A DNA stretch of 64,000 bases, from NCBI RefSeq assembly GCF_040183065.1, contig NC_091123.1:15008501-15072500 (forward strand). The letters run 5' to 3'. The position numbers and the translations under genes were made by a program. The notes below the pieces were generated by a model that did not search any database, had not been told where the DNA came from, and saw nothing but the letters and a program-made list of their open reading frames with translations. The DNA comes from Periplaneta americana (lineage: Eukaryota > Arthropoda > Insecta > Blattodea > Blattidae). This document shows, piece after piece, positions 1 to 64,000 of the stretch (within the stretch, counting starts at the first letter, position 1; the number at the start of each line of letters is the position of its first letter).

Positions 1-104
1 CGACAGCAGCTAAAACAGTAAAAACGCTATGTAAATCGTAATTTCCGCCACAAAATCCGTCACCCGTCGAAGCCCTTCTTTTCCCGTCCGCTACGTTGAG
101 TAGT

Positions 105-160
105 TTATTTTATTTTTATTTTATTGGGTTATTTTACGACGCTGTATCAACATCTATACT
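105..160 (-). mobile_element. SINE family 1, 3' tail fragment
   Basis: The short motif reading (on the minus strand) GATACAGCGTCGTAAAATAA is the tail seen at the ends of the better-preserved SINE copies near 4300 and 5480. It is followed by an A/T-rich tail. The tRNA-like head is missing, so this is only a 3' fragment. The rest of 1-395 shows nothing I can name. Confidence 0.45.
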
Positions 161-395
161 TGGGAAGGTCTATGTTGGCAGAGCTACCTGATGTCTTGGG
201 AAGGGTCAGGGAGGGTGAGTTGAACTAATCCTATGACATAGACACTTGTATAGAACAGCATTTCCTGTTTTTTTCCTCCCCTTCCCTCACCAGGACATCT
301 GGAAAGGTTGTCAGTGGTGGATGTTATTACAACTATGTGTTAACAACATTTTTCAGTGTAGTTTGAGAAGGCCCTTATAATAATTTATAATTAAA

Positions 396-1870
396 ATGTT
401 AGAAGTATCGTGCTTTATATTAGGCCTGCTTGTCCTACTGTTTGTGATTCTTGGTGTAGGAACAAGAGGAAAGCCACTGCAGTCTGACGCCATGGAAATA
501 GTGTGCAATGTACATAAGTTTTTCGTGGAGGAGTATGGTGCTTTGAAAGTCGGAAACCCTACAATAAACACAGTCGAAGTAGCAAAGCGAACTCCTGCTG
601 CGTATGGAGTATCTGAACGCACTGTTTACCGTATCCTAAATGAAAAGAGAGAAGCAGATGAATCAGGAAAAAAAGTGTCAACTCCGGGCAAAAAGCGGCC
701 GAAAAGAACTCCCACGAAAACCAATATAGACTCATTCACTGCGGCCGCCATCAAGAGACAGATTTACTCCTTGTACAAGACTGATTTTAGTCCCAGTGTG
801 GAAGATATTCGTGATGCTCTCGATAAGTCTGGGTTATTTTATGGCAGCAAATGGTTGGTGCGGTAAAGACTAAAAAAACTTAATTTCCGTTACGCTAAGA
901 ATAACTTCGGACGGAAGCTTCTGATAGAGAAACCCGACATAATTGCTAAGCGATTCCATTTCTTAAGGAGGATGCGCGACTTAAGAATAACCGGGCCGCC
1001 CTATCGTTTACCTAGACGAAACATGGATAAACATTAATCACACGAAGAGCAAAATTTGGATTTGTGACGATGGTGACATTTCTCTGAACGTGCCCTTAGG
1101 AAAAGGGGGACGATTTATTATTGTGCATGCTGGATCATCCTGTGGATTTATACCAGGAGCCTATCATAGTTTTAAGTCAAGAAATGAACGCCGTTAATTT
1201 CAAACATTGGTTCGAAAAGAAACTCCTTCCGAACATTCCACAAAACAGCATCATTGTAATGGACAACGCCTCTTACATTCTGTACAGCTCCCACTTTTGC
1301 ATCTTCTAAATCAGACATGCAGTCTTGGTTACGTCAGAACAACATAGAGTACGACCCAAAGGCGACAAAAATCGTATTGTACGACATAATAAAATTTTAA
1401 AAAGGAGAAAATGGTAAGGTACGAACTGGATACCTCAGCTCAAAGTGAACCACACCGGCGTACCGTAGTGTGACTGCCACCATGCCACTGCAATTTTAGT
1501 GTCATTGAGTTCATCTGGGCACAAGTGACAAATGATGTCGCTAAACATAATGTATCTTTCAAATCCAGTGAAGTCATAAAATTATTTGAAGAAGCGTTGT
1601 CCAAGTTCACGCCAGAGAATTGGAAAAATGCGTGTGAACATGTTAAAAAGGAAGAGGATTTTTTATTGGGAAAGGGATGGAATGATTGACAAAGCGGTGG
1701 ATCGTTTCGTAATAAGTTTGGACTCTGATAGTGATGACGATGACGGTGATGACAACATGGAAGTAGAAGTAGAAGAATCCGCCACTGCACATACAAATAG
1801 TTTTATGGAGTGTGTCTGTCTCTTGCCACCATCCCCCCCGCAGATGTCCGGTCAGCCACTGAGTGAGTGA
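396..1870 (+). pseudogene. Degenerate DDE transposase (IS630/Tc1/mariner-like)
   Basis: The N-terminal part (396-866) contains a helix-turn-helix-like segment (ERTVYRILNEKREADESGKK) and a basic stretch, as in insect DDE-superfamily endonucleases. In other frames further fragments follow in the correct order: YLDETWINI-like residues near 1010-1035, the motif IIVMDNASY near 1250-1275, an IEFIWAQV third-acidic-residue motif near 1510-1530, and an acidic C-terminus rich in D, S and E near 1715-1800. Several frameshifts and stops separate these pieces, so the gene is dead. The same N- and C-terminal signatures recur in a shortened form at 40977-41246. I could not place terminal inverted repeats. 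The order of motifs makes the superfamily call fairly safe; the exact family is not determined. Confidence 0.7.
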
Positions 1871-1925
1871 GAGGTAAGAAATATATCTTTCTCTGTCTAA
1901 ATTTCTCTGCCAACTAAAGAATTCT

Positions 1926-2160
1926 ATACTATAGGTTATTTAGCGTCTGAATGAAATGAAGGTGATAATGCCGGTGGTATGAGTCCGGGGTCCAGCACCG
2001 AAAGTTACCCAGCATTTGCTCGTATTGGGTTGAGGGAAAACCCCGGAAAAAAACCTCAACCAGGTAACTTGCCCCGACCGGGATTCGAACCCGGGCCACC
2101 TGGTTTCGCGGCCAGACGGGCTGACCGTTACTCCACAGGTGTGGACACGTTGAGTAATAG
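1926..2160 (-). mobile_element. tRNA-derived SINE, family 1
   Basis: Read on the minus strand it has a tRNA-like head with a Pol III B box (GGTTCGAATCC type) followed by a conserved body (CCGGGGTTTTCCCTCAACCC) and the end CAGACGCTAAATAACCT. Near-identical copies occur at 4122-4320 and 5025-5492. The final GATACAGCGTCGTAAAATAA tail is missing here. The tRNA-like part lacks a full cloverleaf, so it is not a tRNA gene. Confidence 0.8.
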
Positions 2161-2173
2161 TAGTAGGGTTTAA

Positions 2174-2498
2174 GAAGGGCGCGTCAGCTACTATGGCTAT
2201 TTGCGCCCTTATCTAAAATTGTTAATATAACAAATACATAAATAATATAATAATCAGAGTGCTAAAAGGACTAAAAAGCGTTGTCACGATGAAACGAGGC
2301 ACTCTACGTTGAAATTCCGTCACTTTTGACGGAACTTCCGTTCTGTTGGCAACACTGCTCGTAGCACATTATCTAGTGGCAGTGATTGCGTAACACCGCA
2401 CGACGATATCGACCATCCCTGCATGGCGCCTTTTACAAATTAAAAAGCCATTAATCCATGTGTTCCATTTTGTTACTGTCGCTAATAGGGCTACACGC
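2174..2498. other. Unassigned stretch
   Basis: AT-rich sequence after the SINE. I see no coding signal, terminal repeats or RNA gene in it. Confidence 0.4.
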
Positions 2499-2499
2499 A

Positions 2500-2556
<57 letters not shown>

Positions 2557-2570
2557 GAACACACACACAC
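2500..2570. repeat. (CA)n microsatellite
   Basis: About 50 bp of uninterrupted CA dinucleotides, then a slightly broken continuation. Open frames reading poly-TH or poly-VC here are artefacts of the repeat. Confidence 0.95.
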
Positions 2571-2571
2571 T

Positions 2572-2763
2572 TAGGATACTTACAAATGGCTTTCAGAGAA
2601 GGTTCGTTGCCGCCCTCACATAAGCCAGCCAATGATCCCTATCCTGAGCAACATTAATCCACTCCCTATCATATCCCAACTCCCTCAAATTCATTTTAAT
2701 ATTATCCTCCCATCTACGTCTTGGCCTCTCCAAAGGTCTTCTCCCCTCAGGTGTCCCAACTAA
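2572..2763 (-). mobile_element. LINE-A 3' end, piece 1 of a copy in three parts
   Basis: The minus strand encodes the C-terminal signature of the LINE-A reverse transcriptase (RPLERPRRRWEDNIKMNLRE, then DREWINVAQDRDHW). The 3' end faces left and carries the family's short CTTA-type tail. The copy stops at a TAA that is the target site of the next element. Its continuation, collinear in other LINE-A copies, is found at 5740-5984 and 7399-7740. Confidence 0.85.
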
Positions 2764-3839
2764 GGCCCGCAACACACTTGCAGAGTTTTCGCCAGCGAGA
2801 AATGTGTTGCGAGAAAATAAAAAAAATTGATAACATGTATTCAAATGGACGTCCACACACTGGAAGAGATTTCTCGCTCGAGGCAAAAACCTCGCGCGAG
2901 TTTCTCGCTGGAATCGGTAGCTCAGCGAATTTTCTTGACACATTTATCAAAGATGTTTGACATTTATACTCTTTATGACGATTGAATGTAGAAAAAGATA
3001 TCACAGGTGGCGATGAATTGTATTGTTTTTATTTGAAAATGAGGAAAGATAGCTGATAATTGCAGTCAGAAACTTACTGAACTTGTACGATGTCACCCGC
3101 AGACCTATTTATATGATACAAGGATGAAAACTATAAAAACACGAAACTTAAAGAAGTAATCTGGAAACAAATATCAGATTATCTGAAAATAAATAGGGCT
3201 ATATTTTATGTTGATGAGATTTAATAGTATTGATTAAATATTTGAAATAATGTATCTATATGTCTTAACAATTTACGTAATTTTAATCAGAATATAGCAA
3301 AGAATTCTCTATCATATCATGAATGGCAAAAAAAAAAAAAAAAAAAAAAAAAACTGTGGTCCATTGAACCTGAAACAACCCTTAAATGTATCATCATTCA
3401 AAACGAAACCAGTGTCCAAAACTCGCCCTTATTTTCGTAAGATACAATGTGATTTTCAGATATTTCTGGCTTTAATTTTAGGCCTACTTCTTCTTTTCAT
3501 GAACAAAATATATTCATGTAACTCCTTTCCTCATCATCTGAATACTCAGATTCAACAAAGCGTTCGTACGTAATTTGTAAAGTACGACAATATACTTACA
3601 GGTTATATATTTAAGTAGAGTACGACAATATACGTAAATACATAACCTATAATATTTCCCCCAACGAGTGATTACTATAATCAAAAAAATGCTTTCTGCA
3701 TGAAGGCAGTGCATAGATGATCATAGCGAGGTGTGATCTGTGATAGCGAGAACTCGCCAAGTGTGTGGAGGAAGTCTCTTCGCTTCTTTCTCGCAACACA
3801 TTTCTCGCTGGTGAAAACTCTGCAAGCGTGTTACGGGCC
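2764..3839. mobile_element. Harbinger-like non-autonomous TIR element, 1.08 kb
   Basis: The ends form an inverted repeat of about 50 bp: left GGCCCGCAACACACTTGCAG; the right end read in reverse complement is GGCCCGTAACACGCTTGCAG, and the match continues through TTTTC-CCAGCGAGAAATGTG. The element is flanked by TAA at 2761-2763 and 3840-3842. A 3-bp TAA duplication is typical of PIF/Harbinger. The inside holds an A-run (3329-3352) and no recognisable transposase. Confidence 0.8.
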
Positions 3840-4121
3840 TAAGGCGCAATTCACACAGAGAAGACGTAGACAGGACGTGGCTCGGACGTCGGGCGGAGAT
3901 ACGGCGCGGACATGACGGAGCAAAGCGTACTGAAGAGCCAAAAACCTTTGCGACACTTGGGCGTCGCACAGCTTTCGTAATGTCTTCTTTAGACGCTGAG
4001 GATGCCCTGGCTCTCATACAACTGGATAATATTAAAACAACAGAAAATATTTTGTGTCCATCCTTAGTGATTAAAAAAAGGAAGAATGTATGCCATATCT
4101 TATTTAGTTCATTTATTTTAT

Positions 4122-4320
4122 TTGGCCCGGGTTCGAATCCCGGTCGGGGCGCATTACCTAGTTGAGTTTTTTTCCGGGGTTTTCCCTCAACCCAATATCA
4201 GCAAATGTTGGGTAACTTTCGGTGGTGGACCCGGGACTCATTTCACCGGCATTATCATCTTCATATCATTCAGACGCTAAATAACCTGAAATGTTGATAC
4301 AGCGTCGTAAAACAACCCAA
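4122..4320 (+). mobile_element. tRNA-derived SINE, family 1
   Basis: B box GGTTCGAATCC, body TTTCCGGGGTTTTCCCTCAA, and the complete tail GATACAGCGTCGTAAAACAA. The 5' part of the tRNA-like head is truncated. It is oriented plus, inside the second Harbinger-like element. Confidence 0.85.
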
Positions 4321-4324
4321 CAAT

Positions 4325-4464
4325 TATTTTTATTTGTTATATTTATTTATTTATGCATGTTTATTTGTTTATTAATGTATGCATGTATTTATATATTCAT
4401 GCATTCATTTATGCATTTATTTATGCACTTATGCACTTATTTATGCATGCATTTATTTATTTTT
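4325..4464. repeat. Degenerate ATTT / ATGCATTT repeat
   Basis: Alternating TTTAT and ATGCAT units. It lies between the SINE tail and the 3' end of a LINE fragment, so it may be the decayed tail of either. Confidence 0.8.
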
Positions 4465-4990
4465 TAATTGTGGTAGAGTTAAGGCCATGAGACCTTCTCT
4501 TTCACACTACCAGAAGTGAAATACAGTATACATTGAAACAGTGCAACGTAGTAATATTTAAATATAAAATCGTTATCATGAACATTAATTATCTTACATA
4601 CTGTATAATGAAATATCGACTAAACACGATACATAATTATTTACAATTTATATCCTATTGCCACTTTATAATAGGCCTAAATGGCAATTTATACAAATAC
4701 ATAGAATAACCTATTAAATTCGGCTAACACTCACAAATCAATTCCATGTAAAAGTATGTAATTTTAAATTGATTAACTGTTCGGCAATCCCTGATATGAC
4801 GAGGTAAGGAGTTCCACAGTGACACGATGAAAGAGGATGAATGGAAAGAGGTACGGTGACTAAGAATAGATAAAAAGTCTGATGCTGATTCCGCAAAGTT
4901 GTAAGATATTCAAAGTGAGTTCTCAGATATTTTGGAGTAGAAGCTGTGATGAAAGAATTGAAAATGTATCCCGACCATTTCCAGAATTTT
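4465..4990 (-). mobile_element. LINE-C (CR1/Jockey-like) 3' region fragment
   Basis: The left end, GTAGAGTTAAGGCCATGAGA then CCTTCTCTTTC, is the reverse complement of the LINE-C 3' end found at 16315-16375 and 37375-37425. The following AT-rich sequence fits its 3' UTR, and 4770-4810 resembles a decayed C-terminal RT region (a WNSLP-like motif). No intact frame remains. Confidence 0.5.
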
Positions 4991-5024
4991 TATATAATGT
5001 CCCACCAATGTTTCTATACCATAT

Positions 5025-5492
5025 TAACGGTTAGCGCGTCTGGCCGCGAAATCAGGTAGCCCGGGTTCGATTCCCGGACGGGGAAGTTACCTGGCTGAGG
5101 TTTTTTTCCGGGGTTTTCCCTCAACCCAATATGAGCAAATGCTGGGTAACTTTCGGTGCTGGACCCCGGACTCAATTCACCGGTATTATCACCTTCATCT
5201 CATTCGGACACCAAATGAACAGTTCAGAGCACAAGTGGTGTAAGTCAAAAATGGGTAATGAGGATTAAAGTAAACATTCTGTAAAATACAGCGCAAAGTA
5301 GCAATTAATATTTAATTTATTTAAACTATTAGTAGTCAGTGGATAGCAAGAAGCACATATTAATTACTACTTTGAGCTGTATTTTACAGAATTTTTATTT
5401 TAAACCTCATTACCCAATTTTAACTTACACCACTTTTGCTCTGAACAGCTCAAATAACCTAAGATGATGATAAAGCGTCGTAAAATAACCAC
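5025..5492 (+). mobile_element. tRNA-derived SINE, family 1, split by a MITE
   Basis: This is the best-preserved head of the family: GGTTAGCGCGTCTGGCCGCG, B box GGTTCGATTCC, body, and after the insertion the tail AAATAACC..AAAGCGTCGTAAAATAACC. The element at 5217-5450 interrupts it; CAAAT at 5212-5216 is repeated at 5451-5455. Confidence 0.85.
5217..5450. mobile_element. Palindromic (foldback) MITE, 234 bp
   Basis: The two arms of about 70 nt are near-perfect inverse complements (left GTTCAGAGCACAAGTGGTGT, right arm reverse complement GTTCAGAGCAAAAGTGGTGT). The centre is a short AT-rich loop. It is flanked by a probable 5-bp duplication CAAAT. No coding capacity. The superfamily is not determined. 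Confidence 0.75.
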
Positions 5493-5739
5493 CTAAAATA
5501 AAAAAAATAAAATATACCATATTAAACCATCTCTTCACAAATTGAATATCAAATTCAAAATCGTCGCTTTGAAGGACCACTCGTGACTCGAAAGAGGCGA
5601 AACGCAGACTTCGAAGTGGCGTGCCCCCATCCTGTCCTCTCTGTGTGCACTGATACATTTGTTTACATGGGACAGATTCGAAAAGTCATCATATCTCCGC
5701 CCCATGCCTGAGCCACTCCTTCTCTGTGTGAATTGCGCC

Positions 5740-5984
5740 TAACACTCAAAGTGCATTTCTTGATTCACCCATACGTGCTACATGTCCTTCCGATCTCAAA
5801 CGTCTAGATTTAATGTTCATAATTATCTTAGGTGAAGAATATAATGTGTGCATGTCCACGTCGTGTGACTTTCTCCGTACTCCTGTAAATTCATTCCACT
5901 TAATATTTTTCTAACCACCTTATTCCTGTCTCTAAGTGAGAGTCCAAGTTTCACAACCATACTGAACAACTTGTAATATAACTG
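5740..5984 (-). mobile_element. LINE-A fragment, piece 2 of the split copy
   Basis: Resumes at the TAA target exactly where piece 1 stopped: the sequence TAACACTC..TGCATTTCTTGATTC corresponds to TAACACTCTATATGCATTTC of other copies. It contains decayed frames for the RLRWAGHVARM region. It ends at TTGTAATATAACTG, which is repeated at 7399-7412 where piece 3 begins. Confidence 0.85.
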
Positions 5985-6540
5985 AACTAGTGGCTTGTGC
6001 AGCAAATGCTGCTGCAAACCAAGTTCGTTAGATGTTCAAATAAAGATTTTTCAGATTTATTTTCAATGAAGAATACTTGTCTTTTTGATAGTTATTTGCT
6101 TCCATAATAATGAACATACTCCCTCTGAATGGATTTTTTAGGACAAATACTTTTTCTTGAACCTATCCAACTTCAGTTTTTGAGTTTCAACGCGAAAACG
6201 CAAGTATCAATGTCAGGACGATAGCAGTAGTGGTGTCAGTATTTCAGGTCATTGTGGATTGTAGGCAAAAGTTAAAAAAACGTCAGGTTTGCTAAGCTTT
6301 CGAACAATAGCATTTTCGTATAGCTGCTGCATGTAGAACTTGAAATGTAGAGCGTAAAATCATTTTATCCTACTAAGAGATCTTGCTGAAATGATCTGGA
6401 GACTACAACATTTTCTAGGCCTCTTATTTTATCAGTAAGTAATACCTCTTTATCTTTCCTTAGGAACTGTAATTTTTGCGGTCTCTCGAGCCAATACTGA
6501 AGGCAATGACACATATCAATATCTACTCTACACCGCCAAT

Positions 6541-6629
6541 ACTTACTTACTTACTGGCTTTTAAGGAACCCGGAGGTTCATTGGCGCCCTCACATAAGCC
6601 CGCCATTGGTCCCTATCCTGAGCTACATC
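6541..6629 (-). mobile_element. LINE-A, short 3' fragment
   Basis: CTTACTTACTTACTGGCTTT followed by the AAGGAACCCGGAGGTTCATT end seen in other copies; about 90 bp, severely 5'-truncated. Confidence 0.85.
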
Positions 6630-7159
6630 GCCATTAAATATATGTAAAAGACCCAACCCCACTGGTTTAATAAGTATAAAAATATTTGATTTTTAATAAC
6701 AGTATTATTATCTTACTTAAGTTTTGTAGTTATATATAGCAGTCACTCAGTAAATTATAGAAATGAAGATCTAAATTAAGATATTCTCTACATTTACTTA
6801 CATAACCTCAAAACGTTTCACTTTCATGTCATCAATATAACATCAATATTATGTACAACTAATGAAGAATAGACGCATCATGATATTAACTATAATAATA
6901 TTTAATTTCTAATGGTAATAATGTCATCAAACCACCTCAAGTTTCGTAGATTTGAATATCCAATACACAGCTGTACTCAGAAAATTATACACTGCAGAAT
7001 CATTTTTTAATAACAAATTGAATTGAGCTCTAAATATGTCGGCAATCCTGCAGGTCATGGCCTTCGTGTAATAGCCTATTTATTGTAGTGTGTGTTTTGT
7101 TCTGAAATTCAATCAAGTCGGCCGTGATTCAATAAAATTAGTTCTCAAAACTGACAACA

Positions 7160-7250
7160 GATGGATTTTACCAGCGCTCTACCAACTGAGCTACCCGGGA
7201 ACTCCACCCGACACCGTCTCAACTTTTCCCTTTATATCCACACAACTCGC
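7160..7250 (-). mobile_element. tRNA-like SINE head fragment
   Basis: On the minus strand GGGTAGCTCAGTTGGTAGAG matches a tRNA A-box region, followed by CGCTGG. No B box or acceptor stem closes it, so it is read as a SINE piece rather than a tRNA gene. Confidence 0.45.
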
Positions 7251-7398
7251 GTGGGCTGACGAAACGTCAGAGACCCACATCGAGTGCACACAATCTCTGT
7301 GTGACTTGGAATTGTGGTTTTCTGTTAACGTACACAGTGACGTATATATTATGCAAATCTAGTCTTTCAGGTAAAGCTCCCTGTGAAGCAGATTTGCA

Positions 7399-7740
7399 TT
7401 GTAATATAACTGTTTTATAAATTCTAACTTTCAGTTTTTTGAAAGCAGACTCGATGACAAAAACTTTTTAACCGAATAATAGCAAGCATTTCCTATATTT
7501 ATGTTGCGTTTACTTTCCTCCCGAGTGTCATTTAGGCCTATATCTATTACTGTTGCTCCAAGATATTTGAATTTTTCCAATTCTTCAAGGGATACATTTC
7601 CAATTTTTATATTTCCGTTTCGTGCTATGTTCTGGTCCCTAATAGTTTGTGGATTTTCCCCTAACATATTCACTTCATCAGCAAAGACAAGCAGCTGGTT
7701 AACACATTCAATTCCAAACCCTCCCTGTTTTTCTGGACTT
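7399..7740 (-). mobile_element. LINE-A fragment, piece 3 (near the RT active site)
   Basis: The minus strand encodes [10 protein letters not shown], then [13 protein letters not shown] and NACYYSVKKFLSSSLLSKN, the segment just downstream of the YADD motif in the 21107-21966 copy. The copy is 5'-truncated at about the position of YADD. A stretch is deleted in the middle, between the IRDQ and NIARNG segments. Confidence 0.85.
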
Positions 7741-8012
7741 TCCTATTGGCGAAGGTGATAGTGCATCTTCTTGCTTTAGCCCGCAGTGAATTAGGAAAGC
7801 ATCAGACTGAAACTGACTTATACAGACTCTGCTGTGTTTCACTGAGACATATTTTAATTAATCAAACTAGTTTTTTGAGAATAACAAATTCAATAAGAAT
7901 ATTATATAATACACATACACTGATGTCCTGTAATGTTCAAACATGAGAGGGGCAACCAAGGCATAAAAAATGTAATCTTATTTCATATGAAAAACTAATT
8001 GCAACTAATGTA

Positions 8013-8395
8013 CAGTAGTGACAAAAAAACCGGACCGATCCTTGTAGCTGATTTCAGAGCTTTGTTCATAGTGACAGCACGATAGACTGGTAACTAATAC
8101 TTTCGTGGTTCGAATCCTGCCTGGGAAGGAAACTTTTTTTGTTTCTTATTCAAATTTATTCCCAATACTTTTCGATTGCATCGATATTTTACTACTTAAT
8201 TAACTTATTATTCCCAGAACATGAATTTTACCAGCTTATTTTCCGATGGCTTTCGAAATGGGCTACGTCAGCAGTCGAAACTACAACAATTTCAATAGAT
8301 TACTCGCTATCTTGTGAATGCGAACGTGGCATGCGCAGTGGCTCATTTCGGAGACTTTGATTATTCCGTCGGTCCGGTTTTTTTTGCCACTACTG
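8013..8395. mobile_element. Tc1/mariner-like MITE with a tRNA-like core
   Basis: The ends are inverted repeats: CAGTAGTGACAAAAAAACCG on the left, and CAGTAGTGGCAAAAAAAACC on the reverse complement of the right, continuing to GGACCGA. TA flanks both sides (8011-8012, 8396-8397). Inside is a B box, GGTTCGAATCC, at 8107-8117 followed by a T-run, as in a SINE. There is no transposase. Confidence 0.8.
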
Positions 8396-8670
8396 TACAT
8401 TCTTAAGCGGTTAAAACATGAGTGAAGGAGAGCGAATATTTTATAACAAGGTGGAACAAATACGACAAGCCTCCTCTGTTACATATTGATTTTGTGTAAA
8501 TCGGCGCATACCGAGAGAACATTGAGGTCATTATTTGTGGAATTAAAACAGAAACCGTTATGAAACAAAATGTGCTTACTAAGATAGGAGATCGATACGA
8601 CGTTTATATATTAAAATAGCGGATGGAGGAAGACAAAATAGAAATTTTCAATTGTCATTTTTACACAACA

Positions 8671-8784
8671 CAGAACTGCACGTATTGTATTCTTCACCTG
8701 ACATAATTAGGACCATTAAATCCAGACGTTTGAGATGGGCAGGGCATGTAGCACGCATGGGCGAATCCAGAAATGCATATAGAG
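8671..8784 (+). mobile_element. LINE-A fragment interrupted by hAT (5' part)
   Basis: Matches the AATCCAGACGTTTGAGATGG region coding RLRWAGHVARMGESRNAYR. It is cut after ATATAGAG and resumes at 9755. Confidence 0.85.
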
Positions 8785-9754
8785 CATACATGGGCACAAT
8801 TTTCGGTTACGTGAGTCACTCGATTTGAAATAGTTTGTTTAGTAGGAGAGGAGACTGCAGAGTAGGATGGGAAATATAAACTGCTGTGACCTGCGTCACC
8901 TTATCGTAATCGCTAAGGCGGTCAGTGGCGAATTATTAGGAAAGCGCTTGGTTAACTTGAGAGACTCGAAAACTTTTATTCAATTTGGCAAATTAATTCG
9001 GCAGCTTTAATCATAAACCTCTTTACTATTTCTCAATCATAGAATTGATTTAAATCACAGGCGAGAAATTGCGTAACTAGCCAATAATATTCCATCACGT
9101 TGTCTACGTTTATTTTCTTGAATATTCTGGCGTTTCGCAAGATTACTTAATAGATTTGCACGTTCTCGACCTACAGTAAAATAATTTCAGAAAATCATAT
9201 TTCATTTTCTACTCACGTTTGATATTTTTTTTTATAAATTTCTTTTGGAAACAATACGTACAAACAGCATTTAATTCCTCGTACCTTTTAATGCAGCGTG
9301 TTTAAGGTATAATATCGTATTTAGTATACTATGCAAATGTTAAGATAATAAATTTTCTTCGGAATAGTACGAAAAATAACATTTAATTTATCTTACCTTC
9401 TAATTCAGCATGTTCTTTATGACATAAGGAGAATGTCGTTGTATATTAAATTTATTAATGCCTAATAGGATTTTCAAGCATAACATACATCGTATGTTCT
9501 CCCCTTCTAAACAGCAAAAAAACTCTTCCTCCCATTTCTCATGAAATAATCGTTTTCTAACGCGTACACACTGCTTTGATAATGCCATTATGCCACCAAT
9601 GATATTTCTTATGAAACTGATATAGAACCTACCCACGCCTAGGAGCTACGTGAGGGAGGAACGGGGACTGTGAAGATGATGTCACTCAGAGCGATAAGCT
9701 CTGTGAAGGTCAGTGAGGCACTAATTCTCAAGTGAGGCACGATGCCCGTTTATG
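8785..9754 (-). mobile_element. hAT-like element, 970 bp
   Basis: Flanked by an exact 8-bp duplication ATATAGAG (8777-8784 and 9755-9762) that is single in uninterrupted LINE-A copies. The short imperfect terminal repeats are CATACATGGGCA and, on the reverse complement of the right end, CATAAACGGGCA. An 8-bp duplication with short TIRs is the hAT signature. The minus strand carries a BED-finger-like remnant, but no transposase core is visible, so the element is non-autonomous. Confidence 0.85.
9400..9636 (-). pseudogene. BED-type zinc-finger remnant of a hAT transposase
   Basis: An open frame of 78 residues. Residues about 28-78 read RKRLFHEKWEEEFFCCLEGE, then a CxxC pair (RCMLC), then NIQRH. 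This matches the spacing of the BED finger at the start of hAT transposases related to ZMYM/GTF2IRD2-type proteins (KWxxEYFF..CLIC..NxxRH). The second histidine region is decayed and no catalytic domain follows. It lies inside the hAT-like element bounded at 8785-9754, which supports the call. Confidence 0.6.
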
Positions 9755-9992
9755 ATATAGAGTGTTAGTTGGGAGGCCGGAAGGAAAAGGACCTTTAGGG
9801 AGGCCGAGACGTAGGTGGGAAGATAATATTAAAATGGATTTGAGGGAGGTGGGATATGATGATAGAGAATGGATTAATCTTGCACAGGATAGGGACCAAT
9901 GGTGGCTTATGTGAGGACGGCAATGAACCTCCGGGTTCCTTAAAAGCCATTAAGTAAGTAAGTAAGTAAGTAAGTAAGTACGTAAGTAAGTC
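9755..9992 (+). mobile_element. LINE-A 3' end with (TAAG)n tail
   Basis: Continues the copy interrupted at 8784, codes the RPRRRWEDNIKMDLREVGYD region and ends in AAAAGCCATTAAGTAAGTAA with about ten TAAG/TACG units. The tail shows that this family ends in a tetranucleotide repeat rather than poly-A. Confidence 0.9.
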
Positions 9993-10429
9993 ATAGTATA
10001 AGAAATATCCTTGGCTAACAGGGTGCTCTGACACAAATAAGTTATATTGTTAGTATTCTGTTTGGGGGTGAACATTAGTGGTCATCATCTTCCTCTGGAG
10101 TCTGTGTCACAAAAAAGTTTTAATTTTTCTTTTGACATTCGTGGAAGATATTTTGTATACAAGTAATAGAGTACGGCCACTCGACAATATTGAATGGTGC
10201 ACGGGTTTGCAGTTGTGTGTAAGTTCTTGGGGATATTTTTCTGAAAGCAAATTGTGACAATTTTACAAGTTGGGAAAACACACCTTCCCATAAGTAACTG
10301 TTTATGGTTGTAGAAGCATTCCTGATACATACTGTGTAATGCTAGTGGTAAAAGATTGCAATAACTCTACATACAGTATAAAAAAACGTACAGTACTAAC
10401 ATAATGTACAGAACTTCGTATTTTCTCTG

Positions 10430-10460
<31 letters not shown>

Positions 10461-10726
10461 GCCGAGAAACAAAGAAAAAAAAATCCGAATACATGTGTCT
10501 GAAATTTTTGTATTAATTGATGTGTATAGAGCCTATAAATATTTCAATGTTAATTACAAAGAGTGTAGACATTCTGTCTTTATACGCAGCTGCAGGATAA
10601 CACTTGGAGTTATCTCATGGTCATTAATGCCGTCGTTGTCATTAATCAACACCCGTGTCCACGAGGATAACAGAACATTCCGGTTTCCGGTTCATAAAAA
10701 TATCTATTTCGAGTCCTGCTTCCAGT
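9993..10726. other. Unassigned stretch with an A-run
   Basis: Contains an A-run at about 10434-10460. Short open frames on both strands show no recognisable domain. Confidence 0.4.
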
Positions 10727-10846
10727 GCAATCTTCAGTAGGCAATTTCTTCTTAGCGATCCAGTCAATTTCTTTTTCTCTTCCTTATCAGTTTCAACATT
10801 ATTCTTTCTTCACCCACTCTTTCTAGTACAGCTTCATTTATTTTAT
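10727..10846 (-). mobile_element. LINE-B fragment next to Helitron 1
   Basis: Closely similar to 26430-26530 (AGTAGGCAATTTCTTCTTAG; TTCTTTCTTCACCCACTCTT), which on the minus strand codes a VGEERMM..LIRKRKMNWLGHW-type RT C-terminus. It is cut by the Helitron at 10849; the collinear LINE sequence appears again from about 12535. Confidence 0.65.
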
Positions 10847-10848
10847 AC

Positions 10849-11830
10849 TAGCCGTACCCGTGCACTCCGCTGCACCCGTTAGAAATAAATATAAAGTAAT
10901 TACATAATTAAAATAGGACGTTTGATCCAGGGAACATTCGTGTTTGATAGAAGGATAAATCGTCTATTATGTTACTTAATTTAAATTGTATTTGCATAAT
11001 TAAAATGCGATCATTTTGATCCAGAGACCACTCATTTGGTCATAAAAATTATTTTAGGAAAAACAGGAAACGAATGTACAGAATAGCCTATCAAGTTTTC
11101 TGTGCATAAGAAGCTATTTTAATCTTACCTGACCACGATTCACTCAGAAGTTACTGTAATAACATTATAGCATTATGTCCATCTAGAGAAACTACACTTT
11201 CCAATGGTGAATTAATAATTAATTATACAAATCGGTTAATTTAGCTTCTGATATTACTTCATACAAACACAGAAACATTATCTGTAGGCTATCTTTCATA
11301 GCTTTCGATTGTTGCTGTCCAAGACCCCTTATAGACGAAGTCATTTGTTTTTTAATTCATTACACGGCCTTAGATGGCAGTTATTTTAATTTTAAAAGTC
11401 ATTTATCTCATTAAATATCAGTCCTATCAAAATTTTTAAAGGAATAAAACTTATCGGAAATTATTTTTAAAGAAACTTTTGTTATGTAACATTTTTCACA
11501 AAAATCAATAATAAGCGAGATATTTCGATTTATTTATTTCAGGCCCCCTTATAACCCCCCTTTTAAATAATGTATTTTGAATGTCATATAGCCTAAAATC
11601 TAAGTTACAACGAACTTAATTTATATTCCAATTTTCATCGAAATCCGTTCAGCCATTATCGCGTGAAAAGGTAACAAACATACATACAGACAGACAGACA
11701 GACAAACAAAAATTTCAAAAAAGCGATTTTCGGTTTCAGGGTGGTTAATTGTATATGTTAGGACCAATTATTTTTGGAAAATCGAAAATTACCAGAAAAA
11801 GTTCGGCTACAGATTTATTATTAGTATAGA
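10849..11830 (-). mobile_element. Non-autonomous Helitron, copy 1 (982 bp)
   Basis: On the minus strand it starts TCTATACTAATAATAAATCT and ends GCACGGGTACGGCTAG. It lies exactly between A and T with no duplication. Just inside the 3' end GTGC-A-GC / GC-GCAC can form a short hairpin ending 8 nt before CTAG. TC start, CTRR end, a 3' hairpin and A/T insertion are the Helitron hallmarks. There is no Rep or helicase frame. It belongs with copy 4 by its central block (GTACAGAATAGCCTATCAAG). Confidence 0.85.
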
Positions 11831-11879
11831 TTTATGTATTTATTTAATAATAGACTATATGATATGCGAATAATAATCA

Positions 11880-12231
11880 CTTTGTAATTTAAGACGGCGC
11901 TTATTCCGTCGGATCCCGGCCACTTAGTCACTCATAACGAGTGCATCTCTGCACATGTGTGGACATTGTGCCACTGTCATACATCTATGACGCAGTGCAT
12001 AGGGTAGGCCACTAGAGGGAACCCAAGAGGTGGAACTTAAACTGAAAGGATTCGATCCGACATCGGGATGGGAATCTGGTGTCGCTTAATGGATAGAGCG
12101 TCAGCACTTAGAGCTGAAAAGCCGGGTTCAAATCCCGGTGCCGCATGCCGGAGAGAATTTTTTTCTGTTCCACTCTTCCTTCTTCATATATCTTGTCTTT
12201 CCATTTCACAGGCTCTGTTCTTCACTATATC

Positions 12232-12300
<69 letters not shown>
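11880..12300 (+). mobile_element. tRNA-derived SINE with (ATT)n tail
   Basis: The tRNA-like segment 12068-12145 contains TTAATGGATAGAGCG and the B box GGTTCAAATCC (12125-12135) followed by the complementary CCGG. A body of about 90 bp leads into (ATT)n at 12233-12299. The sequence upstream (11890-12060) may be part of the head or a separate insertion. Not a functional tRNA gene: the anticodon arm is not convincing. Confidence 0.65.
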
Positions 12301-12394
12301 TAATGCTTACTATTATCTCACTAACATTACTTATCCAACTTTCATTATTCAGTTTCATGTTTTTTACGATCTAGATATTAATGTAACAACTACT

Positions 12395-12482
12395 GTAAGC
12401 AATTGTATTCAATTAGAATTAGAGTCTGGCTGGGTGGAAGAGAAGGTCTACTGGCCTTACCTCTGCCAGATTAAATAAATAA

Positions 12483-12532
<50 letters not shown>
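12395..12532 (+). mobile_element. LINE-C 3' end with (TTA)n tail
   Basis: GGCTGGGTGGAAGAGAAGGT..CTGGCCTTACCTCTGCCAG..TAAATAAA followed by (TTA)n. The same terminal block ends the longer copies at 15706-16386 and 37295-37985. Confidence 0.7.
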
Positions 12533-12533
<1 letters not shown>

Positions 12534-12534
12534 T

Positions 12535-13130
12535 CAAATTAATGTTCCCAATCAGTTCTCTTTACTTCGTCGTAATGTCATGTTTCTGCCACATACAATG
12601 CCACACTCCACATGAAGCACTTCACTCGTCTCTTCCTTAGTCCTTCTTCCAAAGGTCCGCAGAAAATCCTTCTTTTTTAAAGCTTCCTTTGCTTTGTCAT
12701 TGCTATCCTCCTTTTGATTTCTGACAGCAACTCATGTTACTACTTGTAGTACACGCCAAGTATTTCAAGCTGTCCACTTGCTCCTCAGCCTCATTCAGAA
12801 TTCGCACATTTACCTTCTTTACTTTTCTTCTGACAACCATGGCCTTCGTCTTGTTTGCATATATCTTCATCCTCTACTGCTCCCAGCTGTCATTTAGCTC
12901 CAGTAGTATATCCCTTCGTATTATATCGTCTGCTAACAACGCCATATCAGAAAACCTTATGCACTTTATTCTTCTTCCTCCTACTATCACTCCGCCCATG
13001 TTCTATATCCTAAAATCTAAGTTGCTCATGACTTTCAGAATGAACCTGGCACGATTGAATTGTCGTCTGCTTCACGTCACCTGCCCCGAGTTTGGTGCCG
13101 TGCTCTGTGTAGGTTCATGGTGATATTGAG
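12535..13130 (-). mobile_element. LINE-B reverse transcriptase fragment
   Basis: The minus strand contains, with frameshifts, a decayed RT active-site region (MALLADDIIRRDILLELNDS), then MKIYANKTKAMVV and EEQVDSFKYL, in the right order for the palm/thumb of a non-LTR RT. The Y/F-ADD motif itself is altered. The copy is dead; its 3' continuation is at 10727-10846 and the same family recurs at 26260-26865. Confidence 0.7.
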
Positions 13131-13734
13131 GTTGACTTCACTGATGTATTGTATGTGACAATGTATCCCTGATACAGCGCAGACATTTTTTCATCATAAA
13201 TCTTTCTTTCCTTTCTTCTCTCTATAGGATAATTTCTTCCTTCTTTGTATTTGTCGTTTTCATTTTGTTTTTTACATCCTTCTTTATTTGTTTGTTGATT
13301 AATTTTACTTCCTTTGTGTTTTTTCCTGTGTTATTTATTACTGTTTCTATTTTCTTTCATTTTATTTCTTACCTTATTATTTACTTTTATTAACTCTTCC
13401 TTATTTTACATTTCTTCTTTATTTCGGTTTCATATCTTTCATTCTCTAGTTTCAAAGGCATGTTCAGTCCGGTAAGTATTATTAATACAAGTTTAAATTG
13501 TATATATATGCATGTATATACATATATGTTTGTATTGGTTACCATTTTAACTTTGTTTATCCCGATAATAATATAATAGTAAATTGCCCCCCATTGAGGG
13601 TAGCCCTTACGGACTCAGTATATTCTCAAAAAAAAAAATTATTATACATATGTAAACATAGTATTATATTTTAAAGAAGGGAAACAAAGAAAAGGGCGTG
13701 AAAAATTACAATTGCTATTAATGTGGCACCATGT
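13131..13734. other. T-rich unassigned stretch
   Basis: Strong T-richness on the plus strand (13200-13450), a short TA/CATA-rich part and a small A-run. No coding signal. Confidence 0.4.
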
Positions 13735-14350
13735 GATTAATTAGGATTTGGCAGGATTTTTTAAACATAATTATCACAATGTCATCCCTCAGAGATGTTG
13801 GCAGAGCAAACTGCCGTCGAAATTCTTCGAAAAAAGCTGGTATAGTCCCTCGAGCACCTATGGGCAAGCCGAATACCTCAACGTGAATTAAGGCATATTT
13901 CAGTTTGAAATAGTTGACTGTAGGCTCATAGATGGAGCTCGGCTGACTGATGACGTTCTACTTCAAAACGTATCGTGGGGTCCACAATGATGCCCTGTTT
14001 AGTGTCAGCATTGTACGCTAAAATATCTACTCGTCTCGTTGACCCATTTTCAGCTAGACAGGAGATTTCTTCTTCTACTATCCAGCCCTTATTTCTTAAT
14101 GCGGCAGCAATTTTGGATCTTACAAGATGATGTCTAGAGTTCCTCAAGAGCAATTCCTGTTCATAGAATCCCAAGACGTGTGCTAAAGTTTCAATCTCCG
14201 GGCAGCCATGTCTGCACCGGGTACCGTCGAGAGATCTGCCGGGAACGGAACGAACAGCTGCTAAATTTGCTGTCCAATGATTGTATACATACCAGAGATA
14301 TAAGTGTTCATCTAGTGTTTCCGTCGCTATGAGACCTGAAGATACCACAC
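13735..14350 (-). pseudogene. R2-clade-like retrotransposon C-terminus
   Basis: The minus-strand frame from 14348 reads a zinc-knuckle C-x3-C-x7-H segment (CRHGCPEIETLAHV), then RHHLVRSKIAAALRNKGW, then the restriction-like endonuclease core (GSTRRVDILAYN..IIVDPTIRFE). After a frameshift near 13926 a terminal segment FFEEFRRQFALPTSLRDD follows in another frame down to about 13740. This order is that of the C-terminal part of R2-type non-LTR retrotransposons, whose RLE cuts the target DNA. No RT domain is present upstream, so this is a 5'-truncated, broken copy. Confidence 0.75.
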
Positions 14351-14450
14351 TTTTGGCGAAAACGTTCCTCTTTCACTATGTATTACTTCATGTCATAATT
14401 TGATGACTTGAATGATTGTTCTTGATAAGTAACTTTGACGGTAATAAACC

Positions 14451-14453
<3 letters not shown>

Positions 14454-14496
<43 letters not shown>
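14454..14496. repeat. (TA)n microsatellite
   Basis: About 43 bp of alternating TA. Confidence 0.95.
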
Positions 14497-14499
<3 letters not shown>

Positions 14500-15162
14500 G
14501 TATTTCATTCTCTACTTTCACTGTCCCTTTTCAATTGTTGTTCATTGTACCCTTCTCAGTTTCTTTTTACTTTCTCTCTTTCCCTTTATTTTTCATTTTC
14601 CATCCTCTGTTCCTGCTATACTTCACTTCATGTTTTCTTCATTTTCTTGTTCCTTTTACTATCTATTTCTACCTCTTCTTTACTTGTACATCTGACGGGG
14701 TACAGAGCTTCTAGTTGCGTGTTTGTTCTCAACAGTTAATTTGAAGCGGAACGACACAGGATACGCATTTCACCGTTTACTGACGTTGCAAAGTTAGCTG
14801 TACAAGTTCGCACGTGTCTCTATATGTAGTAACCTGTTATAGTGGAATGTTTTCGTTATGACTCAAACATTATTTGATAGAGAATCAATTAGTTCGATGT
14901 TAAGATTTGTACTGCTTTCCACAGGCTTCTAATGGATACTTTACTGACGCCTGACTACAGTCGGAACTGTCAATTCATGAATGCATTCAAATTCTTGAAA
15001 TTCGCCAATGATGATAATTTGTATAAACAAAAGCCGCCCTAAATAAGGGTTCGATAGATCGGCCTACTAATCAATTCATAAAGAATAATAAGTAAACAAA
15101 ACAATTTTTTGACACTTGGAAAGAAAAAAAAAACATTAAGATAAGAAAACGTAGGAAATCAT
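14500..15162. other. Unassigned stretch
   Basis: T/C-rich start (14500-14690) then mixed sequence. Nothing recognised on either strand. Confidence 0.4.
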
Positions 15163-15610
15163 TTACAATAAAAATTTTGTTGGGTACAAATGATTACTAA
15201 TTATAGCTAAGGATGATTTTAACACATGAGATCCTATGGCATCAATCGTTGCATCAGAAATTTTATATTGTTTAAGTTGATTTAAAGTTTCACGTGGGAT
15301 CGTGCCACGGGCACCGAACATGAGCCCAAAAACTGTCCAATGTGTAATGTGCTCCAAGATGCTGACAACAAGGCTCATAGATGACTTGTTTTTCACGACA
15401 CACCTCTTGTGATGTTGCTCATGCATCTCAAAACGGATTGTGGGATCAAGAATGACACCCTTATCCTTCTGCCGATCAATTATGATGATATCAGCACGTC
15501 TAGTAGAGCCATCAGAAGAGACACAACCAACCTCCTCATAAACCTCATAGGAAGCATTCTGACGCATTGAAGCTGCGATGAGAGAACGAACCGTATTATG
15601 TCTGAAAGTA
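15163..15610 (-). pseudogene. R2-clade-like retrotransposon C-terminus, second copy
   Basis: A single minus-strand frame (134 residues) carries the endonuclease core GSTRRADIIIIDRQ..GVILDPTIRFE followed by a conserved GARGTIPRETLNQLK segment and a terminal helix ending at FLL. It aligns with the downstream copy at 13735-14350 through STRR-DI and DPTIRFE but differs elsewhere, so the two are different subfamilies or old copies. The zinc knuckle would lie to the right but is missing. Confidence 0.7.
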
Positions 15611-15635
15611 TACAGAGAGTTTCATATACGGAGTC

Positions 15636-15636
<1 letters not shown>

Positions 15637-15694
<58 letters not shown>

Positions 15695-15703
15695 CATACA
15701 TAC
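15637..15703. repeat. (CATA)n microsatellite
   Basis: About 65 bp of CATA units. Reading through it produces a poly-THTY artefact in the frame of the adjoining LINE. Confidence 0.95.
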
Positions 15704-15705
15704 TC

Positions 15706-16386
15706 TAACCCTAGCTACTTAGCTTCTCGTTTTCAGCATTTGTCCTCATATCACGAAATAGATACTCGCTCACAACACAGAACATCCTTCTACTCTTCAT
15801 CTTTCACGGTCTCTGCAGCTCATCTCTGGAACTCTCTACCACAACATGTCAGAGACTGTCGGACATTGTCTAGTTTCAAAAATAAATTAAAATTGCACTT
15901 TTTCAATTCAGATTCCTTTCAGTTATAAGCCTTTTTCTTTGCGATAGTTTTGTAAAAATATAGGCTATATACTTCTTTTCCTTCCTTTCCCCTTTTTGTT
16001 CTCTTTATCAGCTGATGAATTTATTATCACAGCTTTTATTGTGAATTTTATTTAATTTTCTTATTTTTTTCTTTTATTATTATTTTATTACTTTCCATTT
16101 TGTTATATTCTTCCTTACTTTTCCATATTAACCATTTGTACTAAATGAGTTGCTTTCACTATATTCCAATGTATTTTACTTTCTTTTTTCTATTATGGTA
16201 TTATCTTCATGTTGTTTAGTGTCGATTTTATTATGCTATTATTATTATTATTTTTGTAATTGTTAGTATTCTGTTCCTTAACTTTTTGTTAAATTTTAAC
16301 TGCTTGTATACTTTGTGACCTGGTGGAGTGTAAGAGAAGGCCCTATGGCCTTAACTCTGCCAGTATAAATAAAGAATTATTATTAT
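15706..16386 (+). mobile_element. LINE-C (CR1/Jockey-like) 3' end
   Basis: The first part codes a typical non-LTR RT C-terminus, SAAHLWNSLPQHVRDC then SFKNKLKLHFF, with a stop at 15928. A T-rich 3' UTR of about 400 bp follows, and the end is GGAGTGTAAGAGAAGGCCCT..ATGGCCTTAACTCTGCCAG..AAATAAAGAA(TTA)n. The rest of the element is absent. Confidence 0.75.
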
Positions 16387-16387
16387 T

Positions 16388-16400
16388 ATACATACATACA

Positions 16401-16431
<31 letters not shown>

Positions 16432-16487
16432 CATACATACATACATACATACATACATACATACATACATACATACATACATACATA
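16388..16487. repeat. (CATA)n microsatellite
   Basis: About 100 bp of CATA units. The last TA is the target site of the adjoining pogo-like element. Confidence 0.95.
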
Positions 16488-17634
16488 GGGGAAAGTAGCC
16501 TAAATCGTACCGGCGCCGAAATCGTACCACTATTAATATTGAGGAAAGTATTGCATGCAGGAACCATCTGGGGAATTTTCTATGAAATACAAATAGAAAC
16601 TGATACTCGTTCAGTTTCACGCCTTTCACCCAAGACAACAGCTGTATTAAATAGCGCTTAATAGTAAGTTCTGATTTCTCATATAAGATTTTGTTACTCT
16701 TTCGTAAGCTTTTATTGAAACATTGAGTTAGTTTAATGAATGTGTTTTATTGCACCTAGTATATTAGATTGTTTGCATTATTTAAACGGTAAAAATGGTC
16801 ACTGTAACAGCTTTGTTTAGGTTATAAAATGAATAGTTTGCTTTGAGCGCTGTTTCCTAAATCGTACCTTTAAAAGGTTGCTCATATCGTACCAGTACGA
16901 TTTTGGCAACGTGAACAAATAACGTTAGGTGCATAATATTTTCAAATTCCAGAATAGGTAATGACCAAACGAGAATACGGAAAATCGAAACCAAGTGCTT
17001 TACTTAAGGCAGTGGATGAATTTCGATCCCGAGCAGTAGGATTGAATGAATGTTGCCGTAAGTACAAAATCCCAAAATCGATTTTCAAGCGATATTATTT
17101 GATGGACAAAATAAAGAGAGGTCTGGATCGTCCTGCAAATGGATCCGTCAACGGGAGGAATACAGCTATTAAATATGACTTAATCTTGAGTGATCCTTCG
17201 TGTTTTCGTTTTATTAGATCTTGATAATAGCCTATTTAAGATTTAAATATTACAAACATCCTTGTATCTTAAAACATCTTTGTTTCTCATTTGTATTAAT
17301 AAAATCTCATAGTAAATGACAATAATATAATGAAATAAATTATTTTTATGTAGTTCTTATTTTCAAAATTGTGAATTTTACAAATGGGTACGATTTAAGC
17401 AACCTCTAGGTACGATTTAGGAAACTAGGCGCACAAATCGTACCACTTGCAGAGTTTTAAATAATGTCTTTTAAAACAATTGATAATTATTTAAAAATTC
17501 TGAAAAAAAAAATATATTTTTTGTGTCCCAAGGTCCTGTCTCAATGTTTAACAGTATATGCAATTAAAATTCCTTCCAATTTAGAAATAACTAAAGAAAA
17601 ACTGAAAAGTGGTACGATATAGGCAACCTTCCCC
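16488..17634 (+). mobile_element. pogo/Tigger-like element, 1147 bp
   Basis: Terminal inverted repeats GGGGAAAGTAGCCTAAATCG and, from the right end, GGGGAAGGTTGCCTATATCG, each continuing TACC. TA flanks both sides (16486-16487 and 17635-17636). It contains one helix-turn-helix exon and multiple copies of the TCGTACC motif close to both ends. The DDE core is missing, so it is a deletion derivative. Confidence 0.85.
16961..17224 (+). pseudogene. Psq-type helix-turn-helix of a pogo-like transposase
   Basis: An 87-residue frame; residues 10-60 match the HTH_Psq domain that binds the transposon ends in pogo/Tigger/Jerky-type transposases: ALLKAVDEFRSRAVGLNECC, then RKYKIPKSIFKRY. After residue 75 the sequence drifts into non-coding sequence, so the second HTH and the DDE domain are lost. 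The location inside TA-flanked TIRs supports the assignment. Confidence 0.7.
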
Positions 17635-17636
17635 TA

Positions 17637-18039
17637 CATACGTCAAATCTAAGTACTGATTTATTAATGACAGCTTTCAATGCGAGAAAATCTACTGCGC
17701 TAGTTTATAAACTGAAGGTCGTATATTTTAATGCAACACAGAGCCGCGTGTTTGTGTACAGAATTTCCTAGTCTCACAAGATGACAGTTGTTTAAATATC
17801 GGTGGATTACTCATCCACTCATCCACATTGCGCAATGATCGCTTAGCCACTATCTATTATACAGTATTCAGTGTTGCCAGATGTCCCTACCTGTAGGTAC
17901 ATTTACTCAATATAATCACGTAGCGAATTTTCATCGAAAATACCTCCATTCGTAGGTAGATTCTTGAAAAATACTTACTTCTAAAATTGCTTCATGCATA
18001 CTTTTTTTTAACATTGAAAATTAGTAAATAGAGTATAAC
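17637..18039. other. Unassigned stretch
   Basis: No recognisable feature between the pogo-like element and the LINE-A fragment. Confidence 0.4.
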
Positions 18040-18165
18040 ACTGTTGGATTTGAGAGAGGTGGGATATGATGACAGAGACTGGATTAACCTTGCACAGGAT
18101 AGGGACCGATGGCGGGCTTATGTGAGGGCGGCAATGAACCTGCAGTTTCTTAAAAGCCATGAAAA
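18040..18165 (+). mobile_element. LINE-A 3' end fragment
   Basis: Codes DLREVGYDDRDWINLAQDRD and RAYVRAAMNL and ends at TTAAAAGCCATG, with no TAAG tail left. Confidence 0.9.
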
Positions 18166-18189
18166 CAATAATAGTACATTATGCAACGA

Positions 18190-18291
18190 GCCTATAATGA
18201 AGGTAATTAAGAAACGAGTATGGATATTTATGAAACGAGCGCAAGCGAGTTTCATAATTTTCATACGAGCTTCTTAATTACCATTATAGGC
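18190..18291. repeat. Inverted repeat (hairpin) of about 100 bp
   Basis: GCCTATAATGAAGGTAATTA at the left is matched by the inverse of TAATTACCATTATAGGC at the right; further in, CGAGCGCAAGCGAG forms the turn. A few small bulges. Confidence 0.75.
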
Positions 18292-18303
18292 GAGTTTCAT
18301 ACG

Positions 18304-18836
18304 ACTTTTTATGCTCGACCATATTTCTAACTTGATATTATTAATTTTCTTTGTATCTGACCTTGGCCAATGTCCCGTATGTTGTGAGATGTGTGCAGAC
18401 GCGAAAGTATTGATTTTTTCCGAGGAACAGATGTTCACATTGACCTTGGTAGGCCATAAGAACCGACAGAGATAACATTAAAATTAAATTAGACATTGAA
18501 AAACGAGATGACAAATTGAATTTATTTGAATATTATTTACAATTAACGCTAATTATTATAGTAACAGAACATAACCTTCTGCGACAGTATTGGATTTCCA
18601 GCCTCCGTGACTTTTCGCTAATTCTCTTTCGATTGCATATCCGAGAATAATCGATACTTGCGGTTTTATAACGGTAGAAAGCTGACCTGTCATTGGCTGA
18701 ACAGTTGTAACCTGAGTCGTCATTGGCTGAAAGACCTGACCTTTAATGAGTAGGTGTATTTTAATGACATACATTAAAGGTCTGCTACCAGGTGTATAAT
18801 TACTAAGTACATTTCGGCATGGTCGAGCATAAAAAT
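18304..18836 (-). mobile_element. Possible tyrosine-recombinase element remnant
   Basis: Bounded by inverted copies of TTTTTATGCTCGACCAT (18305-18321) and its complement (about 18821-18837). A minus-strand frame (18774-18556) ends ERELAKSHGGWKSNTVAEGY. That resembles the catalytic H-x-x-W..Y stretch (HGGWKS-TVAEGY) of Crypton/Ngaro-type tyrosine recombinases. The upstream arginine and other conserved boxes are not visible and the region in front is repetitive (QPMT repeats), so this is a tentative call. Confidence 0.4.
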
Positions 18837-18839
18837 ATA

Positions 18840-19195
18840 TTTCAAATTTATGTAAACGTTTCGCTTCAGAGCCTTCGGATTACAAGCTGCGGCTGTTCTT
18901 GACCAAATCCACGTTTGTAGCTCAAGCGCTAATATGCTGATTTTCATGTTTTAGAAGAGATTTTCTCGGGATACTTCCGTTTCCCTCTACTATTCCGCCA
19001 ATACTCTCCACTTCCCCTCATTCCATCTATCATCTCCGATAGTTGGGGCTCCGGGTCCTAAGGCTTATCGAGTGTTCGTCTGAGGATGGGACCTGGCTCT
19101 GTAATGGCTGAGGCAGGATGGCACACCTGTCATTGTCGGATTCACGAATGCCACCTCGGCCACCTGTCGACTCGGACAATCATCGCCTATAACAG
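18840..19195. other. Unassigned stretch, possibly an old SINE
   Basis: GTAGCTCAAGCGCTAATATG resembles an A box and C/T-rich sequence follows, but no B box or tail is evident. Confidence 0.25.
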
Positions 19196-20753
19196 GGTGA
19201 ACCGTAAGTAATGCCATTAATTTCAAGGGGTTATTCTTTGAGATATTTCAAACAAAGAAGTTTAATACAATTTTGGTCGTTTTCGCTTCTCTTCCGAGAA
19301 AAAAAAATAGTTTGTTTGAAACATTCCATAGCGTGTTCTGGGAAAGCCATTGATTTATTTCCCAATATACGCAGTCAATTTAAGAGAGCGGTGTATTATG
19401 ATAAATGATTGAAAAAAATTCAGTTTTGTTCTTTAAATGTACAGAAATTTGAACTGAACAAATGTAACTTTTCTTTCTGAAAGGGAATTTTAAAGTGTTA
19501 CATTGTTCGAATAAAATATCTGCACATTTAACGAACAAACTAAAATTCTTTCAATAATCAATTACCATAATACTCTGATCTTTTAAATTGATTGAGCATA
19601 TTGGAAATTAAATCAATGTTTTTCCCAAAACACGTTGTGAAATCTATACTAAATAATAAATCTGTAGCCAAAATTTTTCTGGTAATTTTCGATTCTCCAA
19701 AAATAATTGGTGTTAACATGTATAATTAACCATCCTGAAACCGAAAATCGCTTTTTTGAAATTTTTGTTTGTATGTCTGTCTGTCTGGATGTTTGTTACC
19801 TTTTCACGCGATAATGGCTGAACCGATTTATATGAACATTGGAATATAAATTAAGTTCGTCGTAACTTAGATTTTAGGCTATCCTATGGCATTCAAAATA
19901 CTTTATTTAAAAGGAAGGTTATAAGGGGGCCTGAATTAAATAAATCGAAACATCTCGCTTATTATTGATTTTCATGAAAAATATTACATAACAAAAGTTT
20001 CTTTAAAAATAATTTCCGATACGTTTTATTCTATACAAAATTTTGATAGAACTGATATTTAATGAGATAAATGAGTTTTAAAATTAAAATAACAACGCCA
20101 TCTAAGGCGCTGTACTGAAATAAAAACAAATGACTTCGTCTATAAGGGGCCTTGGACAACAACAATCGAAAGCTATTAAACATAGCCTAAGAGAATATTT
20201 CTGTGCTTGTATGAAGTAATATCGGAAGCTAATTAATTGTTTAATTATTATTTCACCATTGGAAAGTGTAGTTTCTCTAGATGGACATAATTCTACAATG
20301 TTATTACAGTAACTTCTGAAACATATAGCAAGTAATATAAAGTATACACATTAAAAGTAAATGATATGTCAATCTTCATTAAACTATGGTTGCCTGTAAT
20401 AAGAATTAAGAAACTTGTTAAAGGAATTGTCATTGCACCAAATGATTGTCCTCTGGACCAAAATGACCACATTTTAATTATTTGGAGGCAATTTAAATTA
20501 AGTAACATATTAAACGATTTATCCTTCTATCAAACACGAATGTTCCCTGGATCAAACGTCCTATTTTAATTATTTAATTACTTTATATTTATTTCTAACA
20601 GGTGCAGCGGAGCGCACGGGTACGGCTAGTGCTTAATATAAGACAATGTTCATCTCGAAGAGGAACCAAAAACGAATAAAACTGTATTCAATTTTTTGTT
20701 ATATATTTCAAAGAATAATCTCCTGAAATTTATATTACTTACGGTTGCACAAT
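19196..20753. mobile_element. Foldback element hosting Helitron 2
   Basis: The left arm begins GTGAACCGTAAGTAATG and the right arm ends with its inverse complement (CATTACTTACGGTT-like, about 20735-20753). Long internal stretches of the two arms also pair (for example 19335-19410 with 19550-19640). The Helitron at 19643-20629 lies in the right arm. A half copy without the Helitron is at 51240-51475. Confidence 0.65.
19643..20629 (+). mobile_element. Non-autonomous Helitron, copy 2 (987 bp)
   Basis: Starts TCTATACTAAATAATAAATC, ends GCACGGGTACGGCTAG, inserted between A (19642) and T (20630). It has the same hairpin and (TGTC)n stretch as the other copies. Its central block (AATGATATGTCAATCTTCAT) matches copy 3 and differs from copies 1 and 4. 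Confidence 0.85.
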
Positions 20754-21106
20754 GGCCATAGTAAACCAAAGTGCAAGGATCCGTTCCAGGTCTAGCCCTC
20801 GAAAAACCAAGCAAAGTGTCTGACTAAGCAATCTGGACAATGACGAGTACACCAAGTTACGCCTACGTAGACGGTAAACTATCCACACCTTTATTTTATT
20901 TACATGACGACTCCTACTGATAACACAAATCATGGAAGAAACTGTCTAACGTTCCCTATCTGCAACTGTTTGCCACCGGAAATTAGAAATGTGGGCGAAA
21001 GCAAAACGACTGAATGGAAATAGTTAAATGTCACGCAAGACAAATACATGGTCATCATAATCATCATCTTCATGATTATTTAAAAACAACCTTTCTTTAC
21101 TCTTAC
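20754..21106. other. Unassigned stretch
   Basis: No coding or repeat signal recognised before the CTTA repeat at 21100. Confidence 0.4.
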
Positions 21107-21966
21107 TTACTTACTTACTGGCTTTTAAGGAACCAGGAGGTTAATTGCCGCCCTCACATAAGTCCGCCATTGGTCTCTATCCTGAGCAAGATTAATCCAG
21201 TCTCTACCATCATATCCCACCTCCCTCAAATCCATTTTAATATTATCTTCCCATCTACGTCTCGGCCTCCCCAAAGGCCTTTTCCTCTCTGGCCTCCCCA
21301 CTAACACTCTATATGCATTTCTGGATTCGCCCATACGTGCCACATGCCCTGCCCATCTCAAACGTCTGGATTTAATGTTCCTAATTATGTCAGGTGAAGG
21401 ATACGTGCAGTTCTGCGTTGTGTAACTTTCTCCATTCTCCTGTAATTTCATCCCTCTTAGCCCCAAATATTTTCCTAAGAACCTTATTTTCATAAACCCT
21501 CAAACTCTGTTCCTCTCTCAAAGTGAGAGTCCAAGTTTCACAATCATACAGAACAACCGGTAATATAACTGTTTTATAAATTCTAACTTTCAGATTTTTT
21601 GACAGCAGACTAGTTGACAAAAGCTTCTCAACCGAATAATAACAGGCATTTCCCATATTTATTCTGCGTTTAATTTCCTCCCGAGTGTCATTTATATTTG
21701 TTACTGTTGCTCCAAGATATTTGAATTTTTCCACCTCTTTGAAGGATAAATCTCCAACTTTTATAGTTCCATTTCGTATAATATTCTGATCAGGAGACAT
21801 AATCATATACTTAGTCTTTTCGGGATTTACTTCCAACCCTATCTCTTTATTTGCTTCAAGTAGAATTCCCGTGTTTTCCCTAATAGTTTGTGGATTTTCT
21901 CCTAACATATTCACGTCATCCGCATAGACAAGAAGCTGATGTAACCCGTTAAATTCCAAACCCTAT
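21107..21966 (-). pseudogene. LINE-A, longest copy: RT palm to C-terminus
   Basis: Minus-strand coding with one frameshift near 21400-21490. The first frame starts just before the RT active site ([20 protein letters not shown]), then [41 protein letters not shown], and [20 protein letters not shown]. The second frame has RRLRWAGHVARMGESRNAYR and GRPRRRWEDNIKMDLREVGY. The element ends at TTCCTTAAAAGCCAGTAAGT (minus strand) with TAAG repeats. The 5' two-thirds (endonuclease and RT fingers) are missing through 5' truncation, as is usual for target-primed insertion. The clade is not settled; RTE-like is my best guess. Confidence 0.85.
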
Positions 21967-22139
21967 GACAGATGTTCTGTATTTGTGTAACTTTTTTAAA
22001 ATTAAAATGAGTACATTAACTTCCTTTTAAGAATGTTATACAAAGTGAGCCAATGAAACGGGCGATTTTCAGATTCGTGTTTTTTCAGCTGTTGTCGGGT
22101 ATTTTATTTGTGACATGCAACAATCTATTCTTCATTCGA

Positions 22140-22705
22140 TAGTATTTATTTACTTCATATGAATTGTATAGCTTAACGAAAATAAGTTTGTAAATTGAAC
22201 TAATTTGATTGTATATGTTTGTATAGTTTGGCTGATGAATTGTTTATGTTCTTAAAATGATTACTAGTCTGTGTAGCTCTACTGATGAATTGTATATAGA
22301 CCTACTGTAAATTGAATGGTAATATGTATAGCTCAACTGATGAATTGTTTATGATTATAAATTGAATTAATCTACTTGATATTAATTGCACAAATTTGTA
22401 TAGCTTAATGAAAGTATGCTACTTTGTATTGTATATATTTGTATATTTTTGGCCGATGAATTGTATATGCTTTAAATTGAATAGTAATCTATATAGCTCT
22501 ACTGATAAATTGTTTGTGTTTGTAATTGGAAGTAGTTTGCATGATATGTATTATCAATTTCTGTATATCACAACTGGTTGAATTGTTTATGCCTTAGATT
22601 TAATTAACTTGTTTTGTATTATATATATAGCTCAACTGATGAATGATCGTTTGCGTTTGTAAATTTAATAATCTGATTGGCTATGTATTGAATACTTTTA
22701 GTAGA
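22140..22705. repeat. Degenerate minisatellite, unit about 60 nt
   Basis: At least seven spaced repeats of a TATAGCTCAACTGATGAATT-like core followed by TTTATG..TAAATTGAAT. Spacing varies. It ends directly upstream of the SINE at 22708. Confidence 0.7.
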
Positions 22706-22707
22706 GC

Positions 22708-22994
22708 CATCGATGTAGCTCAGTCGGCAGACTCTCTGGGCTGCTGATCCGGAGCTGCGTTAGGGCTTGGGTTGGATCCCCCTTTGGTCTTTGGTTTCTT
22801 CCGAGGTTTTCCCCAGCCGTGGGACTGAAGCCGGATGGTCTATGGCGAGTCCTTGGCATCAACCCCTTTGATTTGATTGCCCCCCTTTGATTTGATTACC
22901 TGGTTAGGTTTTTCCGAGGTTTCCCCCACCAAAAGGCAAATGCCGGGTAATATTTTGGCGAATCCTCGGACCTCACCTCATCTCACTACACCTC

Positions 22995-23035
<41 letters not shown>
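22708..23035 (+). mobile_element. tRNA-derived SINE, family 2
   Basis: A box TAGCTCAGTCGG (22716-22727) and B box-like GGTTGGATCCC (22770-22780), spaced about 43 nt as in tRNA-derived SINEs. The body has TTTTTCCGAGGTTTCCCCCA and GGCGAATCCTCGG, with an A-run of about 37 nt (22999-23035). A truncated relative lies at 52935-53065. Confidence 0.75.
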
Positions 23036-23040
<5 letters not shown>

Positions 23041-23212
23041 AAATTGCACAAAATTGTAGAAAATTACTAAATTGTAAAACTATAAAAATTTGTAAAAATT
23101 GTAATTGTAATATTGTAAAATGTTGACTTGTTCCACATCTTAAAGCTTCATTGCTCATGTAAGATCTATGGAATAAAATGAATGAATGAATGAATGAATG
23201 AATGAATGAAAT
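23036..23212 (+). mobile_element. LINE or SINE 3' tail with (ATGA)n
   Basis: CATGTAAGATCTATGGAATAAA followed by eight ATGA units is the style of a non-LTR 3' end with a polyadenylation-like signal and a tetranucleotide tail. The A/T-rich run before it shows nothing else. Confidence 0.5.
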
Positions 23213-23489
23213 GGATCATTGGACGGATGAATAACGTGCTTTTGCTATTAAGGTATATCACAAAAATAATGATAGCTTCATTGCTATATAACGGCTACTT
23301 CGATATCATTACGATGGATATCGCAATGATCCGATACCATCACCCCATGCAATACAAATCTGGATTAAGAACTTTGAAGTGATTGATTCTGCGTTAAAAA
23401 GGAAGTCTCCAGATAAGCAAAGATCTGTACGAACCCCGGAAAACATCAACGTCGCAAGAGTGAAACGTCATCAACTGTAATTTTAGGTA

Positions 23490-24050
23490 AGGATAAGAAG
23501 TCAGTAGAATTAGAATCCAACAAACAGAAATTAGATTTAGGTGTTTTTGAGGCGATTTAAATTGATTAGCAGATGCATTACCAATTTCTTTCTGATCAGT
23601 AATGTGAACCCCATTTATTAATGATTCAGTGGGATAATTATTGGATTTTCGAAAAGATTCTACATCTTTCCAAAATTTCTTGGGTCCATTCTTCCAATTT
23701 TCATCAATGGATTGTAATCATTTAAATTTATCAGATTTAATCATAACTTTAACTTGTTTTCTGTAATTGGAAAAAATTTGATATTGGTGATCAGTTTTGA
23801 ATTTCTTTAAATTCCTATGTGCTTTGTTCTTTTTCTTAATGAGTATACTCAAGTTATTTGAAAACCATTTTGGATAGTGCGATTTTTTACGAAGATGAAA
23901 GGAACAGCAAGAGATATAGCATTGTTTATAATGTGAGATAATGAATTAGTAGCAACGTTAACATCAGTAGTCTGGTATATGGAATCCCAACCGTGATTGT
24001 ATAGAGTGGAATAGAGTTTCAAGTAATCACCTTGAGAATAATTTTATTTA
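23490..24050 (-). mobile_element. Decayed LINE internal region (between EN and RT)
   Basis: The minus strand, read across several frames, gives LYNHGWDSIYQTTDVNVATN, then FVKNRTIQNGF-like and a lysine-rich stretch. That resembles the linker between endonuclease and RT in Jockey/CR1-type elements. Many stops; the call rests on residue patterns only. Confidence 0.4.
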
Positions 24051-24099
24051 AGAAGGTACTAGTTGGGCAGTGTTCAGGTAGTAACAAATACAGTTCAAT

Positions 24100-24105
24100 A
24101 TAATA

Positions 24106-24152
<47 letters not shown>

Positions 24153-24392
24153 GGCTTTTAAGGAACTCGCAGGTTCATTCCCGCCCTCACATAAGCTCGC
24201 CATCCGTTCCTATTCTGTGCAAGATTAATCCAGTCTCTATCATCATATCCCACCTCCCTCAAATCCATTTTAATATTATCCTCCCATCTACGTCTCGGCC
24301 TCCCCAAAGGTCTTTTTCCCTCCGGCCTCCCAACTAACACTCTATATTCATTAATAATAATAACAATAATAATAATAATAATAATAATAATT
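24100..24392 (-). mobile_element. LINE-A 3' fragment inside a (TAA)n tract
   Basis: The LINE-A 3' end (24148-24350; LVGRPEGKRPLGRPRRRWED) is bordered on both sides by (AAT)n microsatellite. Confidence 0.8.
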
Positions 24393-26160
24393 TAAATTGT
24401 TCTATGAAAATTTAAACATCCGACTATTTGGCTTTAAATAAAAACATAATTACATTGTTTTATTCTTAAATTGATACCCAATTTCACATTAATATGTTCT
24501 CCATTTTAATCTAAACCTTATATCTGGGGTTCGTACTAAAGTAATGTGAGGAAAAGGGGGTTCCATTACGTACTGAGGTAATGTGAGGAAAAGCGGAATT
24601 TCATTATCAAAAATGTTGAGAAACATTGGCGCTATAACATTTTTGACTAAACTTTTAACAAATAAGTTTCTATAATGAGCTGCAACAAACAATACACAAT
24701 AAAGAAACATAAACAATTTGAACTGTGACTGGCCAGGAGGGAGCAAGCGTGAATAAGTATGTACACACAATTTCGATAATCGAGATCAGAACTAATTGCG
24801 ATTACCACTCGCTATTAGAGGTTGTACTCTGTCAGTATAGCGGTTGCTTATTCAATATAGTGCCACTGTCGCACTGATAGATGGCACTGTTTGTCTCCTT
24901 TCGCCTCACATAATATTATTTGCACTCTTATCTCTGCTGGCCAAACTTTAGACTCTATGATAAATACGTTCTTCAGTAAAGGAATTTGTTTGAACGGACG
25001 TTGTGATAATAGTTTTATTAGTAAATCGTTGTTTACTCGGTAATGAGTGTTTTAACACTAAAATGTAACTTATATCTGTTTCATACTGATTGATCATTAA
25101 AAGTCACCTTGAATCAAACGTATCATTTTGTGGAAAATAATGCAAAAAAAAAAAAAGAGGGATCCGAAATACTTTATTTGGTGTTAAACGTAACGCATTC
25201 GAAAGTTACACATATACATTCTGCTCTGTATCAGGGATATACCGGCACGTAGAATACGTCACCCAGTTTCGGTTTGAATGAATTATTTTTGTATCGGTTT
25301 ACATATGAAGAGTAATATGAGTACATCATAAGTAATTAATGAAGGGCATGCAATATATTTTCTCTGCGCATGAAACGACATTCCGAAATTAGTCCCAGCT
25401 CACAACGAATTTTTCACTATGGTTCACTCAAAGTGTATCGTACGTGTCTATTGTAACTTCGATATTGCAGAACTCACGACTACAGATCAAACAAGTGATA
25501 GCACAGCTGTTGTCGATGCCGAGATATTACTGAGGGAGACTGCGTATGATTTTAATACGAAACTTCGGATCCCACATGCCTGTAGCGAGGGTGCCTATGT
25601 GGTAGTATTAAAAGTGGTCACACAAGTTTCATTGGTTCATGGCCTAACTACTAATAATATTAGCATTCGGGTGTGGCTGTGTTGTTACAGTAAGCATTTG
25701 AAATTTTACCACCCGAAACGGGTGCCATACTCGGTGCGAGGTAAGACAAAGATTATTTATTTGATTAGCAGTCAATTAAGATAAATTAACAGAGATTATC
25801 AGTATTAGGAATGTATATTATCTTATATTATCTTTGACAAATGGACGAAACTATAAAACAACTCTACAAGCCCCGTATTTCGCAGGTCACCAAGAAACAG
25901 TAAAGCGATCAGAAAATGACATTCAGTATGCAGTGTATAAAATCAATGATAATGAAATACTGTACTACAGCAATAAGATAAGGATTTACACAGAAAAAAT
26001 GAGCGTAACAAGGATGACGCATACTTTCTCATATATTTTTATGTATAGCGAAACGATTTAGTTTCTCATGTTATCAGTTATATTTCTGTCTATTTTATAT
26101 AACCACGTTCCCACAGTATACTTTATATTCGATCGCATAGCTCACATGCCACGTCACGCC
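24393..26160. other. Long stretch without recognisable genes
   Basis: AT-rich sequence with a short A-run (25144-25156). Open frames at 25419-25784 and 25834-26061 have no recognisable domain and no clear splice structure. Two G-runs/C-runs lie near 26202-26224. Confidence 0.4.
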
Positions 26161-26259
26161 TCCTCATTTGTAAATGCATATATACATAGGCGGAGTTATG
26201 GGGGGGGGGACCACTGCTCCCCCCAAATTTGTCTGAACTCTTTATTTTTCTATTCATTC

Positions 26260-26865
26260 ATTCATAATGTTCTGTCCAAGGGCAGGTCTTTCACTGCAAA
26301 CCCAGCAATCTTCAGTCTTTCCTATTTTCTGCCTTTCTCTTAGTCTCCGCATATGATCCATATATCTTAATGTCGTCTATTATCTGATATCTTCTTCTGC
26401 CCCGAGCTCTTCTCCCGTTCACCGTTCCTACAGTAGGCAGTTTCTTCTCAGCCAGTGACCCAGCCAATTCATTTTCCTCTTCCTGATCAGTTTCAGCATC
26501 ATTCTTTCTTCACCCACTCTTTTCAACACAGCTTCGTTTCTTACTCTGTCCATTTCACACGCTCCATCCTTCTCCATATCCACATTTCAAATGTTTCTAT
26601 TCGCTGCTCTTCAATTCGTCGTAATATCCATGTTTCTGCACCATACAATGCTACACTCCACACAAAGCACTTCACTAATCTCTTCCTTAGTTCTTTCTTC
26701 AGAGGTCAGCAGAAGATGCTCCTTTTAATATTAAAAGCTTCCTTTGCCATTGCTGTCCTCCTTTTGACTTCCTGGCAGCAGCTCATGTTACTGCTTATAG
26801 TATAACACAAGTGTTTGAAGCTGTCCACTTGCTCCACTGCCTCATTTAGAATTCGCAAGTTTTCT
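26260..26865 (-). mobile_element. LINE-B RT C-terminal fragment
   Basis: On the minus strand: LCVECSIVWCRNMDITT, then RVRNEAVLKRVGEERMMLKL, then IRKRKMNWLGHWLRRNCLL. This is the C-terminal signature of one non-LTR RT lineage, interrupted by stops and a frameshift. The same family is present at 12535-13130 and 10727-10846. Confidence 0.75.
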
Positions 26866-26999
26866 ATTAACGTTAGAAAATATTGAATTCAAAAGATTTT
26901 TTTTGCTTTTGTTTATGATTGTTTATGCGCTTAAATTGATGAATTAATGACTTCAGATCATATGTCTGGACTATAATATTTATTTTAAATTTATGAATG

Positions 27000-27935
27000 C
27001 ACGGCGTAGTACAGTAGTGATCGGAGTAGTACAGTAGTGCACGGCATGGCACAGTAGTGCACGGCGTTGAACAACATCGCACGGCGCAGTCCGCGCAGTA
27101 CATTATCGCACGGCTTGATACAGTAGCTCACGGCGTAGTACAGTAGTGAACGGCGTAGTAGCCTACAGTAGTGCACGGCATGGCACAGTAGTGCACGGCG
27201 TTGAACAACATCGCACGGCGCAGTCCGCGCAGTACATTATCGCACGGCTTGATACAGTAGCTCACGGCGTAGTACAGTAGTGAACGGCGTAGTAGCCTAC
27301 AGTAGTGCACGGCATGGCACAGTAGTGCACGGCGTTGAACAACATCGCACGGCGCAGTCCGCGCAGTACATTATCGCACGGCTTGATACAGTAGCTCACG
27401 GCGTAGTACAGTAGTGAACGGCGTAGTAGCCTACAGTAGTGCACGGCATGGCACAGTAGTGCACGGCGTTGAACAACATCGCACGGCGCAGTCCGCGCAG
27501 TACATTATCGCACGGCTTGATACAGTAGCTCACGGCGTAGTACAGTAGTGAACGGCGTAGTAGCCTACAGTAGTGCACGGCATGGCACAGTAGTGCACGG
27601 CGTTGAACAACATCGCACGGCGCAGTCCGCGCAGTACATTATCGCACGGCTTGATACAGTAGCTCACGGCGTAGTACAGTAGTGAACGGCGTAGTAGCCT
27701 ACAGTAGTGCACGGCATGGCACAGTAGTGCACGGCGTTGAACAACATCGCACGGCGCAGTCCGCGCAGTACATTATCGCACGGCTTGATACAGTAGCTCA
27801 CGGCGTAGTACAGTAGTGAACGGCGTAGTAGCCTACAGTAGTGCACGGCATGGCACAGTAGTGCACGGCGTTGAACAACATCGCACGGCGCAGTACAGTA
27901 GCTCACGGCGTAGTACAGTAGTGATCGGCGTAGTA
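27000..27935. repeat. Tandem repeat, 134-bp unit, about six copies
   Basis: The unit contains the words GCACGGCATGGCACAGTAGT, TTGAACAACATCGCACGGCG, CAGTCCGCGCAGTACATTAT and GTGAACGGCGTAGTAGCCTA. Each unit is built of about 20-bp subrepeats around CACGGCGTAGTACAGTAGTG. Copies from 27034 onward look identical; the ends are partial. The minus strand is open for about 60 codons in each unit, a by-product of the repeat. Confidence 0.95.
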
Positions 27936-27959
27936 CTTCCCTGGTGAGGCCAGAAGTGA

Positions 27960-28600
27960 TGAAAAGTGTGCGGCAAGGAGTTTTGCAGAGATCTTCCTTT
28001 AGGGTATAGTTTTGGTAAATCTAGATTTCCGAATACCCTTGGCCTTCCTCGGTGCTTTTTAGTCAAATCCACAACCATGAAAGGGGCTTCCTCAGAATAG
28101 CTGTGTTTCATTTTCAGATCTCTTGGATGTTCTTTCCAACCGTATCCAAGTGGTTTTAACTTTGTTTTTATCCACAGTGGTTTTGCGATTGGTGATATCT
28201 TTATCTAAACATGTGGTACTGAAAAATTTGCAGCCTCCATTATAATGACATCGAAGTAAGAAGCTTTCTTTCTCGCAGTTCCGTCAATCTCCATCTATTG
28301 TTCTAGTACATGGAAGTTCGGATTGTATCGTTTTGATTTTTCAATCACTGAAAAATCATGGTCATCTGGAAAAACTATGACCTGATATGAAGAATTTTTT
28401 ATCAATATTCTGAAGACTGGGCGAGTTCTGTAGAATGTGAGATAAAAATGTACATTTATATTTCTATTATGTCCACCGCATGCATCACTGTAGAGTATCA
28501 AATGTGTTACCGTATATTATTAGAAAGTTTCTCTTCGATGTGTTTTATAAGGCATGATCCTTTTTTCCTGTGGACCACATATGTACATAAAACCTTTACT
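27960..28600 (-). pseudogene. Broken transposon-type gene with SDACGGHNRN motif
   Basis: Read on the minus strand across frames: RKKGSCLIKHIEEKLSNNIR, then LILYSDACGGHNRNINV, then VIVFPDDHDFSVIEKSKRYN, a stop, then DGTARKKASYFDVIIMEAAN and the C-terminal KHSYSEEAPFMVVDLTKKHR-GRPR. The S/W-D-x-CGGQNRN motif followed by a P-x-D-x-DF-x-x-IE motif is typical of transposon-associated proteins often labelled DUF7869. In-frame stops show it is dead. Its 3' end abuts the 134-bp tandem repeat. Confidence 0.5.
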
Positions 28601-29119
28601 GGAGAGGTGATCATGAATGCCCAAATTATAGATCCACATCTGTCGTTTGTGGCTTACAGATTATGATGTGGCTTAGTCAGGTATGGCAATCACAAAACCG
28701 GCTTTTCAAGAAGTTCCAAATGCAACTTACGATATCATTAGCATTCCGTAACAGATGTTGGTTGGTCATTTGTATCACATACAGTATTGCAAAATCTCTT
28801 TCCCTAGGAATGATTATCCCAATTCTTTCTAATATTGTGGGTCAGTCACCTTTGGCGCTGAGTCCTTCAATTTATGAGTTGTTATTTAGTGAATTGTCCG
28901 AAGACAGGTCTAGACCCCACAAGTAACACAAACAAGGCGTCACTCATGATATAACTAGGTTAGGAGATAATGGGGTAAAGTGGCCAGTTCCTTTCCATCT
29001 CCATTGCATACATCGCTAACTAGATATATATTACACTAACCAGATTTCAGATGTAGCTATACAAACTGTTTATTGTTCTTCTTCTGACACATATCGTCAA
29101 GTGAAATGTACTAGTATAG
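28601..29119. other. Unassigned stretch
   Basis: Nothing recognised; it may hold the 5' part of the preceding broken gene. Confidence 0.35.
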
Positions 29120-29435
29120 GACAAAATTCCAGAATACCCGGAAAACCCCTTCTTTTCTGTCTCACATTACGCATACTGATTCTTTATACGCTTATATATT
29201 TTTAAGTTCCTATAATGATTCTCTATTTACGGATCGAGTAGGATGGCGAAATATTGTCTGCGTATCGCTCGACGTTTCATCATATTATCAACTGAACAAG
29301 AATAGATAAGGTTTATAACAGCTAGCCGATTTATCCACGTGATAAGCACAGATACATAACTATTATTCAAAGTGGACACAAATCCCCACAACGGTGATTT
29401 TAATTAGGCATATATAAAAAAAGAAAACTGGAACA
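29120..29435 (+). promoter_or_regulatory. Conserved upstream region of the Cys-rich gene
   Basis: About 300 bp that closely matches 55080-55392 in front of the paralogous first exon (for example TTTACGGATCGAGTAGGATG and GCGAAATATTGTCTGCGTAT). It includes an E-box CACGTG overlapping GATAAG (29336-29345) that is disrupted in the paralog. TATATAAAA sits only 25 nt before the ATG in both copies; that is too close for a standard TATA with a normal leader, so its role is uncertain. Confidence 0.5.
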
Positions 29436-29502
29436 ATGTTTAACGTTGAAGTATCGCTTTCCTTCGTTTTCTTCTTGCTTCTGACGACGTCAAAAACAAA
29501 AG
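29436..29502 (+). CDS. Exon 1: signal peptide
   Basis: ATG in context ACAATG; 22 codons plus one base, ending AAAG before GTACGT. The hydrophobic core is VSLSFVFFLLL. The donor leaves phase 1. The same exon with six substitutions, four of them silent, is present at 55393-55459. Confidence 0.75.
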
Positions 29503-29756
29503 GTACGTCAATAACAATATAATAAAAATTAATTTATTGTTTTACAGTAATAATTGAAATATGACCTATAAGAACTATAATATTGGTATTGAAAGTACAA
29601 TTTTTCTATCTTAAATGCATGGATTTTGCTTGTTTTTAAGCGAGATGTGACAGACTTCGCAGATATTTCGAAACTTACGCCGGAAATGTTTATCGATCAT
29701 GTGAAACCTCTTAACTCTTGACTATATAATTATCGTCATCGTCGTCGTCGTCATCG

Positions 29757-29801
<45 letters not shown>

Positions 29802-31423
29802 AGCTTTGTATTTTTAGGACATAAGCAATTCAAATTAGGTTCTTCAAAGTTTTAAAACGCTAAAATGTTACTAGCAGGGCTGTATAACCTATATTCACGA
29901 TTTTCGTGTGTAACGTTGGGTTATTTTGGCACAGGAAAGGTGTTTATGTTGGTCTGTTGGAGCTGGGACTTCTTCAAGTAGGCATAGGTGTCTTACCTGT
30001 AGCATAATGAACTATAACTTGAAAAAAGTGGATTTGAAGAGTTTTCATACTGCATGATTGAATTTATTATAGTTATGTTGCTCGATCTCGGGAACAATCG
30101 ACTTCGAGTGTACACAGGAGAGGAAGTTTAGGATTTTAGAAATCTATTTTTAGAAATTAAGGAAAGCATGAATCATATCATTCTTTTCAAAGCATTAGCA
30201 GTATATTATTATCTGCAGTGTACACTGAGGGTCATAAAATTAATCATGGGATTTCCATTCATCCGAACGATACTGACTTTCAAGGAAGCAATGATCAATA
30301 TTTCCTATTGCTGGGGTCTGCATATTGAGAATAATTTAATCCAAAAATTACGACTAAAATAAATAATTCATTAACGTTAGGTCGCTAATGGACTATGAAA
30401 ACACCGGAATTCACAAGGGTCTTATTTTAAACTAGCCGTACCCGTGCGCTCAGCTGCACCCGTTAGAAATAAATATAAAGTAATTACATAATTAAAATAG
30501 GACGTTTGATCCAGGGAACATTCGTGTTTGATAGAAGGATAAATCGTTTAATATGTTACTTAATTTAAATTGTATTTAAATAATTAAAATGCGGTCATTT
30601 TGGTCCAGAGAGCAATCATTTGGTGCAATGACAATTCCATTAACATGTTTCTTAATTTTTATTACATGCAACCATAGTTTAATGAAGATTGACACATCAT
30701 TTACTTTTAATGTGTATATTTTATATTACTTGCTATATGTTTCAGAAGTTACTGTGATAACATTGTAGAATTATGTCCATCTAGAGAAACTACACTTTCC
30801 AATGGTGAAATAATAATTAAACAAGTAATTAGCTTCCGATATTACTTCATACAAACACAGAAATATTCTCTTAGCCTATGTTCAATAGCTTTCGATTGTT
30901 GTTGTCCAAGGCCCCTTATAGACGAAGTCATTTGTTTTTATTTCAGTACAGCGCCTTAGATGGCGTTGTTATTGTAATTTTAAAACTCATTTATCTGATT
31001 AAATATCAGTCCTATCAAAATTTTGTATAGAATACAACTTATCGGAAATTATTTTTAAAGAAACTTTTGTTATGTAATATTTTTCATGAAAATCAATAAT
31101 AAGCGAGATATTTCGATTTATTTAATTCAGGCCCCCTTATAACCCCCCTTTTAAATAAAGTATTTTGAATGCCATAGGATAGCCTAAAATCTAAGTCACA
31201 ACGAACTTAATTTATATTCCAATTTTCATATAAATCGGTTCAGCCATTATCGCGTGAAAAGGTAACAAACATCCAGACAGACAGACATACATACAAACAA
31301 AAATTAAAAAAAAAAGCGATTTTCGGTTTCAGAATGGTTAGTTATACATGTCAACAGCAATTATTTTTGGAAAATCGAAAATTATCAGAAAAATTTTGGC
31401 TACAGATTTATTATTAGTATAGA

Positions 31424-31479
<56 letters not shown>

Positions 31480-31564
31480 ACGAATAAATAAATACATAAA
31501 TAAATGGATAAACAAATAAATAAATAAACAGGCAATCAGACGGACAAACAAAGACACAAACAAA

Positions 31565-31596
<32 letters not shown>

Positions 31597-34500
31597 ATAT
31601 TAATTTTTTCTGTGCCTAGGTACTGCCCATCTTTTGTTTCCACACGAATCCCCATAAATCAGTCAGAAATGCTATGCGTGCTTTAAATGATCCTCTGTGT
31701 ACGGCAGTGGTTTACAATGTGCTAAGGACTGCAGACTCAAAAAGCAAGCTATGGACCCCTGTGTTTGGAAATGTTGATTTTTGTATGGTAGTTATCTATG
31801 CGAAGAAATTACAAAAATATATAGTGTGATTTAGTTACAAAAAATAGACAAATTCAATTGCACTAACTTCTATTAACTTATAAGTGATTAAAATATGACA
31901 TGTTCAACGCTACGGTACTCAACCTGAATGTGATGAGAGAAATCTTGCCTGTTTTTTGCCCTGAAAAATGCGTTCTATATCCGATTCAATATTACATACA
32001 TTTAGTCTTAATTGTGATAAAGAATGAATCGATTTCTTTGTCTGTTTTTCGTTTTATTTCGTCCATGAAGAATGAAGATATCTGAAAAAAAGTAAATATT
32101 TCAGATTTCTTATGTATTGTATTATAATCAGGAAAATTGTCACTTAGAATTGGCCCAGTGTAATTATTAAAAGTGTTTTCAATGAACTATCATAACTGAT
32201 TCATAAGTATAATCCCTATCATAATATACAGTAGAATTCCTCGTATCCGGCAACTGTGGGACAAAGCCAGTGCCGGATAACTGACTTTGCCGGATAATTG
32301 GGAAATATGTTTTAGGTTATGAAAAGACATACTGTACTGCACAAACATTTTTTTCCATGTTGAAATTTAGTAAGTTAATTTTCGTGTAGATATTTAAAAA
32401 TAAAGTTTTGTAATACGTACAATGTTTATTTTTTGTACTGAATACGGTAATGTAGATTAATCAGTTCATAATTACAGTAATACATAATAGCGTAAAAATA
32501 CTAAAAGTGTTCGTAACCTTACTATAATTTTAAATGGCTGCCATGTGACATGTTTCCTGGCAAATACTCTGTAGTAATATCTTCTCACTCTCCCAATTCT
32601 TTGCTTTTCTCGACCGCTGTTTCCTAAACATGTCCGCTAGTGCTGCTTATGACTAGGTTTTCTCCGGAGCGGTTGTTTGCGCGCTTTCAATCGGAGACCT
32701 CCGGTTACCTCCGATTGATGCCGCGCAGGTTGTATATGTGCTGTGGCGCAGACATACACTTTCCGCTGAGCATTCCTTTAGTCGGATCAGGTAGTAATTC
32801 GAGTCTGCTGACGTCCGCGTATCTTTTAAAATAAGTTCTAATTTGTTGTTGTTTAATCTCTCTTTTATGTTAATCTCTCTCTCTTTCTTCGGCTCTTTTT
32901 TTTTTGTGTTGCTTAAAGTGCTACGTTAGCTGACAGATTTTTTTTTTTTCTAGTTTTGAAATTCATAGTATATGTGAAAAGCCGTATTAGTTTTATGTCA
33001 TTGATCAAATTAATAACATTCAATCTAACTGCAAAACTAACGCAAGAGTAAAGCTTTTCGGTAGCTAATGTAAACATTTATATTTTAATTCTCCTAGAAA
33101 CTCTCGTTTAATCGCAAACAGGGTTTGTCAATTATTATTCTAATCGGTTTAGTTAACGTAAAATATATTAAGGGAGTTTCAGAATGAAACAAAAGAAACG
33201 TGGGCTATCAATGGGATAAAGTTTACTGTCCAACATAATTTATTCAGATTCTTCACCGGACAGGATTGTGATTATTGTGTTAAAGGGTGTCAGTATTTGA
33301 ACTGCCTCTTCTAAAACGCGCCACTCTTGCTCTGTAATAAAAATATAAATGGATATAAATTTAAGGATAATTGTAATAATATTATTACCAGATGTTTCTT
33401 TAGTTTCATTCAGAAATATTTTAATCCATACAGTAAAATATAACTCAAGTTGTCTAAACAATAAAATATAACTCAAGTCGTCTTGTAAATATATCATATG
33501 TTTTTTATTGCCTTGAAAGTTACGTTTTAGAGAAATTTCGAGACTTTTTCATAGACTGTGAGCCTTTGGGAACAACAGCACTAAAACAATTTAAAAAGAA
33601 ATCGTATCAAATGTTTTGCGTAATTGTTTTCATCAAGTTCGCGATTGTGTGATCGCTTCAAATGGTCTAACAAATTCGAAGTTCCACCACCCTTAGAGTA
33701 AATTCGACCACAAAGTTTACAGTGTCCGAATTATTATTACTACCTACTAAATTAAAGGATTTCCATGCGACGGATATCTGATTTGGTGCCATTTCATTCC
33801 ACTCACAACTACCGTCAGTCCGTACGCGCCGGTCGTCCTTGAGCTAACTGTCGCTTCGTTCCGAACCCCCGCAACCCTCCGTATGTCCCCTGTTCCACCT
33901 ACGGTAGTACCGGAGATCACCGGTGGAGAGCTTTATTCGTAATCTCCGATTCCTCCGTAGCACTGATGTCCGCCCATCTCAATCCAATAGCATCCTGTAC
34001 AATTTATGAAAACAAATAGGCTTTGCTGCAAAATTTCCCTAAATAATTCAGTTTCCCACATCATCATTACGCTGTATATTACTCCATTATTTTCATATAT
34101 CATCTCAACGTCTCTACATGGTCTCTGCAGCTGAAAAGCATTAAATTTACTAATTGGTTACGCAGGTAACAATGCGGCGATTGGGGATTACTGCGAGGTG
34201 GACAAGAACTGCCTCACCAGGCAAATGGTGTGCGGACCTGGACAGGTCTGCGAATGTCTCCAGGGCCATTACGCCTCAGAGGACAACAGAAACTGCATTG
34301 CAAGTAAGTACCACTTTCTACTGTCATCCTCTGAGGAGTTTAGTGCTGAGAGGAATGCGATTCCGACTAGTCTAGCGCGGTACTGGAGTGGGAGGGAACA
34401 GTGACAGTGGCAGTCTGGAAGGAAGTACAGTCATACTGAAAACATTCGCCCAATTTACGAGAGCAGTATGCCTATTAGTTTTCTAACGTATTTTTGGCGA

Positions 34501-34643
34501 GATAGAGATACACCATTCCTACTTACGTGTTCAGAGGAGGAAAGTATTGTAGAAAATTTTATTAATTAATTGATTTTTCTATTGATTTATCTATTTAATT
34601 ATCTATTTATCTATTTACAGTATCTATTTATCTATTTATTTAC

Positions 34644-34686
<43 letters not shown>

Positions 34687-37294
34687 TTCTAGTGAAGTTA
34701 AGGCCATCACACCACCAGAAATACAAATACAATAAAAAAAATAAAAATCATAATACAACTACAATAATATAAATGAATAGAAGAATCATACTATAAAGTT
34801 TAGTGATTAGTAGAATTGAATTAAATTTGTAAAGTAATCAATTTAAATAGACTGTACTGCTAAACTCACTTGAGAAGTAAAACTACTTGATTTGTATTTT
34901 AAGATATCACCAACAAATGATTTTCGCATGACATTATAGGAATCTGTTTTTCACGATACCAATCACACATATTCTAAAATTCCAATAGAATAAAACCAAA
35001 AACTTTTTTACAGCATGTTTCCTTAAAAATGACTTGTAACGGTGAAATATTTAATATGAGTAATTCATATAATATTAACATAGCTGACATCAGGGAGATG
35101 TTTGTGCAAAAATTGCAACAATATATTTAATATATTAATAACAAAACCATATAGGCCTAGGTAAACAATATGTATATGATATGACATATTCACACACTAC
35201 TACAAACTGAAGACTGCATATTTTTGGACGATTAATACTTCCCACTCCGCTCGGCTCGGCTTCGTTGTAGCAACAAAAGAATCTACCTGCAACCCCCCCC
35301 CACCTCACCGATGGCAAGAATACCTCAGGTCCCAGCGCTAAACTCGTCGGAGGAAGACAGTGGATGACTGATTCAGCCTTGGCCACTTGTGGGCACGATG
35401 ACCACAAAACACAATTATTTGGTATCCTACTAATGTCAAAAAGAAAAAGGTACCTACTAGAATATTCTTTCTTTCTGTTTTCATTCTTATTTTATGATAT
35501 CAATACCTAATTATACATAGTAATTATTTTTATGAAATTAAATAAAGCTACCAAATTAATAAAATTAACATACTTACATATGCAATTTTCATATGGAAAT
35601 ATAACAGACTAAAAGTCAACATAGTGTAGCAGTCCATCCAAGCAGATAAATATGCATTTAACAATTTATTTTGTTTTATAACGTAGTTACAAAAACAAAA
35701 CAGAAGTCACTATTGTAGATATGGGTAATTCAAATAATTGAAAGGACTTAGAATTAGAAAACATTATTTTCGGTTCAAGTTGTTTTCAATCATGCCATGG
35801 AGAAGGAGGGAAAGATAGAGAGGTTAGAGGTTAGGAGAGGAGAGGAAGGAGAAAGTGAGAGGGAGAGAGAGGGAGAAATTTCAACATGTTGTAGTTTAGA
35901 TTTGAAATTAATATTGGTTAAGAGAACAAAGTTCAGAATGTGCTAGATTTTTCAATGGAAAAGCATCTGACAGATGGTATTCCCTCAGAGGTATTAAAAG
36001 TGGACACTGAAATAACGATCAATATAATCCACCACCTTGATGAAAAAATTTTGAAAGGAAGGACAATACCAACTTACTTACAAATGGATTTTATAGAACT
36101 CGGAGGTTCATTGCCGCCCTCACAAAAAGTCCGCAATTGGTGCCTATCCTGAGCGAGATAAATCCAGTCTCTACCATCATATCCCACCTCCCTCAAATGC
36201 ATTTTAATATTATCCTCTCATCTACGACTCGGCCTCCCCAAAGGTCTTTTTTCCTCCGATCTCCCAACTAACACTCTACAGTACAGCATCGATTATCCGA
36301 ATATCGATCAACGGAAACATCGGTTAACCGAAAGTGTTCCAGTCGGAAAATTCAAATTTGCGGGCGCGCCATGTAGAAGTTTCGCTAGCGCTGTTTGCCA
36401 GTTTTAGCGGCAAAAAAACGAGTTTCAGCTCTGAAGCATAATGAAAAAAATTTTGGTCTTCTTTTCCTAAACTGCAGGCCTACTTTAATAACCATTTTGA
36501 ACTTGTCAAACTAGACTAGTCAGTTCTCTGTGTTATTTGTAAGAGGTGTGATACAAAATATTTAGGCCTATTGTATGTATAGTTTTGTGTTTAATATCAG
36601 TGTTTCGGTACAATTTGTTTTCGTAAATGATCTGATATCCGAAAAATCGGTTATCCGAACACCTCCCCCCGATTCCAATTATTGTTTCGGATAATCGATG
36701 CTCTACTGTATATACATTTCTGGATTCACCCATACGTGCTACATGTCCTGCCCATCTCAAACGTCTGTTCCAAGTCACCACACTGTATAACTCATAACTG
36801 TTTTTAACAGCCGTGATATTGAAAAAAACGTTTGTGCGAGATCGTGCGTATTTGCTTGGTTTCCGCACAAAACCAATCCGCGGAAAGTGTGAAATTCCAC
36901 ATTCATATTCCCAACCTAACACACATAACAAATTCCCTCTTCTTACCGCTTAAGTGACATATTGATTTTACTGCTTTAGGCTTTTAACATATTATTTTTA
37001 GAGACGTTCAATATAGTAATAATTATAAATTGGAAACTTACCACTGCAATTTCACCTAAATTATTGCACTGTTATTATTGTTTTTAAATATTTGCAAAAA
37101 TTAAGTAAACTCTACAACTCCACTAAAGTTACTGGATTTGTGATGCAAGTAACATTAAGGAAGCCGTGAAAAAATCAACAAGATTCCAGATGCCGATGTT
37201 ATTACTGCAATATGTTTTATAAATAATATTGTTAAAATATTAAAATGAAAAATAAATCATTACATAACCTTACCGTTTGTTTTAAGTTCGCATT

Positions 37295-37344
<50 letters not shown>

Positions 37345-38523
37345 TAATAATAATAATAATAATGTTTTATTTTCGCTGGCAGAGTTAAGGCCATAAGGCC
37401 TTCTCTTCCACTCAACCAGCCTTAATCAATACAATACATATTTAAATTACAAACTAAACTTAAAAGGTTCTCCTGCAATATTCTTCAATTTTAACGACTA
37501 GTAGACTACATATTTATTTAAATTTAGATAAACCTATAAGGTAAAGTAGTAACTTAATTAATGAGCTAATTTAATTCAATCAATTATAAATAATTTAATA
37601 TTTGGGATAGCTAGTAAAATGATGAAAATTAATTTAATATAAGCTTACTAGACCTATGTTACAGGGAGAAAAAAAATATATATATATATATAAATCTAAA
37701 ATATATTTTTATAATGAGAATATTAATGTAATTGCCATTAGAGGTTTTGTAAATCTATTTAGAGAAATTAATGATGATAATAAGAATGGACAGATGTTAG
37801 TTTCATTATAAGTAACAAATATTAATCAGCAATTAATCTGTTAAGTAAGAATTTATACAATTTTGACCTAAATGAAGTAAGTTATTGTCCAACAACCCCT
37901 TACATCACTCGGAAGCGAGTTCCAATTTCTAGCAACTGAAACTGTATAAGACTGGGGGGGGGGGGGGAAACAGACGTATATCACGGCCTGCTGGAGTATA
38001 GTAAACACAGAAAACATTTTAAAGCAACAATGTTGAAGATAGATATTTTTGTTTCCCAAATTTGCCTTCATTGAACAGAAACCAAGATGGAGATTTCATT
38101 GCAAATATTTAGAAATTCATCTTTCAGGTATGTAATAAACGATCTTCGCACAAAATAATGTACGATACACGAGCGGTATGTTTTCTTTCAATTCTCGGAA
38201 ATTAAAAAAGCTCAACTACGTTTCGCTTTTTCAAACTTTTCCTCGAAGATGAAAACTTCAACATACCGCTCTTGTAACGCAGATTACTATTTTGACATGT
38301 CTGTCTCCATAGATAATTTTTTTTATACCATTAGTTTGATTTTTAATTCTTGTCTCACGATTAATTTATTTTCTCTATTTTCGAGCATACTTATAATTCT
38401 AATATTCCCAAATATTTCATTTTGTATGATTTACACAGATCGTCCACCTCTGCTTCGGCATGTGGGCGTGAGGCCAGCAGCCGGCTGGTCGGTCTAGGCC
38501 CTTCACGGGCTGTAGCGCCACAG

Positions 38524-38567
<44 letters not shown>

Positions 38568-41500
38568 GATTTACACAGCTACGAGTGGGATTTGCTTCGA
38601 ACCTGCAGACTGTGCGAGCTTGTCTTATTCCACCTGTGTGTACATGAATGAGATAAGTGGCGAATGCATGTGCAAGGAAGGATACGCACCCAGTGAGGAC
38701 GAAAAGGAATGTCTCGCAGGTAGATATAGAAAGCAAACATTGTGATACTGATTCTTTAAACCCTTCATATGCAATGTCTGTAAACGGTACTGTTTACGAG
38801 TATATACGACGTTTCTCCGTTTCATAAAACATATTACTCTGCCAAATTGCATCCGGAGCTCTTCATTTTTGAATGAGTAACTATTTAGCCAGGCAGCGAA
38901 ATTTGTTGCCCGATGAAACAGGTTTGCTATTCCTTTACTATATACTGTTTTCGCTGTAAGAAAAATCCTAATGTAAACATAAGCACGTTGCTCTCATAGC
39001 TACTCGTGATTGGTTCCCAGTCGAAACACTCGCACGACGCAGGGAAATATAGTTCGTATTTGGAAACCATAATCTTGTGGTATTTGAAAATAAAAAATTA
39101 AATTCTAGTTGTTAAATACGATGTAACATATAAACTTCACTCATATGTAAAACGCTATGTAAAAGAAAAGCTACTTTTATATTTTATTATGTACTATGAA
39201 CGCGGATGAATACCAACAGTAATACCGAGGTATAATCTTTTCGCTGTAAGAAAAATCCTAATGTAAACATAAGCACGTTGCTCTCATAGCTACTCGTGAT
39301 TGGTTCCCAGTCGAAACACTCGCACGACGCAGGGAAATATAGTTCGTATTTGGAAACCATAATCTTGTGGTATTTGAAAATAAAAAATTAAATTCTAGTT
39401 GTTAAATACGATGTAACATATAAACTTCACTCATATGTAAAACGCTATGTAAAAGAAAAGCTACTTTTATATTTTATTATGTACTATGAACGCGGATGAA
39501 TACCAACAGTAATACCGAGGTATAATCTTTTCGCTGTAAGAAAAATCCTAATGTAAACATAAGCACGTTGCTCTCATAGCTACTCGTGATTGGTTCCCAG
39601 TCGAAACACTCGCACGACGCAGGGAAATATAGTTCGTATTTGGAAACCATAATCTTGTGGTATTTGAAAATAAAAAATTAAATTCTAGTTGTTAAATACG
39701 ATGTAACATATAAACTTCACTCATATGTAAAACGCTATGTAAAAGAAAAGCTACTTTTATATTTTATTATGTACTATGAACGCGGATGAATACCAACAGT
39801 AATACCGAGGTATAATCTTTTCGCTGTAAGAAAAATCCTAATGTAAACATAAGCACGTTGCTCTCATAGCTACTCGTGATTGGTTCCCAGTCGAAACACT
39901 TGCACGACGCAGGAAAATATAGTTCGTATTAGGAAACCATAATCTTGTATTATTTGAAAATAAAAAATTGAATTCTAGTTGCTAAATATGATGAAACATA
40001 TAACTTCACTCATATGTAAAACGCTATGTAAAAGAAAAGCTACTTTTATATTTTGTTATGTACTATGAACGCGGATGAATACCAACAGTAATACCGAGGT
40101 ATAATCTTTTCGCTGTACGAAAAATCCTAATGTAAACAATAGCACGTGACTGAAGTGAGGCTTCATTGGCCACTGTTTGGCGCCATAGATTCTCTGTACG
40201 TGTTCCCGCCTATTGTTGTACATTCTGTTCCATGTTAAACATTTCCCTTACTCATCATGTAGGCCTAACCTCAATACTATGCATTCGTTTGCTTAGAAAA
40301 TATTTACTTTATAATTAAATTATTTTTAAACTTAGGCATAAAGTCAATCGCTGCCAGACAACGGAGTTATTCCTTCCAATCGGAGTCGTCAGAACTATCG
40401 TCGGCAGGATTTATGACAGCGTCAGTTATCCCTTCCAGCTGGAACGTTGGATTCAACTCACTTAACTTATTATAGACATTTAAGACTATTTGTTATTCTC
40501 CGCATTTTAAAGGGTTTCCACTCTTATGTTTAATAACCACACACACCGAGGATGCAGAAGCAATACTTCAGTACCACGTGCTTAAGTGAACAACTACGAG
40601 CTCAAGTGACACCATCTTGTTACAAGAACAGACTATCTCGGTATTACTGTTGGTATTCATCCGCGTTCATAGTACATAACAAAATATAAAAGTAGCTTTT
40701 CTTTTACATAGCGTTTTACATATGAGTGAAGTTATATGTTTCGTCATATTTAGCAACTAGAATTCAATTTTTTATTTTCAAATAATACAAGATTATGGTT
40801 TCCTAATACGAACTATATTTTCCTGCGTTATGTGAGTGTTTCGACTGGGAGCCAATCACGGGTATGACAGCAACGTGCTTATGTTTACATTAGGATTTTT
40901 CTTACAGCGAAAACAATATAGTCTGTTCTTGTAACAAGCTGGCGTCACTTGAGTCCGTAGTTGTTCACGTAAGCACGTGGTACTCAAGTATGGCTTCTGC
41001 ATCCTCGGTGTGTGTTGTGGAAACCCTCTCAAAAGCGGAGAAAAACAAATAGTCTTAAATGTATGTAATAAGTTAAGTGAGTTGAATCCAACATTATCTG
41101 TTCAGAGCAAGTCAATCAGACCGCATGTTCCATCTGGAAGGATAACAGCTGACGCTGTTGTGGACCTTCTCGTCATAAATCCTGCCGACGATAGTTCTGA
41201 CGACTCCGATATGGAAGGAATAACTCCTCTGTCCGGCAGCGATTGACCTTACATCTAAGTTTAAAATAATTTAATTACAGTAATTGTAACGTAAATGTTT
41301 CCTAAGCAAACGAATGCATAGTAGTGAGGTTAGGCCTACTTAAATGTTTAGATGATAATAACATGAAACAGAATGTACAACAGTAGGCGGGAACATGTAC
41401 TGAGAATCTAGGGCGCCAAACAGCGGCCAATGAAGCCTCACTTCAGTCACGTGCTATTGTTTACATTAGGATTTTTCTTACAGCGAAAAGATTATAGGTA

Positions 41501-43279
41501 CAGGTTTGTTTACTTGCGCGTGAGTAGAGTCATGGTCGCAATAGAGAAGGATATGTAGACACCACAGATTTTGGCATAATGACCTGAAGTGTAGAATGAA
41601 AATAGAAATTTCTGACTAGGGTGCAGTCGTGTCAGGACGGACCAGGGCGCCACCTCGGTACTTTTTTCTGCAATTTCGGAGTGCCCTGCTTCTTTACTTC
41701 TACTTTTAAAATAACAATTGTCTTACTTGCTTCTTATTCAACTTTGTATTAGGCCTATACAAGTATGGATTAGTAGTAAATAGCAGCGGACTACTACTGC
41801 TACTATTACTACTAGAGTCGAAGGCAATTCGGAGGGCGGTAGTCTGCTAGCATTTGCGTCGAGAGAGACAGATGGAGAGAGCAAGGCAGCATACAACATT
41901 GCCACATCGTACTTCACTAGAGTAAGATCGTCATAGGCCAAGAAGAAGCTTTGCTTTTTCATAATACGTTTTGATAAATTGTTTGTTACTGTATTACAAA
42001 AAATAGCTAATCAATTATTATTTTCCAAAATAGCTTTAGGCCTATATCATTATCAACATTAGCAATGCTTCAATTTTCTTTTTTCTGTCTAACTTTCTTC
42101 CATGCCTTGTTTAATTTTTCTGTCTTGTGATGCCATTATCATTTTTCCATTTAAGTCTACCTATTTAAAGTATTTATTTTTGGAAACCATATCTGCTTTC
42201 TTATATACCGGTACCGTAATTACAGACTTCATTTCTTTTCATTGTCAGATGCAATGCTTTCTGGTAGGTCTATTAAGTATTACTCTCAAACCTCTTTCTT
42301 TAAAATGTTATTAATTTCATTTTTAGTTTTTGTGTATTCTTTTTGGCTAAATTTCATGTCCCCTTTCGTGTAAACAAGAGTGTGCAGAATAATTTTATTT
42401 ATTTATAAATATGACATTTTTATTTTCTAGCACTAACTGTACTTTGTAATGTAGGACTATTGAGCAGGACGAAAAATTATGTTCTACTGTCTTCCTCCGA
42501 CGAATTTAGTGCTGGGACCTGAGGTATTCTTGCCATCGGTGCGGGGGGTTGCAGGTAGATTATTTTGTTGCTACAGCCAAGCCGAGCCGAGCGGAGTGGG
42601 AAGTATTAATCGTCCAAAAATATGCAGTCTTCAGTTTGTAGTAGTGTGTGACTGTGTGCACGAGTTAGGTACTCTATATACGAGTGAAATGTTTTCAGTA
42701 TGATTGCACTTCCTTCCAGACTGCCGCTGTCACTGTTCCCTCCCAACCCAGTACCGCGTTAGACTAGTCGGAACTGCATTCCTCTCAGCACTAAACTCCT
42801 CAGGGGATGACAGTACCTGAATAGTGTATTGTAACTTCATTTTCAGTAGTCCAGAAAGGTCAAAATTGACCATGCTGGAGACATAGGCCTACTTCTTATC
42901 TTAGCTTTGGGATAGTTCATACCCTTAATTTAATAATTAACTTGGTTCCGAATATCCTCTAAAAATGTCTAAAAATAATAAAACTCACAGAAGCCAAAAT
43001 TTTATATACAGTACCTTACACTGTTGAAGGTTCCTTCATAACTAGGTATGCTTGAAATGTCCTTGAAGTACAAAATGTACCTAACAGAAGTCTTGCGTAT
43101 CGAATTAACAGATGTTGGATACCAGGGCTTTTGCAAACAAACCAGCCAGTGCACAACCATGCTCGGGGACTACGCCAGCTGCGTGCAAGATACGAGTGCG
43201 GGTACAGGTACAGGCACATGTGGATGTCAGACAGATTTTCACTACTCTAATGTAGATGAAATATGTATTGCAGATGTCA
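29436..43279 (+). CDS. Secreted six-cysteine-module protein, exons 1-4 (partial gene)
   Basis: Exons by splice sites and frame: 29436-29502, 34166-34303, 38579-38719, 43112-43279, giving 514 nt and about 171 residues without a stop. Exon 1 codes a signal peptide (MFNVEVSLSFVFFLLLTTSK). Exons 2-4 each code one module C-x5-C-x6..9-C-x5..12-C-x1-C-x12-C. All introns are phase 1, so module exons are interchangeable without frame change. The pattern resembles EB/EGF-like modules of secreted insect proteins. I infer an extracellular role; the ligand is unknown. If the donor after exon 4 is not used the frame ends seven codons later (VSKYIVT), so exon 4 might be terminal; otherwise later exons were not found. 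Introns of 4.3-4.7 kb are full of transposons. A paralog starts at 55393. Confidence 0.75.
29503..30431 (+). other. Intron 1, proximal part
   Basis: Closely related to 55460-56345, with a (CAT)n tract at 29755-29802 that is shorter in the paralog. No exon is visible here. Confidence 0.6.
30432..31423 (-). mobile_element. Non-autonomous Helitron, copy 3, in intron 1
   Basis: On the minus strand: TC start at 31423, end CTAG at 30432, A and T on the outer sides. The central block matches copy 2. The paralogous intron near 56345 lacks it, running from TTATTTAAA directly into a (GAAT)-rich tract, so this insertion is younger than the tandem duplication. Confidence 0.85.
31424..31607. repeat. (AAAT)n microsatellite
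   Basis: AAAT units with some AAAC and GACA variants, directly after the Helitron 5' end. It was probably the target tract of the Helitron, since the paralog has a related tract at the same place. Confidence 0.9.
31608..34165 (+). other. Intron 1, distal part, mostly unassigned
   Basis: At 32233-32290 a sequence beginning TACAGTAGAATTCCTCGTAT with repeated CCGGATAA words looks like one end of a Tigger-like element whose other end I could not find. The GC-richer islands at 32640-32800 and 33800-33970 show partly inverted similarity (CTCCGGAGCGG; ACCTCCGGTTACCTCCG). No exon recognised. Confidence 0.35.
34166..34303 (+). CDS. Exon 2: first six-cysteine module
   Basis: Acceptor TTACGCAG, donor GTAAGT, 138 nt (46 codons), phase 1 at both ends. 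Codes GDYCEVDKNCLTRQMVCGPG, then QVCECLQGHYASEDNRNC; spacing C-x5-C-x6-C-x5-C-x1-C-x12-C. An overlapping frame that opens at 34154 is a shadow. Confidence 0.8.
34321..35360. mobile_element. TIR element split by later insertions, next to exon 2 donor
   Basis: Ends CTGTCATCCTCTGAGGAGTT and AACTCGTCGGAGGAAGACAG correspond to the two ends of the compact element at 42487-42813, in inverse orientation. The middle is occupied by a (TTTA)n tract and a LINE-C 3' fragment. The left TA target is 34319-34320; the right one is mutated. It begins 17 nt after the last base of exon 2. Confidence 0.7.
34560..35010 (-). mobile_element. (TTTA)n and LINE-C 3' fragment
   Basis: (TTTA)n to about 34688, then AGTGAAGTTAAGGCCATCAC, the minus-strand end of LINE-C, and its AT-rich 3' UTR. 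Inserted in the TIR element. Confidence 0.55.
35361..36065 (+). other. Intron 2 sequence, unassigned
   Basis: AT-rich with a GA-rich stretch at 35800-35880. No recognisable feature. Confidence 0.4.
36066..36278 (-). mobile_element. LINE-A 3' fragment interrupted by a MITE
   Basis: LINE-A end (TTACTTACAAATGGATTTTA, GGAGGTTCATTGCCGCCCTC) running up to CTCCCAACTAACACTCTA, continued at 36709-36766 after the MITE. Confidence 0.85.
36279..36708. mobile_element. Tigger-like MITE, 430 bp
   Basis: Left end CAGTACAGCATCGATTATCC, right end reverse complement CAGTAGAGCATCGATTATCC, flanked by TA (36277-36278, 36709-36710). The TA belongs to the interrupted LINE-A, where it is single. No coding capacity. 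Confidence 0.8.
36709..36766 (-). mobile_element. LINE-A fragment, continuation after the MITE
   Basis: TATACATTTCTGGATTCACC onward to CTCAAACGTCTG, collinear with other copies. Confidence 0.8.
36767..37294 (+). other. Intron 2 sequence, unassigned
   Basis: AT-rich. No exon or repeat recognised. Confidence 0.4.
37295..37985 (-). mobile_element. LINE-C 3' end with (AAT)n tail
   Basis: (AAT)n at 37295-37362, then GGCAGAGTTAAGGCCATAAG (the family's 3' end), a UTR of about 450 bp, and at the right SVARNWNSLPSDVRGC on the minus strand (the WNSLP motif of the RT C-terminus). A G-run at 37955-37969 is unusual. Confidence 0.7.
38425..38578 (+). mobile_element. 5'-truncated SINE duplicating the exon-3 acceptor
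   Basis: An insertion of 126 bp (38439-38564) ending in (ATT)n is flanked by 14-bp direct repeats TATGATTTACACAG (38425-38438 and 38565-38578). The right repeat forms the acceptor of exon 3. The body (TGGTCGGTCTAGGCCCTTCA, CGGGCTGTAGCGCCAC) looks like a SINE 3' region. Confidence 0.85.
38579..38719 (+). CDS. Exon 3: second six-cysteine module
   Basis: Acceptor TTTACACAG, donor GTAGAT (weaker than the others), 141 nt (47 codons), phase 1 at both ends. Codes GICFEPADCASLSYSTCVYM then NEISGECMCKEGYAPSEDEK and EC; spacing C-x5-C-x7-C-x9-C-x1-C-x12-C. The pyrimidine-rich sequence that originally preceded this acceptor now lies upstream of the SINE. Confidence 0.8.
38947..40109. repeat. Tandem repeat, 290-bp unit, four copies, in intron 3
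   Basis: Units start TTTTCGCTGTAAGAAAAATC at about 38949, 39239, 39529 and 39819. The first three look identical; the fourth differs at about a dozen positions and has a period of 289. An inverted fifth copy is at 40640-40915, more like the fourth. Confidence 0.95.
40101..41496. mobile_element. Inverted duplicate of a TIR-derivative element
   Basis: The left arm 40101-40636 and right arm 40919-41496 are inverse complements apart from deletions of about 38 and 15 bp and scattered changes. Both outer ends read ATAATCTTTTCGCTGTA inward. Between them sits the inverted 290-bp unit. Each arm carries the shortened transposase frame described at 40977. Confidence 0.8.
40977..41246 (+). pseudogene. 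Internally deleted DDE transposase: N- and C-termini joined
   Basis: The open frame contains LKSGEKQIVLNVCNKLSELN, the N-terminal signature of an insect IS630-like transposase, followed after a short gap by VVDLLVINPADDSSDDSDME, its acidic C-terminus (compare VDRFVISLDSDSDDDD at about 1695-1745). The whole DDE core is missing. The inverse copy in the left arm (about 40345-40560) is further decayed. Confidence 0.6.
41497..42484 (+). other. Intron 3 sequence, unassigned
   Basis: Mixed composition with no recognised repeat; some short ACT/CTA-rich runs at 41785-41815. Confidence 0.35.
42487..42813. mobile_element. TA-flanked MITE, 327 bp
   Basis: Ends CTGTCTTCCTCCGACGAATT and, from the right, CTGTCATCCCCTGAGGAGTT; TA at 42485-42486 and 42814-42815. 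The same family as the split element at 34321-35360. Tc1/mariner-type target; no coding capacity. Confidence 0.8.
43112..43279 (+). CDS. Exon 4: third six-cysteine module
   Basis: Acceptor ATTAACAG, donor GTAAGTAT, 168 nt (56 codons), phase 1 at both ends. Codes GFCKQTSQCTTMLGDYASC, then VQDTSAGTGTGTCGCQTDFH and EIC; spacing C-x5-C-x9-C-x12-C-x1-C-x12-C. A GT/GA repeat (GGTACAGGTACAGGCACA) expands the third loop. If the donor is skipped, the frame stops after seven more codons; AATAAA at about 43420 could then serve as a polyadenylation signal. Confidence 0.75.
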
Positions 43280-43481
43280 GTAAGTATATTGTTACTTAAT
43301 ATTTAATATCGATAAAATTCAATGTTTAAGACAAGATGCTCATTTTTACCTGCAATTTTTAATTTGTTTGTCAATAACATTACTAGTAGTCACTATCTTC
43401 ATCAAAACAGTAGTAGAAAAATAAAATTTACCACCGCTAACATTGTCGCCACTACCACCACCATCACCACCACTACTATAA

Positions 43482-44444
43482 TCTATACTAATAATAAATC
43501 TGTAGCCGAAATTTTTCTGGTAATTTTCGATTTTCCAAAAATAATTGGTCCTAACATATACAATTAACCACCCTGAAACCGAAAATCGCTTTTTTGAAAT
43601 TTTTGCTTGTATGTCTTTCTGTCTGTCTGTCTGTCTGTATGTTTGTTACCTTTTCACGCGATAATGGCTGAACGGATTTCGATGAAAATTGGAATATAAA
43701 TTAAGTTCGTTGTAACTTAGACTTTAGGCTATATGGTATTCAAAATACATTATTTAAAGGGGGGGTTATAAGGGGAACTGAAATAAATAAATCGAAATAT
43801 CTCACTTATTATTGATTTTTGTGAAAAATGTTACATAACAAAAGTTTCTTTAAAACTAATTTGCGATAAGTTTTATTCCTTGAAAAATTTTGATAGGACT
43901 GATATTTAATGAGATAAATGGGTTTTAAAATTAAAATAACTGCCATCTAAGGCCGTGTAATGAATTAAAAAACAAATGACTTCGACTATAAGGGGCCTTG
44001 GACAGCAACAATCGAAAGCTATGAAAGATAGCCTACAGATAATGTTTCTGTGTTTGTATGAAGTAATATCAGAGCTAAATTAACTGATTTGTATAATTAA
44101 TTATTAATTCACCATTGGAAAGTGTAGTTTCTCTAGATGGACATAATGTTATAATGTTATTAGAGTAACTTGTGAGTGAATCGAGGACAGGTAAGATTAA
44201 AATAGCTTTTTATGCACAGAAAACTTGATAGGCTATTCTATACATTCGTTTCCTTTATTTCCTAAAATAATTTTTATGAGTGGTCTCTTTTAATTATGCA
44301 AATACAATTTAAATTAAGTAACATAATAAACGATTTATCCTTATATCAAACACGAATGTTCCCTGGATCAAATGTCCTATTTTAATTATGTAATTACTTT
44401 ATATTTATTTCTAACGGGTGCAGCGGAGCGCATGGGTACGCCTA

Positions 44445-44445
<1 letters not shown>
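43482..44445 (+). mobile_element. Non-autonomous Helitron, copy 4 (964 bp)
   Basis: Starts TCTATACTAATAATAAATCT after A, ends GGGTACGCCTAG before T. It shares the central block with copy 1 and has a longer (TGTC)n run. Followed by an (AAT)n tract (44446-44492). Confidence 0.85.
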
Positions 44446-44492
<47 letters not shown>

Positions 44493-45001
44493 GGACGTAC
44501 AAACCAAAAGATTACAGATGGCAAGGAGAATCTTTATAAAGAATACCAGATGAGGACTAAAGAAGCCGCTGTGGAACATAATTAATTACTGATAATGATA
44601 ATTGATATATCCCACTACAAATCAACAGAAAGAAGGCCACGAAATTATGACAAGACCTACTGTGAAAATGGAACAGACTTGGGTCTAGGCCATGAAGCAT
44701 GAAATAATAATAAAATATGGGAAACGATTTTTAACGACATGGAATTTTATTTTCTTTTCTTTTTCGTGATTCAAACAGCTGTTCTCGAGAGCAGCAACGG
44801 CAATGTATGTACGACATAATAAAATTGAACTTAGATAAAAATAATTATAGCAAAGTCTAGCGGGTTTCACCAACACATGTTAAAAAGTACTTAACTATAA
44901 GTTAAGTAACGAATGATTAGAACTTTAACAATTTGTTAAAAATGTTACTTTTCATGAAAACCTGTTAAAGAATTGTTATCCTTGTTTATTTTAATGATTG
45001 G
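44493..45001. other. Unassigned; possible Harbinger end near 44867
   Basis: GGGTTTCACCAACACATGTT at about 44862-44882 looks like a Harbinger terminus, but its partner was not found. The rest is not recognised. Confidence 0.3.
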
Positions 45002-45366
45002 AAAGATGAGACATGACAGTTAGGCGGCCGAGCTTGGAACTACAGTGCCATGTCGCCAATATGGACTACCACGCTGCCAACTGATGGAAGCTAGCAATTG
45101 TTAAGATGGCTGACATTAAAACATTCATTGACAATTGACGCGAAGGTAAGAAAACAATACAAAAATCGACAGAGAATCAAAGACGAAACGTACCAATGCT
45201 AACATTGTGTGCACAATAAATATCGCCAAGAGAGCTATGAAGCACTCGCCACTTGCGAACTGTAAGTTTGGCAACTCAACCGTTGTTACCATAGCAACGA
45301 GTCTACCACACTATGTGACATTCAGTTGTTTTTCCGATCGCAACGCTCCTGTCATGTCCCATCTTT
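45002..45366. mobile_element. Inverted-repeat element, 365 bp
   Basis: AAAGATGAGACATGACAG at 45002-45019 and its near-perfect inverse CTGTCATGTCCCATCTTT at 45349-45366. The inside is mixed sequence. No clear target duplication. Confidence 0.5.
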
Positions 45367-45663
45367 AAAAAAAGAACAAGTATAGTTAACGCGTAGATAA
45401 GTAAGAATCTGTCTGAATCTAGAAAGCGGTGATCATCTATCAAATTTCTGAACGTTGCCTATTTCAGGCTTCAGGTTTTCCTCTTCCGGTTTCATCTAAG
45501 GAAATTCAAAATACATCTGCTTTCATAAATTTGTTACTTGAAGATAATTTAATTTATATAGGTACCATAACAACTTCAGTGAGAAATAATTTGTGTATAA
45601 ATAGGGCAATGTTTGACGAAGATAATGTTTAAATATTTAATTTCATTTTACTTTCATTGTAGG

Positions 45664-46100
45664 CGAAATTGCTAACAACATTATTAATTTTGGATGTGAG
45701 ACATACATGGAGGCAGATCTGGCAGGAGAAGATATGAGCGAAACAGTGGGTACCAGTGAATTAATGACTGAGGTATGTACCTGTTATTTATTAATAATTT
45801 TTAAGGTAGTTATTGTTGAAACACATTAAAATGTAATTTCTGTTTTAGAAGACATCATCATCTTCCACTCCTTGTACTCAATCCTCCACGAAGATGAAAC
45901 TTCCTTCACAGACGCACAGGTCCCGAAACAATATTGCAGATTTGGCAGCTCAGAGTTCGGCAATGAATGAAGTAGAGAAAGATCTGCTGATTAAAAAATA
46001 TAAGAAAGAAGAGGAACTGTTGGATCTAAAAATTCATAATGAATTAGTGAAAAAAGACACATTTGAAATACAAAAACTATTCACAGCAACTTTGTTCAAG
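45664..46100 (+). pseudogene. Possible accessory (Myb/SANT-like) gene of a Harbinger
   Basis: Two exon-like blocks: an acidic one (ETYMEADLAGEDMSETVGTS) ending at a GTATGT donor near 45775, and after a TTTTAG acceptor near 45849 a serine-rich then charged helical one (SRNNIADLAAQSSAMNEVEK, DLLIKKYKKEEELLDLKIHN). This looks like the C-terminal half of the second protein coded by PIF/Harbinger elements. The DNA-binding part is not visible. A HARBI1-like fragment lies convergently at 48974-49640. Confidence 0.4.
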
Positions 46101-46572
46101 GTTTTTCAGTCAATATATGTATGGATCACAGATACATTGGTCTCCGACAAATGGATCATGTTTTTTCGCTGAAAGTTGTATTTCGGTCACTGTATATTGA
46201 TCAGAAATTTTAGGTCACTCAGCAAATTTGGGTCACGAATTTTCGGTCAATCATTTGAGTCACTAAAATCAGTAACTCGTTTCTCTGGTCAGATTGAAAT
46301 AAGACAAAATAAAAGTTATTCCTGATCGTCTTCGCTATCAGTTTCTGTTTCTTCATAGTTCTCGCTTGGATTGAATTTCAGTGTGTGCGCTACAGTTATT
46401 AGATAAATATCCATCTGTCCGCCATCTTTATATTTTTCATATCTTTGCACTACAGCTAGTAGTTGCTCCTGGTTGTTAATATACTTATTGTTCAGGACAG
46501 GTTTCACATTCCTCTGTCCCTGTAATAGGCCTACCTTGTTCATGTCATGTTATTCTGCTTTGAGCTTATCTA
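46101..46572. other. Unassigned remnant, possibly of another transposon
   Basis: A minus-strand frame (46543-46316) with an acidic end (ENYEETETDSEDDQE) looks like the tail of some transposon protein. Related repeats of GGTCA/TCGGTCA words occur at 46180-46270 and 48215-48245. Confidence 0.3.
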
Positions 46573-47895
46573 CGAGGCGCATCCAGAAAGTAAGTTTTCC
46601 TATTAAAAAAAAAAAAGAACACACACTTTCAGGAAAACATTTATTGGCAACAGGTACAGTTATGTTTCAGCTATTTTTCAACATAGCCATCATCAGAATT
46701 GAGACACTTGTCGTATCGCGGGATCAACTTTTGTATCCCTCTGTCGTAGAACTCTGCCGCCTGTGAATGGAACCAGCGTGTGACAGACGTTTTCAGCTCT
46801 TCGTCGTTGCCAAAACGCTCACCGGACGACAGGAATTTCTTGAGGTGCAAGAAAACGTGAAAATCGCTGGGAGCAAGATCAGGACTGTAGGGTGGATGAT
46901 CAAACAACTCCCAACCAAATTCCGTCAAAATAGCTGCTGTGCGCCGAGCCGTATGTGGACGAGCATTGTCATGGAGGAGCACAACACCTGCAGTAAGCAT
47001 TCCACGCCTCTTGTTTTGAATGGCACGTCGCAATTTTCGCAGTGTTTCACAGTAACAGTCTCTGTTTCACCTCTTGGAAGGAAGTCAATGAGCAGACTGC
47101 CCTTCCTCTCCCAGAACACCGTGCACATCACTTTCCGTACCGACAGCGTCTGTTTGAATTTCGTCCTGACCGGAGATCCACTATGCCGCCAATGCATTGA
47201 CTGCTGCTTGGTTTCCAGGGTGAAGTGCGAAATCCAAGTCTCATCGCCCGTGACGATCCTGCCGAGGAACTCGTCGCCGTCATCGTGATACCGTTGCAGA
47301 AATGTGAGTGCTGCTCCTAAACGTTGCATTTTGTGTTCGGGTGTCAGGTTTTTCGGCACCCACCTGGCACACACTTTTTTGAACAGCAGGTGCTTAGAGA
47401 CAATCTCATGCAACAAGGATCGCGATATCTGCGGAAAATAACTGCTCAGCTCCGTAATCGTGAAGTGACGGTTCTCCATGATACACTGTCGCACCAGCTC
47501 AACACGATCATCATTGATGAGGGACGGTCGCCCACTGCGCTCATCATGGACATTTTGACGACCTTCGGAAAACTGCCTACACCAGCGACGCACCATCTGC
47601 TTACTCATGATGTTCGGCCCATAGACCTGACAGAGCTGCCGATGAATTTCAATTGGCGCAATGCTTTGTGCATTAAAGAACTTTATCACCGACCGAACCT
47701 CGCAGGCGGCGGGAGAAGGAATAAGAGCTACCATTTCGGACCACTACTGCCAAGCTACTGGCACCAGGCGGGACCTGTCCGGCTGGCATATGATTGATAC
47801 GTCATAGATCTGTTACGCATGCGCAATTGACACGGCTAATTACGTTTACTTTCAAGGGGAAAAAATCGGGAAACTTACTTTCTGGATGCGCCTCG
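46573..47895 (-). mobile_element. mariner element with exact TIRs, 1323 bp
   Basis: Both ends read CGAGGCGCATCCAGAAAGTA followed by AGTTT, identical for about 25 bp, and TA flanks each side (46571-46572, 47896-47897). It contains one nearly complete transposase on the minus strand. Length and structure are those of a full-size mariner. Confidence 0.93.
46671..47734 (-). pseudogene. mariner transposase, one apparent frameshift
   Basis: Frame 1 starts MVALIPSPAACEVRSVIKFF at 47734 and runs through the HTH domains (VRRWCRQFSEGR; ITELSSYFPQISRSLLHEIV), the linker WVPKNLTPEHK (usual WVPHEL), and the first catalytic Asp (IVTGDETWISHF). Near 47050 the frame shifts; the second frame carries LLHDNARPHTA and YSPDLAPSDFHVF with exactly 34 residues between the Asp residues, the D34D signature of mariner. 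It ends at 46671. Total length about 354 codons, the family norm. All three catalytic Asp residues are present, so a single change broke it. The plus-strand open frames here are shadows. Confidence 0.9.
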
Positions 47896-47897
47896 TA

Positions 47898-48973
47898 TAA
47901 ATTTTCAGAGTGAAGGTTGAAGTGTAGAAACTTCTTTCTTTCAGCCTTCGACAGCATTGTTGGACTGAATTAGTTTTGCCATTTCCACTATAGGAATTCA
48001 GTTATAAATCAGAATTTTGCAAAAGTAGTGACGAAACGAAAATTAAAGTGATTCTAAACCGAATACGAATGATGTATACATTGCTAGTATATAGAACAAT
48101 ACAATCGAATGATGGATAGACTACTGCTATGATACAGCCAACACAATCGGATGACCATTATGTGCGTGATACCGAAACGTGGCATTACCCGGGTATCGTT
48201 CTATCGTAATGCCGTATTGACCGAAATGTCGTATGACCGACAAGATTCGGATCTAAAAAGAGAGACCAAAACCGCCTGAAACGAATCGAACAGCAGCTAT
48301 AGTCCCGTCGCTCCTATTTCCGGCAGCCAATCACGTTGCAGGTCGACTACATTTAAATGTGTGAGTCTTGTGATTCGCTGATTATGACGTTATGTATTTC
48401 CTAAGGCTCCATAAATACTTAATATAATCGCCCGCCCTTTCAGCTCTTTCGTTGGCGATCGCAGAAAGCACACGAGGACGTTATTTGCCGCTCAATTATT
48501 TCCTGAATTACAGTGTGTTTGATTTATTATCATAGGAGCTACGACATGATAATGTTTAACGATGCGGCAAATAGATTCCTCATCTGGTAGCTCGGCAACG
48601 AAATAACAAAAATGGCGAACGATACTAACTACCTAGACTTTATAGAGCCTTCCCTTCCTAAGATGTAAGCAAAGAGGAGGAGTCACGCCGGGAATAACAG
48701 CGTCGTGACTATAATTCAAAAACAATTGTTGAGTTTACGTGAGATCTAAAAGTGCAAATATTTTCAATGTGTTTTTTTTTTCTTTTATTTTGTCATCAGT
48801 AACTTGATAATATATTGCTTTAATTTCTTTCAAACAAGTCTGCGTCTTTTCAAATGTTTCATGTTGTAATGTTTATTGCGTATAGATTACATGTAGTCAT
48901 TTCCGATTAATATAGGGACATGTGATTGTGTGTGAGAAATCATTAAAATAAGAAGTTTTTAATTAGCGTTTAT
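47898..48973. other. Unassigned stretch
   Basis: A GC-richer block at 48250-48720 is probably an unrecognised repeat; no ends or coding signal identified. Confidence 0.35.
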
Positions 48974-49640
48974 TCACCAAGCGAAGTGTTGTTCTGCTAT
49001 AGCATTCCTCATGACTACTGCTGTTCTCTCTTCGTTCTGTTGCACAATATGTAGAACATGTTCCATATCCTGTGACTCCATATTTCTCATTTCAGCGAAG
49101 TATTGGTGAAGTACCCAATCATCTGAAGGTACAGTATCCTTCGTTAACACTGCAATGTTATGTAGAACTGCTGTTGGTACTATAATAGTGAGGCTATTGT
49201 TTATCTTCGTACGAAGATCCATACTTAAAACTGGAAATCGCCTCTTCCAAATCCCATACATCCTCTGAACACAATTCCTTGTTTGTATGTGTGCTGTGTT
49301 ATAATTCTCCCGACTTCTCGTCTCTGGGTGCAAAAATGGGGTAAGTACCAATAAGTAATTTCTTAAAGGATAATCACTGTCTCCTATAAGGACACCTTCT
49401 GGAATTCTTTCAGTTTCAAATTCTGCTCGAATTCTAGAATTATTCAAGATTTGCTGTCATGAACAGATCCTGACCACCAAGCAACAATGTCTCTAATCAA
49501 AAGTCTCGTGTCACATATTGTCCGGATATTAAGTGAAAAGTAACCTTTTCTATTGCGTTACAGTTCACTTCTGTTTCCTCAAGGGAACTGAATTTCAACA
49601 TGTGTGCAAACAATGGCACCCAAGACTCCTGGAAATTTAG
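48974..49640 (-). pseudogene. HARBI1-like nuclease fragment
   Basis: On the minus strand, 49640-49450 read across frames gives FPGVLGAIVCTHVEIQ, RNRKGYFSLNIRTICD, and IVAWWSGSVHDS. The 157-residue frame from 49447 continues NNSRIRAEFETERIPEGVLI, GDSDYPLRNYLL, TPFLHPETRSRENYN and RNCVQRMYGIWKRRFPVLSM. This order is that of the DDE nuclease of PIF/Harbinger transposons (HARBI1). The N-terminal part is missing where LINE-A begins at 49644, and stops occur in the first part, so it is dead. Confidence 0.85.
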
Positions 49641-49643
49641 CTT

Positions 49644-50246
49644 ACTTACTGGCTTTTAAGGAACCCGGAGGTTCATTGCCGCCCTCACATAAGCCCGCCA
49701 TTGGTCCCTATCCTGTGCAAGATTAATCCAGTCTCTATCATCATACCCCACCTCCCTCAAATCCATTTTAATATTATCCTCCCATCTACGTCTCGGCCTC
49801 CCCAAAGGTCTTTTTCCCTCCGGTCTCCCAACTAACACTCTATATGCATTTCTGGATTCGCCCATACGTGTTACATGCCCTGCCCATCTCAAACGTCTGG
49901 ATTTAATGTTCCTAATTATGTCAGATGAATACAATGCGTGCAGTTCTGTGTTGTGTAACCGTCTCCATTCTCCTGTAACTTCATCCCTCTTAGCCCCAAA
50001 TATTTTCCTAAGCACCTTATTCTCAAACACCCTTAACCTATGTTCCTCTCGCAAAGTGAGAGTCCAACTTTCACAATCATAAAGAACAACCGGTAATATA
50101 AATGTTTTATAAATTCTAACTTTCAGCTTTTTTGAGAGTAGACTGTATGACAAAACTTCTCAACCGAATAATAACAGGCATTTCCTATATTTATTCTGCG
50201 TTTAATGTCCTCCCGAGTGTCATTTACATTTGTTACTGTTGCTACA
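49644..50246 (-). pseudogene. LINE-A 3' end, well-preserved frame
   Basis: A 165-residue open frame: [80 protein letters not shown], ending MNLRVP before the CTTA tail at 49644. No frameshift in this part, so it is among the youngest LINE-A copies in the window. 5'-truncated. Confidence 0.88.
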
Positions 50247-50247
50247 A

Positions 50248-50405
50248 AAGACATGTTCAGAACTAATAAAAATAATACAATTATTTATTTTTATTAACAA
50301 TTAATTTTTTATCCAAGCGGATAAAATGTCGTAGGATAACTTCATATTACAATAATCGAATGGTTATCAAACTCGGCCTGCGGTCTCCTTTGACAACTTT
50401 CCAAT
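50248..50405. repeat. Dispersed repeat, copy a
   Basis: ACAAAAGACATGTTCAGAAC ... ACTCGGCCTGCGGTCTCCTT; the same sequence with small changes is at 52768-52942. Confidence 0.8.
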
Positions 50406-51037
50406 CTCGTATTATAATGTGAAACCTTCCGATACTCATATCGTAAATTAGTATTGCCTATGTAAAATGTCCTTTGTATTACATTACGTGATACTGCCAC
50501 CTGGCATAAGCCAATTCGAAGTTAATAATAAATATAAAATACATTAAATAAAACATGAGAACGGTTGCTATTTATTTTTCAGTAGGCCTAATCTGTAAAT
50601 ACATTCTAGAAGAATGGGAGTTTTCGCCATATTATACCTCAGCGTGCCACTATTGCGTACAGAACACAATTTCATATCGTGAGGTTAATTCCTTCCATGT
50701 GTGATCTTACTACATCTCAGAGTAATTTTTTTCAAAAGCTGACAGAATTTTTGTTTTGTGATCACCAATATCCCTGGGTTGCTATGCTTAGACATCTTTC
50801 TTTACAAAACCTCAAACAAAGAAACAGGGTAGTGTCAAAGTCTCACAGAATTTGGAGGCCATGTAATTGGCCCATTTTTCCTCACTGAGATGGTGGCCAT
50901 CCTGCTGGAACACCATGTCCAAGTGGTTTTCCTGATGTAAGCAAAATGGAATCCATTTCTGCAGATCGCGTAATGCTTAAACACGTTTCATGCGATAGGA
51001 TAGAATTTTAGATAATGTTAACAAGTTAGCACATTTA
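50406..51037. other. Unassigned stretch
   Basis: No coding or repeat signal recognised. Confidence 0.35.
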
Positions 51038-51226
51038 GGGTCGTATTCATAGACATTCTTAGCGCGGGCTTCCGGTGGATGATCAGCGAACTAACGTTTT
51101 TCGTATTCATAAACCAGTGTTAGCGATATGATATGATATGAATCCTGTACAAGTAACCAGTCGATAGCCGGGGCTAGTTTAGCACGCTCGTAGCGCGGGC
51201 TAGCGAAATGTCTATGAATAGCACCC
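51038..51226. mobile_element. MITE, 189 bp, TTAA-like target
   Basis: Left GGGTCGTATTCATAGACATT and right reverse complement GGGTGCTATTCATAGACATT, continuing into GCGCGGGCT-type words. The right flank is TTAA; the left flank TTTA may be a mutated TTAA. No coding capacity. Confidence 0.75.
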
Positions 51227-51239
51227 TTAAAGACCAAAA

Positions 51240-51475
51240 CTAAAATTATTTCAATCGTTTATTATCATAATACACTGTTCTCCTAAACTGACTGAGAATA
51301 TTGGGAATTCAATCAATGCCTTTCCAAAACATGCTATGAAAAGTTTGATATACAACAATTTTTATCTCAAAAAGAAAGCAACAACGAACAAAACTGTATT
51401 GAACTTTTTTGTTAGAAATATATCAAAGAATAACCCCTGAAATTAATGACATTACTTACAGTTCACTCTGCACGT
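51240..51475. mobile_element. Half of the foldback element, without Helitron
   Basis: Matches 19560-19642 joined to 20630-20750 and ends ATTACTTACAGTTCAC. It lacks the Helitron present in the other copy. Confidence 0.7.
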
Positions 51476-52374
51476 ATAACATTGAGATGTTTATACAGAC
51501 ATCAGTTAATATAAAAATCTCGAAAACATGTCTTCGGAAAATTTCATCCCTTTGTCATGTTTACACAGACGGAAACCACGAAAAGTAGTCACTTCATTCT
51601 GCCAAAAAAAGTTACTGAATAAAATGCACACATCCTTAATAATTTGTTTCAACGCGTATGTTATTAGATATTACTACCGAAAGAGAATGATTTTTAAACC
51701 CTACACTTATAACTGGAACCTTTGTTTCGCAAAGTATTTAAAATGGATACTCAGGTCGCTGTTTATAATTACAATAAAAAATTCGACTCGCTGCCTAGCA
51801 GTGGCCTATAACGAGCATTAGCTCGATATGGAGTGATAAAGTGTTGCTCAGTCCCGGTCCTTATAATATGTTATATTAATGCTGTTCTATTATTCAGAAC
51901 TTCAACGATATACATTAGTCAGAGCTCACACGAATGCTGTAATACGATAAAGCAGTAGGCCTACCGACAGTATCGTCAGTATTTTTAACAATTTAATTCA
52001 TACCAGTCGCAGACTATATTGAAATATCATATCTAATTAATAGCAAATTAAAACGAACCGGAACGGACAACAGGCATTTCTTACGAGACGGAATGGAAAG
52101 GTTTCTGGAATTCACAAAGCGGGATGCCGTTCTGGTCCCGTCCGGTGTAGTTATGTAAAACAAAACACGCATTTAGCTCGTTCCTTTGAAATAAACGGTA
52201 TTTTGTTTATTCAGCCAGTGCTAAGAGATGAACTTATTTCTTATGTTCGTTAGCAGAATGACATAAAAGTCTCATGTTTTAACATCACACTGAAACTTAA
52301 ATAACTTTTATCCATTTTGATTATGTAATCTGGACTTTACATCACTAATAAAATGCTGTAAACAAGTTCATTAC
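51476..52374. other. Unassigned stretch
   Basis: An open frame at 51528-51821 has no recognisable domain. No repeats identified. Confidence 0.35.
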
Positions 52375-52495
52375 GCAACTAGTTAAGTAATGATACTTCT
52401 ATTACGCAACTAATAGGTAATTATACTTTTATTACGCAACTAGTTAGGTAATGACACTTATTACCTAACTGGTTGCGTAATGTGAACCAGACATA
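52375..52495. repeat. Short tandem and inverted repeats
   Basis: ATTACGCAACTAGTTAAGTA occurs three times with a spacing of about 36 nt, and once in inverse orientation (ATTACCTAACTGGTTGCGTA). Confidence 0.8.
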
Positions 52496-52767
52496 AAATA
52501 AAATAAAATGGAATTGATTTCATTAATTATAAACATTAACAACAATATGTTCACCATTTGTTATAAACATTCAATTGCAGAATTTGCAGCATTTTCAATA
52601 TCTGAATCCTCTTTCCAACTCATTCGAACAACGTTTGTTTATTTCTCCTAGTGTTGCTGTTCTTCTGTTATAAACAAAACCCTATCGAGTTCAAAGCTAA
52701 TAAAACAAACACAAACGAATCGCTTCTCGCAGGAAGAAACTAATAATAACACAATCGCCTCTCCACA

Positions 52768-52942
52768 AAAGACATGTTCAAAACTAATAAAAATGATACA
52801 ATTACTTTTATTAAAAGAATATTTTTTTATCAAAGTGGATAAACCGTTGTACGATATACTTATCATAACTTCATATTACAATACTCGACTGGTTATCAAA
52901 CTCGGCTTGCGGCCTCGTTTGACAACTTTCCGATCTGATTAC
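52768..52942. repeat. Dispersed repeat, copy b
   Basis: Second copy of the sequence at 50248-50405, here directly followed by a SINE family 2 fragment. Confidence 0.8.
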
Positions 52943-53065
52943 CTGGTTGTTTCCTCCCCTCCCCGAGATTTTTCCCCTACGGCGAATGTCAGGTATTCTA
53001 TGGCGAATCCTCGGCCTCATCTCGCCATCACCAATCCTATCGACGCTAAATTAACCTAATAGCTG
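52935..53065 (+). mobile_element. SINE family 2 fragment
   Basis: GATTACCTGGTTGTTTCC.., GGCGAATCCTCGGCCTCATC: matches the distal body of the SINE at 22708-23035; the head is absent. Confidence 0.6.
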
Positions 53066-53878
53066 AAATTTACTTACTTATGGCTTTTAGAGAACCCGGA
53101 GGTTCATTTTCGGCCTCACATAAGCCCCTCATTGGTCCCTATCATGAGCAAGATTAATCCAGTCTCAACCACCATATCCCACCTCCCTTAAATAAATTTT
53201 AATATTATCCTCCCATCTACGTCTCGGCCTCCCCAAAGGTCTTTTTTCCTCCGACTTCCCAACTAACACTCTATATGCATTTCTGGATTCACCCATACGT
53301 GCTCCATGCCCTGCCCATCTCAAACGTCTGGATTTAATATTCCTAATTATGTCAGGTGAAGAATACAATGTATACAGTTCTGTTTTATGTAACTTTCTCC
53401 ATTCTTCTGTAACTTCAACCCTCTTAGTCCCAAATATTTTCCTAAGCACCTTATTCTCAAACCCCTTAACCTCTGTTCCTCTCTCAAAGAAAGAGTCCAA
53501 GTTTCACAACCATACGGAACAACCGGTAGGCTAATATAACTGTTTTATAAATTCTAACTTTCAGCTTTTTTGAGAGTAGACTACATTACAAAACTTCTCA
53601 ACCGAATAATAACAGGCATTTCCCATATTTATTCTGCGTTTAATGTCCTCCCGAGTGTCATTTATATTTGTTACTGTAGCTCCCAGGTATTTGAATTTTT
53701 CCACCTCTTCGGAAGATAAATTTCTAATTTTTATATTTCCATTTCGTACTATGTTCTCGTCACGAGACATAATTACATACTTTGTGTTTTCGGGATTTAT
53801 TTCCAAATCTATCTCCTTACTAGCTTCAAGTAAAATTCCCTTGTTTTTCCAAATCATTTGTGGATTTTCTCCTAACAT
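53066..53878 (-). pseudogene. LINE-A, long truncated copy
   Basis: The minus strand holds two frames: MLGENPQMIWKNKGILLEAS down to [10 protein letters not shown], and after a frameshift near 53500 [40 protein letters not shown] and PLGRPRRRWEDNIKIYLREV. It starts just after the position of YADD, very close to the truncation point of the copy at 7399-7740. Confidence 0.85.
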
Positions 53879-54055
53879 CCAGTTGGTAGAGCGTCGTTAA
53901 ATAACCAAGCGAGAAAAACATATTGTGTATTTATTTTTATTCTTTTTTAACTTCAAATTAACTCTGGAGCTCTTTTATTACAATAAGGTTAAGCGTGTAT
54001 CATTTTCATAACATTCGCCATTTTCTGGCTGCCTTATCTCGTTTCCAGTTCTCAG

Positions 54056-54946
54056 TTGTCGGCAAAGAGTTTGTAATACTTACTAGAGACACATACCCGT
54101 GAGTGGCAGGCAAGAAAAATGTCACAAATTGAATCGGCTAGCATCCGCCATTAAAGGGAGTGTTTGCGGCGCAAAATTCGAAAACAGTACCACAATACAT
54201 TGATGTAGCCTGCTGATAGACACTGTTTTAAACATCTTTTACAAGGGATGAGTCGTGATGAAATAAACATGAATGCAGAGGAGCGCTATATTTATTAAAG
54301 TATTATAATGATTCATCTTTGGCGATATTCTAAAAAATAAATTAAATCACCCATATACACTTGGGATAAGTATGTGAAATAGTGGATAATGGCAATGTCA
54401 GCATTAATTTTCAGTATTGCTAGTATTGTTTTAAGGACATAATAATGGATATTTACTGTAATATTTCAAGTGATCTATATTTCAGTCCTTTCATGCAAAG
54501 GAAGAGGAAGGTATATGGTGCTTTGAAAATATTTAGTGGTGAAATATGAGATCATCAAAATTCTGGAAACAGATTTAAAATATAATGAGAATAAATTTGA
54601 TCATAAAACAATCTATTCATTGTGTAGTTGATGACCACCAAGTTAGAGGTCAGTACAGACTTTTTAATACAATTAGTAGCGATAATAGTAGGCCTAGTAG
54701 TAGTGGTAATAGTAGGCCTAGTAGTAGTGGTAATAATAGACCTAGTAGTACCGGTAGTGGTAATAGTAGGCCTAGTTTTTGTGGCACTAGTAGGCCCAGT
54801 AGTAGACTCGCACTCGCACTCCCGGCGAAGCATCAACTCCCTTTAATGGCGGCCGAACAGCGGTTCAATTTTGTACGCGAAACTAGCGCCGTTGGTGTCT
54901 CTAGTTATATATTACAAACTCTTTGGTTGTCGGTCAGTCAAGTGGA
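54056..54946. mobile_element. Long-TIR element, 0.89 kb
   Basis: The ends pair over about 100 nt with gaps: left CAAAGAGTTTGTAATACTTA and TCCGCCATTAAAGGGAGTGT; right end, reverse complement, CAAAGAGTTTGTAATATATA and GCCGCCATTAAAGGGAGTTG. The inside contains a 24-bp minisatellite (about 54670-54800, unit with AGTAGGCCTAGTAGTAGTGG). No transposase. Confidence 0.65.
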
Positions 54947-55079
54947 CTTCGTTATTTGTGACGTACCCAGCCAGTAGGATTCTTCTATTCATATCTCCAC
55001 TTTCCCTGAATACGAACGTAATCCAATGTTCTCAACACATAGATCTTTCCTATAAATTTGTGAGTAGACCTACAGAACA

Positions 55080-55392
55080 TAATTTCAAAGTCTCCGGTAA
55101 ACCCCTTCTTGTCTGTCTTAAATTATTTATACTGATTCTTTATACGCTTAAAGGGATCTCTATTTACGGATCGAGTAGGATGGCGAAATATTGTCTGCGT
55201 ATCGCTCCACGTTCCATCACGTTATCAAGTGAACAAGAATAGATAAGGTTTATCTGGCTGATTTATCCACGTAAACTGCGATAGCGGTCCATAGTCTCTT
55301 TAACCACAGATACATAACTATTATTCGACAGTGGCCACATCCCCACAAGGGAGATTTTAATTAGTTATATATAAAAAAAGAAAACTGGAACA
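55080..55392 (+). promoter_or_regulatory. Upstream region of the paralogous Cys-rich gene
   Basis: Counterpart of 29120-29435; shares TTTACGGATCGAGTAGGATG and the TATATAAAA 25 nt before the ATG. The E-box plus GATAAG present in the first gene is altered here (CCACGTAAAC), and about 20 bp (TAGCGGTCCATAGTCTCTTT) are inserted. Confidence 0.5.
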
Positions 55393-55459
55393 ATGTTTAA
55401 CGTTGAAGTATCTCTTTCGTTTCTTTTCTTCTTGCTGCTGATGACGTCAAAAACAAAAG
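55393..55459 (+). CDS. Exon 1 of the tandem paralog (signal peptide)
   Basis: Codes MFNVEVSLSFLFFLLLMTSK, ending AAAG before GTATGT, phase 1. It differs from the first copy by six substitutions: four silent, and V11L and T17M. The following intron (55460-56345) is closely related to intron 1 of the first gene. Later exons must lie beyond the GATA array or be absent. Confidence 0.72.
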
Positions 55460-56380
55460 GTATGTCAATAACAGTATAATAAAAATTAATGTTATTGTTT
55501 TACAGTAATAACTTAAAATATGACCTATAAGAACTATAATATTGGTGTTGGAAGTACAATTTTTATGTCTTAAATGCATGAGTTTTGCTTATTTTTAAGC
55601 GAGATGCGACAGACTTTGTAGATAATTATTTAGATACAAAGTCCTACTTATGCCGGAAATAAATGCTTATCGATCATGTGAAACCTCAACTCGTGATTAT
55701 AGGCCTACAATAACGTCGTCGTCGTCATCATCATCGTCATCATCATTATCATCATCATTTTAAAACGCTAAATGTTACTAGTAGGACTATATAAGCTATA
55801 ATTCTATAATTACGACTTTCGTGTGTGAAGTTGGATTATTTTATCACAAGAAAAGTGTTTCCGTTGGAGTTGGGACGTTTAAAAGTAGGAATAGGTGTTT
55901 TACTCGTAGCTTAAAGGACTATAATATGAAAAAAGAGTGAATTTGGAGCGTTTCCTTAATGGATGATTGAATTTCGTACTTAGTTATGTCGCTTGAACTC
56001 GGCAACAATCGACTTCGAATGTACACAGGAGAGGAAGCTTAAGATTTTAGAAATCTATTTTCAGAAATAAAGGAAATCATTCATCATACCATTCTGTTTA
56101 AAGCACTACCGGTACGGTATATTATCTGTAGTGTACACAGGGGGTCATAAAAATACTCATGGAATTCCCATTCATCCCAACGATAGGTCTACTGATAATC
56201 AAGGAGGCAGTGATCAATATTTCCTATTGTTGCGGCATGAATATTGAGAATATTTCCAAAGGTTTTATGAGTAAAATAAATAATTCATTAATGTTTAGGC
56301 CGATATTGGACTATAAAAACACCGAAATTCACAAGGTTATTTTATTTAAATGAATGAATAAATGAAAGAATAAATGAATA
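55460..56380 (+). other. Intron 1 of the paralog
   Basis: Alignable to 29503-30431, including the shortened (CAT)n tract at 55728-55758. It lacks the Helitron and ends in a GAAT-rich tract. Confidence 0.6.
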
Positions 56381-56386
56381 AAAATA

Positions 56387-57279
56387 GTGTGTCCCAAATT
56401 GATGTAGCCTACACAATCTTTGAAATACTATTTCACAGAAAAAAAAATGAAATAGAAATACGATTTTTACGGTTTATGATTCAGAAGGCAGTGGAAAGCA
56501 TGGAAACATGTTCATCTGTTTATGAACAAACATGGCGGAGCAATTATCATTCGATGAGCGTAAGTGTATACGCCTACTGAAATGTTAGTGGAAAGTGGAG
56601 AATGTTGTTGAGGTTCAACGGCGTTGGAGGGTTGAATTTGGAATACAACCACCAACAAGGTTACCTATCACAAGAATCCGAGACAAGTTTGAAGTCGTTG
56701 GAACGGTGCCAGATGTGTTGAAAGGGCGGTGCGGAAGAAAGAGAAGTTCCACCGATAACGAGAGTGTTGATGCAATCATGCAGGCTTTTGCACAATCCCC
56801 AAAGAAGTCAATGTTCTAGTGAGATTGGTATCAGCAAATCTAGTGTTCGTCGAATTTTGCGAGCTCAGAAATGGAAGCCTTACATTCCGAGACTTGTCCA
56901 CGTACTAAATGAGGACGACCCAGAGATGGATAGGATGAAGAGGAAGTGCTGCGGAGTTCCAGCCTTGATCTCCGGATTTAACCCCTCCAGACTTCTACCT
57001 ATGGGGAGCTCTAAAGGACACAGTGTATGCCACAAAACCACAAAGAGTGGAGGAACTGGGAGTTCAGATTGAACATGCCTGTAATTATATTCCATTAGCA
57101 ACAATCCAGTTGGTATTTCGCTCTGTTGCACATCGTTGTTGGGAGTGTACTGTGGCGGAAGTGGGCTATTTTAAACATGTACGGGCTTAAGGAATACAAA
57201 ACCGCATAAATCGTATTTCTGTCTCATCTCGTTGCTGAGAAATAGTGTTTCAAAATGTGTATACATCAATTTGGGACTG
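56387..57279 (+). mobile_element. Deleted Tc1/mariner-superfamily element, 893 bp
   Basis: Inverted ends GTGTGTCCCAAATTGATGTA and, from the right, CAGTCCCAAATTGATGTATA, flanked by TA (56385-56386, 57280-57281). It carries the transposase remnant at 56532-57189. The GATA array starts at the base after its right TA. Confidence 0.85.
56532..57189 (+). pseudogene. Tc1-like transposase (DUF4817 type), core deleted
   Basis: Starts MAEQLSFDERKCIRLLKC then a stop, continues WKVENVVEVQRRWRVEFG (the DUF4817-type helix-turn-helix found in insect Tc3-like transposases) and [20 protein letters not shown] (second HTH). After DDPEMDRMK the sequence jumps to the third-motif region ([18 protein letters not shown] in another frame) and the C-terminus IPLATIQLVFRSVAHRCWEC ending HVRA. 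The two N-proximal catalytic Asp residues are lost with the deletion. Confidence 0.8.

Positions 57280-64000
<6,721 letters not shown>

Follow-up and report, generated by a model that had tools for sequence, protein, structure and literature searches.

We analyzed a 64,000-nucleotide stretch of Periplaneta americana DNA (contig NC_091123.1, positions 15,008,501 to 15,072,500 of the forward strand), hereafter the window, and predicted in it four exons of a gene together with the first exon of a paralogue. The exon borders are predictions that rest on reading frame, GT/AG dinucleotides and the comparison between the two gene copies.

29436 to 29502, plus strand: coding part of predicted exon 1, with the signal-peptide-like sequence MFNVEVSLSFVFFLLLTTSKTKG, donor GTACGT, phase 1
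34166 to 34303, plus strand: predicted exon 2, 138 bp, phase 1-1, an EB-type Cys-rich module
38579 to 38719, plus strand: predicted exon 3, 141 bp, phase 1-1, donor GTAGAT
43112 to 43279, plus strand: predicted exon 4, 168 bp, phase 1-1, donor GTAAGT; the exon might instead start at another in-frame AG farther upstream
55393 to 55459, plus strand: first exon of the paralogue, 91% identical to exon 1 at the amino acid level

The translation of the joined exons matches the EB module (PF01683) in three stretches with an E-value of 8.4e-9 and 35.8 bits (cut-off 24.3), and no match was found among PDB sequences or in NCBIfam at E up to 1. Exon 1 resembles a signal peptide by eye. The gene is the upstream member of a tandem duplicate and is predicted to encode a secreted EB-module protein. 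The predicted exons 2-5 of the paralogue are located past the end of the window. Additional Gly-Thr repeats make its exon 4 longer by 36 nt, and the two copies differ in this in-frame coding repeat. Upstream of the window, the minus strand has a weak EB-like hit (L043:2850-2969, E 3e-5 to exon 5 of the paralogue), which possibly corresponds to another EB gene. Tandem repeats are found at 27000-27894 (134-bp unit, 6.7 copies, 99% matches), at 38941-40147, starting ~220 bp past exon 3 (290-bp unit, about four copies, 98% matches), and at 57280-64000, where a 6.7-kb (TAGA)n array (99% matches) extends to the window end in the would-be intron 1 of the paralogue. An open frame of 269 amino acids at 46925-47734 on the minus strand may resemble a mariner-type transposase.

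Directly ahead of predicted exon 3, two exact copies of a short sequence are separated by a 126-bp insert.

38425 to 38438, plus strand: upstream target-site copy with the complete acceptor, TATGATTTACACAG, an exact match
38439 to 38564, plus strand: 5'-truncated sense SINE, defined by genome matches and a consensus, with an 82-nt body (38439-38520), CAG (38521-38523) and an (ATT)n tail (38524-38564)
38565 to 38578, plus strand: downstream target-site copy and acceptor, an exact match, in frame with exon 3

These are the sole occurrences of the sequence on the plus strand of the window, and the duplicated AGs are 140 nt apart, in line with the preliminary description, which had reported a 14-bp duplication containing the complete acceptor. 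A control search for exact 14-mer pairs spaced by 80-400 bp, covering the window up to 57250 minus simple-sequence words and two tandem arrays, returned 12 entries, 11 of which lie inside a self-similar block at 22.2-22.6 kb, with the 12th being the acceptor repeat itself. The length of the target duplication is best given as 11-14 bp, as the initial TAT could equally close the (ATT)n tail; the final G of the duplicate is also present in the SINE consensus. The whole acceptor of predicted exon 3 has been copied by the target duplication of the SINE.

We compared the insert to related copies in the 3.23-Gb assembly, which comprises 91 sequences and contains the window. Its 3' part yielded at least 40 scored genome matches from 931 first-look candidates, and at least 11 of these, the window copy included, are 100% identical over 91-92 nt. 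Inside the window, the search for further copies returned short chance matches alone. A consensus was built from 30 loci, with the window copy (L005) among them; these loci were chosen by similarity to the insert and are thus not representative of the age of the whole family. The consensus comprises 336 bp preceding the CAG(ATT)n tail, in which CAG is followed by a variable number of ATT units, and its 5' end is reached by 26 of the 30 loci. It contains an exact B box at position 66 and, with one mismatch, an A box at position 12, 11 nt from the 5' end. Of the 30 loci, 5 were compared with Rfam, among them the truncated copy of the window, and none of these matched a tRNA at E up to 0.1. The insert corresponds to the last 83 nt of the consensus without a mismatch (83/83), one base being common to the target duplicate, which bounds the divergence of the window copy at ~3.5%. 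The element extends 5' beyond the truncation point of the insert in 29 of the 30 fetched loci, the exception being the window copy itself, and the junction of the insert falls exactly at the target duplicate. In an automatic search for target-site duplications (TSDs), 23 loci had an exact repeat of 12 nt or more, 2 had one of 10-11 nt and 5 a shorter one, with some assignments misplaced or representing simple repeats (e.g., L004 and L008).

Three traits of a tRNA-type SINE, namely dispersed similar copies, TSDs and a simple-repeat 3' tail, are found here. By description, the family may be compared with the Blattella germanica elements Sbg1-9. Their tRNA-type head, which has its A box 11 nt from the start, would correspond to the putative head of the cockroach consensus, and they likewise show TSDs (10-15 bp) and, in most cases, short tandem repeat tails; the portion of that report available to us names no (ATT)n tail (PMC9191728). 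Exact SINE patterns had 0 matches in viral and genome contig collections that hold no insect genomes, and sequence words from the SINE had no match in literature text in a partial search. A different SINE-like element is located at 12074-12299, where an (ATT)n tail comes after a tRNA-like head that matches the Rfam tRNA model (39.4 bits). Together, the genome matches support the earlier assignment of the insert as a SINE and show that a sense-oriented, 5'-truncated SINE ending in an (ATT)n tail landed at the 3' end of intron 2. The insertion appears to be young. A chance repeat or an assembly artefact is hardly credible in view of the perfect family match, the TSD length and tail that resemble those of the other copies, and a paralogue that is devoid of the insert.

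When exon 3 and its flank were searched against the genome, a single further match was found, to exon 3 of the paralogue 46 kb downstream (90% DNA identity over 201 nt), and the upstream intron flank likewise has one. The paralogue shares the intron-exon border and has no SINE at its exon 3 acceptor, supporting an insertion in the window copy and providing a SINE-free comparison. In the paralogue, exon 3 is preceded by TATGATTTACAC, then TGCGATCTTGCCTCTTTC, then AG. It thereby carries 18 extra nt ending in CTTGCCTCTTTC before the AG, which are absent from both duplicated copies, and the pyrimidine fraction over positions -20 to -3 is 0.78 compared with 0.61 in the window copies. As the 18 nt are missing from both window duplicates, the indel either predates the SINE or arose in the paralogue. 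The exon 3 acceptor thus seems to have been changed a second time, by an indel independent of the SINE. We favor a deletion in the gene copy of the window, because the 18-nt block gives a better pyrimidine tract. No third gene copy that could polarise the indel was found in nucleotide and protein searches of the genome, the latter returning the exons of both copies together with weak matches on C15 (E 0.037, 27% identity, three stops) and C9 (E 0.46, one stop), among which there is possibly a decayed retrocopy. When ~200 kb around the locus, part of it reading N, were searched for the 18-mer with words down to 12 nt, the paralogue alone was found.

We next considered what each splice choice would mean for the protein. 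Joined to predicted exon 2, which ends in phase 1, the upstream AG gives 19 codons, 1 of them split at the junction and 18 in the insert, followed by a TAG stop, as the preliminary description had calculated. The downstream AG opens directly into the frame of exon 3. It had been called the only site that gives the correct frame, and this holds between the two duplicates; two AGs inside the SINE are in frame as well, and skipping of exon 3 (141 nt, phase 1-1) also preserves the frame.

38496 to 38497, plus strand: AG inside the SINE, in-frame 27-codon extension with no stop, from frame reading
38514 to 38515, plus strand: AG inside the SINE, in-frame 21-codon extension with no stop, from frame reading

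The last 14 intron bases are identical at the two duplicated acceptors, which leaves hardly any difference between the sites as such, and the locus is indeed a natural test of acceptor choice. The upstream copy had been described as keeping the original pyrimidine-rich sequence. It does have the longer uninterrupted pyrimidine run (5 versus 3), but the pyrimidine fractions of the two copies are equal (0.61 over -20 to -3 and 0.63 over -40 to -3), which rules out pyrimidine fraction as the main difference between them, and because both lack the 18 nt of the paralogue, the tract of the upstream copy is perhaps not the original one. Neither could the two sites be told apart by RNA structure: a fold that would hide one acceptor had a z-score of -1.60, but 16 of 200 shuffled sequences were equally stable, and the order of the two acceptors in predicted accessibility flips between two window sizes. 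The two sites differ more clearly in the AGs located between them and in a CTAAY motif, a candidate branch point in the surroundings of the upstream copy.

38399 to 38403, plus strand: CTAAT branch-point-like motif; from its A (38402) it is 36 nt to the final base of the upstream AG

This CTAAT is conserved in the paralogue. A CTAAY motif lies within 60 nt of all seven other predicted acceptors (exons 2, 3 (upstream copy) and 4, and exons 2, 3, 4 and 5 of the paralogue) versus 138 of 1428 control AGs; the seven amount to 4 independent sites once each paralogous pair is counted as one, and the count depends on the acceptors chosen, with alternatives existing for exon 4. The distances from CTAAY to AG are 12, 12, 13, 27, 27, 36 and 54 nt, and some of the motifs may not be branch points, 12-13 nt being short and 54 nt long. 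Reading on from the CTAAT, the first AG encountered is the upstream one, at a distance of 36 nt. The downstream AG is located 176 nt past it, behind seven AGs that include the upstream acceptor. Neither CTAAY nor YTRAY is present within 60 nt of the downstream copy, as is the case for ~90% (CTAAY) and 66% (YTRAY) of AGs. The 53 nt ahead of the downstream AG are an AG-free (ATT)n run, about two-thirds T, which could hold weak branch points (ATTAT, ATGAT), and the acceptor of exon 2 has no better a tract (0.61 over -20 to -3). These features, together with the identical last 14 intron nt and its position as the sole frame-keeper of the two duplicates, speak for the downstream copy as the main acceptor. 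The insert would then be removed as part of the intron with the help of the weak (ATT)n branch points or through long-range choice aided by enhancers in exon 3, and the insertion would be near-silent. We regard this as somewhat unlikely: a CTAAY or YTRAY motif is missing nearby, although this is true of most AGs, and the seven AGs intervene between the CTAAT and the site.

In human genes, the first AG after the branch point is preferred (PMC1431707), and new AGs within the AG-free zone lead either to their own use or to exon skipping (PMC7317903), as far as the available text of these studies goes. Given this preference and the position of the upstream AG as the first after the CTAAT, the upstream, frame-breaking copy is expected to dominate. 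We thus consider it marginally probable that the upstream copy dominates exon 3 inclusion, with some in-frame skipping, and that the locus represents a young, partly disabling but tolerated allele. The upstream copy would retain its probable branch point CTAAT and the AG-free run behind it, and the first AG would account for most exon 3 inclusion. The resulting 281-nt exon would contain a stop 19 codons past the junction and would probably subject the transcript to nonsense-mediated decay. In a fraction of transcripts, exon 3 would be skipped and the frame kept. The downstream acceptor, with (ATT)n alone before it, would be in minority use. Exonic enhancers may favor the downstream AG and thus act against upstream dominance.

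It is also conceivable that exon 3 is mostly skipped, the competing acceptors and the broken AG-free zone impairing exon definition and leaving a protein that is one module shorter. The symmetric phase of this exon would permit such an outcome, a SINE near the FAM161A acceptor leads to skipping (PMC3976383), and 24 of 49 NF1 variants that interrupt the AG-free zone do so as well (PMC7317903), according to the accessible parts of both reports. The upstream site, however, retains a probable branch point, tract and AG, whereas the available description of FAM161A has the acceptor displaced from its branch point (PMC3976383), and we think predominant skipping unlikely.

We compared the constraint on the exons of the window copy and the paralogue. 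In introns near exons, 27 of 308 sites differ between the two. For exons 1, 2 and 4, dN is smaller than dS (Fisher p 0.021, 0.045 and 0.091, respectively). In exon 3, dN is 0.151 and dS 0.116, giving a dN/dS of about 1.3 that does not depart from equality (Fisher p 0.76); positive selection on this exon, while possible, is thus unsupported. Replacement changes are in excess in exon 3 compared with the other exons (15:3 versus 9:12 or 10:11 depending on rounding, p 0.019 or 0.043), a modest contrast that, with no outgroup, is not assignable to one copy. The pattern fits an exon 3 that was already weakly constrained when the young SINE inserted. The missing purifying signal in exon 3 would also be expected if the window copy were a partial duplicate devoid of exon 5 and not meaningfully expressed, making acceptor choice inconsequential. 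Indeed, predicted exon 5 of the paralogue (C7:15101023-15101151) finds its best match in the window in exon 4, with 33% identity. Yet the open frames, phases and splice sites of the four predicted exons are intact, exons 1, 2 and 4 have dN below dS, and a splice from exon 4 to exon 2 of the paralogue would by our reasoning be in phase. We hold this explanation to be quite unlikely. Returning to a dominant upstream acceptor, the insertion would be a young, partly disabling allele of the upstream gene copy. As a SINE-free tandem paralogue exists, loss of exon 3 in the window copy may be tolerated, and the weak constraint on exon 3 between the copies would contribute to this tolerance.

We compared the locus to known systems. 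In the available text on the merle allele of PMEL, a SINEC_Cf element is found at the intron 10/exon 11 boundary, the acceptor being the site of its 15-bp target duplication, and SINE tail length is linked to acceptor choice (PMC6091007, PMC7349775). A SINE at the intron-exon boundary, a target duplication at the acceptor, a microsatellite-like tail and, as predicted for the cockroach, competition of the original acceptor with another one are common to both, with the cockroach SINE likewise located at the acceptor of a predicted coding exon, the position that characterizes competition of the merle kind. In merle, the SINE is antisense and contains a cryptic acceptor that uses the poly(T) of the element as its pyrimidine tract and gives an in-frame product; the cockroach SINE in contrast is sense and truncated, its rival site is the duplicated acceptor, and the product would be out of frame. 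The portions of the merle reports available to us do not describe the rival site as a duplicated target copy (PMC6091007, PMC7349775). By analogy, the (ATT)n tail might act as a length-dependent switch, with a short tail leaving the downstream site usable and a long one directing splicing to the upstream site, and with in-frame exonisation of the SINE through the AGs ending at 38497 and 38515. This is very unlikely in our estimate; if true, a single duplicated acceptor would supply all parts of a merle-like switch.

In FAM161A (PRA3), a SINE is similarly positioned just upstream of an acceptor and pushes the branch point away; the part of that report available describes no duplicated acceptor, and skipping there shifts the frame, whereas skipping of the cockroach exon 3 would not (PMC3976383). 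Introners resemble our locus in that target duplications can provide splice sites around a mobile element, but by the accessible account they give rise to introns that did not exist before, and many of them bear marks of DNA-based transposition (PMC9860276), whereas in the cockroach an existing acceptor was copied by a retroposed SINE. We rejected an identification as introner, since no new intron was created: the intron-exon border is already present in the paralogue, which is free of the insert. The cockroach case thus appears, by analogy, to be the same kind of event as the dog SINEs, with no new mechanism involved. Its special features are a rival site that exactly duplicates the acceptor and a SINE-free paralogue in the same genome. 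A partial literature search at listing level returned no insect example of a SINE-duplicated splice acceptor. At this locus, upstream context (branch point, intervening AGs and tract) and exon context can be compared within one pre-mRNA, and with the SINE-free paralogue in the same genome as a control, the locus would offer a simple insect test of the first-AG rule.
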